Assembly (NCBI GenBank): GCA_030824585.1
Contig: JAVBXM010000250.1
Coordinates: 1 to 60,128 of the forward strand
DNA length: 60,128 bases
Direction: 5' to 3'
DNA from: Phaeospirillum sp.
Lineage (GTDB): Bacteria; Pseudomonadota; Alphaproteobacteria; Rhodospirillales; Magnetospirillaceae
The position numbers and the translations under genes were made by a program. Positions within the stretch are counted from its first letter, which is position 1, and each line of letters opens with the position of its first letter. Positions 1-60,128 of the stretch are shown piece by piece. Below the pieces are notes generated by a model. The model had not been told where the DNA came from. It ran no database searches and saw only the letters and a program-made list of their open reading frames with translations.

Positions 1-48
1 GGGGGATAAGAGAGGAGAGCCCTCCCCCCTGGTGGGGTAAGCTTAGGC

Positions 49-2091
<2,043 letters not shown>

Positions 2092-2271
2092 GAAAAACGC
2101 TGCTCCTCAAGGGTCTTGACCCCGAGACGAACCGGACCCGTCCAGTTCCGCCCCACTCTCTTTTCAATAGGCGTCGATCGAAGCCGATCAACGCCGCCCT
2201 CACGCGGCGGGCGGGCCACCTCCGTGGCCCCTGCCTCCCGCAGCATGAGCTGCGCGGCCCCTTGGGCCTAT

Positions 2272-2306
2272 CCATGCCGCCACGAGTTTCACTCGCGGCG
2301 GCATGG
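2272..2306 (-). terminator. Strong hairpin just downstream of dnaG, in the dnaG-rpoD gap
   Basis: CCATGCCGCC (2272-2281) pairs with GGCGGCATGG (2297-2306), and an inner CGAGT/ACTCG pair closes on a TTC loop, so about 15 base pairs form. It begins 15 bases past the dnaG stop. No T-run follows on the minus strand, so it is either a poor intrinsic terminator or an RNA processing/stability element between dnaG and rpoD. The rest of the 2092-2321 gap shows no gene. Confidence 0.5.
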
Positions 2307-2321
2307 TGTCACTAATAATCG

Positions 2322-4196
2322 TCAGCCGTTCCCGGACGCTTCATCGTCCAGGCTTGTGGCCGTCTGCTGCTGCTTCTTGACCGCCTCGAAACGGCTCCAC
2401 GACGCGGCCGTGGGGCCTTGGGCGAGTTCGGCGTTGGCTTCGCTCACGTCAGCCAGCAGATCCTTCCTGGTATACAGATTGTAGACGTGTTCCCAGTGAA
2501 TCCGGGCTTCCTCGGCGGAAAGGTCGCCGCGTACAGCGCGTATCCGCCTTTCGTTGGCGTCGAGCAGGAAGTCCAGAATCTCGGAATATCCGTCCGTCCT
2601 CAAATGGGTAACGAGACCGTCCGCGTCAAGGTCGCGGGCAGCCCCGAGGTGCTTTAGAATCCCACGTCGAAGATTGTCAAGGGTCTTGTCCGCGAAAGTG
2701 GTCTCTCCGAGCCTTTCGCCGATGGAATCCATCAGGCGGGGATGGTCGAGAACCAAAACCAGCATCATCCATTCCTGGCCGCCGGAATTGGGGCGCGGCG
2801 GGCGCGGCCGGCCGACGCCGGGCAGCAATCCGTCGGGTCCCTTGAGCGGCGCCTGGGGATCGGGGCGGAAGCGGCCGAAGCCCTTGCCGCCCATGCGGCT
2901 GCCGCCGGCATTGTTCCACGGGCGCGGCGGCGGGCGGAACGAGTCCTTGGCCTTCTGGCGGAAGGTGGCGAGGTACTGCCAGCGCACCGCCTCGTCGGCG
3001 ATGGAATGGGCCTTGTCGGCAAGTTCCTTCTCGAGCAGGGCGCGGCGCTCGGGCGTGTCCAGGGGCCGGTCCTCGGTGGCGATGCGCCAGGCCACCTCGA
3101 CCATGGGCTGGGCGGCGTCCAGCACCGCCGCCATGGCGGCCGGCCCCCTGGTCTTGATCAGCGAATCCGGGTCCTCGGGGGCGGGCAGGGTGGCGAAGCG
3201 GAGCGAATGGCCGGGCTTGAGGATGGGAAAGGCCCGCTCCAGGGCGCGGGCCATGGCCCGCTGGCCGGCCTTGTCGCCGTCCAGGCAAAGGATGGGTTCG
3301 GGCGCCAGGCGCCACAGTTCCTCGATCTGCTGCTCGGTGACCGCCGTGCCCAGCGGAGCCACGGCATAGGCGAAGCCGGCCTGATGCAGGGCGATGACGT
3401 CCATGTAGCCCTCGACCACCACCACCCGGTTCAGCTCGCGGGCCTGTTCGCGGGCATGGGCCAGGCCGTAGAGGGTCTGACCCTTGTGGAACAGCGGGGT
3501 GTCGGGCGAGTTGAGGTATTTGGGCTGACCGTCGCCCAAGGTTCGGGCACCGAAGCCGATGACCCGGCCGCGCCGGTCGGTGATGGGGAACATCACCCGG
3601 CCGCGGAAATAGTCGAACGAACCGCCGCCATTGTCGGGTTTCTTCAGCAACCCGGCCTCGATCAGCAGGCTTTCCGGGCATTCCTTGCTCATCAGCGCCG
3701 ATTTCAGCGCCTCGCGGGAATCGGGGGCGAACCCCAGGCGGAAGCGGGCGATGGTGTCGTCGGTAAGGCCCCGGTTCTTGAGATAGGCAAGGCCGTCGCG
3801 CCCCATTGGGCCGCGCAGATGCTTTTCGAAGAAGGTCGAGGCGGATTCCAGCGCGTCGTGCAGCGAGGCGCGGCGCTGCTCGCGCACCCGCTCCTCGGGC
3901 GTCGCCTTGGGAACCTCCAGGCCGGCCTCGCCGGCCAGCTTCTCCACCGCCTCGGTGAAGCTGAGGTGCCCGGCCCGCATCTCGAAGCCGATGGCGTCGC
4001 CGTGGGCGCCGCAACCGAAGCAGTGGAAAAAGCCCTTGTCCTCGTTGACGGTGAAGGATGGGGTCTTCTCGTTGTGGAACGGGCACAGCCCCTGGTGCTC
4101 GCGGCCCTTGCGGACCAGCTTGACGCGCCGCGCCACCACCGAGGTCACCGGGATGCGGGCGCGCAGTTCGTCGAGGAATTGGGGAGGGAAGGCCAT
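2322..4196 (-). CDS. dnaG: DNA primase
   Basis: Makes RNA primers for the replisome together with DnaB. The 624-residue protein opens with a CHC2-type zinc-binding domain (C38, H41, C59 and C62 in CPFH and CFGCG contexts). The catalytic core follows, with the DYFRGRVMFPI motif and a TOPRIM domain (VVVEGYMDVIALHQAGF and the acidic CLDGDKAGQ motif). A C-terminal helicase-interaction region follows a Pro/Gly/Arg-rich linker at about residues 420-475. Length is normal for the family. It lies between yqeY and rpoD in the same direction, which fits a replication/transcription operon. Confidence 0.97.
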   Translation of the reverse strand: MAFPPQFLDELRARIPVTSVVARRVKLVRKGREHQGLCPFHNEKTPSFTVNEDKGFFHCFGCGAHGDAIGFEMRAGHLSFTEAVEKLAGEAGLEVPKATPEERVREQRRASLHDALESASTFFEKHLRGPMGRDGLAYLKNRGLTDDTIARFRLGFAPDSREALKSALMSKECPESLLIEAGLLKKPDNGGGSFDYFRGRVMFPITDRRGRVIGFGARTLGDGQPKYLNSPDTPLFHKGQTLYGLAHAREQARELNRVVVVEGYMDVIALHQAGFAYAVAPLGTAVTEQQIEELWRLAPEPILCLDGDKAGQRAMARALERAFPILKPGHSLRFATLPAPEDPDSLIKTRGPAAMAAVLDAAQPMVEVAWRIATEDRPLDTPERRALLEKELADKAHSIADEAVRWQYLATFRQKAKDSFRPPPRPWNNAGGSRMGGKGFGRFRPDPQAPLKGPDGLLPGVGRPRPPRPNSGGQEWMMLVLVLDHPRLMDSIGERLGETTFADKTLDNLRRGILKHLGAARDLDADGLVTHLRTDGYSEILDFLLDANERRIRAVRGDLSAEEARIHWEHVYNLYTRKDLLADVSEANAELAQGPTAASWSRFEAVKKQQQTATSLDDEASGNG

Positions 4197-4265
4197 GGAG
4201 GCTTAAGGTCCCGGGTCAGAGGCGGTGGCTGGCACCAGACATATGGGGCCGGGCCGGGGGGGAGG

Positions 4266-4724
4266 TCAGCCCCCCAGTTCCTTCTTCACCACCGCGCCGG
4301 CCTTGGCGAAGTCCATAGTGCCGGCATGGCTTCCCTTCAGCACCGCCATGACCTTGCCCATGTCCTTGATGCCGCCGGCGCCGGTGGCGGCGATGGCGGC
4401 CTTGACGGCGGCGGTGATCTCCGCCTCGCCCATCTGCTTGGGCAGGAACTTCTCGATGATGGCGATTTCCTCGGCTTCCTGCTTCGCCAGCTCCGGGCGG
4501 CCGCCCTGCTCGTACATGGTGATGCTCTCGCGGCGCTGCTTGATCATCGACTGCAGCATCTGGCGGATTTCGTCCTCGCCGATGCCGTCGGTGACGCCCT
4601 TGGGCCGGGCGGCGATGTCGCGATCCTTCAACGCCGCCAGAATCAGGCGGACAGTGGAGACCGTGCGGGCATCCTTGCCCAGCATCGCGGCCTTGAGCGC
4701 GTCGTTCAACTGCTGGCGCAGCAT
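4266..4724 (-). CDS. GatB/YqeY domain protein
   Basis: A 152-residue protein of the YqeY family, which resembles the C-terminal tRNA-binding tail domain of GatB; its exact role is unsettled. Recognisable parts are the N-terminal LRQQLNDALKAAMLGKD helix, the TVRLILAALKDRDI segment, the ITMYEQGGRPELAKQEAEEIAIIEKFLPKQM block and the terminal KAGAVVKKELGG. The ATG at 4724 was chosen over an in-frame upstream codon at 4751 because GAGGGG stands just before it and the protein then starts as in the family. It precedes dnaG by 69 bases and is the first gene of the minus-strand block. Confidence 0.9.
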   Translation of the reverse strand: MLRQQLNDALKAAMLGKDARTVSTVRLILAALKDRDIAARPKGVTDGIGEDEIRQMLQSMIKQRRESITMYEQGGRPELAKQEAEEIAIIEKFLPKQMGEAEITAAVKAAIAATGAGGIKDMGKVMAVLKGSHAGTMDFAKAGAVVKKELGG

Positions 4725-4841
4725 GGTAACCCCTCGTTTGGGAAAGCGCACAGGCTACTCCAAATCCACACGGAAAGGAAGCTTATCGGCGGATTGGCAG
4801 GCCTTTGAAAAAGAAGGGTTTTTCTGATCCCGTCGCGAAGC

Positions 4842-4870
4842 TTGACTCTGTCCGCGCCCGTCATTATAAG
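4842..4870 (+). promoter_or_regulatory. Candidate sigma-70 promoter of carA, in the 331 bp yqeY-carA divergent gap
   Basis: TTGACT (4842-4847) and TATAAG (4865-4870) are separated by exactly 17 bases on the plus strand, a near-consensus sigma-70 promoter. Transcription would start near 4877 and give a carA leader of about 180 bases. The leader contains a small hairpin, GGCCGGA (5014-5020) with TCCGGCC (5026-5032), 23 bases before the carA ATG. No gene is seen in 4725-5055, and no clear minus-strand promoter for yqeY could be picked out. Confidence 0.6.
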
Positions 4871-5055
4871 GCGCGGAATTTACCTGACGCCGAATGGGCC
4901 ACGACACGGCCCCGCAGCCCCGAAGGTCTTGCCTGTTCGCGAGATGCTCCGGCGGCCTTTTGCGGCCCAAGTTCGGCGACGGGAGCCTCGGCTCTCTATG
5001 ATAATGTACCTGCGGCCGGAGTTCTTCCGGCCCGCGAACGCGACAAAGGACCGAC

Positions 5056-6261
<1,206 letters not shown>

Positions 6262-6277
6262 GCGGACCCTTTCATTT

Positions 6278-6304
6278 CACCACGAAGGCACGAAGGCGCG
6301 AAGG
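6278..6304. repeat. Left inverted-repeat end of the carA-carB insert
   Basis: Short tandem array of the octamer CACGAAGG (6281-6288 and 6289-6296, then CGCGAAGG at 6297-6304). The 17-mer CCACGAAGGCACGAAGG (6280-6296) is the perfect reverse complement of 6711-6727 on the other side of the GxxExxY gene. It starts 17 bases after the carA stop codon. Confidence 0.85.
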
Positions 6305-6306
6305 AA

Positions 6307-6690
6307 TTGGAAGGGGACAAGGAATTCGATGCCATAAGCCGAAGGGTGATCGGGCTGGCGGTCGAGGTTCACAAGGCTTTGGGGCCGGGACTGCTCGAAT
6401 CGGCCTATGAACAGTGTCTGGCCCATGAGCTGGAGTTGAACGAAATCCCATTCAGGCGACAGGTTCCCGTTCCGGTCGTCTACAAGGGAATGAAACTGGA
6501 CTGCGCATACCGGCTTGATCTTGTCGTTGCCGACGCGCTGGTTCTGGAAATCAAGGCGGTTGAGAAATTGCTGCCGGTGCACGGCGCTCAATTGCTGACG
6601 TATCTGAAACTCACCGGCATCCGGGCCGGTCTTTTGCTGAACTTTAACAGCGAGGTGCTTCGAGACGGCATGAAAAGGGTGGTTCTTTGA
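6307..6690 (+). CDS. GxxExxY family protein (PD-(D/E)XK-like fold) inserted between carA and carB
   Basis: A 127-residue protein with the family signature GLLESAY (G-x-x-E-x-x-Y) at about residues 30-36, and a nuclease-like core with RLDLVVADALVLEIKAVEKL (D, then E-x-K) at about residues 69-88. Family members are small and uncharacterised; the fold is related to restriction-type nucleases, so a nucleic-acid role is possible but unproven. Translation probably starts at TTG 6307, immediately after the left repeat. The gene is tightly bracketed by inverted CACGAAGG arrays, which suggests that it and its ends moved as one cassette. It interrupts the carA-carB operon in the same direction, so it is probably co-transcribed. 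Confidence 0.85.
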   Translation: MEGDKEFDAISRRVIGLAVEVHKALGPGLLESAYEQCLAHELELNEIPFRRQVPVPVVYKGMKLDCAYRLDLVVADALVLEIKAVEKLLPVHGAQLLTYLKLTGIRAGLLLNFNSEVLRDGMKRVVL

Positions 6691-6691
6691 A

Positions 6692-6727
6692 CCTTCGTGC
6701 TTCCTTCGTGCCTTCGTGCCTTCGTGG
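6692..6727. repeat. Right inverted-repeat end of the carA-carB insert
   Basis: Four copies of the octamer CCTTCGTG (6692-6699, 6703-6710, 6711-6718, 6719-6726). Positions 6711-6727 are the exact reverse complement of the left end at 6280-6296. The array begins one base after the GxxExxY stop codon and ends 25 bases before the carB ATG. Confidence 0.85.
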
Positions 6728-6752
6728 TTAATTCATTCGCTGGAACCAGACG

Positions 6753-10010
<3,258 letters not shown>

Positions 10011-10027
10011 GGGAGCACGGGCGTCCG

Positions 10028-10501
10028 ATGGAAAAGATACCGATGACTCCGGCTGGGTTGGCCCAGTTGGAGGACGAGCTCAGGACCTTGAAGTCGGTGG
10101 AGCGTCCGGCGGTGATCCGGGCTATTGCCGAGGCGCGCGAGCATGGTGATCTGTCCGAGAACGCCGAGTACCACGCGGCGCGCGAGCGCCAGAGCTTCAT
10201 CGAGGGCCGGGTCTCCGAGCTGGAGGACATCATCTCCCGCGCCCAGGTGATCGACATCGCCACCCTGTCGGGCGATCAGGTGCGTTTCGGCGCCACCGTC
10301 ACCCTGGCCGACGAGGATTCCGACGACGAGGTGGTCTACACCATCGTCGGCGCCCACGAAGCCGACATCAAGTCGGGGCGCATGTCGGTGCACTCGCCGC
10401 TGGCCCGCGCCCTGATCGGCAAGCATCTGGGCGACACCGTCGAGGTCACCGCGCCCGGCGGCTCCAAGTCGTACGAGATCGTCGATGTGCGCTTCGGTTA
10501 G
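10028..10501 (+). CDS. greA: Transcription elongation factor GreA
   Basis: Binds the RNA polymerase secondary channel and rescues backtracked complexes by stimulating transcript cleavage. The 157-residue product has the N-terminal coiled coil with the acidic tip motif [18 protein letters not shown] (D and E at the tip) and a C-terminal FKBP-like domain ending in [10 protein letters not shown]. It follows carB by 17 bases, and the carAB-greA order fits one transcription unit. Confidence 0.97.
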
Positions 10502-10535
10502 GATGGGGCGCCTCGGCTAGGATCGGGAGGAGGCG

Positions 10536-10958
10536 ATGGGCGAGGTCCACGGCTCCTGTCACTGCGGCGCGATTGGTGTCTCCTATGTCTCGGACGGCCC
10601 CATGGCGGGCCGCCGGTGCGGCTGCGGTTTCTGTCGCCGCCACGGGAGCCTCTACACCGCCGATCCCGCCGGCCGGCTAAGCATCGGGGCGGCGGCCGGA
10701 TCGCTCCGGTCCTACCGCTTCGGCCAGCACACCGCCGACTTCCTGCTCTGCGCCCATTGCGGCGTGCTGGTGGCGGTCGCCGCCGAGATCGACGGCGTCT
10801 TGCGCGGCGTTGTCAATCTGGCCGTCATGGAGCCTCCGCCCGACCTTCCCTCTGACATTCCGGTTATGGACTTCGAGGGTGAGAGCGAAGAGGATCGTAA
10901 CGCCCGTCGCCGCCGCAACTGGATCGGCCGCGTAGAAATCAAAGAGGTTCCATCATGA
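10536..10958 (+). CDS. GFA/CENP-V family zinc protein
   Basis: A 140-residue protein of the family named after glutathione-dependent formaldehyde-activating enzyme (Gfa). Cysteine pairs typical of the zinc sites are visible: GSCHCGAI near the N terminus, CGCGFC at about residues 28-33, and CAHCG in the middle. Most family members have no proven reaction, so a formaldehyde role should not be assumed. GGAGG precedes the ATG. Its stop overlaps the start of the DyP gene by four bases (ATGA), so the two are translationally coupled. Confidence 0.85.
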   Translation: MGEVHGSCHCGAIGVSYVSDGPMAGRRCGCGFCRRHGSLYTADPAGRLSIGAAAGSLRSYRFGQHTADFLLCAHCGVLVAVAAEIDGVLRGVVNLAVMEPPPDLPSDIPVMDFEGESEEDRNARRRRNWIGRVEIKEVPS

Positions 10959-11863
10959 CCAAGCCCCAATCTGCCATCTGCGCGGACGGCGGCGATTTCG
11001 GCCTGTTCCTTACCCTGGTCCTGGCCGACGGCGACGTGACCCCGGTGCGGCGCACCCTGGCGACGCTGCCCTCCATGACCGAGGCCCTGGCGGCCGAACT
11101 GGGCGAGCCCGCCTTGCTCAGTTCCGTCGCCATCGGTGCGGCATGCTGGAGCCGGCTGACCGGTCGGGAATTGCCGGACGGGCTGGTGCCCTTCGCCGCC
11201 CTGGCCGACGGCGGCCGCAAGGCGCCCGCCACGCCGGCCGATCTGTTCCTGCACATCCACTCGCCCCGCGTCGACGCCAACCTGATGCTGGCCCGCCGGG
11301 TGATGGGCGCCCTGGGGAGCCAGGTGCGGGTGGTGGAGGAGGTGATGGGCTTTCGCCATCTGGGCAAGCGCGACCTGACCGGTTTCGTCGACGGGACCGA
11401 GAACCCCGAGGGCGACGAGCGGGCCGAGGTGGCGCTGGTCAAGGACGGCCCCTTCGCCGGCGGCAGCTTCGTTTCGCTGCAGCGCTACGTGCACGACCTG
11501 CCCCGTTGGGAAGGGCTGCCGCTGCCCGAGCAGGAGGCCGCCATCGGCCGCACCAAGGAAAACGACGAGGAGATGGACGACGAGGTCAAGCCGCCCTCGG
11601 CCCATATCGCCCGCGTGGTGATCGAGGAGGACGGCGAGGAACTGGAAGTGCTGCGCCATTCCATGCCCTACGGCACCACCTCGGAAAACGGCCTGTACTT
11701 CATCGCCTACTGCGCCAGCCCGGTGCCGTTCCGCAAGATGCTGGAGCGCATGGTGCTGTCGTCCGGCGACGGCCATCACGACCGGCTGCTGGATTTCACC
11801 CGCGCGGTGACCGGTGCCGCCTTCTTCGCACCGTCGGCCGGGTTCCTGGCGTCCCTGTCCTGA
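10955..11863 (+). CDS. DyP-type haem peroxidase
   Basis: Dye-decolourising-type peroxidase of 302 residues. The signature GFVDGTENP (about residues 143-151) carries the distal Asp (D146). SAHIARV at about 215-221 supplies the likely proximal haem His (H217), and LRHSMPYG gives the distal Arg (R234). There is no signal peptide, so it is probably cytoplasmic. The C terminus does not resemble an encapsulin cargo peptide and no encapsulin gene is nearby. It overlaps the GFA gene upstream and is followed after 12 bases by a secreted esterase. A peroxide or redox-stress role is an inference. Confidence 0.92.
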   Translation: MTKPQSAICADGGDFGLFLTLVLADGDVTPVRRTLATLPSMTEALAAELGEPALLSSVAIGAACWSRLTGRELPDGLVPFAALADGGRKAPATPADLFLHIHSPRVDANLMLARRVMGALGSQVRVVEEVMGFRHLGKRDLTGFVDGTENPEGDERAEVALVKDGPFAGGSFVSLQRYVHDLPRWEGLPLPEQEAAIGRTKENDEEMDDEVKPPSAHIARVVIEEDGEELEVLRHSMPYGTTSENGLYFIAYCASPVPFRKMLERMVLSSGDGHHDRLLDFTRAVTGAAFFAPSAGFLASLS

Positions 11864-11875
11864 GGAGTTCAAAGC

Positions 11876-12895
11876 ATGATGTTCCGGCTCGGCGCCCTGC
11901 TGCTGGCGGCTCTCGCGGCGTGGGCCAGTCCCGTCGCCGCCACCGAGTTCCAGTCGGTCTCCGGCGTGCATGCCGACGGAAGCCAGGTGTGGTGGTGGAA
12001 CCTGGAGGTGAAGGCCTATGTCCCCGATGCCGCCCGGGGGCGGCCGGGGCCGGTGGTCCTGCTGCTGCACGGCTGCAAGCAGCAAGGAATTCCCTTCGCC
12101 ATCGACACCGGCTGGCGCGACCTGGCGGAAAAGCGGGGCTTCGCCCTGCTGGTGGCCGAGTTCACGGATTCGGTTTCCGGTGTCCCCGGCAATAACTGCA
12201 TGTGGTGGTTCGATGCCGACCAGCGCCTGCCCACCGAGCGCAACATCACCGGCCGGCTGTACCAGAACGTCCTGAAGGCGCGCGAGGCCTATGGCATCAC
12301 CGGCGGTGACAATTTCGTGGTCGGCCTGTCGGCCGGCGGCGCCATGGCCCAGGTGCTGCTGGCGGCTCTGCCCGACGCCTTCGCCGCCGGCGCCTCCATG
12401 TCCGGGGTGCCGGTGGGCTGCGCCCGTATCGGCGGCGTCACCGGCGGTTCCTATTTCGCCACGCCAGAGGTGCGGCGCGCCTTCGGCTGCATGGAAGGCC
12501 CGGCCGAGATCAAGCCCGAGGTCTGGGCCGGCGAGATCGCCCGCCTGCACGGCGCGCGGCACAAATGGCCGCGCCTGGCCATCTGGCACGGCGACGCCGA
12601 CCAGACGGTGGCCTGCGTCAATGCGGTGGAAAGTGCGGCCCAATGGGGCGGCCTGCACGGCGCCCAGTTGCCGCCCTTCACCAGATGCGAGCAGGCTCCC
12701 GTCAATCCCCTGGTCTCCGGCCCGGTGTGGAGCGTTCCCGGCGCCAACGGACCGGCGGTGGAACTGTGGCTGCTGCGCGGCTTCGGCCATGCCGCCCCGG
12801 TCGCCTCCGCCAAGGGCTGCGGCCGGCCGGGCAAGTACGTGGCCGAGGCCGGGGTTTGCGCCGCGTCCGAGATCGTCGGCTTCTTCGGCTTCTGA
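11876..12895 (+). CDS. Secreted PHB depolymerase-like esterase
   Basis: A 339-residue alpha/beta hydrolase with a signal peptide (cleavage probable after the VAA near residue 22). The oxyanion region is LLLHGCKQQG, the nucleophile elbow is GLSAGGAM (S152), the acid lies in WHGDADQTV and the His in RGFGHAAP near the C terminus. This arrangement is typical of the poly(3-hydroxybutyrate) depolymerase/LpqC esterase family. The true substrate cannot be told from sequence, and feruloyl or acetyl esters are also possible. It follows the DyP gene by 12 bases and is probably in the same operon. Confidence 0.85.
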   Translation: MMFRLGALLLAALAAWASPVAATEFQSVSGVHADGSQVWWWNLEVKAYVPDAARGRPGPVVLLLHGCKQQGIPFAIDTGWRDLAEKRGFALLVAEFTDSVSGVPGNNCMWWFDADQRLPTERNITGRLYQNVLKAREAYGITGGDNFVVGLSAGGAMAQVLLAALPDAFAAGASMSGVPVGCARIGGVTGGSYFATPEVRRAFGCMEGPAEIKPEVWAGEIARLHGARHKWPRLAIWHGDADQTVACVNAVESAAQWGGLHGAQLPPFTRCEQAPVNPLVSGPVWSVPGANGPAVELWLLRGFGHAAPVASAKGCGRPGKYVAEAGVCAASEIVGFFGF

Positions 12896-12971
12896 CGCCA
12901 CATGACGCAAGTCAAGCCGCCGGGGAGCCGCCTGGGCTAGGCTGCCCGCCGTGATTACCTGGGGAGAGGTC

Positions 12972-14315
12972 ATGAAGCGCACGGTTCCGTTCGTCCTGCT
13001 GCTGTTGTCGTCCACCTCGGCCCTGGCGGCCGAGGCGGGGATGGAGGCGCGCAACTTCGTCGCCCGCCGTCTGGCCGCCGAAAGCCATGTGCAGGTCGAG
13101 GTATCGGGTGTCGAGGCCTCGGGCGCGGCCTGCCGGGTCAGCGGTATGGTGCGCAGGGTCTTTGCCGGCAAGCTGGCGGCGGGGGAGGCCCTGTCGTTCC
13201 GGCTGCCCTGCGGCGCCGATGCCTTCTGGCCGGCGGAAAAGCTGAAGGCGGCCAAGGTAGCCGAAGTGTTTCTCAAGCCCGGCCTGGGGGGGCTCGATGC
13301 CGCCGATGACGGCCAGGGGCTGCGCGGCCTTGCGGCGGTGACCGAGTCGCCGCAATCGGTGGACGATCCCGCCCTGGTGCGCGAGATGACCGAGACCATC
13401 GCCCGCTACCGCATCGATGGCGAGACCACCCGCCGCGACGCGGCCGCCGCCCTGTCCCTGGCGCGGGTGGCCGATCCGGTATTGCGAGCCCGTCTGCTGG
13501 CCCATGCCGCCGGTCTGATGACCGTGCGCCGGCTGGCCGAGGCCGACGCCACGGCCGAGGAGGCGGTGGCGGCGGTCAAGGCGCTGCCCGATGCCGGGGG
13601 GCGGCTGGAGTCCGGGCTGGTGGCGCTGGAATCGCTGGCCATGGGGCAGGCGAGGAAGGGAGCGCTGGCCCTGGCGGCGGTGCTGGAACCCCAGGTGGAC
13701 GCCCTGACCGAGCCGTCGCGGCGCGATGCCGCCACCCTGGTGCTGTACGGGGCCCGTATCCGTTCCGACGATCCCGCCGCCGCCTTCGTGTCGCTGTCCA
13801 AGGTGACCGATCCGGCCACGCGGCGCGACCGGCTGTCCAACATGCCCTTCGCCCAGAAGGATTTCAGCCCGGTCAACCCGGACTCGCTGGGCTGGATGGA
13901 CCGTCTGCTGGCCGGGGCCGAGGCCCTGCCGGCCAGCGAATTCCGGACCGAGGCGCTGACCCAGTTGTGCCGGACCGCCCAGCGTTCGGCCATGGAAATG
14001 ACCAAGATGCCGGAATTGCTGGGCAAGGCCGCCGCCATGGCGGAAATCGCCGCCAGGCGCCACCATGCGCCGTCGGCCCAGTTGCTGGCCCTGATCCGCG
14101 AGGTGGAGGGCGGTGCCGCCGCCAGGGCCGAGGCGGCCCGCTGGCACGCCGTTTCCGCCACGGGCTTCGATGGCGGGATGAAGGCCAGGGCCGAGGCCCT
14201 GAAGGCGCTGGGCACCTTCACGCCCTCCGAACGCGCCGCCGCCGCCCGTCTGCTGCAACCCTCGGCCACGGGCGAGGCCTCGCCCACCCGGCTGGTGGAA
14301 CTGGCCGCCAAATAG
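12972..14315 (+). CDS. Secreted, mostly helical protein of unknown function
   Basis: Not recognised. The 447-residue product starts with a clear signal peptide (MKRTVPFVLLLLSSTSALAA). The N-terminal 100 residues contain two Cys (GAACRVSG and RLPCGADAF) that could form a disulphide. The rest is Ala/Leu/Arg/Glu-rich and looks like a helical repeat array of TPR or HEAT style without a clear motif. ATG 12972 was chosen over GTG 12951 because GGGGAGAGG precedes it and the signal peptide then begins correctly. It is 76 bases from the esterase gene and convergent with the histidine kinase. A periplasmic scaffold role would be a guess. Confidence 0.75.
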   Translation: MKRTVPFVLLLLSSTSALAAEAGMEARNFVARRLAAESHVQVEVSGVEASGAACRVSGMVRRVFAGKLAAGEALSFRLPCGADAFWPAEKLKAAKVAEVFLKPGLGGLDAADDGQGLRGLAAVTESPQSVDDPALVREMTETIARYRIDGETTRRDAAAALSLARVADPVLRARLLAHAAGLMTVRRLAEADATAEEAVAAVKALPDAGGRLESGLVALESLAMGQARKGALALAAVLEPQVDALTEPSRRDAATLVLYGARIRSDDPAAAFVSLSKVTDPATRRDRLSNMPFAQKDFSPVNPDSLGWMDRLLAGAEALPASEFRTEALTQLCRTAQRSAMEMTKMPELLGKAAAMAEIAARRHHAPSAQLLALIREVEGGAAARAEAARWHAVSATGFDGGMKARAEALKALGTFTPSERAAAARLLQPSATGEASPTRLVELAAK

Positions 14316-14334
14316 GGGGCGGCGGAACGTCCGC

Positions 14335-16008
14335 CTATTCCGCCGGCAGCAGGACGTGCAGCCGGGTCTGGCCCCCGCCGGTGGTTTCGGCCCACAGGCG
14401 GCCGCCGTGCATCTGGGCGATCTTGCGGCACAGCGCCAGGCTGAGCGTCGGGCCGCCGTCCTTGCCGGGGGTGCTGCCGGGACCCAGCAGCGGGAACGAT
14501 GTCTCGTTTTCCCCGAAATCGATGTCGGTGTTGTCGGCGCTGATGGTCAGGTGCCACATGTCGTCGTCCCGTTCGGCGTCCAGGCCGATGGTCTGGCGGG
14601 TGCCGGGGCGGCGCCGCTCCACGATGGCCGAGACCATGTGGTGGAACAGTCCGGACAGGTGCTGGCGGTCGCCCATGATGTCGGGCAGCGTCCCGGTCTT
14701 AATGACGGCTCCGGCGGCAAGCAGGCGCGGCTCCAGCAGTTCGACGGTTTCGGCCGCGATCCGCGACAGCGAGACCGGCTGGTAGGGGCTGCACTGCGCC
14801 ACGCCCAGATAGCGCTGCAGGGCGTCCAGTTGTCCCCGCATGCGCTCGACCCCCGAGCGGATGAACCCCAGGTACTCGTCCAGATTCCCGGTTTCGCCGC
14901 CGGCCGCCTTGCGGACCAGCAACTGGGCATAGGACAGCACGGTGCGCAGCGGCTCTTGCAGATGGTGGGCGGAAATCTCCGCCATGTGGCGCAGTTCCTC
15001 GTTGGCCAGTTCCAGGTCGGTGGTGCGCCGGGCCAGCAGCCGCTCGAAATGCTCGCGCTCCACCAGTTGCCGGTACAGCGCCCAGGTGATGGCCGCCGCC
15101 GCCAGGATCAGGGGCAGGGCGATGGCCGCCAGGGTGGTGGCGTAGCCATGCCACTCCGCCATGGTGTCGTCGTGCAGGGTGGAAACCGACACCACCGCGG
15201 CGATGCCGCCCAGCCGCCGGTAGCTGGCCTGGCGCAGCTTGCCGTCGGTGGCCACCACGCTGGCATAGCTGCCGGCCGGGGCGATGGCCAGATGCTCCCG
15301 GAACAGCGGGCCTTGCGAAAAATCCTTGCCCATCATGGCATCGTCGGCCGGACCCCGGCCCAGCATGGTGCCGTCGGAACCGAACAGGGCGATGGTGCCG
15401 TTGGGTTTTTGGCGGATGGAATCGAACAGGGCGTTGAGCTGGTCCAGGTGGATCATCACCGTCACCACCGCCACCAGCCCGCCGTCCCGACCACGGTGAG
15501 CCTGGCTGACCGGCAGGACGCGCTGGCCGTTGACCCGGCTGACGATGGGCTTGCCGAGGAACAGCCCCACGTCGCGCTGGCGATGGGCCTGGACGTAGTC
15601 GCGGTCCGCCACCACGATTCCTTCCGGGGGGCGTTCGGGGTGGCTATGCATGAAGCTGCCGTCGGGCGCCACTACCCGGATGGCCGCCAGTTGGGGGGCA
15701 TGCTGCTGGACGTTGGCCAGGAAGCTCTTGAAGGCCGGATCGTTGGGGGCAATGCCCTGTTCGCGGTTCAGGCGCTCGCCCACCAGGGACAGAACCAGGG
15801 CCGCTTGCCGGAAAATGCCGCTGGTGTGCTCGGCCAGGGTGTCGGCCAGCCGCTCGTTGTTGGCCTGGCGGTCGCGCATCAGGTCGCTTCGCCTTTGCCA
15901 GGCCATGGAACTGAACGTGGCGATGATGAACAGCACGGCGAGCACGCCCATCACCACCACGCTGGTGCTGGCGCGCAACGCGAACCGCCTGCTCTTGCCG
16001 TTTGGCAT
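14335..16008 (-). CDS. Membrane sensor histidine kinase with periplasmic Cache-type domain and degenerate ATPase domain
   Basis: The 557-residue protein has TM1 at about residues 14-36, an extracytoplasmic region of about 230 residues resembling a Cache sensor (GSFMHSHPERPPEG, TMLGRGPADDAM), TM2, a short coiled coil, and a dimerisation/phosphoacceptor helix with ISAHHLQEPLRTV (H348). The C-terminal ATPase domain is eroded. The usual N-box Asn is missing (FHHMVSAIVERR), the G1 box reads ADNTDID instead of DNGIGI, and G2 reads GGPTLSLAL instead of GTGIGLAI. The terminal KIAQMHGGRLWAET part is well kept. ATG 16008 was chosen for its GGGGAG ribosome site. No response regulator lies adjacent. Confidence 0.85.
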   Translation of the reverse strand: MPNGKSRRFALRASTSVVVMGVLAVLFIIATFSSMAWQRRSDLMRDRQANNERLADTLAEHTSGIFRQAALVLSLVGERLNREQGIAPNDPAFKSFLANVQQHAPQLAAIRVVAPDGSFMHSHPERPPEGIVVADRDYVQAHRQRDVGLFLGKPIVSRVNGQRVLPVSQAHRGRDGGLVAVVTVMIHLDQLNALFDSIRQKPNGTIALFGSDGTMLGRGPADDAMMGKDFSQGPLFREHLAIAPAGSYASVVATDGKLRQASYRRLGGIAAVVSVSTLHDDTMAEWHGYATTLAAIALPLILAAAAITWALYRQLVEREHFERLLARRTTDLELANEELRHMAEISAHHLQEPLRTVLSYAQLLVRKAAGGETGNLDEYLGFIRSGVERMRGQLDALQRYLGVAQCSPYQPVSLSRIAAETVELLEPRLLAAGAVIKTGTLPDIMGDRQHLSGLFHHMVSAIVERRRPGTRQTIGLDAERDDDMWHLTISADNTDIDFGENETSFPLLGPGSTPGKDGGPTLSLALCRKIAQMHGGRLWAETTGGGQTRLHVLLPAE

Positions 16009-16036
16009 AGTCTCCCCAATCCATTTGGCGGGGGGT

Positions 16037-16064
16037 ATCATACCAGCCGCTTGATGGGGATCAA
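16037..16064 (-). promoter_or_regulatory. Candidate promoter of the histidine kinase, overlapped by an FNR box
   Basis: On the minus strand TTGATC (16064-16059) and TATGAT (16042-16037) are 16 bases apart, a plausible sigma-70 promoter ending 28 bases before the kinase ATG. The -35 element is contained in the FNR-type palindrome at 16051-16064, so a bound FNR dimer would be expected to block RNA polymerase. Confidence 0.45.
16051..16064. promoter_or_regulatory. Perfect FNR/Anr-type box between the kinase and TPR genes
   Basis: TTGATGGGGATCAA matches the FNR consensus TTGAT-N4-ATCAA in all ten defined positions. Its centre is about 50 bases upstream of the kinase start on the minus strand and about 127 bases upstream of the TPR gene on the plus strand. 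Relative to the candidate kinase promoter it lies over the -35 element and spacer, a repressing position. Confidence 0.6.
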
Positions 16065-16184
16065 CAATCGGAGATTTGCATATGCCCGCCTTCGGTTTTC
16101 CGTAATCCCAGGTGCCTTGCCACCTTGCCTCTCCGGTCCCCTCCGTGCCATCGTTTGGGCCAGAACAATAGCGGGGATACCACA

Positions 16185-18368
16185 TTGGCCGACGATTTCG
16201 CCAAGGCAGTCGAGCTCCATCAGGCGGGCAGGCTCCTGGAGGCCGTGGAGATCTACCAGCGCATTCTCGTCTCCAATCCCTATGACGAGGGGGCCAACCA
16301 CCTGCTGGGCGTCGCCTGCTCCCAGATGGGGCAGTTCGACCTGGCCATCCACCTGATCAGCGAGGCGATCCGCGCCAACGACCGGGTTCCCGACTATCAC
16401 GTCAACCTGGGCAACGCCCTGTTCAGCGCCCGCCGGCTGCCCGAGGCGGAGCAGTCCTACCGCCGCGCCCTGGTGCTCAACGCCGAGATTCCCGAGGCTT
16501 TGTTCGGCCTGGGCAATACCCTGGCCCAGACCGGCCGCCTGGACGACGCCCTGGAATCCCACCGCAAGGCGGTGGCCTTGCGGCCCACCTTCGTCGAGGC
16601 CCTGGCCAACATGGCCGGGGTGCTGAACCGCCTGGGCCGTCCCGCCGAGGCGGTGGACAAGTTGCGCCGTGCCGTGGCGGAGCGTCCGGGCGAGGCCAGC
16701 CTCCAGGCCGATCTGGGCCGTGCCCTGCTGGCCTCGGACCGTCCCGTCGAAGCCGACGTCGCGGTGGCCCGCGCCCTGCGGCTGGCCCCCGACAGCGCTC
16801 CCATCCTGGTGGCCGCCGCCGACGTGATCCGGGCTCGCGGACGGATCGAGGAGGCGCTGGAACATGCGTCCCGCGCCGCCGACCTGGCTCCCAACTTCCC
16901 GCCCGCCGTGCTGATCCTGGCCCGCCAGTTGCGGGCCATGGGACGCGACGAGCGCGCCGCCGAGACCTATCTGCGGCTGGCCGGCATCGAAGGCGCCGGG
17001 GTGGCGCACCTGTTCGAGGCGGCCAACGCCATGAACGAGATGCGCCGCCTGCCCGAGGCGGTGGCCCTTTACCAGACCCTGCTGGCCCGCGAGCACGATC
17101 ATTCCGAGGTGTGGAACAACCTGGGCAACGCGCTGCGCGAGCAGGGGGAACTGGACCGCGCCGCCGAATGCTACGAGACGGCCGAGAAGCTCAGCCCCGA
17201 CGATCCCATCGTCATGTCCAACCGTGCCGCCCTGCTGGGCAGCCTGGGACGGGTCGAGGAAGCCGAGGCGCTGTGCCGCCGGGTGGTGGAATTGTCGCCG
17301 GGGGTGGCCATTCCGCTGTCCAATCTCGGCCAGGCCCTTTACGCCCAGGGCCGCATGGCCGAGGCCCGGGAGCAGTTCGACGCGGCCGGCGAGGCCGATC
17401 CCGGCAACGACGACATCGCCTTTCACCGCGCCATCGTCCGCCTGATGCTGGGCGATTTCTCCGAGGGCTGGGCGCTCTACGAGGCGCGCTGGGGCAACCG
17501 CAAGCGCCGGGAAGCTCCCCGCCATGCCGACACGCCGCAATGGCGGGGCGAGGACCTCGCGGGCCGGACCCTGCTGCTGTGGCCCGAGCAGGGGTTCGGC
17601 GACACCTTGCAATTCGTCCGCTTCGCCCCGCTGGCGGCGGCGCGCGGCGCCCGGGTGATCCTGGAGGTGCAGCCGGCCCTGGTCTCGCTGCTGCGCCACA
17701 TGCCGGGTGTTGCCAAGGTGGTGGCGGTGGGCGAGGAGACCGGCCCCTTCGACCTGCAGGCGCCGCTGATGAGCCTGCCGCTGGCCTTCGGCACCACCTT
17801 GGAGACCGTTCCCGCCGCCATTCCCTATCTGGCCCCGCCGGCCGAGCGGCTGGAGCCCTGGGAGCGGCGCCTGCGGGCCAGCCTGCCGGCCGGCCCGCGC
17901 GTCGGACTGGTCTGGGCCGGGGATTCCCGCGACCACGACGTGGAGTGCATGCTGATCGACCGCCGCCGTTCGCTGGCGCTCGGGCAATTGCAGCCGATCC
18001 TCGACGTGGAGGGCGCCACCTTCGTCAGCCTGCAGGTGGGCAAGCAGGGGCTTCAGGCCCGCGACGAGCCGCGTGTCGCCGACCTGACCGCCGGCATCAC
18101 CGATTTCGCCGACACCGCCGCCCTGATCGCCGGTCTCGATCTGGTGATCAGCGTCGATACCTCCACCGCCCATCTGGCCGCCGCCATGGGCAAGCCGGTC
18201 TGGCTGCTGTCGCGCTTCGACGGCTGCTGGCGCTGGCTGCGAGATCGCGACGACAGCCCGTGGTATCCCACCCTGCGCCTCTACCGCCAGCCCAAAGCCG
18301 GCGATTGGGACACGCCCCTCGCCCGCATGGCGGAGGATTTGAGGGAATGGCTCAGAGCCAACCGCTGA
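16185..18368 (+). CDS. TPR protein with C-terminal glycosyltransferase-like domain
   Basis: The 727-residue product begins with about twelve tetratricopeptide-type repeats (residues 1-410; for example FAKAVELHQAGRLLEAVEIY and AEVWNNLGNALREQGELDRA-like units). The C-terminal domain starts at about residue 440, at DFSEGWALYEARW and LLLWPEQGFGDTLQFVRF, and ends with VISVDTSTAHLAAAMGKPVWLL, which resembles the nucleotide-sugar side of heptosyltransferase-like (GT-B) folds. Such proteins are often linked to protein or surface-glycan glycosylation. The start is taken as TTG 16185, with GGGG nine bases before it; TTG 16125 is possible. The 3' end overlaps the convergent CoA-transferase gene by 17 bases. 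Confidence 0.8.
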   Translation: MADDFAKAVELHQAGRLLEAVEIYQRILVSNPYDEGANHLLGVACSQMGQFDLAIHLISEAIRANDRVPDYHVNLGNALFSARRLPEAEQSYRRALVLNAEIPEALFGLGNTLAQTGRLDDALESHRKAVALRPTFVEALANMAGVLNRLGRPAEAVDKLRRAVAERPGEASLQADLGRALLASDRPVEADVAVARALRLAPDSAPILVAAADVIRARGRIEEALEHASRAADLAPNFPPAVLILARQLRAMGRDERAAETYLRLAGIEGAGVAHLFEAANAMNEMRRLPEAVALYQTLLAREHDHSEVWNNLGNALREQGELDRAAECYETAEKLSPDDPIVMSNRAALLGSLGRVEEAEALCRRVVELSPGVAIPLSNLGQALYAQGRMAEAREQFDAAGEADPGNDDIAFHRAIVRLMLGDFSEGWALYEARWGNRKRREAPRHADTPQWRGEDLAGRTLLLWPEQGFGDTLQFVRFAPLAAARGARVILEVQPALVSLLRHMPGVAKVVAVGEETGPFDLQAPLMSLPLAFGTTLETVPAAIPYLAPPAERLEPWERRLRASLPAGPRVGLVWAGDSRDHDVECMLIDRRRSLALGQLQPILDVEGATFVSLQVGKQGLQARDEPRVADLTAGITDFADTAALIAGLDLVISVDTSTAHLAAAMGKPVWLLSRFDGCWRWLRDRDDSPWYPTLRLYRQPKAGDWDTPLARMAEDLREWLRANR

Positions 18369-19458
18369 GCACCGCCTCGGCGGTTTTCTCGGCCAGCGGC
18401 CGCCGGCGGCGGGGACGTTCGCCTCCCATCAGCACGGGCAGCAGCACCTCGACCAGCCCCTGCTCGCTCACATGGGTGAAGCCGCGCGCCTGATGGTGGG
18501 GGTGGCCGGCCACTTCGTGGGGTTCGAGCACCGGCTCGAAGGTGCAGTCGGCGGGTTCCAGCAATTCCGTCCACTCGGCCAGGGTGCGGCTGGCGAACAG
18601 CGCTTCCATCTCGGCGATCAGGGCGGCCTGGGGCAGGGGCTCGGCCTGCCGGACGATCCATTCCGGCTTGCCCAGCGCGGCGCAGAACGACTGCCAGAAC
18701 TTTTCCTCCAGCGCCGCGATGGCGGCGAAGCGGCCGTCGAGAGTCTTATAGGTGCGGTAAAAGGCGGCCCCGCCGTTGATCAGGTCGTGCTCGCGTTTCG
18801 GGTCGCCCCAGCGGTGCGCCATGGTCAGCACGCCGCCCATCCACGACAGCGCCGCCTCGGCCAATGAGATGTCGATGGTGGTGCCCTTGCCGGTGGTGGA
18901 ACGCTTCAGCAGCGCCGCCAGGATGGAATTGACCGCCAGCATGGCGCCGGCATGGTCGGCGAGCGGCGGGAAGGTCATGATCGGCCGCTCGGCCGGACCG
19001 CTGGCGGCCAGCAGGCCGGTGACCGCCAGATAGGTGACGTCGTGGCCCGCCCGGGTGGCGAAGGGGCCGGTTCCGCCATAACCCGACAAGGCGCAATGGA
19101 CCAGACGGGGGTTGATCTCGTGCAGGCGCTTGATGCCGAAGCCCAGGCGCTCCATCACCCCGGGGCGGAAGCCTTCCAGCAGCACGTCGGCCCTGGCGAC
19201 CATTTCGGCAAGGCGAGCCTTGCCGTCTTCGGACTTCAGGTCCAGCGCCACGATGGTCTTGTTGGCGTTGGCCAGCTTGTACAAGGCGGTAGTACCGTCC
19301 GCATCCGCCGGCCCCATGGTGCGCATGGGATCGCCGGCCGGGCTCTCCACCTTGATCACCTCGGCGCCCAGGTCGGACAGCCACAGGGTGGCCAGCGGGC
19401 CGGGAATATACATGGACAGGTCGAGGACCTTCAGCCCCGCGAGGCAGTCGGCGATCAT
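18352..19458 (-). CDS. CaiB/BaiF-type (family III) CoA-transferase
   Basis: Transfers CoA between acyl groups; the substrate is unknown. The 368-residue protein has the family opening LAGLKVLDLSMYIPGPLATLWLSDLGAEVIKVE, the LLEGFRPGVMERLGFG motif, HCALSGYGGTGPFATRAGHD, and the catalytic Asp in TTIDISLAEAAL. Length is slightly shorter than the roughly 400 of typical members. The ATG at 19458 is favoured by GGAG eight bases upstream; TTG 19470 is an alternative. It lies downstream of an enoyl-CoA hydratase gene in the same direction, separated by a palindromic repeat. Together they suggest a branched-chain or carnitine-like acyl-CoA pathway, which is inference. Confidence 0.9.
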   Translation of the reverse strand: MIADCLAGLKVLDLSMYIPGPLATLWLSDLGAEVIKVESPAGDPMRTMGPADADGTTALYKLANANKTIVALDLKSEDGKARLAEMVARADVLLEGFRPGVMERLGFGIKRLHEINPRLVHCALSGYGGTGPFATRAGHDVTYLAVTGLLAASGPAERPIMTFPPLADHAGAMLAVNSILAALLKRSTTGKGTTIDISLAEAALSWMGGVLTMAHRWGDPKREHDLINGGAAFYRTYKTLDGRFAAIAALEEKFWQSFCAALGKPEWIVRQAEPLPQAALIAEMEALFASRTLAEWTELLEPADCTFEPVLEPHEVAGHPHHQARGFTHVSEQGLVEVLLPVLMGGERPRRRRPLAEKTAEAVLSGWL

Positions 19459-19478
19459 GCTCAACTCCAAAGTTGAAT

Positions 19479-19583
19479 TGTCATCCTGAGCGGAGCGAGG
19501 GATCTCGTCCTGGTCCGGCGTGTTCTGTTCGGAAACGACGGATCAGGCGGAGATTCCTCCTCCCGATGGTCGTCGGAATGACA
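19479..19583. repeat. Palindromic intergenic repeat, copy 1
   Basis: A 105 bp element beginning TGTCATCCTGAGCGGAGCGA and ending GTCGGAATGACA. Inner arms (GAGGGATCTC near the left end; GGAGATTCCTCC on the right) make it a long imperfect hairpin. It lies between the CoA-transferase and enoyl-CoA hydratase genes. Three more copies are at 24817, 38995 and 45549. Confidence 0.8.
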
Positions 19584-19591
19584 GGAACGAT

Positions 19592-20374
19592 TTATCCCGA
19601 CCAGTTCGGCTTTCTCTTTTCGGTAAGCGCGGTGACGCCCTCGCGGCATTCGGCTCCGGCGCGGGCGTCGACGAACTGGGCCACGGTGTAGCGCATCAGG
19701 TCGGGACCGGCCGGACTGTCGTCGACCACCCGCAGCATGTCCTTGGCGGCGGCCTGGGCCTTCGGCGCCCCCTTCAGGCAGGCCTCGACCATCAGGTCGC
19801 GGGCGGCGTCCAGCTTGTCCGCGGCGACCACCGCGTGGATCAGGCCGAGGCGCAGGGCTTCGCGGGCGTCGAAGCGTTCGCCCGACAGCACGTAGCGGCG
19901 CATGGCCCGCGTCCCGATGGCGGCGGCGAGGTGCGGCATGATCAGGGTGGGCGAGAAACCGGCGCGCACCTCGGGCAGCGAGAAGCTGGCCTCGTCGGCG
20001 GCGACCACCATGTCCGAGACCGAGACGATGCCCGTCCCCATGCCCAGGGCGGCGCCCTGGACCCTGGCGATTACCGGCTTGGCGCAGCGGTCGATGGCGT
20101 CCAGCATCACTGCCATCTGCATGGCGCTGCGGCTGACCTCCTCGGCGTCCTGGTCGAGCATGGCCCGCGTCCAGGCAATGTCGCCGCCGGCGCAGAAACT
20201 GGGGCCCTGGCCCTCGATCACCACGACGCGCACCGCCTCGGCGACGGAGAGCTTCTGGAAGGTCTGGGCGATGTTACCCACCATCTGCTCGTCCAGGGCG
20301 TTGTGCAGGTCGGGACGGCACAGCGTCACGGTGGCGATGGCGCCGCTGATCTTGACGTGGATGGTATCGGTCAT
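19592..20374 (-). CDS. Enoyl-CoA hydratase/isomerase family protein
   Basis: Crotonase-fold enzyme of 260 residues. The oxyanion-hole segments are GQGPSFCAGGDI (about residues 55-66) and VQGAALGMGTGIVSVSDMVVA (about residues 105-125). Because position and residue type differ between hydratases, isomerases and other crotonases, the reaction cannot be named. ATG 20374 was chosen over an in-frame codon at 20413 because of a purine-rich GGGAAGGGAAAG stretch before it and a normal start (MTDTIHVKISG). It precedes the CaiB-type CoA-transferase and is divergent from the EF-G paralogue. Confidence 0.9.
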   Translation of the reverse strand: MTDTIHVKISGAIATVTLCRPDLHNALDEQMVGNIAQTFQKLSVAEAVRVVVIEGQGPSFCAGGDIAWTRAMLDQDAEEVSRSAMQMAVMLDAIDRCAKPVIARVQGAALGMGTGIVSVSDMVVAADEASFSLPEVRAGFSPTLIMPHLAAAIGTRAMRRYVLSGERFDAREALRLGLIHAVVAADKLDAARDLMVEACLKGAPKAQAAAKDMLRVVDDSPAGPDLMRYTVAQFVDARAGAECREGVTALTEKRKPNWSG

Positions 20375-20566
20375 GTCTTTCCCTTCCCCGGAACGATTGC
20401 CCCAGTAAACCACGCCGGGCGCGAATCAACCAAGACGCAAGCAGTGCAGCCTTGTGGCCGGCGAGCCCCATTTCCTGTTGCCAGGGGTCGTTTTGACTGA
20501 AACCATGGTGGGGCTGGGCGCAGGGGGTTCCGGCGTCCAGGCGAACCGAGAAATTCCGGAGGGTCC

Positions 20567-22594
20567 ATGACGTCCAAGTCTCCTTCCTCGCCGCGCGCCT
20601 GTGCCCTGGTCGGGCCGTTCGCCGGCGGCAAGACCAGCCTGCTTGAAGCCATGCTGTTCGCCTGCGGCGCCATCGGGCGCCAGGGCCGCATCAAGGACGG
20701 CACCACCACCGGCGATGCCAGCCCCGAGGCCCGCGCCCGCCTGATGAGCGTCGAGCCCAACATCGCCAGCGCCGAATACCTGGGCGAGAAGTGGACCTTC
20801 ATCGATTGCCCCGGCTCGGTGGAATTCCAGCAGGATTCCTATAATGCCCTGATGGTCGCCGACGTGGCGGTGGTGGTGTGCGAGCCCGATCCCGCCCGCG
20901 CCGTGATGGTCGCCCCGGTGCTGAAGTTCCTGGACGAGCACAAGGTTCCCCACCTGCTGTTCGTCAACAAGATCGACGCCGCCGGCACGCGGCTCAAGGA
21001 GACGTTGGAGGCCCTGCAGGCGGTCTCCGACCGGCCGCTGGTCATGCGCGAGATTCCCATCCGCGAGGGCGATGCGGTCACCGGCTACATCGATCTGGTC
21101 AGCGAGCGGGCCTACAAGTACCGCTCCGGGCAACCCTCGGCGATGATCAAGATTCCCGACGCCCTCAAGGGCGAAGAAAGCGCGGCGCGCCAGGAGATGC
21201 TGGAGCATCTGGCCGATTTCGACGACCACCTGATGGAGGAACTGCTGGAGGACATCCAGCCGCCCGCCGACGAGGTCTATGCCGACCTGGGCAAGGATCT
21301 GGCCGGCGACCTGATCGTGCCGGTGTTCTTCGGTTCGGCCGAGAACGACGGCGGCATCCATCGCCTGCTCAAGGCGTTGCGCCACGACTGTCCCGGCCCC
21401 GCCGCCACCGCCGCCCGGCTGGGCATCAAGGCCGACGGCGCCCCCATGGCCACCGTGTTCAAGACGGTGCATGCCGCCCATACGGGCAAGCTCAGCTTCT
21501 CCCGCGTCTGGCGGGGCGAGTTCTCCGACAACCAATCCCTGGACGTGGGCCGCATCGGCGGTCTTTACGTCATGACCGGCGGCACGCCCGCCAAGGTGGC
21601 CAAGGTCGGGGTGGGCGAGGTCTGCGCCTTCGGGCGTCTCGACGCCGTCGTCACCGGCATGGCGGTCGGCGCCGCCGATGCGGGAATGGCCGTCTGGCCC
21701 GAGCCGCTGCCGCCGCTGTTCGCCTTCGCCCTGGCCGCCGAGAAAAAGGGCGACGACGTCAAGCTGACCGGTGCTGTCGCCAAGCTGGCCGAGGAAGACC
21801 CCTCGCTGTCGCTCGACCACGGCGAGTTCGGCGAGCAGGTGCTGCGCGGCCAGGGCGAGATTCACCTGCAGGTGGCCATCGACCGCCTGAAAAGCCGGTT
21901 CAACATGGGCGTGGTGACCATGAAGCCGACGGTCCCCTACAAGGAGACCATCCGCAAGTCCACCTCGGTGCACGGGCGCCACAAGAAGCAGTCGGGCGGC
22001 CACGGCCAGTTCGGCGACATCCATATCGACATCGGGCCGCTGCCGCGCGGTTCGGGGTTCAAGTTTGTCGACAAGATCGTCGGCGGCGTGGTGCCGCGCC
22101 AGTACATTCCCTCGGTGGAGGAGGGCGTCGCCGATTTCCTGCGCCAGGGTCCGTTCGGCTTCCCGGTGGTCGATCTGCAGGTGACCCTGACCTCGGGCAG
22201 CTATCATGCGGTGGACAGTTCGGACATGGCCTTCAAGGCGGCGGCCCGCATCGCCATGAGCGAGGGCATGCCCCTGTGCGAACCGGTGCTGCTGGAACCC
22301 GTCCTGGCGGTGGAAATCTCGGTGCCGTCCGATTTCACCGCCAAGGCCCAGCGTATCGTCTCGGGCCGGCGTGGCCAGATCCTCGGCTATGACGGCAAGG
22401 AAGGCTGGCAAGGCTGGGACACCGTCTCGGCCTACCTGCCCCAGGCCGAGATGGACGATCTGATCGTCGAACTGCGCTCGCTGACCATGGGGGTCGGAAC
22501 CTTCTCGTGGAGGTTCGACCATCTGCAGGAAATCACCGGCCGCGTCGCCGACAAGGTGGTGGAGGCCCGCAAGGAGGCGCTGGCCAACGCCTGA
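20567..22594 (+). CDS. Elongation factor G-like translational GTPase (EF-G2 type)
   Basis: The 675-residue protein has a G domain with P-loop GPFAGGKTS (about residues 17-25), DxxG as DCPGSVEF, and NKID. Domains II to V follow, with [12 protein letters not shown] (start of domain III/IV) and the domain [10 protein letters not shown] motif. It is recognisably a divergent paralogue and not the housekeeping fusA: it stands alone, away from rpsL/rpsG/tuf, and its N terminus is atypical. Family members of this type are found in many alphaproteobacteria, with roles in translation under special conditions or unknown ones. GGAGGG precedes the ATG and a strong terminator follows. Confidence 0.9.
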
Positions 22595-22617
22595 CCCGCA
22601 TAGGACCGTCTACGATT

Positions 22618-22646
22618 AAAAGGCGCGCCGATTGGTGCGCCTTTTT
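22618..22646 (+). terminator. Rho-independent terminator after the EF-G paralogue
   Basis: AAAAGGCGCGCC and GGTGCGCCTTTT form a 12-pair stem (one G-T pair) with a GATT loop, followed by TTTTT. It lies 23 bases past the stop codon and isolates the downstream chemoreceptor gene. Confidence 0.9.
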
Positions 22647-22770
22647 GCATTACGGGCAAAATAAGAGGCATTCAATATACCTATTTAAATCCGGCATCAG
22701 TATAACTTACTATGCAATAGATCATATATCGTCAGACATAGACGAGCTTCCGCCGTGGGGAGGATTCATC

Positions 22771-24462
22771 ATGTTCGCCAATCTCCGTATCGCCGTCCGC
22801 CTATCCATCCTCACCCTCACCATGATCATTCTGATGGTCGTGATCGCCGCCCTGGGTTTTCGCGGTATGGGCAGCATGGAAGTCCGCATGAAGTCCATGT
22901 ACGAGGATCAGGTGGTCAGTCTGGGGCAATTGTCGGGCATCCTCGACTCGCTGCATCGAATCCGGGTTCGGATGATTTGGATGGCCGAGGCCGGTAATCC
23001 CGAGGCCCGGGCCGAGCATGCCGCCAAGATCGCCGAATATGAGGCGTTCATCGATACGGAATGGAAGACTTATGTCTCGCGCCCCCTGAATTCCGGGGAA
23101 AAGGCCCTGACCGACCGCTTCGCCGCTGAAATGGCCCTGGTGCGGGGCGATCGCGCCAGGGTGGCCGAACTCCTGAAGGCCGGTGACAGCGCTACGGCGC
23201 GGGGGGTGGTCGACATGAATGGCGAAGGGGCCAGGCGTTTCGTCGCCGTCACCGACACCCTCAAGGCGCTGCAGGCTTCGCAGACCGGCGTGGCCAAGGA
23301 TGAATTCCTTGCCGCCGAGAATATCTACGATTCCACGTTCGCAACGTCGCTGACCATCATTGTCGTGGGGCTGGCGGGGGCCTTGCTGGTAACCATGCTG
23401 ATCGGCCGCTCCATCACCGTGCCGGTGGCCGCATCCATCCGGGTGATGGAGCGTCTGGCGCGGGACGATACCTCGGTCGAGGTCACCGGGCAGGATCGCG
23501 GGGACGAGGTGGGCGATATCGCCCGCTCGGTGCAGGTGTTCAAGCAAAACGCCATCGACAAGAAGCGCATGGAAGCCGAGGCCGAGGAGGCCGAGGCGCG
23601 GGCCGAGACCGACCGCAAGGCCGAGATGAACCGTCTGGCGGGCGAGTTCGAGGCGGGCGTTGCCGGCGTGGTGAACACCGTGGCCGGCGCCTCGGGCGAG
23701 CTCGAGCATACCGCCCAGGCCATGTCGGCTCTGGCCAGTCAGGTGGCGGCCCAGGCCAGCGCCGTTGCCGCCGCCTCGGAACAGGCCGCCGCCAATGTCC
23801 AGACGGTGGCGACCGCGACCGAGGAACTGTCCAGTTCGGTGGTCGAGATCGGCCGCCAGGTGAGCGAGTCCGCCCGCGTCTCCCGCAACGCGGTGGACGA
23901 GGCCGCCCACACGGATGCCATCGTGCGCGGCCTGTCCGAGGCGGCGGGCCGCATCGGCGAGGTGATCAACCTGATCAACGGCATCGCGTCGCAGACCAAC
24001 CTGCTGGCGCTCAACGCCACCATCGAGGCGGCCAGGGCGGGGGAAGCGGGAAAAGGCTTCGCCGTGGTGGCCAACGAGGTCAAGATTCTGGCCAACCAGA
24101 CCGCCAAGGCTACCGAGGAAATCGGCCAGCAGATCACCGCGGTACAGACCGAGACCGGAAGGGCGGTGGAGGCCATCCGTTCGGTCAGCGCCACCATCGG
24201 CCGCATCGACGAGATCTCGTCGGCCATCGCCTCGGCGGTGGAGCAGCAATCGGCCGCCACCCAGGAGATCGCTCGCAACGTCGAGGAGGCGGCACGCGGT
24301 ACCCAGGAGGTTTCCGCCAACATCTCCGGCGTCACCTCGGCGGCGGGCGAGACGGGAGGGGCCGCCCAGACGGTGCTGGGGGCGGCCAAGCGGCTGACCG
24401 GCGAGGCCGGCACCCTGCGCCATTCGGTGGGAGACTTCGTCGCCAAGGTCCGCAACGGCTGA
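22771..24462 (+). CDS. Methyl-accepting chemotaxis protein
   Basis: A 563-residue chemoreceptor. TM1 is at about residues 9-31 and a periplasmic four-helix-bundle-type sensor covers about 32-188. TM2 lies at about 189-212, followed by a HAMP domain ([21 protein letters not shown]) and a cytoplasmic signalling helix pair with the conserved hairpin tip [31 protein letters not shown]. No C-terminal CheR-docking pentapeptide is seen. ATG 22771 has a GGGGAGGA site, and a longer open frame upstream starts inside the EF-G gene and is not real. The 124 bp upstream gap is AT-rich compared with the window, consistent with a promoter of its own. The ligand is unknown. Confidence 0.93.
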
Positions 24463-24527
24463 GGCTGGCTTTTCGCCCGGGTGGAATGCTATAGAGCGAG
24501 CTCCGACCCGACCACAGGAGCGCGCCT

Positions 24528-24800
24528 ATGGAAAACCGCGAGATGTTCGAGGAAATCGCCGCCCTGATCGGCTCCATCGCCAAGGCGTTCGACCTTTCCG
24601 ACACCGACGTGGTGGCCGCCATCGAACAGGGTGGCCTCGGCATGGAAATGATCACCGACGACGAGGGCCGCAATTGCGTCGAGGCGACCCACGGCGGCCG
24701 GGTGGCCCGCATCTATCCCGGCGCCATCTTCCGGGTCGGCGACCTGCCCCCGGAAAAGGACGAGGATTGCGGCGGCGGCGGCTGTTCCTGCGGGCACTGA
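24528..24800 (+). CDS. Small acidic protein with Gly/Cys-rich tail, function unknown
   Basis: Not recognised. The 90-residue product has an acidic, helical N-terminal half (MENREMFEEIAALIGSIAKA), a short central part that reads like a small beta domain (HGGRVARIYPGAIFRVGDL), and the tail CGGGGCSCGH, a compact group of three Cys and a His that could bind metal. GGAG lies nine bases before the ATG, and a TATAGA element at 24490-24495 may be its -10 box. It sits alone between a chemoreceptor and the pse locus. Confidence 0.65.
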   Translation: MENREMFEEIAALIGSIAKAFDLSDTDVVAAIEQGGLGMEMITDDEGRNCVEATHGGRVARIYPGAIFRVGDLPPEKDEDCGGGGCSCGH

Positions 24801-24816
24801 GCCCGTATCCCAAAAC

Positions 24817-24920
24817 TGTCATCCCGAGCCAAGCGAGGGATCTCCGCCCGGACCGTCGGTGCCGGTTCTGAATAGCCGTGCCAGGACGGGATCCCTTCGC
24901 CCAAGGGCGCCGGGATGACT
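24817..24920. repeat. Palindromic intergenic repeat, copy 2
   Basis: A 104 bp element starting TGTCATCCCGAGCCAAGCGA and ending GCCGGGATGACT. It shares the GAGGGATCTC inner arm with the other copies and has GGGATCCCTTCGCCC on the right side. It sits between the small Cys-tailed protein gene and pseI (convergent 3' ends), so it could also act as a terminator. Confidence 0.8.
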
Positions 24921-24933
24921 GGCTGGCTTCATA

Positions 24934-25980
24934 TTACTCGATCATCGACCAGTCGAAGGCCGTGCCGCGCGGAACCATCTTGCGCGCCTTGCGGCCCAGG
25001 ATTTCCGGCAGGAATTTCGGTTCCAGCCCATAGCCGGGACGGATGGAGCGCACCTTGTCCTCGGTGATGGTCTCGCCGGGATGCAGGTCCTCGACCACAT
25101 AGAGCGAACGGCGGAAGGCCTTGGAGCCCTGCTCGCAATCGGCCAGGGCATAGGAGATGCGCCCGCGCGCCGTCCAGGCGGCGCGGCAGTCGCGGACCAG
25201 TTGGGCCAGTTCCTCGGGCTCCAGCGAGAAGTGGGAGTCGAGCCCGCCATCGGCGCGGCGGAGCGTGAAATGCTTCTCGATGACGCAGGCGCCCAGCGCC
25301 ACCGCCGCCACCGCCACCGCCGTGCCCTGGGTATGGTCCGACAGACCCACCGGCACGCCGAAGGCCTGGGCCATGTGGGGAATGGTGGCCAGGTTGGCAT
25401 CCTCGGTGGGGGCCGGGTATGAACTGATGCAGTGAAGCAGCATCAACTGGTCGTTGCCGGCCCGGCGCACCGTCTCCACCGTGGCGGCGATGTCGCCCAG
25501 ACCCGCCATGCCGGTGGACACGATGATCGGCTTGCCCTTGGCGGCCGCATGGGCCACCAGTCCGGGATCGGCCATCTCGAAGCTGGCGATCTTGAAGGCC
25601 GGGGCGTTCAAATCGGTCAGGAAATCCACCGCCGCCTTGTCGAAGGGCGAGGAGAAGACGATCAGCCCCAGCTCCTTGCCGCGTTCGAACAGTTTGGGGT
25701 GCCAGTCCCACGGGGTCTGGGCCTCGGCGTAAAGGTCGTACAGCTTGCGCCCGCCCCATGGGCCGCCCTCGATGACGAAATCGGGGCGGTCGCAGTCGAT
25801 GGTGATGGAATCGGGCTTCAGCGTCTGCAGCTTGACCGCGTCGGCCCCGGCGCTCGCGGCGGCTTCCAGCAGCGCCATGGCGCGGCCCAGGTCGCCATTG
25901 TGGTTGGCCGACATCTCGGCGATGACGAACGGCGGATGGTCGGGGCCGATGGGGCGGCCGGCGATGGAAATGTCGGTCAT
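24934..25980 (-). CDS. pseI: Pseudaminic acid synthase (NeuB family)
   Basis: Condenses 2,4-diacetamido-2,4,6-trideoxy-L-altrose with phosphoenolpyruvate to give pseudaminic acid. The 348-residue protein has the NeuB TIM-barrel start (PFVIAEMSANHNGDLGRAM), VKLQT, the FSSPFDKAAVDFL segment, ISSYPAP and KHFTL. A C-terminal SAF/antifreeze-like domain follows (about residues 285-348; SLYVVEDLHPGETIT). PseI is preferred over NeuB or LegI because all other pse genes adjoin. Its ATG overlaps the pseG stop by four bases. Confidence 0.93.
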   Translation of the reverse strand: MTDISIAGRPIGPDHPPFVIAEMSANHNGDLGRAMALLEAAASAGADAVKLQTLKPDSITIDCDRPDFVIEGGPWGGRKLYDLYAEAQTPWDWHPKLFERGKELGLIVFSSPFDKAAVDFLTDLNAPAFKIASFEMADPGLVAHAAAKGKPIIVSTGMAGLGDIAATVETVRRAGNDQLMLLHCISSYPAPTEDANLATIPHMAQAFGVPVGLSDHTQGTAVAVAAVALGACVIEKHFTLRRADGGLDSHFSLEPEELAQLVRDCRAAWTARGRISYALADCEQGSKAFRRSLYVVEDLHPGETITEDKVRSIRPGYGLEPKFLPEILGRKARKMVPRGTAFDWSMIE

Positions 25981-26951
25981 GGGGCAAGGCCTTTCAGGGG
26001 CGGAAGGCGTCGAAGGGCATCTGCGACACGGGCGGCGCCCAGCCCGTCGCATAATCGGGCGGCGGCGGCCGACATGGCGCGCAGTTCGGCGGGGGGGACG
26101 GCCAGGGCGGCGGGCAGGTCGGCCACGGTGACCGGGCGGGCGGCGCCGCTTTCGGCCACCAGGCGCGCCACGTCGCGCTGATTGTCGGCGATGACCAGCA
26201 TCAGGGTGGGCAGGCCCAGGCAGCAGCGCTCCCAGGTGGAGGTGCCCCCGGCACCGATGGCAAGGTCGGCCGCGGCCATCAATCCGGCCATGTCCGGGAT
26301 TCCCACGTGAACGGTGGCGTGGGGCAGGGCGGCGGCCTGGGCCTGGACGGCCTCCAGATGGGGCGCCTTGGCTCCCATCACCACGTCGACGGCAAGACCC
26401 GAGGCGGCGACGGCGTCCAGTACCGCCCCGGTAGCGTTGCCGGGGTCGGTGCCGCCCAGGCTGACCAGCAGGCGGCGCAAGGACCCGTCGCGCCGTGCCA
26501 GGGCCGCCGGGCGGGCGGCGGCGAATTGCGGCCGCAGCAGGGCGTATTCCGAACCGGCCAGCACGATGCTGTTGTGGGGCGCCAGATCCCGGTATTCCTC
26601 GGCCCGGCGCCCGAAGGTCTGGTCGAGCAGCAGGTCGCAGTGATGGCGCCGCGTCGGCAGGTCGTCCATGACCATCACCGCCCGGGTCATGCTTCGGATG
26701 CGGGCTTCCTCGGCGGCGTCGATGCCGTAATGGTCGATCACCGCCAGGGCGGTGCCGAAGGGCAGGCGCTCGGGCGGCAATACCGGATAGGGCAGCGACG
26801 GCACAAGCTCGCGGGTTCCCGCCGCCGAGACGAACAGGCATTCGGCGCCCCGCCGCGACATTTCGTCGGCCAGGGTGAGGCAGCGCATGACGTGGCCGGT
26901 GCCGGTGGCGGCGGAAGCGTCGGCGCGAAAGCAGATGGTGGGCGTGACCAT
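25977..26951 (-). CDS. pseG: UDP-2,4-diacetamido-2,4,6-trideoxy-beta-L-altropyranose hydrolase
   Basis: GT-B-fold hydrolase that removes UDP before the PseI step. The 324-residue product starts TICFRADASAATGTGHVMRCLTLA (the GxGHxxR motif with catalytic His), continues with VMDDLPTRRHHCDLLLDQT, and carries the C-terminal LAIGAGGTSTWERCCLGLP nucleotide-binding motif. The ATG at 26951 matches the usual N terminus; longer in-frame starts would run into the divergent pseH. It is co-directional with pseI, overlapping by ATGA, and is divergent from pseH over 58 bases. Confidence 0.93.
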   Translation of the reverse strand: MVTPTICFRADASAATGTGHVMRCLTLADEMSRRGAECLFVSAAGTRELVPSLPYPVLPPERLPFGTALAVIDHYGIDAAEEARIRSMTRAVMVMDDLPTRRHHCDLLLDQTFGRRAEEYRDLAPHNSIVLAGSEYALLRPQFAAARPAALARRDGSLRRLLVSLGGTDPGNATGAVLDAVAASGLAVDVVMGAKAPHLEAVQAQAAALPHATVHVGIPDMAGLMAAADLAIGAGGTSTWERCCLGLPTLMLVIADNQRDVARLVAESGAARPVTVADLPAALAVPPAELRAMSAAAARLCDGLGAARVADALRRLPPLKGLAP

Positions 26952-27009
26952 GACCGGGAAACTGGCTAGACTCGTCGCTTCAGTATAGGCGGGCCGGAGG
27001 GCAGGGCAA

Positions 27010-28549
<1,540 letters not shown>

Positions 28550-28610
28550 TGTCCGCCTCGGCGGGCGCCCGGCGAGGGGCAAAAAGAATCGTGCCCCACG
28601 GATGGTGGGC

Positions 28611-29807
28611 ATGAGCCAGACGCCGTTTCTTCCCTATTGCCGCCATGTGGTGGACGAGGACGACATCGCCGCCGTGGCGGCGGTGATGCGGGGCGACATC
28701 CTGACCACCGGCCCGTCCGTGGCCGCCTTCGAGGATGCCCTGGCCCGCGCCGTCGGCGCCCGGCATGCCGTGGTCTGCGCCAACGGCACCGCCGCCCTGC
28801 ATCTGGCGGTGCTGGCGCTGAGCATCGGCCCCGGCGACGCGGTGCTGGTCCCCGCCCAGACCTTCGCGGCCACCGGCAATTGCGCCCGCTATGTCGGCGC
28901 CGAGGTGGTGCTGACCGACGTGGACCCCGACAGCGGCCTGATGCGCGCCCAGGACCTGGAGGCGGCCATGGCCGCCCATCCGGGCAAGCGCTTCAAGGCC
29001 GTGCTGCCGGTCCATCTCAACGGCCAGTCGGCGGACATGCCTGGGCTGGCGGCCGTGGCGCGGCGCCATGGCCTGGCGATCATCGAGGATTGCTGCCACG
29101 CGCTGGGCACCATCGCCGCCGACGGCACGGTGATCGGCGATTGCCGCCATGGCGACCTGAACGTCTTTTCCTTCCACCCGGCCAAGACCATCGCCATGGG
29201 CGAGGGCGGCGCCATCACCACCAACGACGAGGCCCTGGCCACCCGGTTGCGCCTGCTGCGCAGCCACGGCATCACCCGGGATGCCTCGGTCTTCGTGGAC
29301 GCGGAAGGCGGGTTCGACGCCGAGGGGGCGCCCAATCCCTGGTACTACGAGATGCAGGCGCTGGGCTTCAACTACCGGGCCTGCGACATCCAGTGCGCGC
29401 TGGGTCTCAGCCAGTTGGCCAAGCTGCCCCGTTTCGCCGAGGCGCGGCGGCGGCTGGTGCGGCATTACCGCGACAGGCTGGCGCCGCTGGCCCCCAGGGT
29501 GAAGCCCATCACCCTGTCGGGCGGCGAGGCGGTCTGGCACCTGTCGGTGGCGCTGATCGACTATGCCGCCTGCGGCACCACGCGGGCCCAGGTGATGAAC
29601 GGGCTGCGGGCCAAGGGCATCGGCACCCAGGTCAACTACATCCCCATGCACAAGTTGCCCTATTACCGCAGCCTGCTGGGCGAGGTCACCCTGCCCGGCG
29701 CCGAGGAATACTACCGCCGCTGCCTGTCGCTTCCCCTGTCCGCCGCCATGACCGAGGCCGACGTGGATCGGGTGGTGGAGGGCTTGCGCGAGGTCCTGGG
29801 GCTGTGA
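28611..29807 (+). CDS. pseC: UDP-4-amino-4,6-dideoxy-N-acetyl-beta-L-altrosamine transaminase
   Basis: PLP-dependent DegT/DnrJ/EryC1/StrS aminotransferase of 398 residues that aminates the PseB product. Motifs are GRHAVVCANGTAALHLA-type substrate and PLP contacts, VPAQTFAATGN, IEDCCHALG, and the PLP lysine in FSFHPAKTIAMGEGG. The region NYIPMHKLPYYR is typical near the C terminus. The start is uncertain: ATG 28611 was preferred, ATG 28602 is in frame, and neither has a strong ribosome site. Its stop overlaps the next start by four bases (GTGA). Confidence 0.92.
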   Translation: MSQTPFLPYCRHVVDEDDIAAVAAVMRGDILTTGPSVAAFEDALARAVGARHAVVCANGTAALHLAVLALSIGPGDAVLVPAQTFAATGNCARYVGAEVVLTDVDPDSGLMRAQDLEAAMAAHPGKRFKAVLPVHLNGQSADMPGLAAVARRHGLAIIEDCCHALGTIAADGTVIGDCRHGDLNVFSFHPAKTIAMGEGGAITTNDEALATRLRLLRSHGITRDASVFVDAEGGFDAEGAPNPWYYEMQALGFNYRACDIQCALGLSQLAKLPRFAEARRRLVRHYRDRLAPLAPRVKPITLSGGEAVWHLSVALIDYAACGTTRAQVMNGLRAKGIGTQVNYIPMHKLPYYRSLLGEVTLPGAEEYYRRCLSLPLSAAMTEADVDRVVEGLREVLGL

Positions 29808-30541
29808 CCTCGGCCGTCATCGTCCAGGCCCGCATGGGCTCCACCCGCTTGGCCGGCAAGATCCTCAAGCCCCTGGGCGGTATGACCGCCCTGGCCCAGT
29901 GCCTGCGCCGCTGTGCCGCCATTCCCGGCATCGACCGGGTGGTCTGCGCCATTCCCGAGGGCGAGGCCGAGACGCCGGTGGTGGCGGAAGCGGAACGCTG
30001 CGGCGCCCTGGTGGCGCGCGGTCCTTCCGCCGACGTGCTGAAGCGTTATGCCCTGGCGGCTGAACTGGCCGGGGCGGACGTGGTCATGCGGGTGACCAGC
30101 GATTGCCCGCTGATCGACCCGGGCTTATGCGGGCGCATGCTGGCCAAGCGGCAAGACGAAGGACTGGATTTCGTTTGTAACAACACGCCGCCGTCCTGGC
30201 CCCACGGCCTGGACGCGGAAGTCTTCACCCGTGGTCTGCTGGAGGAGGCGGACCGTATCGCCACCGAGGCTTTCGACCGTGAGCATGTGACGCCCTGGAT
30301 GCGTCGTGCCGCCCATGTGACGCGCGGCAATATCGCCCGCGCGGGCGCCGACCTGTCGCGGGAGTGCCGCTGGACCCTGGATTATCCCGAGGATTACGCC
30401 TTCCTGGCCGCCCTGTTCGAGAAGCTGCCCGAGGCGATCGTGCCCATCGAAGAGGTGCTGGCGGTGCTTGCCGCCCATCCCGAACTGGCGGAGATCAACG
30501 CCATGCACCATGGGGTGAGGGCCGGGGGCAAGGCGAAATAA
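29804..30541 (+). CDS. SpsF-type cytidylyltransferase, likely the CMP-pseudaminic acid step
   Basis: A 245-residue nucleotidyltransferase with the start SAVIVQARMGSTRLAGKIL, MRVTSDCPLIDP and a late RWTLDYPEDYAFL. This is the SpsF family, not the classical PseF/NeuA type that begins with an IPARGGSK motif. Because it overlaps pseC and no other cytidylyltransferase is in the locus, it probably activates pseudaminic acid with CTP. That is inferred from context. The start is GTG 29804, four bases inside the pseC stop. A bidirectional hairpin follows. Confidence 0.8.
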   Translation: MTSAVIVQARMGSTRLAGKILKPLGGMTALAQCLRRCAAIPGIDRVVCAIPEGEAETPVVAEAERCGALVARGPSADVLKRYALAAELAGADVVMRVTSDCPLIDPGLCGRMLAKRQDEGLDFVCNNTPPSWPHGLDAEVFTRGLLEEADRIATEAFDREHVTPWMRRAAHVTRGNIARAGADLSRECRWTLDYPEDYAFLAALFEKLPEAIVPIEEVLAVLAAHPELAEINAMHHGVRAGGKAK

Positions 30542-30545
30542 GGAA

Positions 30546-30599
30546 GCGGGCGGGATGCCCGCGCTCCGTCGATCTTGGAGCGCGGGCGTCCCCGCCCGC
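30546..30599. terminator. Long palindrome between convergent pse and maeB genes
   Basis: GCGGGCGGGATGCCCGCGCTCC (30546-30567) pairs with 30577-30599 over about 22 positions with one bulged base and a nine-base loop; CTTTTCC follows on the plus strand. It fills the gap between the two stop codons and probably terminates from both sides. Its arms also look like a dispersed GC-rich palindrome, but no second copy was seen in the window. Confidence 0.65.
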
Positions 30600-30605
30600 C
30601 TTTTC

Positions 30606-32894
30606 CTACCGCCCCCGTCCGGCGTACATCTGGGCGTCCACCGCCGCGAGCGCGGTGATGTTGACGATGTTGCGCACCGTGGCCGAGGGGGTGAGGATAT
30701 GGGCCGGCTGGGCGATGCCCATCAGGATGGGGCCCACCGACAGGGCGTCGCCCGCCACCTTCAGCAGGTTGAACGAGATATTGGCGGCGTCGAGCGTCGG
30801 CATGACCAGCAGGTTGGCCGCGCCCTTCAGCTTGGAATTGGGGAAGATGCGGGTGCGGATTTCCTCGGACAGGGCGGCGTCGCCGTGCATCTCGCCCTCG
30901 GCCTCCAGATAGGGGGCTTTCTCGCGCAGCAGGGCCAGGGCTTCCCGCTGGCGGGTCGCCGAAGCGGAGTTGCGGTTGCCGAAATTGGCGTGGGACAGGA
31001 AGGCCACCTTGGGCTCGATGCCGAAGCGCCGTACCTCCTCCGAGGCCAGCAGGGTCATGTCGCAGACCTGCTCGGGCGTCGGTTCGGGGGTGACGTAGGT
31101 GTCGCAGATGAAGAAGGTGCCCGCCGGCATGATCAGCAGGTTCATGGCCGCCGGGACCTTGACGCCTTCCCTTGTGCCGATGACGTTGAGGATGTGGCTC
31201 AGGTGCTTGTCGTAGCGGCCGATGGTGCCGCAGATCATGGCGTCCACTTCCTTGCGCTTCAGCATCAGGGTGCCGATCACCGTGTTGCGGGTGCGCACCA
31301 CGGTCCGCGCGTATTCGGGGCTGACGCCGTGGCGCTCCATGATGGAGTGATAGAGGCGCCAATACTCGTTGAAGCGGGGATCGTCCTCGGGGTCGCACAG
31401 GTCGAAATCGGCGTCGATGCGGATGCGCAGATCCAGGTCCGAAATGCGCTTTTCCACCACCTCGCGCCGCCCGATCAGCACGGGCCGGGCCAGGCCTTCG
31501 TCCACCACGGTCTGCACGGCGTGCAGCACGCGGCGGCCTTCGCCCTCGGTATAGACGATGCGGCGCATGTCCTGGCGCGCCCGGTCGAACACCGGCTTCA
31601 TCACCAGTCCCGAGCGGAAGACGAACTGGTTGAGGCGGTCCATGTAGACGTCGAAATCGATGATGGGACGGCGCGCCACGCCGGATTCCATAGCCGCCTT
31701 GGCGACCGCCGGGGCGATCTTGATGATCAGGCGGGAATCGAAGGGCTTGGGGATCAGGTATTCCGGCCCGAAGGTCAAGGGCGCGGTGCCGTAGGCGGCG
31801 CGCACCCGCTCGTCCGACTCGGCCATGGCCAGGTTGGCCAGGGCGTAGACGCAGGCCAGCTTCATGGAATCGTTGATCTCGGTGGCGCCCACGTCGAGCG
31901 CGCCGCGGAAGATATAGGGGAACACCAGGACGTTGTTGACCTGGTTGGGATAGTCCGAGCGGCCGGTGGCGATGATGGCGTCGGGACGCACCGCCTTGAC
32001 CTCGTCGGGCAGGATTTCCGGGGTCGGATTGGCCAGGGCGAAGACGATGGGCTTTTGCGCCATGGTGTCGACCATCTCGCCGGTCAGCACGCGCGGCGCG
32101 GACAGGCCGAGGAAGATGTCGGCGCCCTCGATGACCTCGGCCAGGGTGCGCATGTCGGTCTTCTTGGCGTAGACCGACTTGTACTGGTCCATCAGCTCGG
32201 TGCGGCCCTCGTAGACCACGCCCTTGATGTCGGTAACCCAGACGTTCTCGCGCTTGACGCCCAGCTTGCACAGCAGGTTGAGGCAGGCCAGCGCGGCGGC
32301 GCCGGCGCCCGAGGCCACCAGCTTGACGTCGCCGATGTTCTTGCCCACCACCCGCAGGGCGTTGACCATGGCGGCGCCCACCACGATGGCGGTGCCGTGC
32401 TGGTCGTCGTGCATGACCGGAATCTTGACCCGCTCCTGCAGCTTGCGCTCCACCTCGAAGCACTCGGGGGCCTTGATGTCTTCCAGGTTGATGGCGCCGA
32501 AAGTGGGCTCCATGGCGGCGATGATGTCCACCAGACGGTCGGGGTCCAGCTCGGCCAGTTCCATGTCGAACACGTCGATGCCGGCGAACTTCTTGAACAG
32601 GACGCCCTTGCCCTCCATCACCGGCTTGGCGGCCAGCGGGCCGATGGGGCCCAGGCCCAGCACGGCGGTGCCGTTGGTCACCACGGCCACCAGGTTGCCG
32701 CGCGCCGTCACGTCGGCGGCGCTGTCCTCGTCGGCGACGATCAACTCGCAGGCGGCGGCCACGCCGGGGGAATAGGCCAGCGCCAGGTCGCGCTGGGTGG
32801 CCAGCGGCTTGGTGGGGGTGACGCTGATCTTACCGGGGGTGGGCAGGCGGTGGTATTCCAGCGCCGCGTCGCGCAACTCGTCGGACATGCTCAT
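30606..32894 (-). CDS. maeB: NADP-dependent malic enzyme with C-terminal phosphotransacetylase-like domain
   Basis: Decarboxylates malate to pyruvate and reduces NADP. The 762-residue product has the malic enzyme half ([23 protein letters not shown], the NAD(P)-binding [16 protein letters not shown] and the [10 protein letters not shown] motif) in residues 1-430. A phosphate acetyltransferase-like half covers about 430-762 ([35 protein letters not shown]). The fused tail is usual for MaeB in proteobacteria and is thought to be regulatory. Upstream, GCGCAAA occurs three times (32963, 33033, 33057), and TTGCGC-N16-TATGGT (32968 to 32941, minus strand) may be a weak promoter. Confidence 0.95.
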
Positions 32895-33079
32895 GGAACG
32901 AAGACCTCTGGGGTAACGTTATTTCCTGATCGGGGGCGATACCATACTCGCTTGGGGACGCCGCGCAAAGCCTCCGATCGGATGAATTTCGGAAAACCAC
33001 AGGAAATGCAACGGCATGGCGGTATGACCACTGCGCAAAGTCGGGGTAACAAAGTTGCGCAAATCATCCTGAAACGACC

Positions 33080-33106
33080 AAGCCCGCCAGGGTCGCCGGC
33101 GGGCTT
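33080..33106 (-). terminator. Hairpin downstream of tRNA-Leu
   Basis: AAGCCCGCC (33080-33088) pairs with GGCGGGCTT (33098-33106), nine perfect pairs with a nine-base loop, 12 bases past the encoded CCA on the minus strand. Only a weak T-rich stretch follows. Confidence 0.6.
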
Positions 33107-33118
33107 GATGGTATCAGA

Positions 33119-33205
33119 TGGTGCGGCCAAGAAGACTCGAACTTCCACGGGTGTTACCCCACAAGCACCTCAAGCTTGCGCGTCTACCAGTTCCGCCATG
33201 GCCGC
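33119..33205 (-). tRNA. tRNA-Leu, anticodon GAG
   Basis: An 87-base leucine tRNA on the minus strand. The acceptor stem GCGGCCA pairs with TGGCCGC, the D-loop carries CTGGTAGA, and the anticodon arm is CAAGC-TTGAGGT-GCTTG with anticodon GAG at 33171-33169. A long variable arm of class II type and a TTCGAGT T-loop follow. The 3' CCA is encoded (33121-33119). It decodes CUC and CUU leucine codons, CUC being frequent in this GC-rich genome. No integrase gene or duplicated 3' end was seen beside it. Confidence 0.97.
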
Positions 33206-33247
33206 GTTTTCCGGTAGCCTCGAAGGGCTTGCCAACGAGGAGACAGG

Positions 33248-33276
33248 GGAATACCAAATCACCTCGGACGAATCAA
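33248..33276 (-). promoter_or_regulatory. Candidate tRNA-Leu promoter
   Basis: On the minus strand TTGATT (33276-33271) and TATTCC (33253-33248) are 17 bases apart. Transcription would start about 35 bases before the tRNA 5' end. The -10 element is only a partial match. Confidence 0.35.
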
Positions 33277-33289
33277 GCACGGTCTCCCG

Positions 33290-33958
33290 GTGTCCCAGAT
33301 GAATTCTCCCGTCGAATGGCGGATTTCCGATTCTCCCGTGGATTATCCCCAGGCGCTCGCCGCCATGGAGGAGCGCGTCGCCGCCATCCGGGCCGGTACG
33401 GCGCCCGAGCTGGTATGGCTTTTGGAGCATCCGCCGCTCTACACGGCGGGCACCAGCGCCGACCCGCGCGATCTGGTCGATCCCGGGCGTTTTCCGGTCT
33501 ACGAGGCGGGGCGCGGCGGCCAGTACACCTATCACGGCCCCGGCCAGCGGGTGGCCTATGTGCTGCTCGACCTCAAGCGGCGCGGCGCCGACGTGCGGGC
33601 CTATGTCTGCAATCTCGAGGAATGGCTGATCCGCGCCCTGGCCCGCTTCGTGGTCAAGGGCGAGCGCCGCTCCGGGCGGGTGGGCATCTGGGTCCAGCGC
33701 CCCGGTCAAGGCGGAATGGGCGGGCGCGAGGACAAGATCGCCGCCATCGGCGTGCGGGTGCGCCACTGGGTGACCTTTCACGGTATCGCGCTCAACGTCG
33801 ATCCCGACCTTTCCCACTTCGCCGGCATCGTGCCCTGCGGCATCCGCGAGCACGGCGTCACCTCGCTGTGGGACCTGGGCCTCACCCCCACCATGGAGGA
33901 CGTGGATTGCGCGCTGATGGCCACCTTCCCCGAGGTGTTCGGGAAAGGAACAATTTGA
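33290..33958 (+). CDS. lipB: Octanoyl-[acyl-carrier-protein]:protein N-octanoyltransferase
   Basis: Moves octanoate from acyl carrier protein to lipoyl domains, the first step of protein lipoylation. The 222-residue protein has [16 protein letters not shown], the [20 protein letters not shown] signature, the conserved Lys in [18 protein letters not shown], and the nucleophilic Cys in [14 protein letters not shown]. The start is uncertain: GTG 33290 or ATG 33299, neither with a clear ribosome site. Its 5' region faces the divergent tRNA-Leu. Confidence 0.95.
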
Positions 33959-34081
33959 AACGGTTGCAATTCATTATTCGGCCAAGCGCTGTTGTTGTGC
34001 CGTTTAATGGCGTCGCGAATTTTTGACATCCTTTTCGCCTATGATCTTTGCCGGAATGAGGACGGCCGGGAGGATGTCACG

Positions 34082-34273
34082 ATGATTGTTCAAGGGACGT
34101 GCGGGGCTTGCCGCCATTATGAGGATGGCCAGTGCCGGAGAGCCGGTTCACCGTTCGGTGGCCGCGCGCTGTGGGCCATGGCGTGCCTTTCTTGCGACGG
34201 CTACGAGCGTAGCGCGGTTCCCGCCACGCCCGTTTCGCCGGAGGCGCTGGCCGCCGTCAGCCGGCTCCGATAG
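34082..34273 (+). CDS. Small Cys-rich protein, zinc-ribbon-like
   Basis: A 63-residue product with a CGAC motif, a middle Cys in DGQC, and ACLSC near the centre, so two CxxC pairs plus one Cys. This spacing suggests a small metal-binding fold. The family is not recognised. ATG 34082 follows a GGAGGATG stretch and is preferred over longer frames starting at 33992. It ends three bases before the stop of the convergent CoA-transferase gene. The final CLSC resembles the CLAC of the small protein at 48626. Confidence 0.6.
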   Translation: MIVQGTCGACRHYEDGQCRRAGSPFGGRALWAMACLSCDGYERSAVPATPVSPEALAAVSRLR

Positions 34274-34276
34274 GCT

Positions 34277-35788
34277 TCATCGCGGCACCGAGAAGTCCAC
34301 CGGCACCGCCGGGCCGTCCGGCTCGGCGGGCATGATCGGCCAGACCGGTTCATGGGCGGCCATGGGCGGGCTGGGCAATTCCCAATAGGCCCGGGTCTCC
34401 CCGAAGCGGGCCACCGGCCCCAGGAAGCGCAGGCGGCCCTCGGGGGTGTCGCGGGTGATTTCCAGGGCGCGGATGGTCTCGGGCGGCACGGTGATGCCGT
34501 CCGGCTTGGGGCTGACGCGACCCAGGGACTGAATCCACATGGCGGTGCGCGACAGCGAGACCCGCACATGGTAGCTGCCGCCCTCGTCGGCCCGGCGCAG
34601 CAGGGCCACCGCCATGCCATAGGCCGCCAGATAGCCGGTGATGTAGTCGTTGGGAATGACCGGGCTGACCCGGGGCTCGGCAAGGGTGCCGTCGGCCACC
34701 GCCATGCCCGATGCCGCCTGGGCCAGTTGCTCCCAGCCGCGGCGGCCGCCCCATGGGCCGCCTTCGCCATAGCAGCTGAGCGACATACAGATGATGCCGG
34801 GCCGCAATTGCGCCGCCTCGGCCGCCGAGAACCCCAGCCCGGCCACGGCGCCGGGACGGTAGTTCTGGGCGAAGATGTCCGCCTCGGCCAGCAGGGCGCG
34901 CATGCGTTTGGCCTCGGCCTCGCGCTTGAGGTCCATCACGGTGGACAGCTTGCCGTGGCCGGTGTCCAGGATGAAGGCGGGAATGATCGGCCGGTCGGGC
35001 GGGCGGATGCGCAGCACCGTGGCTCCCTGTTCGGCCAGGGTGCGGGTGGCGGTCGGTCCGGCCAGCACGTCGGTGAGGTCGACCACCCGGATGCCCGACA
35101 GGGGGCGGGCGGCGGGGCGCAGCGGCTCGGGCGGGCTGTCGCCGATGCGCTCCACCGTCACCACCGGCTGGGCGGCCAGCCAGATGCCCTGGGGATGGGC
35201 CAGCCATTCCTCCGGGCGGCGGCCCACGGTGCCGCACAGGCCGCGCCCGGCGATGGCGTCCTCCAGCTCGAAGGCGTTCCACTCGGCCACCTTGGCGCGG
35301 ATGCGGTCCAGGGAATTGGGACAGTCCAGAAGCTCCAGCAGGCCGTTGCGCAGATGCGGATAGCCGGCGTGGAGGTGGATGGACCGGCCGTCGCGGCAGG
35401 GATGGAAGTTGGTCAGCGGATAGGCGATATCGGTATAGGGCACGGCATAGCCGCGCCGGGTCATCAGCATCACCGATTCCAGGGATACCGCCGCCGCTCC
35501 GGCGTCGACGCTCACCGCCTGGCGCCGGCCGCTGCGCTGGCGCCAGATCTCGGCGATGGCGGCGCCATGGGCGGCCAGGGCCGCCGCCGCCGCCTCGCCC
35601 ACCCGGTGGACGGTGGGGAAGTACGGGTCGCCGCCGGTGATGCCGGTGGTGCCGCCCGGACGGTTGGCCAGCCCGCCCAGGGTTAGCAGATCATCGAGGG
35701 TCTTGGCCGTGCGGGGGAATGACGCCGCCTGCTCCGACATCGCGCAGTTGTCCACTGATAATGCTCCCAAAGGTAATTCATACGCCAT
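34277..35788 (-). CDS. Family III CoA-transferase-like protein with unusual two-part layout
   Basis: The 503-residue protein carries a CaiB-type opening in the middle (SGIRVVDLTDVLAGPTATRTLAEQGATVLRI from about residue 231), not at the start. It then runs through NYRPGAVAGLGF and MSLSCYGEGGPWGG to HVRVSLSRTA. In standard members that last motif reads VDVSL with the catalytic Asp; here the position is Arg (R409). The N-terminal 220 residues contain QAVSVDAGAAAVSLES (D95), which looks like the catalytic segment of a second, incomplete CaiB unit. Activity may use D95 or be lost. The start could be 35788, GTG 35755 (GGGAG upstream) or ATG 35740. No acyl-CoA gene adjoins. Confidence 0.75.
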   Translation of the reverse strand: MAYELPLGALSVDNCAMSEQAASFPRTAKTLDDLLTLGGLANRPGGTTGITGGDPYFPTVHRVGEAAAAALAAHGAAIAEIWRQRSGRRQAVSVDAGAAAVSLESVMLMTRRGYAVPYTDIAYPLTNFHPCRDGRSIHLHAGYPHLRNGLLELLDCPNSLDRIRAKVAEWNAFELEDAIAGRGLCGTVGRRPEEWLAHPQGIWLAAQPVVTVERIGDSPPEPLRPAARPLSGIRVVDLTDVLAGPTATRTLAEQGATVLRIRPPDRPIIPAFILDTGHGKLSTVMDLKREAEAKRMRALLAEADIFAQNYRPGAVAGLGFSAAEAAQLRPGIICMSLSCYGEGGPWGGRRGWEQLAQAASGMAVADGTLAEPRVSPVIPNDYITGYLAAYGMAVALLRRADEGGSYHVRVSLSRTAMWIQSLGRVSPKPDGITVPPETIRALEITRDTPEGRLRFLGPVARFGETRAYWELPSPPMAAHEPVWPIMPAEPDGPAVPVDFSVPR

Positions 35789-35906
35789 AATGGGCGCATA
35801 GATCGTAGGTAGGGAGCATCCTAGCGCTGCTTTTGGAAAAACAGAAGGATTCTATGGAAATCGTATTATCGGAAATATACATCCATTTGATGCGCGGGCC
35901 GTCGCA

Positions 35907-35938
35907 CGCTCCGGGCAACGGCTTCTTTGCCCGGAGCG
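35907..35938 (-). terminator. Perfect 12 bp hairpin after the outer membrane protein gene
   Basis: CGCTCCGGGCAA (35907-35918) and TTGCCCGGAGCG (35927-35938) form twelve perfect pairs with an eight-base loop, starting nine bases past the stop codon on the minus strand. No T-run follows, so it may act with Rho or protect the 3' end. Confidence 0.6.
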
Positions 35939-35946
35939 CGATCGAT

Positions 35947-36504
35947 CTAGTAGGCGTAGCCGATCTTCAGCGTGGTCATCCAGTTGTCGACGCTGGACGC
36001 GCCGCCGACCCGTTCGTCGCCGGTCCACTGATAGCGGCTCTCCAGGCCGATCATCAACTGGCCCGCCGTGTAATAGGCGCTGGCGCCCAACTGGGCGGTC
36101 CACATATCGGGGCTGGGCCCCGCATCCGCGTGGGTGAAGGCCCAGCCCACGCCCGGCCCGCCGCCGACCCACAGGTTGTCGACGATGGGGATCATGTAAT
36201 GGGGATTGAACTCCAGGGTCTGGAGTTCCAGCCCGCCATGGTCGAAGCGGTTGTAGCTGAACTGATCGCGGATCTTGCCATAGGGCAACTGGAACAGCGG
36301 ATCGTCGATGGCCAGTTCCAGCCCGCCGGCCAGACCGCTGCCGATGGCGGAATCGGGAACCATGGCGCCCATCTTCAGGGCCACGGTGGTGTTGGCGGAC
36401 CAGCCGGGCTGGGAGGCGGCGGGAAAGGCCCACTCTCCACCCAGGGCTGGCAAGGCGATGGCCGTCAGGGCAAGGGTGGCGGCGACAAGAAGGCGTTTGC
36501 GCAT
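35947..36504 (-). CDS. Small outer membrane beta-barrel protein
   Basis: The 185-residue product has a signal peptide (cleavage after about residue 22, ALGGEW). It then shows alternating beta strands such as NTTVALKMGAMV, LWVGGGPGVGWAF, AQLGASAYYTAG and LMIGLESRYQW, and ends TLKIGYAY, with a C-terminal aromatic residue typical of outer membrane barrels. Size suggests an eight-strand barrel of the OmpW/OmpA-like superfamily. No catalytic signature could be assigned. It is monocistronic, with a strong hairpin after it. Confidence 0.8.
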   Translation of the reverse strand: MRKRLLVAATLALTAIALPALGGEWAFPAASQPGWSANTTVALKMGAMVPDSAIGSGLAGGLELAIDDPLFQLPYGKIRDQFSYNRFDHGGLELQTLEFNPHYMIPIVDNLWVGGGPGVGWAFTHADAGPSPDMWTAQLGASAYYTAGQLMIGLESRYQWTGDERVGGASSVDNWMTTLKIGYAY

Positions 36505-36703
36505 GGCGAACCTCCCTCGTTCGGGTGGAACGCGCTCCTATCCGAAGAGTCTGGGCCTTGCCGGGCTTGCCTTCAATGAACCGCCTCACAAATCGGCATT
36601 GCAGGAATAGCGGGCCTGAGCGCGGCGAAAGACGGGCGGCCGGCGCAAAGAATCACCGGAACGGGCGTTGCGCCGCGGGGACCGTTCCGCCAATATCCGG
36701 CTC

Positions 36704-38983
36704 ATGTCCGATCCTTTCGCTCTCGACGACGAGGCGGCGGCGCCGTCTCCTTCGCCCCGCGCCGCCGGCCCCCGGCCGGTGCCGCTCGACGCTCCCTGGC
36801 TGCAGAGCCTCAATCCCGAGCAGTTCCAGGCGGTGACCACCACCGACGGGCCGGTGCTGGTGCTGTCGGGGGCCGGAACCGGCAAGACCAAGGTGCTGAC
36901 CTCGCGCCTTGCCCACATCCTGGCTTCCGGGCTGGCCCAGCCCTGGCAGTGCCTGGCGGTGACCTTCACCAACCGGGCGGCGCGCGAGATGAAGGAGCGG
37001 GTGGGCCAACTGGTCGGCCCGGTGGCCGACGGCATCTGGCTGGGCACCTTCCACTCGCTCTGCCTGCGCATCCTGCGCTCCCACGCCGAGGCGGTGGGGC
37101 TGGGCGGCGATTTCACCGTGCTGGATTCCGACGACCAGATGCGGGTCCTCAAGCAGGTGATGGCCGACACCCACGTGGACCCCAAGGCCATGCCGCCCCA
37201 GGGGCTGATGGCCACCATCCAGCGCTGGAAGGACCGCGCCGTCACCCCCGAAAAGGCCTCGGCCGAGGGCGGGGCGGACGGGCAGGCCAAGGCGCTGTAC
37301 CGGGCCTATCAGGAACGGCTGCGGGCACTCAACGCCTGTGATTTCGGCGATTTGCTGCTGCACGTGCTGACCGTGTTCCTGACCGATGCCGAGGTCCTGG
37401 CCCGCTGGCAGGCCCGCTTCCGCTACCTGCTGGTGGACGAGTACCAAGACACCAACGTCGCCCAGTATCTGTGGCTGCGCCTGCTGGCCCAGACGCACCG
37501 CAACATCTGCTGCGTCGGCGACGACGACCAGTCCATCTATTCCTGGCGCGGCGCCGAGGTGGGCAACATCCTGCGCTTCGAGAAGGACTTTCCCGGCGCT
37601 CGTGTGGTGCGGCTGGAAAGCAACTACCGCTCGACGCCCCACATCCTGGCGGCTGCCTCCGCGCTGATCGCCAACAACGCCGGGCGGCTGGGCAAGACCC
37701 TGCGCCCCGGCCTGGTCCACGATTCCGACGTCATCGAGAAAATCCGCACCAAGGCGGTGTGGGACGGCGAGGCCGAGGCAAGGCTGGTGGTCGAGGAGAT
37801 CGAGACCCTGCAGCGCCGGGGCGAAAGACTCGCCTCCATGGCCATCCTGGTGCGCGCCGGCTTCCAGACCCGCGAGTTCGAGGAACGGCTGATCACCACC
37901 GGCATTCCCTATCGTGTCATCGGCGGCCCGCGCTTCTACGAGCGCCTGGAGATTCGCGACGCCATGGCCTATCTGCGGCTGGTGGTGTCGGCGTCGGACG
38001 GGCTGGCCTTCGAGCGCATCGTCAATACCCCCAAGCGCGGCCTGGGCGAGGCGGCCATCCAGACCATCCACATGGTGGCCCGCGCCGGGCAGGTGGCGCT
38101 GTTGGAAGCCGCCCGCCGGCTGGTCGGCACCGACGAGCTGAAGCCCAAGGCGCGCCAGGCGCTGGCCCGTTTCATCGAGGATATGGACCGCTGGCGCTCC
38201 TTGCTGGATTCCATGCCCCATGCCGAACTGGCCGCCACCATCTTGGACGAATCCGGCTATGTGGACATGTGGAAGGCCGACAAGTCGGCCGACGCACCGG
38301 GCCGGGTGGAAAACCTGAAGGAACTGGTGGCGGCGCTGGAGGAATACGAGTCGCTGCCCAGCTTCCTCGAGCATGTGGCCCTGGTCATGGAAAACGATTC
38401 CCGGGCCGAACTGGACAGCGTGGTGATCATGACGCTCCACGGCGCCAAGGGGCTGGAATTCGACTCGGTGTTCCTGCCCGGCTGGGAGGAGGAGGTGTTC
38501 CCCCATGCCCGCGCGCTGGCCGAATCCGGCACCAGCGGGCTGGAGGAGGAGCGGCGCCTGGCCTATGTGGGCCTGACCCGGGCCCGCAAGCGGGTGCTGG
38601 TCTCCTTCGCCGCCAACCGCCGCATCTACAACCAGTGGAAATCGCAACTGCCGTCGCGCTTCGTCGAGGAACTGCCCGAGTCCCACGTGGAGCGCTCGGG
38701 CGAGCGCGGCCTCCATGGCGGGCTGGCGGAATCCAAGGCGGCCTGGAACGACCCCGCCTGGAGCCGGGCCCGCTTCGGCCAGCCCCGGCAGGCCGCCGCC
38801 CCCACCACCTGGAGCCAGGCCAAGCCGCGCGAGAGCGAGGGCGGCTTCAAGCCGGGCCAGCGGGTCTTCCACGAGAAGTTCGGCACCGGCACCGTGCTGT
38901 CGCTGGACGGCAACAAGCTGGAAATCGCCTTCGACAAGGCGGGGACCAAGAAGGTGCTCGACAGTTTCGTTTCTTCGGTCTAA
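36704..38983 (+). CDS. UvrD/PcrA/Rep-type superfamily I DNA helicase
   Basis: ATP-dependent 3'-5' helicase of 759 residues. Motif I is VLSGAGTGKTKVL, motif Ia is CLAVTFTNRAAREMKER, motif II is LLVDEYQDTN, motif III is CCVGDDDQSIYSWRGA, motif IV is RLESNYRS, motif V is IMTLHGAKGLEFDSVF and motif VI is RLAYVGLTRARKRV. The C-terminal 60 residues contain FKPGQRVFHEKFGTGTVLSLDG, the Tudor-like domain of PcrA/UvrD that contacts RNA polymerase. ATG 36704 gives the usual N-terminal length. Involved in repair and in clearing stalled polymerase. Confidence 0.94.
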   Translation: MSDPFALDDEAAAPSPSPRAAGPRPVPLDAPWLQSLNPEQFQAVTTTDGPVLVLSGAGTGKTKVLTSRLAHILASGLAQPWQCLAVTFTNRAAREMKERVGQLVGPVADGIWLGTFHSLCLRILRSHAEAVGLGGDFTVLDSDDQMRVLKQVMADTHVDPKAMPPQGLMATIQRWKDRAVTPEKASAEGGADGQAKALYRAYQERLRALNACDFGDLLLHVLTVFLTDAEVLARWQARFRYLLVDEYQDTNVAQYLWLRLLAQTHRNICCVGDDDQSIYSWRGAEVGNILRFEKDFPGARVVRLESNYRSTPHILAAASALIANNAGRLGKTLRPGLVHDSDVIEKIRTKAVWDGEAEARLVVEEIETLQRRGERLASMAILVRAGFQTREFEERLITTGIPYRVIGGPRFYERLEIRDAMAYLRLVVSASDGLAFERIVNTPKRGLGEAAIQTIHMVARAGQVALLEAARRLVGTDELKPKARQALARFIEDMDRWRSLLDSMPHAELAATILDESGYVDMWKADKSADAPGRVENLKELVAALEEYESLPSFLEHVALVMENDSRAELDSVVIMTLHGAKGLEFDSVFLPGWEEEVFPHARALAESGTSGLEEERRLAYVGLTRARKRVLVSFAANRRIYNQWKSQLPSRFVEELPESHVERSGERGLHGGLAESKAAWNDPAWSRARFGQPRQAAAPTTWSQAKPRESEGGFKPGQRVFHEKFGTGTVLSLDGNKLEIAFDKAGTKKVLDSFVSSV

Positions 38984-38994
38984 CACGCCCGAAT

Positions 38995-39094
38995 TGTCAT
39001 CCTGAACGAAGTGAAGGATCTCCGCTTGCTCCGGCGTTGCCGATGCGGGTGAGGCGGAGCAGAACGAGATCCCTCGGCTGCGCTCGGGATGACA
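38995..39094. repeat. Palindromic intergenic repeat, copy 3
   Basis: A 100 bp element starting TGTCATCCTGAACGAAGTGA and ending GCTCGGGATGACA, with GGATCTCCGC on the left and CGAGATCCCTCGG on the right. It fills the gap between the helicase gene and prmA and ends 21 bases before the prmA ATG, so it lies in the prmA leader. Confidence 0.82.
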
Positions 39095-39115
39095 GGATTA
39101 CAGAGAGAGACTGCC

Positions 39116-40015
39116 ATGCCCCCCGTTTTCCCCGACATCTGGCGCCTGCGCCTCACCGTTTCCATGGAAACCCTTCCGGTGTTCGAGGAGGTGTTCGAGC
39201 GCCATGCCGAGGCGGTGACCATGTTCATGGAGGACCGCTCGGGCATCTCGGACGGCGAGTGCGACTGGTTCCTCGAGGGTTTCTCCCGCACGCCGCCCGA
39301 CCGCGCCGCCATCGTCTCGGCGCTCTCCGCCGTGGCCGCCGCCAACGGCATCGACGCTCCGCCGTTGTCCGTGGAGATGCTGCCCAACGTCGATTGGGTG
39401 CTGGAGAACCTGCGCGACTTCCCGCCCATTTCCGCCGGGCGCTTCTTCGTCCACGGCTCCCATTGGGAGGGCAAGCCGCCGGTGGGCACCTACGGCATCG
39501 AGATCGACGCAGGCACCGCCTTCGGCTCGGGCGAGCACGCCACCACCAGGGGCTGCCTGCTGGCCCTGGATTCCCTGGCCAGGAAGCACCGGCGCCGGCA
39601 CGTGCTCGACCTGGGCTCGGGCTCGGGCATTCTCGGCATCGCGGCGGCCAAGTGCTGGGCCGCCATGGTCGTCTGCACCGATATCGACCCCTCGGCGGTC
39701 AAGGTCCTGGCCGGCAATGCCGCCAATAACGGCGTCGCCCGCTATGTCACCGCCGTGGTCAGCGACGGCTACCGCAATCCGGTGGTAGGCCGCGGCAAGC
39801 CCTATGACCTGATCTTCTCCAACATCCTGGCGCGGCCGCTCTGCCGCTTCGCGCCCGATCTCGCCACCCATCTGGCTCCCGATGGACTGGCGGTCCTGTC
39901 GGGCCTGCTGGAACGCCAGGAACGCATGGTCATGGCCAATCACGAGCGCCAGGGACTGACGCTGAAGAGGCGGATCGTCATCGATGGCTGGGCGACGCTG
40001 ATCATCGGACGCTAG
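39116..40015 (+). CDS. prmA: Ribosomal protein L11 methyltransferase
   Basis: Trimethylates ribosomal protein L11 using S-adenosylmethionine. The 299-residue product has GTAFGSGEHATTRGCL, the SAM motif VLDLGSGSGILGIAAAK and motif post-I VVCTDIDPSAV. The LIFSNILARPL segment takes the place of the NPPY-like motif. ATG 39116 is chosen because an upstream in-frame codon at 39089 lies inside the palindromic repeat. Promoter signals may be carried by the repeat or read through from the helicase gene. Confidence 0.93.
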   Translation: MPPVFPDIWRLRLTVSMETLPVFEEVFERHAEAVTMFMEDRSGISDGECDWFLEGFSRTPPDRAAIVSALSAVAAANGIDAPPLSVEMLPNVDWVLENLRDFPPISAGRFFVHGSHWEGKPPVGTYGIEIDAGTAFGSGEHATTRGCLLALDSLARKHRRRHVLDLGSGSGILGIAAAKCWAAMVVCTDIDPSAVKVLAGNAANNGVARYVTAVVSDGYRNPVVGRGKPYDLIFSNILARPLCRFAPDLATHLAPDGLAVLSGLLERQERMVMANHERQGLTLKRRIVIDGWATLIIGR

Positions 40016-40040
40016 TTCGGGTCCATACCTTAGACCTTAA

Positions 40041-40057
40041 GTCATAGTATATATGAC
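40041..40057. promoter_or_regulatory. Inverted repeat upstream of the PilZ chemoreceptor
   Basis: GTCATA (40041-40046) and TATGAC (40052-40057) are perfect inverted arms separated by GTATA, in an AT-rich stretch 64 bases before the chemoreceptor ATG. It could be an operator overlapping the promoter; no regulator can be named. Confidence 0.35.
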
Positions 40058-40120
40058 CTGAGAATCGGTCATACGACGGCATACTTATCCTGAATCATTT
40101 CCCGCTTTGGGGAGGGGTTC

Positions 40121-42127
40121 ATGGGCACCTTTCACCTTTCGCTGAAACTGAGGATTTTCGCGGCTGTCGGGCTGGTCGGGCTGGCGGCGGTCGCCATGGC
40201 CCTGGTGGGAATCCGCTCCATGGCGACCTATCACCAGCACGTGATGGAGATGCAGAACGCCTCCCAGCGCGCGGTGACCGGCGAGAAGGTCAACGGCCTG
40301 ATCAACGCGGTGGTGATGGATTCGCGCGGCGTCTACATGAGCCGCGACGCCAAGGAGGCGGAGAAGTACTCTCCCGCCATCTTGAAGAACGTGGCGGAGA
40401 TCAACCGCCTGATGGCCGAGTGGGCCGCCCTGGTGCCCGAGGCCGAGCGTGCCGCGTTCAAGCCGGTCGCCGAGCATGCTGCCCAGTTCGCCGCCTTCCG
40501 CACCGAGCTGGTGCGCCTGGGCCGCGAGGTGAGCACCGCCGAGGCCCGGCTCTATGGCGATAACGACGTCAACCGCGCCAACCGCCAGGCGCTGAACAAG
40601 CAGATCGAGTCCCTGGCCGCCGCCAATGCCGCCAAGGTCGCCGAGGTGGTCCATGGCCTGGACGATTTCTATGAAAGCCGTCTGCAGGCCATGATCTGGC
40701 TGGCGGTGCTGGGGCTTGCCGCCGGCATCGGCTGGGCGGCGTGGACCGCCTTCAAGCGGGTGTCGCAGCCCATCCACAACATCACCGGGACCATGCAGAA
40801 ACTGGCCGGCGGCAACCTGGCGGTGGATATTCCCTCGGTGGACGCCCACGACGAGGTCGGCGACATGGCCCGCGCCGTCCAGGTGTTCCGCGACGCCATG
40901 CGCGAGACCGAGGCCATGCGCGCCTCCCAGGAACGCGAACGCGAGACCTCCTACACGGAACGGGTCGCGGCGCTGCAGAGCATGGCCCAGACGGTGGAAC
41001 TGGAAACCCGCGCCGCCGTCGAGCAGGTGGCGGCCCAGACCTTGCTGATGGCCGACAATGCCGGCCAGATGGCCCATTCGGCCGGCGCGGTGGGCGGCAG
41101 CAGCCAAAGCGTCGCCGCCGCCGCCACCCAGGCCCTGTCCAACGCCCAGACGGTCTCCGCCGCCGCCGAGCAATTGTCGGCCTCCATCCGCGAGATCGGC
41201 GAGCAGATCGCCACCGCCGGCCGGGTGACTGGCGGCGCGGTGGCCGCCGCCGACAAGGCCCAGGACACCATCACCCGCCTGTCGGTGGCGGTGAACCGCA
41301 TCGGCGAGGTGGCCAACCTGATCCAGAGCATCGCCAGCCAGACCAACCTGCTGGCGCTCAACGCCACCATCGAGGCGGCCCGGGCGGGCGACGCCGGCAA
41401 AGGCTTCGCCGTGGTGGCCAACGAGGTGAAGAACCTCGCCAACCAGACCGCCAAGGCCACCGAGGAAATCTCGTCGCAGATCGGCGCGGTCCAGGCCGGT
41501 ACCGCCGATGCCGTCGCCTCGGTCACCGAGATCACCGAGGCCATCAAGGGGGTGGAGGACGTCTCGGTCAGCGTGGCCGGGGCCATCCGCCAGCAGAACG
41601 ACGCCACCCAGGAAATCGCCCGCAACATCGCCCAGACCGCCCATGCCGCGAGGCAAGTGGCGGAGCGCATCGCCGAGGTCTCGGAAGAGGCGGGCGCCAC
41701 CGGCCAGCGGGCCGCCCGGGTCAACGACATCTCGCTGGACGTGGCCCATTCCATCGAAAGCCTGAAAAGCGTCATCGTCCGGGTGGTGCGCACCGCCACC
41801 AAGGAGGTGGACCGCCGCAGCGCGCCTCGTTACGCGCTGGGGGTCAAGGGCTCGGTCGACCTGGATGGCGTGGAGGTTCCGGTGGTGTTCGCCGAAATCT
41901 CCGAACAGGGGCTGACCATCCAGGGCGAGGTCTGCCCGGTGGGCAAGGGCATGCGGGTCAAGGTGCGCATCGAGGGATGCTCGATGGCGCTGTCCATGGT
42001 CGGCCGCGAATGCGAGAACGGTCGCCTGCACGGCAATCTCGAACTCACTCCCGACGTGGAGGAGCGCTGGCAGGAGGAGTTCCAGCGCCTGATCGCCGGA
42101 CGCCGGCCCCTCCGCGATGCCGCTTAA
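40121..42127 (+). CDS. Chemoreceptor with C-terminal PilZ (c-di-GMP-binding) domain
   Basis: The 668-residue protein has TM1 at about residues 11-30, a periplasmic four-helix-bundle-like sensor, TM2 at about 190-210 and HAMP ([20 protein letters not shown]). The signalling domain has the conserved tip [27 protein letters not shown], and a PilZ domain covers about 564-660. The PilZ ligand motifs are RSAPR (RxxxR, residues 566-570) and EISEQG, where Glu replaces the usual Asp/Asn of [D/N]xSxxG. Such fusions let cellular c-di-GMP tune chemotaxis, as known for Azospirillum Tlp1. GGGGAGGGG precedes the ATG. The next gene makes or degrades c-di-GMP. Confidence 0.92.
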
Positions 42128-42208
42128 CCGGGAAGGAGGAATCGTCGGTTTTCGCCCCATACGGGAACAATTTGTCGCGATTTGTTGAAATGTTGGACAT
42201 GCGTGTCC

Positions 42209-42222
42209 TTGATGAGTATCAA
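42209..42222. promoter_or_regulatory. Perfect FNR/Anr-type box upstream of the GGDEF-EAL gene
   Basis: TTGATGAGTATCAA fits TTGAT-N4-ATCAA in all defined positions. Its centre is 50 bases before the ATG at 42266. If FNR acts at the class II position (-41.5), transcription would start near 42257 with a very short leader; no clear -10 box was found there, so the sign of control is open. Confidence 0.65.
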
Positions 42223-42265
42223 GGGCACGGGGGTAGGGCGTTGACCTGAGGTGGTTTGGGGGGGA

Positions 42266-44305
42266 ATGGAAGACGTGAAGATCAAAGCCAGGATCAGCAT
42301 CACCCGCGTGGTGTTTCTGCTGTCCCTGACGGCGACCGTGCTTGCCCTGGGCGTCGTCGTCCTCATCTCCGGCCATGTGCGTGAGAAGTCGGTGCACGAC
42401 CTTGCCCGCGACGAGGCGCGCCAGACCTCGACCCTGGTGTTCGAGACCCTCTACGCCGCCATGCGCAAGGGCTGGAGCAAGGACGAGATCGGCGAGGTCA
42501 TCACCCGCCTGCAGGCGGCGCTGCCCGACCTGTCCATCCATGTGATCCGCGGCCGTCCGGTGATCGAGCAGTTCGGCGAGATCGCCAACGACGTCGCCAT
42601 CGCCCGCCTCGATCCGCTGCTGCAGGAGGTCTTCGCCACCGGCAAGGAGGTGCTGCTGCCCAGCCCCACCGGCATTCGCTATCTCTATCCTCTGATCGTC
42701 AAGGACGAGTGCCTGCCCTGCCACACGATGGCCAAGGTGGGCGACATCAACGGCGTCATCGACATCGTCTATCCGGTGCACGCGCTGAAGGTGTCCCTGG
42801 ACTACGTCCTGAACACCGTCCTGGCCTATTTCTTCGCCATCCTGTTGCTGCTGTCGGCGGCGTTGTACTTCAAGCTGAAGATTTTCGTGGCGCGGCCCAT
42901 CACCAACATGGTGGGGCTGATGCAGGAGATCATCCAGCACACCGACCTGTCGCGGCGGGTGGAGACCGACGGCTTCATCTCCGAGGTGGCGGACCTCTCG
43001 GACTATTTCAACAAGCTTTTGCGCACGGTGGAGGAGTACCAGCACCGGCTGGAGGACCTGTCCATCCGCGACCCGCTGACCCGGCTTTACAACCGGCGCA
43101 AGTTCGACGAGTTCGTCGATCACGAGATCGGCCGCTCCGAGCGGCACGGCCATCCCTTCTGCATCGCCCAGATCGACCTGGACGACTTCAAGAACATCAA
43201 CGACACCTTCGGCCATCCCATCGGCGATCTGGTGCTGAAGGAACTGGCCAGCGTGCTGCATCGCGAGGTGCGGCGCACCGATGTGGTGGCCCGGGTGGGG
43301 GCCGACGAGTTCTCGGTGCTGCTGCCCGAAACCACCATGGAGGAAGGCGTCGCCGCCGCCGAGAAGCTGCGCCAGGCGGTGGCCGACTGTCAGTTGGGCC
43401 TGCCGGTGGGTGGCGTCCGGGTGACCGCCAGCATCGGCCTGGTGGGCTATCCCGACAATGCCGCCGATGCCCAGAAGCTGGCCATCGCCGCCGACGTGGC
43501 CAGCTACAAGGCCAAGCGCTCGGGCAAGAACCAGGTGGCGGTGATCGGCGAGGGCGAGGACGCCACCGTCGCCATCTTCAGCCAGGGCGAGATGGTGCGT
43601 AGCGCTCTGGCCGAGGGGCGGCTGGTGCCGTTCTTCCAGCCTATCGTCGCCGCCGGGGACGGCAGCGTCGCCGCCTACGAGGTGCTGGCCCGGGTGGTGG
43701 ACGGCGATCAGGCGGTGTGCGCCGGCGACTTCATCGAATCCGCCGAGGAACTGGGGCTGGCCGGCGAGATCGATGCCGCCGTGTTCGACGGCGCCCTGGC
43801 CGCCATGGCGGCGGGCAAGCTGGGCGACGCCAAGATCTTCGTCAATCTGTCGGCCAAGAGCCTGACCGATCGCGAACGCATGATGGCCATTCCGCGGCGT
43901 CTGGCCGAGGCCGGTGTTGCCGCCAACCGAGTGGTTCTCGAGATCACCGAGCGCGAGGCGCTGCCCCATTTCGGCGACATCGTCTCCATGATCAACGAGC
44001 TGCGCAGCACCGGCCTGGGCTTCGCGCTGGACGATTTCGGTTCGGGCTTCTCGTCGTTCCTCTACCTCAAATACATCACGGTGGATTACGTCAAGATCGA
44101 GGGCAGCTTCATCCGCCACGTGGTCACCGACGAACGCGACCGCATCATGGTGGAGCACATCCATTCCATGGCCCGGCGCTTCGGCATGATCACCATCGCC
44201 GAGTTCGTGGAGGACGAGGCGACCATGGTGCTGCTGCGCAAGATGGGGATCAATCTGTGCCAGGGCTTCCACATCGCCGTGCCGAAGCCCATTCATAAGC
44301 TGTGA
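42266..44305 (+). CDS. Membrane GGDEF-EAL protein with periplasmic CxxCH haem motif
   Basis: A 679-residue c-di-GMP enzyme candidate. TM1 is at about residues 13-35. The periplasmic sensor (36-182) holds ECLPCHTM (C149, C152, H153), a c-type haem attachment motif. TM2 lies at about 183-203 and is followed by HAMP and GGDEF. The signature reads GADEF (345-349), with an intact RRTD inhibitory site five residues before it. The EAL domain reads YEVLAR instead of EAL but keeps NLS, LEITE, DDFGSGFSS, VKIEG, AEFVED and CQGF, so phosphodiesterase activity is likely while cyclase activity is uncertain. It follows the PilZ chemoreceptor, overlaps the ProX-type gene start by one base, and has an FNR box upstream. 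Confidence 0.92.
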   Translation: MEDVKIKARISITRVVFLLSLTATVLALGVVVLISGHVREKSVHDLARDEARQTSTLVFETLYAAMRKGWSKDEIGEVITRLQAALPDLSIHVIRGRPVIEQFGEIANDVAIARLDPLLQEVFATGKEVLLPSPTGIRYLYPLIVKDECLPCHTMAKVGDINGVIDIVYPVHALKVSLDYVLNTVLAYFFAILLLLSAALYFKLKIFVARPITNMVGLMQEIIQHTDLSRRVETDGFISEVADLSDYFNKLLRTVEEYQHRLEDLSIRDPLTRLYNRRKFDEFVDHEIGRSERHGHPFCIAQIDLDDFKNINDTFGHPIGDLVLKELASVLHREVRRTDVVARVGADEFSVLLPETTMEEGVAAAEKLRQAVADCQLGLPVGGVRVTASIGLVGYPDNAADAQKLAIAADVASYKAKRSGKNQVAVIGEGEDATVAIFSQGEMVRSALAEGRLVPFFQPIVAAGDGSVAAYEVLARVVDGDQAVCAGDFIESAEELGLAGEIDAAVFDGALAAMAAGKLGDAKIFVNLSAKSLTDRERMMAIPRRLAEAGVAANRVVLEITEREALPHFGDIVSMINELRSTGLGFALDDFGSGFSSFLYLKYITVDYVKIEGSFIRHVVTDERDRIMVEHIHSMARRFGMITIAEFVEDEATMVLLRKMGINLCQGFHIAVPKPIHKL

Positions 44306-44796
44306 TGACGCCCGCGACACCCGACGACCTGTTCGCCCTGTTCGACCGCCTGGACATCCGGGCGGTGACCCACCGGCACGAACCGGCCTTCACGGTGGAG
44401 GAGGGGCACCGGGTGTGGGGGGCGATTCCGGGAGTTCACTGCAAGAACCTGTTCCTCAAGGACGGCAAGGGTCGGCTGTGGCTGGTGGTGGCCCCCGCCG
44501 AGCGGCGCGTCGACCTCAAGACCCTGCCGCAGAGGATCGGCTCGGCGCGGCTGTCCTTCGGCTCGGCGGCGCTGCTGGCCGAGGTGCTGGGCGTCGAGCC
44601 GGGCTCGGTGACGCCCTTCGCGGCGATCAACGACCGGGAACACCGGGTCTCGGTGGTCCTGGACGCCGAGATGATGGCGCAGGAGCGGGTCAATTATCAT
44701 CCGCTGCGCAACGACATGACCAGCACGCTCGCTCCGGCGGAGCTGATGCGCTTTTTCGGGCATACCGGCCATTCCCCTCTGCTGGTTGATCTATAG
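44305..44796 (+). CDS. Prolyl-tRNA editing protein (ProX/YbaK-type deacylase)
   Basis: A 163-residue protein of the YbaK/ProX editing superfamily, which hydrolyses mischarged Ala- or Cys-tRNA(Pro). Visible motifs are VTHRHEPAFTVEEGHRV, the catalytic Lys in HCKNLFLKD, GSARLSFGSAALLAEVLGVEPGSVTPFA, and the late NYHPLRNDMTSTL. The start is ATG 44305, overlapping the stop of the GGDEF-EAL gene (TGATG); GTG 44302 is also possible. Coupling to a signalling gene is probably only positional. Confidence 0.9.
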   Translation: MTPATPDDLFALFDRLDIRAVTHRHEPAFTVEEGHRVWGAIPGVHCKNLFLKDGKGRLWLVVAPAERRVDLKTLPQRIGSARLSFGSAALLAEVLGVEPGSVTPFAAINDREHRVSVVLDAEMMAQERVNYHPLRNDMTSTLAPAELMRFFGHTGHSPLLVDL

Positions 44797-44865
44797 ACGG
44801 GGGTATTGCCCCACCTGCCCCGTTTGCGCTATTTCCTGTACCGCGAATCGGGCTTTCGACTGGGG

Positions 44866-45531
44866 ATGTTTCCGAAAATGGCGATGATCAGTTTGCGGCA
44901 TATGGCGGTGGCCTTGGTGCTGGCTCTCGGTCTGTCCGTGCTTCCCGCCGCCGGCCGGGCCGCCGATGTGGAGCTGGGGCGCAAGACCGTGCAGGGCGCG
45001 GTGGACGAGGGGATTTCCACCTTTGTCGGCAAGAAGCACCCCCTGCCCGAGCGCAGCCGCCTGCTGGACGACCTGCTGCGCCGCTACATCGATCCGCCCA
45101 TGCTGTCGGCCAGCATTCTCGGACGCTACTGGGGCAAGATCAGCCCCGCCGAGCAGAACGCCTTTTCCGAGCTGTTCGTGCGCTATCTGGTGACGTCCTA
45201 TGTGGGAATCCTGGGGCGCGCCGAACCCGGCACCATGGTCAAGGTGGCCGAGGGCGTGGATATCGGCACCAAGGTTCGGGTGCTGTCCTCCGCCGCGCTG
45301 CCGTCCCAGCCGGGCGAGCCCATTCCGGTGGAGTGGGAGGTGGCGACCACCGCCGACGGCAAGCCGGTGATCATGGATCTGACCGCCCAGGGGGTCAGCC
45401 TGATCCGCGCCATGAAGGACGACTTCGCCTCGGTGCTGCGCTCGTCGGGCGGCAAGATCGAGCCGCTGATGGAGGCCCTGCAGCGCAAGATCGAATCCAA
45501 CGAGAAGATCAACGCCGCCCAGGCGGGGTAA
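44866..45531 (+). CDS. MlaC/Ttg2D-family periplasmic phospholipid-binding protein
   Basis: A 221-residue product with an N-terminal signal peptide (hydrophobic core MAVALVLALGLSVLPAAG, cleavage near GRAA) and the MlaC pattern: LLRRYIDPPMLSASILGRYWGKISPAEQNAFSELF, then DIGTKVRVLSS, VEWEV, KPVIMDLTAQGVSLIRAMKDDFASVL. Family members ferry phospholipids between the outer membrane and the MlaFEDB complex, but no mla transporter genes adjoin here. The start is uncertain among ATG 44866, 44878 and 44884. Confidence 0.85.
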   Translation: MFPKMAMISLRHMAVALVLALGLSVLPAAGRAADVELGRKTVQGAVDEGISTFVGKKHPLPERSRLLDDLLRRYIDPPMLSASILGRYWGKISPAEQNAFSELFVRYLVTSYVGILGRAEPGTMVKVAEGVDIGTKVRVLSSAALPSQPGEPIPVEWEVATTADGKPVIMDLTAQGVSLIRAMKDDFASVLRSSGGKIEPLMEALQRKIESNEKINAAQAG

Positions 45532-45548
45532 GCCCACCTGATTTTTCT

Positions 45549-45654
45549 TGTCATCCCGAGCGTATGCGAGGGATCTCATCCTGGAACGGCTTTTCCAATT
45601 GGGAAGCGGTATTCCAAGCGGAGATCCCTCCGCCCGGGGGGCGTCGGGATGACA
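45549..45654. repeat. Palindromic intergenic repeat, copy 4
   Basis: A 106 bp element starting TGTCATCCCGAGCGTATGCG and ending GCGTCGGGATGACA, with GAGGGATCTCATCC on the left mirrored by GGAGATCCCTCC on the right. It lies between the convergent MlaC-like and lipoprotein genes, nine bases from the lipoprotein stop. Confidence 0.85.
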
Positions 45655-45663
45655 GGTTGAGCG

Positions 45664-46152
45664 CTACGACCCCAGATAGACCAGCGTCTCGCCTTCCTTG
45701 AAGTCGCCCGAGGCGGCGAGGTCCTTGAAGAAGTCCGCCACGGCGCGGGCCGGCCCGGTCAGGGCGTTGATGGGGCCGGGCTTCAGCCCCAGGCCGTGCG
45801 CCTTGATCATGCGCGGCTCGACCTCCTTGGCCGCCACGTACAGCACCACGTCGTCGCCCTTGGGAGCGGCCATCAGGGTCAGGCGCGCCGCGTCCACGTA
45901 CTGGACCAGGAACAGGCCGGGGGCCAGGCGGGTGGCGCGGGCCTTGCCGGTGGGGCCGTCCGAGGTCGCCACGTCGTACTGCTTTTCCGCCGCGTTCCAC
46001 GTCACCCGCACCTCGACCCCGTCCGGGCGGCGATAGCGGCCGTCCTTGACGCCGTCCACCCGGATGGAGGCGGACGGGGCGACGGTGTCGCCCTCCACCT
46101 GATAGCAGGCGGGCAGCAGCAGCAGGAGAAGCAGGGCGGCGAGGCGGCGCAT
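45664..46152 (-). CDS. Putative lipoprotein of unknown function
   Basis: Not recognised beyond its export signal. The 162-residue product begins MRRLAALLLLLLLPACYQVEG, a lipoprotein signal with lipobox LPAC (Cys at residue 16). The rest looks beta-rich in the first half (RYRRPDGVEVRVTWNAAEKQYDV) and contains GLGLKPGPINALTGP and ADFFKDLA toward the end. GGAAGGA lies before the ATG. It is divergent from guaA. Confidence 0.75.
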   Translation of the reverse strand: MRRLAALLLLLLLPACYQVEGDTVAPSASIRVDGVKDGRYRRPDGVEVRVTWNAAEKQYDVATSDGPTGKARATRLAPGLFLVQYVDAARLTLMAAPKGDDVVLYVAAKEVEPRMIKAHGLGLKPGPINALTGPARAVADFFKDLAASGDFKEGETLVYLGS

Positions 46153-46301
46153 CGGGGGGTCCTTCCGGCTGAATTTGCCCGGACCCTACCATCGTCGGGG
46201 CAGCGGAGGAATTGACCTCGGCCAAGTCCTTGTTCCGATGCTTGTTCCCGGGCGGGCGAATCGCTAAAGTCCGCGCCTTGAACGCCCCCCCGGAGGAAGT
46301 C

Positions 46302-47858
46302 ATGTCCGAGCGTATCCTGATCGTCGATTTCGGCTCGCAGGTGACCCAGCTGATCGCGCGCCGCGTGCGCGAGGCCGGCGTCTACTGCGAAATCCACCCC
46401 TTCAACCGGGTAAACGTCGACAGCATCCGCGCGTTCGGCCCCAAGGGCGTCATCCTGTCGGGCGGCCCGGCCTCGGTGGCCGATTTCGGCTCGCCGCGCG
46501 CCCCCCAGGGCCTGTTCGACATGGGCCTGCCCATTCTCGGCATCTGTTACGGCCAGCAGACCATGTGCGAGCAGTTGGGCGGCAAGGTGGAGCCCGGCGA
46601 CCATCGCGAGTTCGGCCGCGCCATGCTCAAGGTCTCGGGCGAGCCCTGCGCCCTGTTCGACGGCATCGCCGCCAAGGGCGACGAGGTCCAGGTGTGGATG
46701 AGCCACGGCGACCGGGTGACGGCCATCCCGCCGGGCTTCAAGGTGGTCGCCACCTCCGAGGGCGCGCCCTTCGCCGCCATCGCCAACGCCGACAAGCGCT
46801 TCTATGGCGTGCAGTTCCATCCCGAGGTGGTGCACACCCCCATCGGCAAGCAATTGCTGTCCAATTTCGTCCACAAGATCGTCGGCTGCGCCGGCGACTG
46901 GACCATGAAGGCCTTCCGCGCCCAGGAGATCGCCAAGGTGCGCGCCCAGGTCGGCTCGGGCCGGGTGATCTGCGGCCTGTCGGGCGGCGTGGATTCCTCG
47001 GTGGTGGCGGCCCTGCTGCACGAGGCCATCGGCGACCAGTTGACCTGCGTGTTCGTCGACACCGGCTTCATGCGCTCGGGCGAGTCCGAGCAGGTGGTCA
47101 GCGTCTTCCGCGACCGCTTCAACATCAAGCTGGTCCACAAGGACGCCTCGGACCTGTTCCTGGACAAGCTGGCCGGTCTGACCGACCCCGAGAAGAAGCG
47201 CAAGATCATCGGCGCCACCTTCATCGACGTGTTCGAGGAAGAGGCCCGGGCGGTGGGCGGCGCCGACTTCCTGGCCCAGGGCACTCTCTACCCCGACGTG
47301 ATCGAGAGCGTCAGCTTCACCGGCGGTCCCTCGGTGACCATCAAGAGCCACCACAACGTGGGCGGTCTGCCCGAGCGCATGAACATGAAGCTGGTGGAGC
47401 CGCTGCGCGAGCTGTTCAAGGACGAGGTCCGGGCGCTGGGCCGCGAACTGGGCCTGCCCGCCGACATGGTCGGCCGCCATCCCTTCCCCGGTCCCGGCCT
47501 GGCCATCCGCATCCCCGGCCAGCCGCTGACGCGGGAGACCCTGGATATCCTCAGGAAGGCCGATGCCATCTATCTCGATGAGATCCGCAAGGCCGGCCTT
47601 TATGACGAGATCTGGCAGGCCTTCGCCGTGCTGCTGCCGGTTCGCACCGTGGGCGTCATGGGCGATTCCCGCTCCTACGACTACGCCTGCGCACTCCGCG
47701 CCGTGACCAGCACCGACGGCATGACCGCCGATTTCTATCCCTTCGACATGGCCTTCATCGGAAGGGTGGCGAACCGGATCATCAACGAGGTCAAGGGCAT
47801 CAACCGGGTGACCTACGACATCACCAGCAAGCCGCCGGGGACCATCGAGTGGGAGTGA
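46302..47858 (+). CDS. guaA: GMP synthase (glutamine-hydrolysing)
   Basis: Converts XMP to GMP with ATP and glutamine. The 518-residue enzyme has a class I amidotransferase domain ([28 protein letters not shown] with the Cys nucleophile, VQFHPEV), the ATP pyrophosphatase P-loop [15 protein letters not shown], and the dimerisation domain ending [20 protein letters not shown] 46302 follows GGAGGAAG; a longer open frame from 46212 is not needed. guaB is not in the window. Confidence 0.98.
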
Positions 47859-47934
47859 CAATCCCTGTCGAAAGTGGCAAGTCTTCATTACCTTTCGTCA
47901 AGATTATGGTTTGGTGAATGGGGCTTCCGCCCGA

Positions 47935-47962
47935 TTGTCCTTCTCCTTATTCCAGGTACAAT
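47935..47962 (+). promoter_or_regulatory. Candidate promoter for the small Cys-protein cluster
   Basis: TTGTCC (47935-47940) and TACAAT (47957-47962) are 16 bases apart, and transcription would start about 21 bases before ATG 47990. It lies 76 bases beyond guaA. Confidence 0.45.
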
Positions 47963-47989
47963 CCCTTATGGTCGTCATCAGGAATTGGG

Positions 47990-48229
47990 ATGATGGGATT
48001 GCAAGACAACAGGCGTTGCGCCTTTGACAGGCTGATCAGTCTGGCCGGTGAAACCGAGCCGGCCGAGCATGCCCTGTCGGTTCTGCGCAATGCCGGTTCC
48101 TGCAGCGCGCTGCTGTCCTGCCCGCGCCGCCTGGGGTGCTCGTGGATGGCCATGATCCTGGCGACGCGGCTGTCCGAGGCCGCCATCGCCGCCGCCGAGC
48201 ACGACCGGGTTCTCGCCCTCTCAGCCTAG
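47990..48229 (+). CDS. Small Cys-containing protein, unknown
   Basis: A 79-residue product with Cys at positions 10, 38, 44 and 50 (RRCAF, SCSALLSC, LGCSW) followed by a helical Ala-rich tail. No family is recognised. Two adjacent ATG codons (47990, 47993) follow an AGGAATTGG stretch. It is the first of three short Cys-rich reading frames that precede a bacteriohemerythrin gene in the same direction. Confidence 0.5.
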   Translation: MMGLQDNRRCAFDRLISLAGETEPAEHALSVLRNAGSCSALLSCPRRLGCSWMAMILATRLSEAAIAAAEHDRVLALSA

Positions 48230-48317
48230 GGTTGTTTAGGGGGGCGCATGATCGCCCCGTGAATCCCGCATGGAAGATGTGGTTGAGAATCGCTCTTCGC
48301 CCCCCTATCATCGCCGT

Positions 48318-48581
48318 ATGACGAATTGTGACCTGCCCTCGGCCTGTCAGCGAAAATTCACGGCGACCTCCAACTGCATCGAATGCGGCACCTGGGTGGA
48401 CGCACTGGTTATTCTCGGTGATATCGCTCATTGCCCCGAAGACACCACCTGCTCCCACCATGACGCCTGTGCGCGCGAGGTCGCCCGTTGCGCCGGCGAC
48501 CTGCACCGGGGGGCTCCGCTCCGGTCGCGGCTGGTGGACAGGCTGCGGCAGTTGATGTCGCCGGTGACCGCCTTTCGTTAG
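48318..48581 (+). CDS. Small Cys-rich protein (8 Cys in 87 residues), unknown
   Basis: The product has Cys at about residues 4, 10, 20, 23, 39, 45, 51 and 58, including CIEC and the run HCPEDTTCSHHDAC. That density suggests a metal centre or disulphide-stabilised fold. There is no signal peptide. ATG 48318 gives a compact product; an in-frame start at 48270 is possible. No clear ribosome site is seen, so expression level is uncertain. Confidence 0.5.
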   Translation: MTNCDLPSACQRKFTATSNCIECGTWVDALVILGDIAHCPEDTTCSHHDACAREVARCAGDLHRGAPLRSRLVDRLRQLMSPVTAFR

Positions 48582-48625
48582 TTCCCGTTGTTTCGATGAT
48601 GTTCGTGGCGTGTGCGGAGGTGGGC

Positions 48626-48871
48626 ATGCAGGGAGAGAATATGTCCAGCCGCGACGATGCCGGAGAACACTGCGCCGGCGGGCTGCCCTGTGCCGGCTGC
48701 CCCGAGGCGGTCGCCTCGGTAAGCCGGGTCTCCCATGGCAGCGGTCTCAGCCGGTCCGACGCGGATGGCTGCTGGGTGGTGCGCATCGGCCATTTGGAAA
48801 AGCTGCGCAGCGACGATCCCTGTCTCGCCTGTTCCTTCTTCCGCAACCGGGCGCCTCTGCTGGCGGGATAG
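48626..48871 (+). CDS. Small Cys-rich protein (6 Cys in 81 residues), unknown
   Basis: Cys at about residues 16, 22, 25, 49, 66 and 69, with CAGC and CLAC pairs and a conserved-looking WVVRIGHLEKL middle. GGAGG lies six bases before ATG 48626; ATG 48641 is an alternative. It resembles the 63-residue protein at 34082 in ending with a C-L-x-C pair after a CxxC pair. It is upstream of the hemerythrin gene in the same direction. Confidence 0.55.
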   Translation: MQGENMSSRDDAGEHCAGGLPCAGCPEAVASVSRVSHGSGLSRSDADGCWVVRIGHLEKLRSDDPCLACSFFRNRAPLLAG

Positions 48872-48990
48872 CCCAGGCATTCCGTCCAGGCAGACCTCTC
48901 ATCCCCATGGCGGATGGGGCTTTCTCTTGCGTCCGGGCGGCAAAGGCGTACATTGCGGCCGTCTCATTGGACCAAGATCAGGGCGCGACG

Positions 48991-49395
48991 ATGATTCCTC
49001 GGCATGCGGTCATCCGGTGGGGGGAACCCCTGTTGCTCGGGGTCGGCTTCGTCGATCACGATCATTGCGAGGCGGTCGAGATGATCAACCGCATGGCCGC
49101 CGCCACTCCGTCCGGGCGCCTGGACCTGGCTCGGGCCTTTTCCCGTCACTGCGTCGACCATTTCGCCCGCGAGGAGGAGATGATGGTGAAGACCGGATTC
49201 TTCGCCCTCGATCCCCATCGTGACGAGCACCGGCGCGTGGTCGCCGAACTGGGCGAGGTGATCCGCGCGCTGGAGGGCGGCGACCCTTGCGAGGAATACT
49301 TCACCGTCGAGCTGCCGCAATGGTTCCTGGAGCACCGGGCGACCATGGATTACGTCACGTCGGGCTACGCCCTCGAGCACGGTTGGGCGGAATAG
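48991..49395 (+). CDS. Bacteriohemerythrin
   Basis: Non-haem di-iron oxygen-binding protein of 134 residues. All usual iron ligands can be picked out: His in FVDHDHCEA, His and Glu in HCVDHFAREEEMM, two His in PHRDEHRRV, and His and Asp in PQWFLEHRATMDY. Single-domain members bind and deliver or sense O2; magnetotactic and other microaerophilic bacteria carry many. ATG 48991 was chosen because the domain starts directly (HAVIRWGEPLLLGV); no strong ribosome site is seen. It abuts the convergent aminopeptidase gene. Confidence 0.93.
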   Translation: MIPRHAVIRWGEPLLLGVGFVDHDHCEAVEMINRMAAATPSGRLDLARAFSRHCVDHFAREEEMMVKTGFFALDPHRDEHRRVVAELGEVIRALEGGDPCEEYFTVELPQWFLEHRATMDYVTSGYALEHGWAE

Positions 49396-51207
49396 CTACA
49401 GCGCGGCGGTGGCCCGGTCCAGCCAGTTCCGCTCCGCCGGCTCGGCCAGCCGCGGCATGATGTTGTCGCGCACCCGGGCGTGATAGGCGTTCAGCCACTC
49501 CCTTTCTCCCGCATCCAGCAGGTCCGCCGCCACCAGGGCGCGGTCGATGGGCGCCAGGGTCAGGGTTTCGAAACCCAGCAGGTCGCGTTCGGCGCCCGCC
49601 GGGGCGGTTTGCGGCGTCACCAGCACCAGATTCTCGATACGGATGCCGTAGGCGCCGGTCTTGTAATAGCCGGGCTCGTTGGACAGGATCATGCCCGGCT
49701 TCAGCGCTACGCTGTTGCCCACCTTGGAAATCCGCTGCGGCCCCTCGTGCACTGACAGGAAGCTCCCGACCCCGTGGCCGGTGCCGTGGTCGTAGTCCAG
49801 CCCCTCGGACCACAGCGGCTGCCGGGCCAGGGCATCGAGCTGGCTGCCGCTGGTGCCGGCCGGGAAGATGGCCCGCGCCAGGGCGATGTGGCCCTTGAGC
49901 ACCAAGGTGAAGCGGCGGCGCGCCTCGGCGGGCGCCGTGCTGCCGATCAGCACCGTGCGGGTGATGTCGGTGGTGCCGTCCAGGTACTGGGCTCCGGAAT
50001 CCACCAGGTACAGCTCGCCCGCCGCCAGGGGGCGGTTGGTCTTGGGCGTCGAGTGGTAGTGGACGATGGCCCCGTTGGCTCCGGCCCCCGAGATGGTGGG
50101 AAAGGACAGGCCGCGGAAGTGTTCGCCGCCACGGCGGAAGCCCTCCAGGGCGTCGGCGGCCGCCATCTCGTCCACCGTGCCGTGCCGCGTGGCGCTCTCG
50201 AGCCAGGCGAGGAAGCGGACCATGGCGGTGCCGTCGCGATGGTGGGCGGCGCGGGTGCCGGCCATCTCCACCGGGTTCTTGCAGGCGCGGGGCAGGGCGC
50301 AGGGATCGGCGCCGGCCTCGACGCGGGCGCCGGCCATGCGCAGGGTCTCCCAGACCTGGAAGGGGGCCGAGGCTGAATCCAGCCTGACCCGCTTGCCGCC
50401 GCGTCCCAGCAGGCGGAGCGCCGCCTCGAACTGGGCCGGTTCCGCCACCCGCACGCCGTCGCCCCACGCCGCCGCCACCTCGGGGGCGATGCGGCCGGGA
50501 TCGAGGAACAAATCCACCGAGCCGTCGGCCTGCAGGATGGCGAAGCACAGCGGCAGCGGCGTGAAGGCCACGTCGTCGGCCCGGATGTTCAGCAGCCAGG
50601 CCACCGATTCCGGCGCGCTCAGCACGGCGGCGTCCAGGCGCTCGCGCGTCAGCTCGGCGGCGATGTCGCTCCGCTTGGCGGCGGACGAGCGGCCGGCGAA
50701 GCCATCGGGATGGGCGGCCACCGGGCTGGCCGGCGGGGCCGGCCGGTCGCCCCACACGGTGTCCAGGGGATTGTCCGGACAGGGGACCAGGGCGGCGCCC
50801 GACCGCTCGCAGGCATTGGTCAGGGTCTGGACCTGGTCATGGGTGTGCAGCCAGGGGTCGAAGCCCAGGCGGTCGCCCTTGGCCAGCACCTCGCCCAGCC
50901 AGCGCTGGGGCGGATGCTCGGTCAGGTGCAGGGGGGCGAACAGCTCGATGTCCACCTCGCCGCGCACCTGCAGCGTATAGCGGCCGTCCACGAAGATCGC
51001 CGCCTTGTCGTGCAGCACCACCGCCGCCCCCGCCGATCCGGTGAAGCCGGTCAGCCAGCCCAGGCGCTGGGCGCAGGGCGGCACGTACTCGCCCTGGTGC
51101 TGGTCGGCGCGGGGAATCACGAAGCCGCTCAGATTGCGGCGGTCCAGTTCGCGCCGCAGGGCGGCGAGGCGGTCCGGATAGGTGGCCGGTGCTTGCTGCA
51201 AAGTCAT
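49396..51207 (-). CDS. Xaa-Pro aminopeptidase (M24B)
   Basis: Cleaves N-terminal residues before proline. The 603-residue protein has two creatinase-like N-terminal domains (LRRELDRRNLSGFVIPRADQHQGEY; AIFVDGRYTLQV) and a pita-bread catalytic domain. The metal ligands lie in YLVDSGAQYLDGTTDITRT (two Asp), GTGHGVGSFLSVHEGP (His), SNEPGYYKTGAYGIRIENL (Glu) and FETLTLAPIDRAL (Glu). The length matches the long aminopeptidase P of alphaproteobacteria and eukaryotes. A long AT-rich gap lies upstream. Confidence 0.94.
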   Translation of the reverse strand: MTLQQAPATYPDRLAALRRELDRRNLSGFVIPRADQHQGEYVPPCAQRLGWLTGFTGSAGAAVVLHDKAAIFVDGRYTLQVRGEVDIELFAPLHLTEHPPQRWLGEVLAKGDRLGFDPWLHTHDQVQTLTNACERSGAALVPCPDNPLDTVWGDRPAPPASPVAAHPDGFAGRSSAAKRSDIAAELTRERLDAAVLSAPESVAWLLNIRADDVAFTPLPLCFAILQADGSVDLFLDPGRIAPEVAAAWGDGVRVAEPAQFEAALRLLGRGGKRVRLDSASAPFQVWETLRMAGARVEAGADPCALPRACKNPVEMAGTRAAHHRDGTAMVRFLAWLESATRHGTVDEMAAADALEGFRRGGEHFRGLSFPTISGAGANGAIVHYHSTPKTNRPLAAGELYLVDSGAQYLDGTTDITRTVLIGSTAPAEARRRFTLVLKGHIALARAIFPAGTSGSQLDALARQPLWSEGLDYDHGTGHGVGSFLSVHEGPQRISKVGNSVALKPGMILSNEPGYYKTGAYGIRIENLVLVTPQTAPAGAERDLLGFETLTLAPIDRALVAADLLDAGEREWLNAYHARVRDNIMPRLAEPAERNWLDRATAAL

Positions 51208-51483
51208 GCCGGAAATTTAGTCCATAAGGAGTTGGTCAGGTAGGGGGTATTTGGGCGATGCCGCCGTGACATTGAAAAAGCGGGAACAGCTTGGGTCTGA
51301 ATAATACTGAATATGCGAATTTTTCAGTTACTGCGCTGCAATATCAGGAACTCATCAGGTGAATGCCCTAGCCGGAAGGCAGGTAAGGTAAGTCTGATCT
51401 TTAAGAAACACAGAAAAATGAGTACGATACGTAATAATGTCGGGTGGACATCTGTCGCGTGCAAGCTCTCCGGGTGAGATGAT
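51208..51483. other. AT-rich intergenic gap between two divergent genes
   Basis: This 276-base stretch is clearly richer in A+T than its surroundings. It holds a short inverted repeat, ACTGAA (51306-51311) and TTCAGT (51323-51328). No reading frame, tRNA or convincing sigma-70 promoter could be fixed, though it should contain the promoters of both flanking genes. Confidence 0.5.
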
Positions 51484-52371
51484 ATGGGAGCTCAGGAAAC
51501 GGCGTCGGCCATTGAACCGGGCGGCGCCATGGTGCCAAGGGAACCGGGGGGGAAGCGATGCCGCAGCGTGGCGGCGGTCGCCATCCTGGCGCTGACCGAT
51601 ATCCTTGAGGAATCGGCCGTCGACGGTACCGTCACCATGGATGATGTCCGCCGGGTCGCCAAGGCGGTGCTGGCGGCGCGCGGCCCGCTGGGCGAGCATT
51701 ACGCCCTGTGGGAGGACGGCTGCGACGCCGCCTTCACCCTGCGGCGCATCGAGCAGCAGCGCACCGATTTCATGGGGCGGATCATCACCCGGCCCTTTTC
51801 CGATTACTTCGGCGACAAGAACAGCGGCATCGAGCGCAAGCATCTGCCGCAATTCTTTGCGGCCGTGCACATGATCATCGGCGAGGAGCCCTACGAATTG
51901 CTGCGCACCCGGGCGAGCAAGGCGGCCGAACGGCACCGTACCGAGGATGGTCTGGTGTCGTGGCCCGAGTTCTATGCCGACGACGACGTGCGGGCCATCT
52001 TCGAGGAAGTGCTGGTCACCATGGCCCGCAGCTTCCGGCGCTTCGAGCCGCGCAAGGACTGGTTCCTGATCATCATGAATTCCAGCCCGTCCTCCATCTC
52101 CACCGCCTCCAACGCCTTCATTCCCAAGCGGCCGGAGGACAAGGTGCTGCGCGAGTTCAGCGAGGCCCACATGGTGCGGCTGTTCCAGGCGCTGTTCGCC
52201 AGTTGCCGGCCGGACACCTTCTCGACCGAGCGCAAGGCGGCCTTCATGGAGAAATGGGGCAGCGAGCCGGAAAAGGTTTTCGGCCCGCTGTTCGTCAGTC
52301 TGGCGGAAATGGCGCAACAGGGAGACGCACCAAGGGTTTCAGAGAAACCCGCCCGGCGCCTGAAGGACTGA
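51484..52371 (+). CDS. Protein of unknown function (295 residues)
   Basis: Not recognised. It appears soluble and globular, with no signal peptide or membrane segment. Features are a helical first third (VAILALTDILEESAVDGTVTMDDVRRVAKAVL), an aromatic and charged central part (DFMGRIITRPFSDYFGDKN), and WFLIIMNSSPSSIS followed by a helical end. EDKVLREFSEAHMVRLFQALF suggests an ordered C-terminal helix pair. GGGTGAG precedes ATG 51484. Codon use and base composition match its neighbours. It is convergent with ctaB, ten bases apart. Confidence 0.7.
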   Translation: MGAQETASAIEPGGAMVPREPGGKRCRSVAAVAILALTDILEESAVDGTVTMDDVRRVAKAVLAARGPLGEHYALWEDGCDAAFTLRRIEQQRTDFMGRIITRPFSDYFGDKNSGIERKHLPQFFAAVHMIIGEEPYELLRTRASKAAERHRTEDGLVSWPEFYADDDVRAIFEEVLVTMARSFRRFEPRKDWFLIIMNSSPSSISTASNAFIPKRPEDKVLREFSEAHMVRLFQALFASCRPDTFSTERKAAFMEKWGSEPEKVFGPLFVSLAEMAQQGDAPRVSEKPARRLKD

Positions 52372-52381
52372 AAGACTCTTC

Positions 52382-53233
52382 CTACCAGTGCTTGTCCACG
52401 AACACCGCGATGAACAGCAGCAGCAGGTAGGGCATGGAGGCGGCGAAGTTCCAGCCCGCCCAGCGGCGCGACGGATCCTTGACCAGCACCACGTTGAAGC
52501 CCAGCAGAACCGCGCCCGACAATGCCGCGATGATGCCGTAGGCATTGCCCAGCAGGCCCAGCCACCAGGGCAGCAGCGACGATGCCACCAGGGCGACACT
52601 GTTGCCCAAAATCCACCACGCGGTGCGCTTGGCGCCCACCACCACCGGCAGCATGGGAACCCCGGCCTGGCGGTAATCGTCGGTCAGCAGGATGGCCAGC
52701 GCCCAGAAATGGCTGGGCGTCCACAGGAACAGCACCAGGGCCAGCACCATGGGCAGCATCCACAGGGTCTGGTCCACCGCCGCCGCTCCGGCCAGGATGG
52801 CGAAGCTGCCGGCGGCACCGCCGATGATGATGTTGGTCCAGTGGCGGCGCTTCAGCCAGACGGTATAGATGGCCACATAGACGAAGCCGCCCAGGAACAG
52901 GTGCAGCGCCACCACCCAGTTGAACGCCGTGGCGGCCAGCGCCATGCCGGCCACCATCAGCACCACCGCCAGGGTGAAGCCCACCGCCGGGGTGCCGGCG
53001 CCGGTGGCCATGGGGCGGCGCGAGGTACGGCGCATCAGCCGGTCGATATCGCGGTCCCAGACGTGGTTGAACACCGCCGAGGCGGCCGAACCGAGAATCA
53101 TGGCGAGCGTCAGCAGCAGCAGGGCCACCGGATCGACCTTGGTCGCCACGGCGCCATAGCCGGTGATCGCGGTCAGCGCGATCATCAGCGCGATACGCGG
53201 CTTCAAAAGCTCGATGAATTGCCTGAACGTCAA
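52382..53233 (-). CDS. ctaB: Protohaem IX farnesyltransferase (haem O synthase)
   Basis: Attaches the farnesyl chain to haem B for cytochrome oxidases. It is a UbiA-family membrane protein with about eight to nine TM segments. The first Asp-rich motif is NHVWDRDIDRLMRRT and the start is LLKPRIALMIALTAITGYG. TTG 53233 is chosen because GGAGG stands five bases before it, the family usually starts there, and the next-upstream gene is then not overlapped; GTG 53329 is possible. It is the last gene of a three-gene minus-strand set with a DUF420 protein, which fits oxidase assembly although the oxidase genes are absent. Confidence 0.87.
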   Translation of the reverse strand: MTFRQFIELLKPRIALMIALTAITGYGAVATKVDPVALLLLTLAMILGSAASAVFNHVWDRDIDRLMRRTSRRPMATGAGTPAVGFTLAVVLMVAGMALAATAFNWVVALHLFLGGFVYVAIYTVWLKRRHWTNIIIGGAAGSFAILAGAAAVDQTLWMLPMVLALVLFLWTPSHFWALAILLTDDYRQAGVPMLPVVVGAKRTAWWILGNSVALVASSLLPWWLGLLGNAYGIIAALSGAVLLGFNVVLVKDPSRRWAGWNFAASMPYLLLLFIAVFVDKHW

Positions 53234-53265
53234 ACCCGCCTCCGCGCCCGTGGTTGTTCCGCGGG

Positions 53266-53688
53266 TCAGGTGTATAGATGATACAGCATAAGATACACAA
53301 CGATGCCGGTGATAGAAACGTAAAGCCACAGCGGCAACGTCCAGCGGGCGATTTTCGGGTGCAGGTCGAAACGTCCCTTCAGCGCCCGCAGCAGGGTCAG
53401 CACCACCATGGGCGCCACCAGCGCGGCCAGGATCACGTGGCTGATCAGCAGGGCGTAATAGAGCGGCCGTACCATTCCGGTTCCCCGGAACACGAAGATG
53501 GGGGCGGCGAAGTGGTAGACCACGTAGAAGGCCAGGAACAGGGCCGAGGCGCCCACCGCGCCCAGCATGGCCTTGCGGTGGCTGTCCTTGCGGCCGGCCC
53601 GGATATGGACGAAGCCGGTGACCAGGAAGGCGAGCGATACCGCGTTGAGGAAGGCGGTGACATGGGGCAGGGTGCCGGCGGCCGTCAT
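53266..53688 (-). CDS. DUF420 family membrane protein
   Basis: The 140-residue product has four to five TM helices. Conserved-looking His residues lie at TGFVHIRAGRKDSHRKAM, VVYHFAAP, LLISHVILAALVAP and MLYHLYT, the pattern of the DUF420/YozB/CtaM-like family tied to cytochrome oxidase assembly. The neighbouring ctaB supports that role. It lies 32 bases upstream of ctaB and 13 bases downstream of a transporter gene. Confidence 0.85.
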   Translation of the reverse strand: MTAAGTLPHVTAFLNAVSLAFLVTGFVHIRAGRKDSHRKAMLGAVGASALFLAFYVVYHFAAPIFVFRGTGMVRPLYYALLISHVILAALVAPMVVLTLLRALKGRFDLHPKIARWTLPLWLYVSITGIVVYLMLYHLYT

Positions 53689-53701
53689 CTCTGGGATTCT
53701 C

Positions 53702-54931
53702 CTACCACGTCATCCAGCCGCCCAGGCGCAGCCAGACCACGGCGATGGCCATGGTCAGCAGGGTCACCGGAATTCCGGCCCGGGCGAAATCGGTGAAGGA
53801 CAGGCGGGTGCCGGCGGCGGCGGCGCGCTCGGCGACGATGATGTTGGCCATGCTGCCCACCAGCAGGAAGTTGCCCGCCAGGGTGGAGAGCAGGGCCAGC
53901 CCGGTCAGGGCGCCGGGATCGGGGGTCGGCCATACCGCCAGGATCAGCATCACCGCCGGCACGTTGCCGATGGAGTTGGAGGCGATCAGGGCCACCGGCA
54001 GCATGGATTTCAAGCTGTCGGGGAACCAGCCGTGCTCGGCCAGCCAGTTGACCCAGTGCCGCGCCATGTCGGTGTCGGCGAAGGCGCCGGTGACCACGAA
54101 CAGGCAGGCGAACAGCAGCAGCAGATGCCAGTCCACCAGGCCGATCATCTCGCGCGAGCTCATGCGGCGGCTGGTCAGCAGCAGGACGGCGATGACCATG
54201 GCGCCCACCTCGCGCGGCAGCGGCGCGGCGAACAGCAGCGCCAGGATGGCCAGCGCGATGCCGCCCTTGACCGCCTGCCAGCGATGGCCCTCGGACGGGG
54301 GATGGGCGGCCACCGGCTCGGGGGCGGCGTCCAGCTCGCGCCGCCAGATCCAGGCGACGCAGTAATATACGGCCACCAGCGACAGGGCCGACGGCACGGC
54401 GCAGGCGGCCAGGAAGTTCCAGAAATCCAGCCCGCCCACCTGGCCGATCAGGATGTTCTGCGGATTGCCGATCAGGGTGGCGGCGCTGCCGGCATTGGCG
54501 GCGCCCACCAGGCCCAGCAGATAGGGGCGGGGGTCGAGACCGCGCCGGCGGATGCCCTCGGCGATGATCGGGGTCATGGCGAAGCACACCACGTCGTTGG
54601 CCAGCACCGCCGACAATCCGCCCGACACGGCGACCACCAGGGCCAGCAGCCGCCGGGCCGAGCCGGGCGATTCCGCCACCTTCTCCGCCACGGCGCCGTA
54701 GACGCCGGCCAGTTGGAACTGGGCCGAGATGATCATCAGGGCGAACAGCAGCAACAGGGTCGGTACGTCGATGGAAGTGCCCATGGCCTTGACGCCCACC
54801 TTGCCGGAAACCAGCAGGACCACCACGGCCAGCAGGGCGATGCCGGTGCGGTCGAGCCTCAGCCCCGGCACCGAGCCGACGGCCATGCCGAGATAGGTGA
54901 GGAAGAAGACGGTGACGACGAAGCTATCCAT
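53702..54931 (-). CDS. SLC13/ArsB-type anion transporter
   Basis: The 409-residue protein has about ten to eleven TM helices and the GNPQNILIG motif (NAGSAATLIGNPQN) typical of the ArsB/CitM/NhaD ion-transporter superfamily, mirrored by SNSIGNVPAVML in the second half. The substrate cannot be read from sequence. The start ATG 54931 follows AGGGAAGG; longer in-frame extension would run into the divergent FliL-like gene. It is the first gene of the set leading to ctaB. Confidence 0.87.
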   Translation of the reverse strand: MDSFVVTVFFLTYLGMAVGSVPGLRLDRTGIALLAVVVLLVSGKVGVKAMGTSIDVPTLLLLFALMIISAQFQLAGVYGAVAEKVAESPGSARRLLALVVAVSGGLSAVLANDVVCFAMTPIIAEGIRRRGLDPRPYLLGLVGAANAGSAATLIGNPQNILIGQVGGLDFWNFLAACAVPSALSLVAVYYCVAWIWRRELDAAPEPVAAHPPSEGHRWQAVKGGIALAILALLFAAPLPREVGAMVIAVLLLTSRRMSSREMIGLVDWHLLLLFACLFVVTGAFADTDMARHWVNWLAEHGWFPDSLKSMLPVALIASNSIGNVPAVMLILAVWPTPDPGALTGLALLSTLAGNFLLVGSMANIIVAERAAAAGTRLSFTDFARAGIPVTLLTMAIAVVWLRLGGWMTW

Positions 54932-55039
54932 ACCTTCCCTTATGGCCTGTCGGCGGAGTCTCGGCAAGTCCTGCCGTGCCGTCACGGCTATCGGGCCGCT
55001 ACGGGTTTGGCTATCATGGCCGGAACATTGGGAGAGCGC

Positions 55040-55534
55040 ATGATGTTGGGAATGAGTTGGACCCGCCTGGGCCGGGTCGCGGCGATCGCCATGGTTCTGG
55101 CCCTTGGCCAGGGCGTGGGGCCGTCCTCCGTCCAGGCGGCGGACGGCAAGCCGGGCGCGGCGCCGACCGACGCCCGGGTCTACCAGTTTCCCGAGCCCAA
55201 GCCCGACGACGTCGTGGTCGTCAACTCCCGGGGCGGGCAGCGCTTTGGCGTCGGCTACTGGCCGCAGGCGGTGATGGCCTCGCCCAAGGACATGCCGACC
55301 ATCCGGGCCATGTCCGACGAGCTGAACCGGCACTTCGTCCGGCTGGTCGGCAAGCATCGGCTCGAGGACCTGCTCTCCGCCGAGCAGAAGCGGGCGCTTG
55401 CCGCCAAGATGGTGATCGTCGCCAACAGCGAGCTGGCCGCCTATGACCGTCGGGCCGGGGTGGCGGTTCCCACGGGACGGGTCTATGTGGAAGACATCGT
55501 CTTCAAGACTTTCAGCATGGAAGCGGTGAAGTAG
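55040..55534 (+). CDS. Exported FliL-like protein
   Basis: A 164-residue product with a signal peptide or anchor (WTRLGRVAAIAMVLALGQGV, possible cleavage at VQAA). The C-terminal part, HFVRLVGKHRLEDLLSAEQKRALAAKMVIVANSEL ending in VYVEDIVFKTFSMEA, resembles the FliL C-terminal pattern, in which a stator-associated domain ends with V-x-F-T-x-F. The resemblance is by eye and is not certain. No flagellar genes adjoin, and the divergent neighbour is a transporter. GGGAGAG precedes ATG 55040. Confidence 0.5.
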   Translation: MMLGMSWTRLGRVAAIAMVLALGQGVGPSSVQAADGKPGAAPTDARVYQFPEPKPDDVVVVNSRGGQRFGVGYWPQAVMASPKDMPTIRAMSDELNRHFVRLVGKHRLEDLLSAEQKRALAAKMVIVANSELAAYDRRAGVAVPTGRVYVEDIVFKTFSMEAVK

Positions 55535-55541
55535 GGAAACC

Positions 55542-56300
55542 CTACTTCTTCGGCATTCCCGCCGCGATGCGGTCCATGAGGCGGCTCGGCAGGCAGCCGG
55601 CCATGCGGGCCATCACGTGCATGGGCCAGGGAAAGGCGATGCGGCCCCGATTCTCCGCCAGCCCGCGCGCCATGATGGCGGACGCCCGCTCCACGTCCAT
55701 CAGGAACGGCATGGAAAAGCGGTTCACCGCCGTCATGGGGGTCGCCACGAAGCCGGGGCAGATCACCGAGACGCCGATGCCCGAGGGCGCCAGTTCGCCG
55801 CGCAGACCCTCGCCCCACACCCGCACCGCGGCCTTGGAAGCGCAATAGGCCGGCGCCCCGGGAAAGCCCCGGAAGCCGGCCAGCGAGCTCATGATGCCGA
55901 CCTGCCCCCGGCGGCGGGCCCGCAGCAGGGGAATGGCCGGCATCACCGTGTTGAACACGCCGTCCACGTTGACGGCGAAGATGGCGCGGGTCTGGGCGGC
56001 GGTCTCGCCGCCGCCGCCGGTTCCCGCCGAGATGCCGGCATTGGCGATGACCAGATCCAGCGGCCGGAGGGCCTCCGAGGCCTCGACCCAGGCGGCGGTC
56101 GCCGTCTTGTCGGTGACATCCACCCGCGCCGCATGAACCTCGGCGCCCCTGGCCCGGCACTGGCCGGCGACCTCGTCCAACCGGGCCATGTCGCGCCCCG
56201 ACAGGTGCAAGGTGACGCCCGGCGCGGCATGGGCGCGGGCCAGCCCGGCTCCCAGGCCCGACGAGGCGCCGGTGATCAGGATGGAGGCGAAGCCGGTCAT
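55542..56300 (-). CDS. Short-chain dehydrogenase/reductase
   Basis: A 252-residue SDR with the cofactor motif ITGASSGLGAGLA (about residues 8-20), the NAGIS motif, and catalytic SSLAGFRGFPGAPAYCASKAAV (Ser, Tyr-x3-Lys). The substrate is unknown. Its ATG overlaps the stop of the HepT gene by four bases (ATGA), so it is translated with a toxin-antitoxin pair, an odd partnership. It is convergent with the FliL-like gene. Confidence 0.92.
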   Translation of the reverse strand: MTGFASILITGASSGLGAGLARAHAAPGVTLHLSGRDMARLDEVAGQCRARGAEVHAARVDVTDKTATAAWVEASEALRPLDLVIANAGISAGTGGGGETAAQTRAIFAVNVDGVFNTVMPAIPLLRARRRGQVGIMSSLAGFRGFPGAPAYCASKAAVRVWGEGLRGELAPSGIGVSVICPGFVATPMTAVNRFSMPFLMDVERASAIMARGLAENRGRIAFPWPMHVMARMAGCLPSRLMDRIAAGMPKK

Positions 56301-56653
56301 CCGCCGTTGCCGTTCTTCTCGTTCAGCAGGGACCGCAGCGGCCCGAGCAGGGGGGGCAGGTCGTGGCGCGCCGAATCGAAGACGATGCTGGGGTCCACCG
56401 AATGGTATTCGTGCACCAGGATGTTGCGCATCTCGGTCATGCGGCTCCATGGGATGTCGGGATGGCGTTCGGCCACCTGGGAGGGGACGCGCTTGGCCGC
56501 CTCGCCGATGATCTCCAGGTTGCGGACCACCGCGTCCACCGTGCGGTCGTCGGCCACGAAACGGCGGTCGTCCATGCCTTCGGTGTAGCGCCGGATGCGC
56601 TCGATGGCCTCGATCATGTCCTCGATGCGGACCCGCCAATCCTTGAACGTCAC
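56297..56653 (-). CDS. HepT-type (DUF86) ribonuclease toxin
   Basis: An all-helical HEPN protein of 118 residues. The catalytic motif RNILVHEY (R76-x4-H81-x-Y83) matches RX4-6HXY of HepT toxins, where the Tyr is the residue AMPylated by the MntA partner. It is coupled by four-base overlaps to the nucleotidyltransferase upstream and the SDR downstream. Antitoxin-first order is usual for this type. Confidence 0.88.
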   Translation of the reverse strand: MTFKDWRVRIEDMIEAIERIRRYTEGMDDRRFVADDRTVDAVVRNLEIIGEAAKRVPSQVAERHPDIPWSRMTEMRNILVHEYHSVDPSIVFDSARHDLPPLLGPLRSLLNEKNGNGG

Positions 56654-57093
56654 GTTTCAACCTCTCCCTCGCCGTAGACCGGCAGGCATTCGTCGAGAAT
56701 GCGCCGCTTGAGGCGCGGCTTGATGTTGCCCGAGGTGATGAGGTCCACCGGGCGGCCCAGCAGCCCTTCCAGGGCGTGCTTCAGTTCCACGTAGGCGAAC
56801 AGGCCGCCGGGCTTGCCGGGGAAGAACTCCACCATTAGGTCGATGTCGCTGGTGGGCTTGGCCTCGTCCCTGACCACCGAGCCGAACAGGAACAGGGCCT
56901 TGACCCCGAAGCGCTCCATGATGTCGGTGCGCGAGCGCAGGCGGCCGACCACTTCGTCGCGGGCGGCGGGGTTGCGGCGGCGCGAGATGCGCCCGGCATA
57001 GGCCTTGACCGCGTCGGCCTTGTCGGCCGGTACGCGCACGACGATCTCCACCACGTTGGGGCGGCCACGCTCGGGGCGTCTTCTTTCCTTCAT
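56650..57093 (-). CDS. MNT-type nucleotidyltransferase (MntA-like antitoxin) with extra N-terminal region
   Basis: A 147-residue protein. The minimal nucleotidyltransferase domain starts near residue 55 with GVKALFLFGSVVRDEAKPTSDIDLMVEF, the GS-x-SDxD active site. MntA enzymes neutralise HepT by adding AMP units to its Tyr. The first 45-50 residues (RPNVVEIVVRVPADKADAVKAYAGRI) are an extra basic region not seen in the roughly 100-residue family members and may form a small beta-helix unit. ATG 57093 is chosen over 57135; no good ribosome site is seen. Confidence 0.85.
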   Translation of the reverse strand: MKERRRPERGRPNVVEIVVRVPADKADAVKAYAGRISRRRNPAARDEVVGRLRSRTDIMERFGVKALFLFGSVVRDEAKPTSDIDLMVEFFPGKPGGLFAYVELKHALEGLLGRPVDLITSGNIKPRLKRRILDECLPVYGEGEVET

Positions 57094-57196
57094 GCGGAAA
57101 GGATAGTCCGCGTTACACCGCATGGAAAGGAGCACGGTTGTTGCCTCGCCCGGGCAAGGCTATAAAACCTCCCTGACATTTGATGGAGGCACCGCC

Positions 57197-58096
57197 TTGA
57201 CCGTCGCCAGCATGACCGGCTACGCCCGCGCCGAAGGTCGCGATTCCCAGGGCTCGTGGGTGTGGGAGGGCAAGAGCGTCAACGGCCGCGGCCTGGAATT
57301 GCGCTGCAAGTCGGCGCCGGGCTATGACGGGCTGGAGGTCCACGCCCGCGAGGCGGCGGCCAAGCGCCTGAAGCGCGGCAACGTCCAGCTCTCGCTCAAT
57401 GTGCGGGCCGAGACCGAGCAGTCCCAGGTCCGCGTCAACGAGGCCATGCTCGAGCAATTGCTGGGTATCTGCCGCCAGTGGCAGGGCAAATATCCCGAAA
57501 TCACCCCCGCCCGCATGGACGGCCTGCTGGCGCTGAAGGGTGTGCTCGAGCCGGCGGCCGAGGCGGAGGCCGGCGATGCCGATTCCCTGCGCGCCGCCCG
57601 GGAAGGCGCCATGAAGGCCTCGCTCGAGGCCATGCTCGACCAGTTGGCCGCCATGCGCCGGGTGGAAGGGGCGCGTATCGCCGCCGTGCTGACCGCCCAG
57701 TTGGACGAGATCGCCACCCTGGCCGCCAAGGCGGGCAATTGCGCCGTGCTGCGCCCCGACGCGGTGCGTGAGCGCCTGCGCGCCCAGGTCGCCCAGGTGC
57801 TGGAGGCCGCCCCCACCCTGGCCGAGGACCGTATCGCCCAGGAAGTGGCGCTGATCGCCGTCAAGGCCGACGTGCGGGAAGAACTGGACCGCCTTGCCGC
57901 CCACGTGGCCGCCGCCCGCGACCTGCTGGCCCAAGGCGGCGCCATCGGCCGCAAGTTGGACTTCCTGGCCCAGGAATTCAACCGCGAGGCCAATACCCTG
58001 TGCTCCAAATCCTCGGACGTGGAGTTGACCCGCGTCGGTCTCGACCTCAAGGCCGTCATCGACCAGTTCAAAGAGCAGGTCCAGAACATCGAGTAG
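57197..58096 (+). CDS. YicC family endoribonuclease-like protein
   Basis: The 299-residue product has the YicC start (SMTGYARAEG), SVNGRGLELRCKSAPGYD, and the DUF1732 C-terminal block KLDFLAQEFNREANTLCSKSSD ending DLKAVIDQFKEQVQNIE. YicC-family proteins are reported to be endoribonucleases. TTG 57197 is preferred because GGAGG lies seven bases before it and the protein then has normal length; longer starts up to 57122 are possible. gmk follows after five bases, a very common pairing. Confidence 0.92.
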   Translation: MTVASMTGYARAEGRDSQGSWVWEGKSVNGRGLELRCKSAPGYDGLEVHAREAAAKRLKRGNVQLSLNVRAETEQSQVRVNEAMLEQLLGICRQWQGKYPEITPARMDGLLALKGVLEPAAEAEAGDADSLRAAREGAMKASLEAMLDQLAAMRRVEGARIAAVLTAQLDEIATLAAKAGNCAVLRPDAVRERLRAQVAQVLEAAPTLAEDRIAQEVALIAVKADVREELDRLAAHVAAARDLLAQGGAIGRKLDFLAQEFNREANTLCSKSSDVELTRVGLDLKAVIDQFKEQVQNIE

Positions 58097-58101
58097 GAAA
58101 C

Positions 58102-58746
58102 ATGAGCGATACCCTTCCCACCGTCAGCCGCCGTGGCCTCATGCTGGTGATGTCGTCGCCCTCCGGGGCGGGCAAGACCACCATCTCGCGCGCCTTGCTG
58201 GAGCGTGATTCCGCCATCGGCATGTCGGTGTCGGCCACCACGCGGGCGCCTCGCCCCGGCGAGGTGGACGGCAAGGACTACCATTTCGTCTCCGTCGATA
58301 AGTTCCACGAGATGGTGGAGAAGCGGGAGTTCCTGGAGCACGCCCGCGTCTTCGATAATTTCTACGGTACGCCCAGGGGGCCGGTGGACCAGATCCTGCG
58401 CTCGGGCCGCGACGTGCTGTTCGACATCGACTGGCAGGGCACCCAGCAGATGGCCCAGAACGCCCGGGCCGATCTGGTTTCGGTGTTCGTGCTGCCGCCT
58501 TCGGTGGAGGAACTGGAGCGCCGCCTGCGCGGCCGCGCCCAGGATTCCGACGAGGTGGTCCGAAAGCGCATGGCCAAGGCCGGCGACGAGATGAGCCATT
58601 GGCCGGAATACGACTACATCGTGGTCAATGTCGATCTCGATAAGTCCATCGCCGCCGTCCAGGCCATCCTGGCCGCCGAGCGCCTGAAGCGCGAGCGCCA
58701 GGTGGGCCTGCCCGACTTCGTCACCCAGTTGCGGGGCGGCGAGTAG
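58102..58746 (+). CDS. gmk: Guanylate kinase
   Basis: Phosphorylates GMP to GDP. The 214-residue protein has the P-loop SSPSGAGKTT (about residues 18-27), SVSATTRAPRPGEVDGKDYHF for GMP binding, EFLEHARVFDNFYGTP, and DIDWQGTQQM. It follows yicC closely and would use the product of guaA. Confidence 0.97.
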   Translation: MSDTLPTVSRRGLMLVMSSPSGAGKTTISRALLERDSAIGMSVSATTRAPRPGEVDGKDYHFVSVDKFHEMVEKREFLEHARVFDNFYGTPRGPVDQILRSGRDVLFDIDWQGTQQMAQNARADLVSVFVLPPSVEELERRLRGRAQDSDEVVRKRMAKAGDEMSHWPEYDYIVVNVDLDKSIAAVQAILAAERLKRERQVGLPDFVTQLRGGE

Positions 58747-58755
58747 CCTCGCTCC

Positions 58756-59970
58756 TCAGGCCGCCGCCCGCGCCAGGGTCTGGTCGCGGATGGGCAGGTG
58801 CACCAGGGCGGCGAAGAGCCCCAGGATGGCGGTGCCGGCCCACATGACGTCGTAGGACAGGGTGGCGTCGTAGATCAGGCCGCCCAGCCACGAGCCCAGG
58901 AAGCTGCCCAGCTGATGGGTGAAGAACACCAGGCCGAACAGCATGCCCAGGTATTTCGGCCCGAACACCCCGGCGATCAGGCCTGAGGTGGGGGGCACGG
59001 TGGACAGCCACAACAGGCCGATGCCGGCGGCGAAGGCCAGCAGGGTCCACTCGTTCTTGGGCCCCATGACGAACGCGAAGGTGATCACGGCGCGGCCCAG
59101 ATAGATGGCCGACAGCACGTATTTGGGCCGGTATTTCTGGGACAACTGGCCCATCAGCCAGGTGCCGATCACGTTGAACCCGCCGATGACCAGCAGCGCC
59201 GTGGCGCCCGCCCCCTTGCTCATGCCGCACAGGGCCAGATAGCCGGGCAAATGCACGCCGATGAAGGTGACCTGGAAACCGCAGACGAAGAAGCCGGCGG
59301 CCAGCAGGCGATAGCCGGGATGGACCCAGGCTTCGCGCAGCGCCTGGCCGATGCTCTGGTGGGCGACGTTGGAGGCCGGGGGCTGGGCCGCCTTCTCGCC
59401 CTTGGCCAGCACCAGGGCGAGCGGTATGGACGCCAGGGAAAAGGCCGAGAGGATCCACACCGCCTGGGTGGCGCCGAAGGCGCCGATCAGCCATTGGGCC
59501 AGGGGAATCATCGCCATCATGCCCAGCGATCCCAGGGCCGAGCCCATGCCCATGGCCGAGGTGCGGTGTTCGGGCCGCACGGCGCGGCCCACGGGACCCA
59601 GCACCACGGCGAAGCTGGTGGCGGCCAGCCCGAAGCCCGACACCACGCCCAGGCCCAGCGTGGTCGACCAGACCCCTCCCATGCCCACCATCATCATGCC
59701 GATCCCGAAGGCCAGCGCGCCCAGGGCGGCGACCTTGGCGGCGCCGTAGCGGTCGGCGGCGGCGCCGGTGAACGGCTGGAAAAAGCCCCACATCAAATTG
59801 TGGATGGCCACCGCCAGGGAAAAGGTGGCCAGCGGCCACTGGCGCTCCAGCGACAGCGGTCCGATCAGCAGGCCCTGGGCCTGACGGGCCCCCATCGAGA
59901 CGCTCATCATCAGCGCGCCACCGATGAAAACGAGCATGACGGCCGGAGATAGCCATGCGGGACGAGGCAT
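58756..59970 (-). CDS. Major facilitator superfamily transporter
   Basis: The 404-residue protein has twelve predicted membrane segments and an MFS loop 2-3 segment GAAADRYGAAKVAALG (the D-R-x-G-x-R/K pattern). It most resembles the group that includes oxalate/formate-type antiporters and related permeases, but no substrate can be named. It is convergent with gmk, nine bases apart. The 158 bases upstream to the window end show no gene. Confidence 0.88.
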   Translation of the reverse strand: MPRPAWLSPAVMLVFIGGALMMSVSMGARQAQGLLIGPLSLERQWPLATFSLAVAIHNLMWGFFQPFTGAAADRYGAAKVAALGALAFGIGMMMVGMGGVWSTTLGLGVVSGFGLAATSFAVVLGPVGRAVRPEHRTSAMGMGSALGSLGMMAMIPLAQWLIGAFGATQAVWILSAFSLASIPLALVLAKGEKAAQPPASNVAHQSIGQALREAWVHPGYRLLAAGFFVCGFQVTFIGVHLPGYLALCGMSKGAGATALLVIGGFNVIGTWLMGQLSQKYRPKYVLSAIYLGRAVITFAFVMGPKNEWTLLAFAAGIGLLWLSTVPPTSGLIAGVFGPKYLGMLFGLVFFTHQLGSFLGSWLGGLIYDATLSYDVMWAGTAILGLFAALVHLPIRDQTLARAAA

Positions 59971-60128
59971 GATCCGTTCAGCCTTCGATCAGTGGACCTG
60001 GATCGACACTAATGTGCGTCGGCGGGCAAGGGCAAACGAGATTTGTTCAGGTGTGGACTTAGGAAATCTAACGCGACGGTGTCGTGATCCCGTCTCATCG
60101 GGGCCTGGCCTTCGGCTCAGAAATCCGG

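Follow-up and report, generated by a model that had tools for sequence, protein, structure and literature searches.

A clade-restricted FNR-type box overlaps a promoter-like pair before the gene of a GGDEF-EAL protein with a predicted periplasmic haem sensor

The palindrome TTGAT-N4-ATCAA is the motif of Fnr in E. coli (PMC5398030) and of FnrL in R. sphaeroides (PMC2908626). In D. shibae, 329 genes rise and 160 fall in an fnrL mutant, and FnrL represses widely (PMC5398030). MgFnr of M. gryphiswaldense both activates and represses; it acts on denitrification genes, with repression of nor and nosZ reported in air, and has been tied to denitrification and magnetite formation (PMC4065386). The cycA gene of Magnetospirillum is named as an FnrN target in passages that do not mention c-di-GMP (PMC4999443). 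Among haem sensors, the sCache_heme family (DUF3365, PF11845) includes Tll0287, GSU0582 and GSU0935, and fusions of this family to GGDEF and EAL domains have been noted (PMC12889525, preprint). In DosP, an oxygen-sensing c-di-GMP phosphodiesterase, an N-terminal haem-bound PAS domain is joined to GGDEF-EAL.

Here we describe a locus from Phaeospirillum sp. where elements resembling these operators and sensors occur at one gene. It lies in a stretch of 60,128 nucleotides (contig JAVBXM010000250.1), which is called the window below. Its main features are as follows.

40121–42127, + strand: upstream chemoreceptor gene (4HB, HAMP, MCPsignal and a weak PilZ match), a neighbour in 8 of 14 same-genus rows
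42209–42222, + strand: FNR-family box TTGATGAGTATCAA, which with the flanking C and G makes up the conserved 16-mer at 42208–42223
42266–44305, + strand: gene of a predicted c-di-GMP enzyme with sCache_heme-like, HAMP, GADEF and EAL parts; the longest ORF runs from GTG 42251
44305–44796, + strand: downstream YbaK-type (tRNA_edit) gene, a neighbour in 8 of 14 same-genus rows

Like the operators of FNR, FnrL and MgFnr, the box is a perfect consensus palindrome before a gene, in a genome that encodes an FnrL-type regulator; unlike them, this predicted operator overlaps a likely -10 hexamer, is found in one clade and has a c-di-GMP enzyme gene as its target. Taken singly, the operator and the sensor family are of known types. 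What is new is the clade restriction of the box, its overlap with a promoter-like pair, the sCache_heme likeness of the sensor, and an FnrL-type regulator encoded in a genome with 13 further members of the CRP/FNR family. Searches of the openly licensed literature for c-di-GMP genes of magnetospirilla, for Fnr in these bacteria and for FNR together with c-di-GMP found no publication on the enzyme gene or the box among the matches listed.

The first-pass annotation, made from the sequence of the window, had placed a perfect FNR box before the enzyme gene, and this holds: the box has no mismatches, and its centre lies 50 bases from the likely start codon, ATG 42266. We prefer this start because in orthologue L095 a TAA stands immediately upstream of the corresponding ATG. 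The annotation had also called a chance match unlikely, a judgement that the counts bear out in part. Genome-wide (4,936,282 bases in 262 contigs) there are ten perfect boxes and none of the reversed pattern; base composition predicts 0.27–0.42 of them, and an order-2 model of the window predicts 0.97. The window itself holds two, with 0.01 expected, and none of 100 shuffles reaches two. When up to one mismatch is allowed, the genome has 123 box matches vs 7 for the reversed pattern, an excess of which codon usage must account for a part. Mechanical ORFs overlie many of the ten perfect boxes on one frame or another; one box (L004) falls within the Pfam domain of a gene, and three more (L001, L002 and L010) lie in long ORFs that look coding by eye, so that a perfect match alone is no proof of function. 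The ORF around L001 has no Pfam match, the L010 box is not within the part of its ORF that matches MoaC, and the DNA surrounding another perfect box, L003, is 52% G+C.

The genome-wide motif search that the annotation had proposed also returned perfect boxes in promoter-like positions. Besides the box of the enzyme gene (L006), these stand before a nirS-like gene with cytochrome c and cytochrome d1 domains (L008), an NMT1_2-family transporter gene (L007), a dCache histidine kinase gene (L005, at window position 16051) and a haem-copper oxidase subunit I gene (L009), which we take to be of cbb3 type. Terminal oxidase transcripts were unchanged in the MgFnr mutant of M. gryphiswaldense (PMC4065386), which argues against taking the oxidase-gene box for an established FNR target. 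The box at 16051, the second in the window, was dropped as support because it is not kept whole in most of its seven orthologues: L129 has it perfect, L128 with one mismatch, L131 with two, and L130 and L133 with three. Neither L132 nor L134 has a box at the equivalent place among the three best matches listed, and L132 has a one-mismatch match elsewhere, at -134. The coding or apparently coding boxes and the incomplete state of the 16051 box in most orthologues are what one would cite for reading the box of the enzyme gene as a chance match or a functionless frozen remnant. We regard that as very improbable, given 16 bases invariant across six diverged species with a single copy in each genome.

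Orthologues of the enzyme (E ≤ 1e-100) were collected; they occur in 17 of the 55 genomes of the family and in 14 of the 17 genomes of the genus, its own included. From a named collection of 79 loci we used 13 (L011–L023), the other 66 aligning only from residue 183 onward. Ten of the 13 have identity figures equal to those of loci from the family search and were taken as the same sequences, and our counts therefore rest on 20 distinct rows. L020–L022 are three further relatives at 52–54% identity, and among named relatives Paramagnetospirillum caucaseum SO-1 (L011) is the closest, at 95% identity.

The box is present in 6 of the 20 rows, in each case perfect and with the spacer GAGT; it is absent from 8 of 14 same-genus rows and from all six more distant ones. 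The comparison of orthologous upstream regions suggested by the annotation thus gave a split result, since the box is confined to one six-species clade. Within that clade the whole 16-mer CTTGATGAGTATCAAG is unchanged (6 of 14 congeneric orthologues), although the intergenic DNA of the six is otherwise 54.5–82.7% identical pairwise. It is the longest invariant run in their 143 aligned intergenic columns, 64 of which are invariant (48 of 127 outside the 16-mer), a length matched by 13 of 200,000 column shuffles. Conservation extends to the four spacer bases, which FNR binding does not need. Each of the six genomes has exactly one copy of the 16-mer, so it is not a genome-wide repeat, and the exact 16-mer occurs in none of the 11 other congeneric genomes searched. 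In a protein tree of the 20 rows, the six box species group together with support 96/97 and one change suffices: the box arose once, in one Paramagnetospirillum clade. Conservation within the clade is the strong evidence for the box, and its absence from 8 of 14 same-genus rows counts against it.

The box overlaps a conserved promoter-like pair, whose elements are listed here together with an inverted repeat around the box.

42194–42199, + strand: putative -35 element TGGACA, within the clade-invariant GTTGGACA; part of the best sigma70-like pair in all six box species
42217–42222, + strand: putative -10 element TATCAA, the right half of the box, 17 bases from the -35
42202–42229, + strand: 12-bp inverted repeat around the box, a possible hairpin, with unexceptional covariation controls

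After the 16-mer, GTTGGACA is the next longest invariant intergenic element. By scanning from 150 bases upstream against TTGACA and TATAAT with spacers of 16–18, we found that TGGACA-N17-TATCAA ranks first in all six box species, with 9 of 12 consensus matches, of which the putative -10 contributes four of six. Similar pairs occur in the boxless congeners. L096, L098 and L099 combine this -35 with TATCAC or TATCTA across an 18-base spacer, ranked first, and in L100 such a pair ties for first; like pairs at that spacing rank second in L101 (TGGACT, TATGAC) and L103 (TAAGAC), and L102 has TATCAC with a different -35, also ranked second. In L097 the scan found no such pair, the -10 being missing. 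A stricter pair pattern is present in six of six box species, five of eight boxless congeners and none of the six distant rows, and base shuffling of any one sequence reproduces it no more than twice in 2000. In five boxless species, none of four tested neighbour genes was found beside the enzyme gene within the available flanks; four of these (L099, L100, L101 and L103) keep the strict pattern, which therefore travels with the gene. A separate promoter scan of the window called no promoter at the box. Judged by these comparisons, the right half of the box is probably a -10 hexamer and the pair likely a working promoter. With a transcription start near 42229, the centre of the box would lie near -14. 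The annotation had given no sign of regulation; the overlap with the likely -10 points to repression, having the look of a repressor operator at which a bound protein should block RNA polymerase.

The opposite sign would follow if FnrL bound upstream of a second promoter and raised expression at low oxygen. Among the rows listed for FnrL of R. sphaeroides, most are marked as activated, although several genes with perfect boxes are marked as repressed (PMC2908626), and an element downstream of the box, TAGGGC, is likewise invariant in the clade. A class II start, however, would fall near 42257, nine bases before the ATG, and 42243–42250 (GACCTGAG) holds by eye no hexamer like a -10 at the distance that class II activation requires, a geometry we therefore ruled out. 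The best pair, moreover, sits on the box itself in all six box species. We consider an activator site unlikely.

Alternatively, the palindrome could act as an RNA or DNA hairpin that ends the chemoreceptor transcript or hinders read-through, with its FNR likeness incidental. The dyad has arms of 12 bp and folds at -20.3 kcal/mol (z -5.45), and positions flanking the core pair in several species despite base changes, to an extent reached by 112 of 20,000 permutations for Watson-Crick pairs and 361 with G-U. Set against this, pair-count measures are ordinary (43–189 of 500 shuffles are equally high), a structure slid by two columns has a higher covariation score than the dyad, and the outer pairs are broken in L091 and L095. 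Boxless species fold at -10.4 to -27.2 kcal/mol in the same stretch, so the energy of the dyad is not special. With covariation inside the range of shuffles and similar energies in boxless species, we rejected an RNA structure; a terminator was set aside too, there being no T run and no terminator-like site called. The invariant core is also exactly the FNR/DNR consensus, whereas a stem would need no invariant bases. We keep a hairpin role as a rival explanation, though a quite doubtful one.

The predicted enzyme has a transmembrane segment, a periplasmic haem sensor, a second transmembrane segment, HAMP, GADEF and EAL. Its two output domains are complete and match Pfam strongly (PF00990, GGDEF, E 5.1e-43; PF00563, EAL, E 1.7e-59), and there is a weak HAMP match within the sensor region (E 0.0033). 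At the GGDEF motif the sequence is GADEF, preceded by RRTD, and the EAL motif reads EVL; the former is AADEF in L103 (the same sequence as L019) and GGDEF in L104 (L018), L021, L022 and L106. Two features of the sensor concern haem.

42461–42463, + strand: invariant Met, residue 71 of the longest ORF and M58 of alignment A1, in 13 of 13 rows; candidate distal haem ligand
42710–42724, + strand: CLPCH, a motif for c-type haem attachment; 19 of 20 distinct rows have CxxCH, that of the window included

The periplasmic CxxCH sensor described by the first-pass annotation is thus confirmed as a motif; in the twentieth row (L095) it went unread by the script because a stop precedes the ATG. Alignment A1 takes in 13 of 14 rows (the window and L011–L023), L014 having been left out for an in-frame stop. 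In all 13 rows both cysteines and the histidine of the haem motif are invariant, and the sensor has no further invariant cysteine, and therefore no axial cysteine of the Tll0287 kind. The invariant methionine lies 87 residues before the haem-motif histidine. GSU0935 has a distal ligand, Met60, at a distance of 84 residues from its axial His144 (PMC8396549), on the N-terminal side, and by this spacing the methionine may be the distal ligand here, in the place of the Tll0287-type cysteine. The c-type motif predicts that the domain binds haem covalently.

With Tll0287, GSU0582 and GSU0935 the protein shares CxxCH, a modelled fold that matches their structures, the arrangement of sensor between transmembrane segments followed by HAMP, and fusion to a signalling output. 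PF11845 (Tll0287-like) matches 13 of 13 rows at E ≤ 1, the best at 9.6e-5; the sensor of the window scores E 0.028 and 15.3 bits, below the curated cut-off of 24.1. An AlphaFold model of the sensor was of medium quality (mean pLDDT 73, pTM 0.50). By Foldseek against the PDB, it resembles 5b82 (Tll0287, E 1.6e-4), 3b47 (GSU0582, 8.3e-3) and 3b42 (GSU0935, 1.1e-2), which take ranks 2–4 behind an integrative WalK-YycH model. A sequence and profile search of solved structures with the sensor returned designed helical proteins and one chemoreceptor over the transmembrane and HAMP part, and we consider the comparison of the modelled fold the more telling of the two. Like DosP, the protein joins a haem sensor to GGDEF-EAL; unlike DosP, its haem motif is of c type and lies on the periplasmic side, and the NCBIfam DosP model matches residues 233–680 only, below its cut-off.

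One signalling member of the sCache_heme family has the properties of an NO sensor rather than an O2 sensor, and a stand-alone member shows redox-like properties (PMC12889525). The Geobacter sensors bind CO and NO and have a redox-linked mechanism, and Desulfovibrio DcrA, a periplasmic c-haem sensor, has been described as sensing redox potential and oxygen (PMC8396549). Since the tested sCache_heme members show NO or redox behaviour, these are our first choice, and by analogy the sensor most likely reads NO or redox; O2 is the less likely signal, with DcrA as a precedent.

Fourteen proteins of the CRP/FNR family in the genome score above the Pfam cut-off of HTH_Crp_2. By profile, one of them (L107) is an FnrL-type regulator with conserved cysteines: it matches FnrL (NF045989) at 2.5e-52 (177.5 bits, cut-off 300), FixK at 4.5e-52 and Fnr at 1.5e-35, below the curated cut-offs of all three models and with a FixK score that nearly equals that for FnrL. 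Of the 17 same-genus genomes, 14 have a match of this type, and these are exactly the 14 with the enzyme; CxxC-x8-C is found in all 14 matches and ETVSR in 13. Two of the 14, both from boxless species (G045 and G038), carry an in-frame TGA. The annotation had ascribed expression to FNR; a conserved FNR-family box, an FnrL-type regulator and the perfect boxes before the cytochrome d1, haem-copper oxidase and NMT1_2 genes agree with this, but another CRP/FNR member, such as a NO-responsive one of Dnr type, would fit too.

In that alternative the box would be the operator of a Dnr-type regulator and not of FnrL, and promoter and haem sensor would both answer NO from denitrification. The conserved 16-mer is identical, down to its outer C and G, to the DNR consensus CTTGATnnnnATCAAG, a motif derived from denitrification genes (PMC1274295). 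Six of the ten paralogues scanned (L108, L110, L112, L113, L117 and L119) have the FtrB model as their best match, below its cut-off, and could be Dnr-type; two of them adjoin each other near cytochrome d1-type genes. The NO binding of the tested signalling member of the haem family (PMC12889525) fits as well, as does the occurrence of strong cytochrome d1 matches (best E below 1e-100) in 16 of the 17 enzyme-bearing genomes and in 18 of the 38 others, an association that is weak because related genomes are not independent and the counts are uncorrected for relatedness. The cytochrome d1 profile also picks up relatives of nitrite reductase. On the other side, the box before the nirS-like gene is flanked by T and A, not C and G, so the flanks cannot separate the regulators, and none of the six paralogues was assigned to a Dnr family by a profile model. 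One study saw no DNR orthologue among the alphaproteobacteria that it covered (PMC1274295), although D. shibae has regulators named Dnr (PMC5398030). We hold a Dnr-type operator to be a real but minority possibility.

The mechanism that we favour can be set out as follows. The enzyme gene would have its own sigma70-type promoter, 44–72 bases before the ATG and older than the box, and a CRP/FNR-family operator would have arisen on its -10 in one Paramagnetospirillum clade. At low oxygen the box would be bound by the FnrL-type protein (or, with NO about, by a paralogue of Dnr type), which would block RNA polymerase, leaving less of the enzyme and probably less of the YbaK-type product. The enzyme itself would sit in the inner membrane with its sCache_heme-like domain and covalent haem in the periplasm, sensing NO or redox most likely. 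The choice of regulator, the sign and the haem ligand are predictions, and for the explanation as a whole we see the balance as even. The annotation had proposed oxygen control at two levels. FNR-family control of expression remains likely, probably as repression, but the haem level more likely concerns NO or redox, because the tested signalling member of the haem family shows the properties of an NO sensor and not of an O2 sensor (PMC12889525); by this analogy, oxygen (or NO) at the promoter with NO or redox at the protein is more likely than oxygen at both levels.

Life at the oxic-anoxic boundary forces magnetotactic bacteria to choose where to swim or settle, and a conserved operator would tie a switch of the Fnr kind to c-di-GMP. 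More tentatively, we speculate that the clade recently rewired an old haem-c enzyme, such that an operator on the -10 removes the enzyme at the onset of low-oxygen, denitrifying conditions while the protein reads NO or redox in the periplasm. If true, this would be a gate of two levels and two chemistries between nitrogen-oxide respiration and c-di-GMP, with the boxless sister species as natural controls. The gain of the operator is directly testable, since box-bearing and boxless species have a promoter-like pair in common.

Three of the 17 congeneric genomes jointly lack the enzyme, the FnrL match and cytochrome d1; this may be one event and was not counted as evidence. Ten ORFs neighbouring the enzyme gene at six loci in other species, among them uvrC, phaC and, in L019, a cytochrome c gene, did not point to any shared function. 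In the window, the likely ATG of the YbaK-type gene overlaps the stop codon of the enzyme gene by one base, which makes co-transcription of the two likely.

Immediately beside the gene for the c-di-GMP enzyme, a sCache_heme-like, HAMP, GADEF and EAL protein, lies a chemoreceptor gene:
40121-42127: chemoreceptor with a C-terminal PilZ-like stretch (PilZ match at E 0.0039, below the cut-off).
Judged from its sequence, the product is possibly a c-di-GMP-binding MCP. Antisense to both genes, an open reading frame of 1411 aa occupies 40085-44320 on the minus strand; such frames are expected in G+C-rich DNA, and we did not count it as a gene.

The enzyme's orthologue in MAG VK2_bin-0414 (L100 / L014) has a TAG in frame after 275 codons, close to where the sensor part ends, which reflects either an assembly error or a broken gene. 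The orthologue in the Terasakiella sp. PR1 assembly (L023) is 83% identical, a figure equal to that of the same-genus genome G038, and has the same neighbouring genes as in the window; the Terasakiella label of this contig may be wrong.

Three smaller congeneric genomes (G035, G036 and G042; 3.8 Mb) gave no match at the thresholds used to the enzyme, the FnrL-type protein or cytochrome d1. The FnrL-type matches of two species whose enzyme genes lack the upstream FNR-type box, L141 (G045) and L148 (G038), each contain one in-frame TGA, which may be located upstream of the true start. In the genome under study, the adjacent CRP/FNR paralogues L110 and L113 (G000:C260:18695-27854), close to cytochrome d1-type genes, are candidate Dnr regulators by sequence.

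Another perfect FNR-type box occurs in the window at 16051-16064, 42 bases from the start of a histidine kinase gene:
14335-16008, minus strand: dCache histidine kinase gene, downstream of this second box.
Of the seven kinase orthologues, four (L128-L131) retain TTGATC together with a TATGAT-like hexamer but differ in the right half of the box, so this site may be mainly a -35 element.
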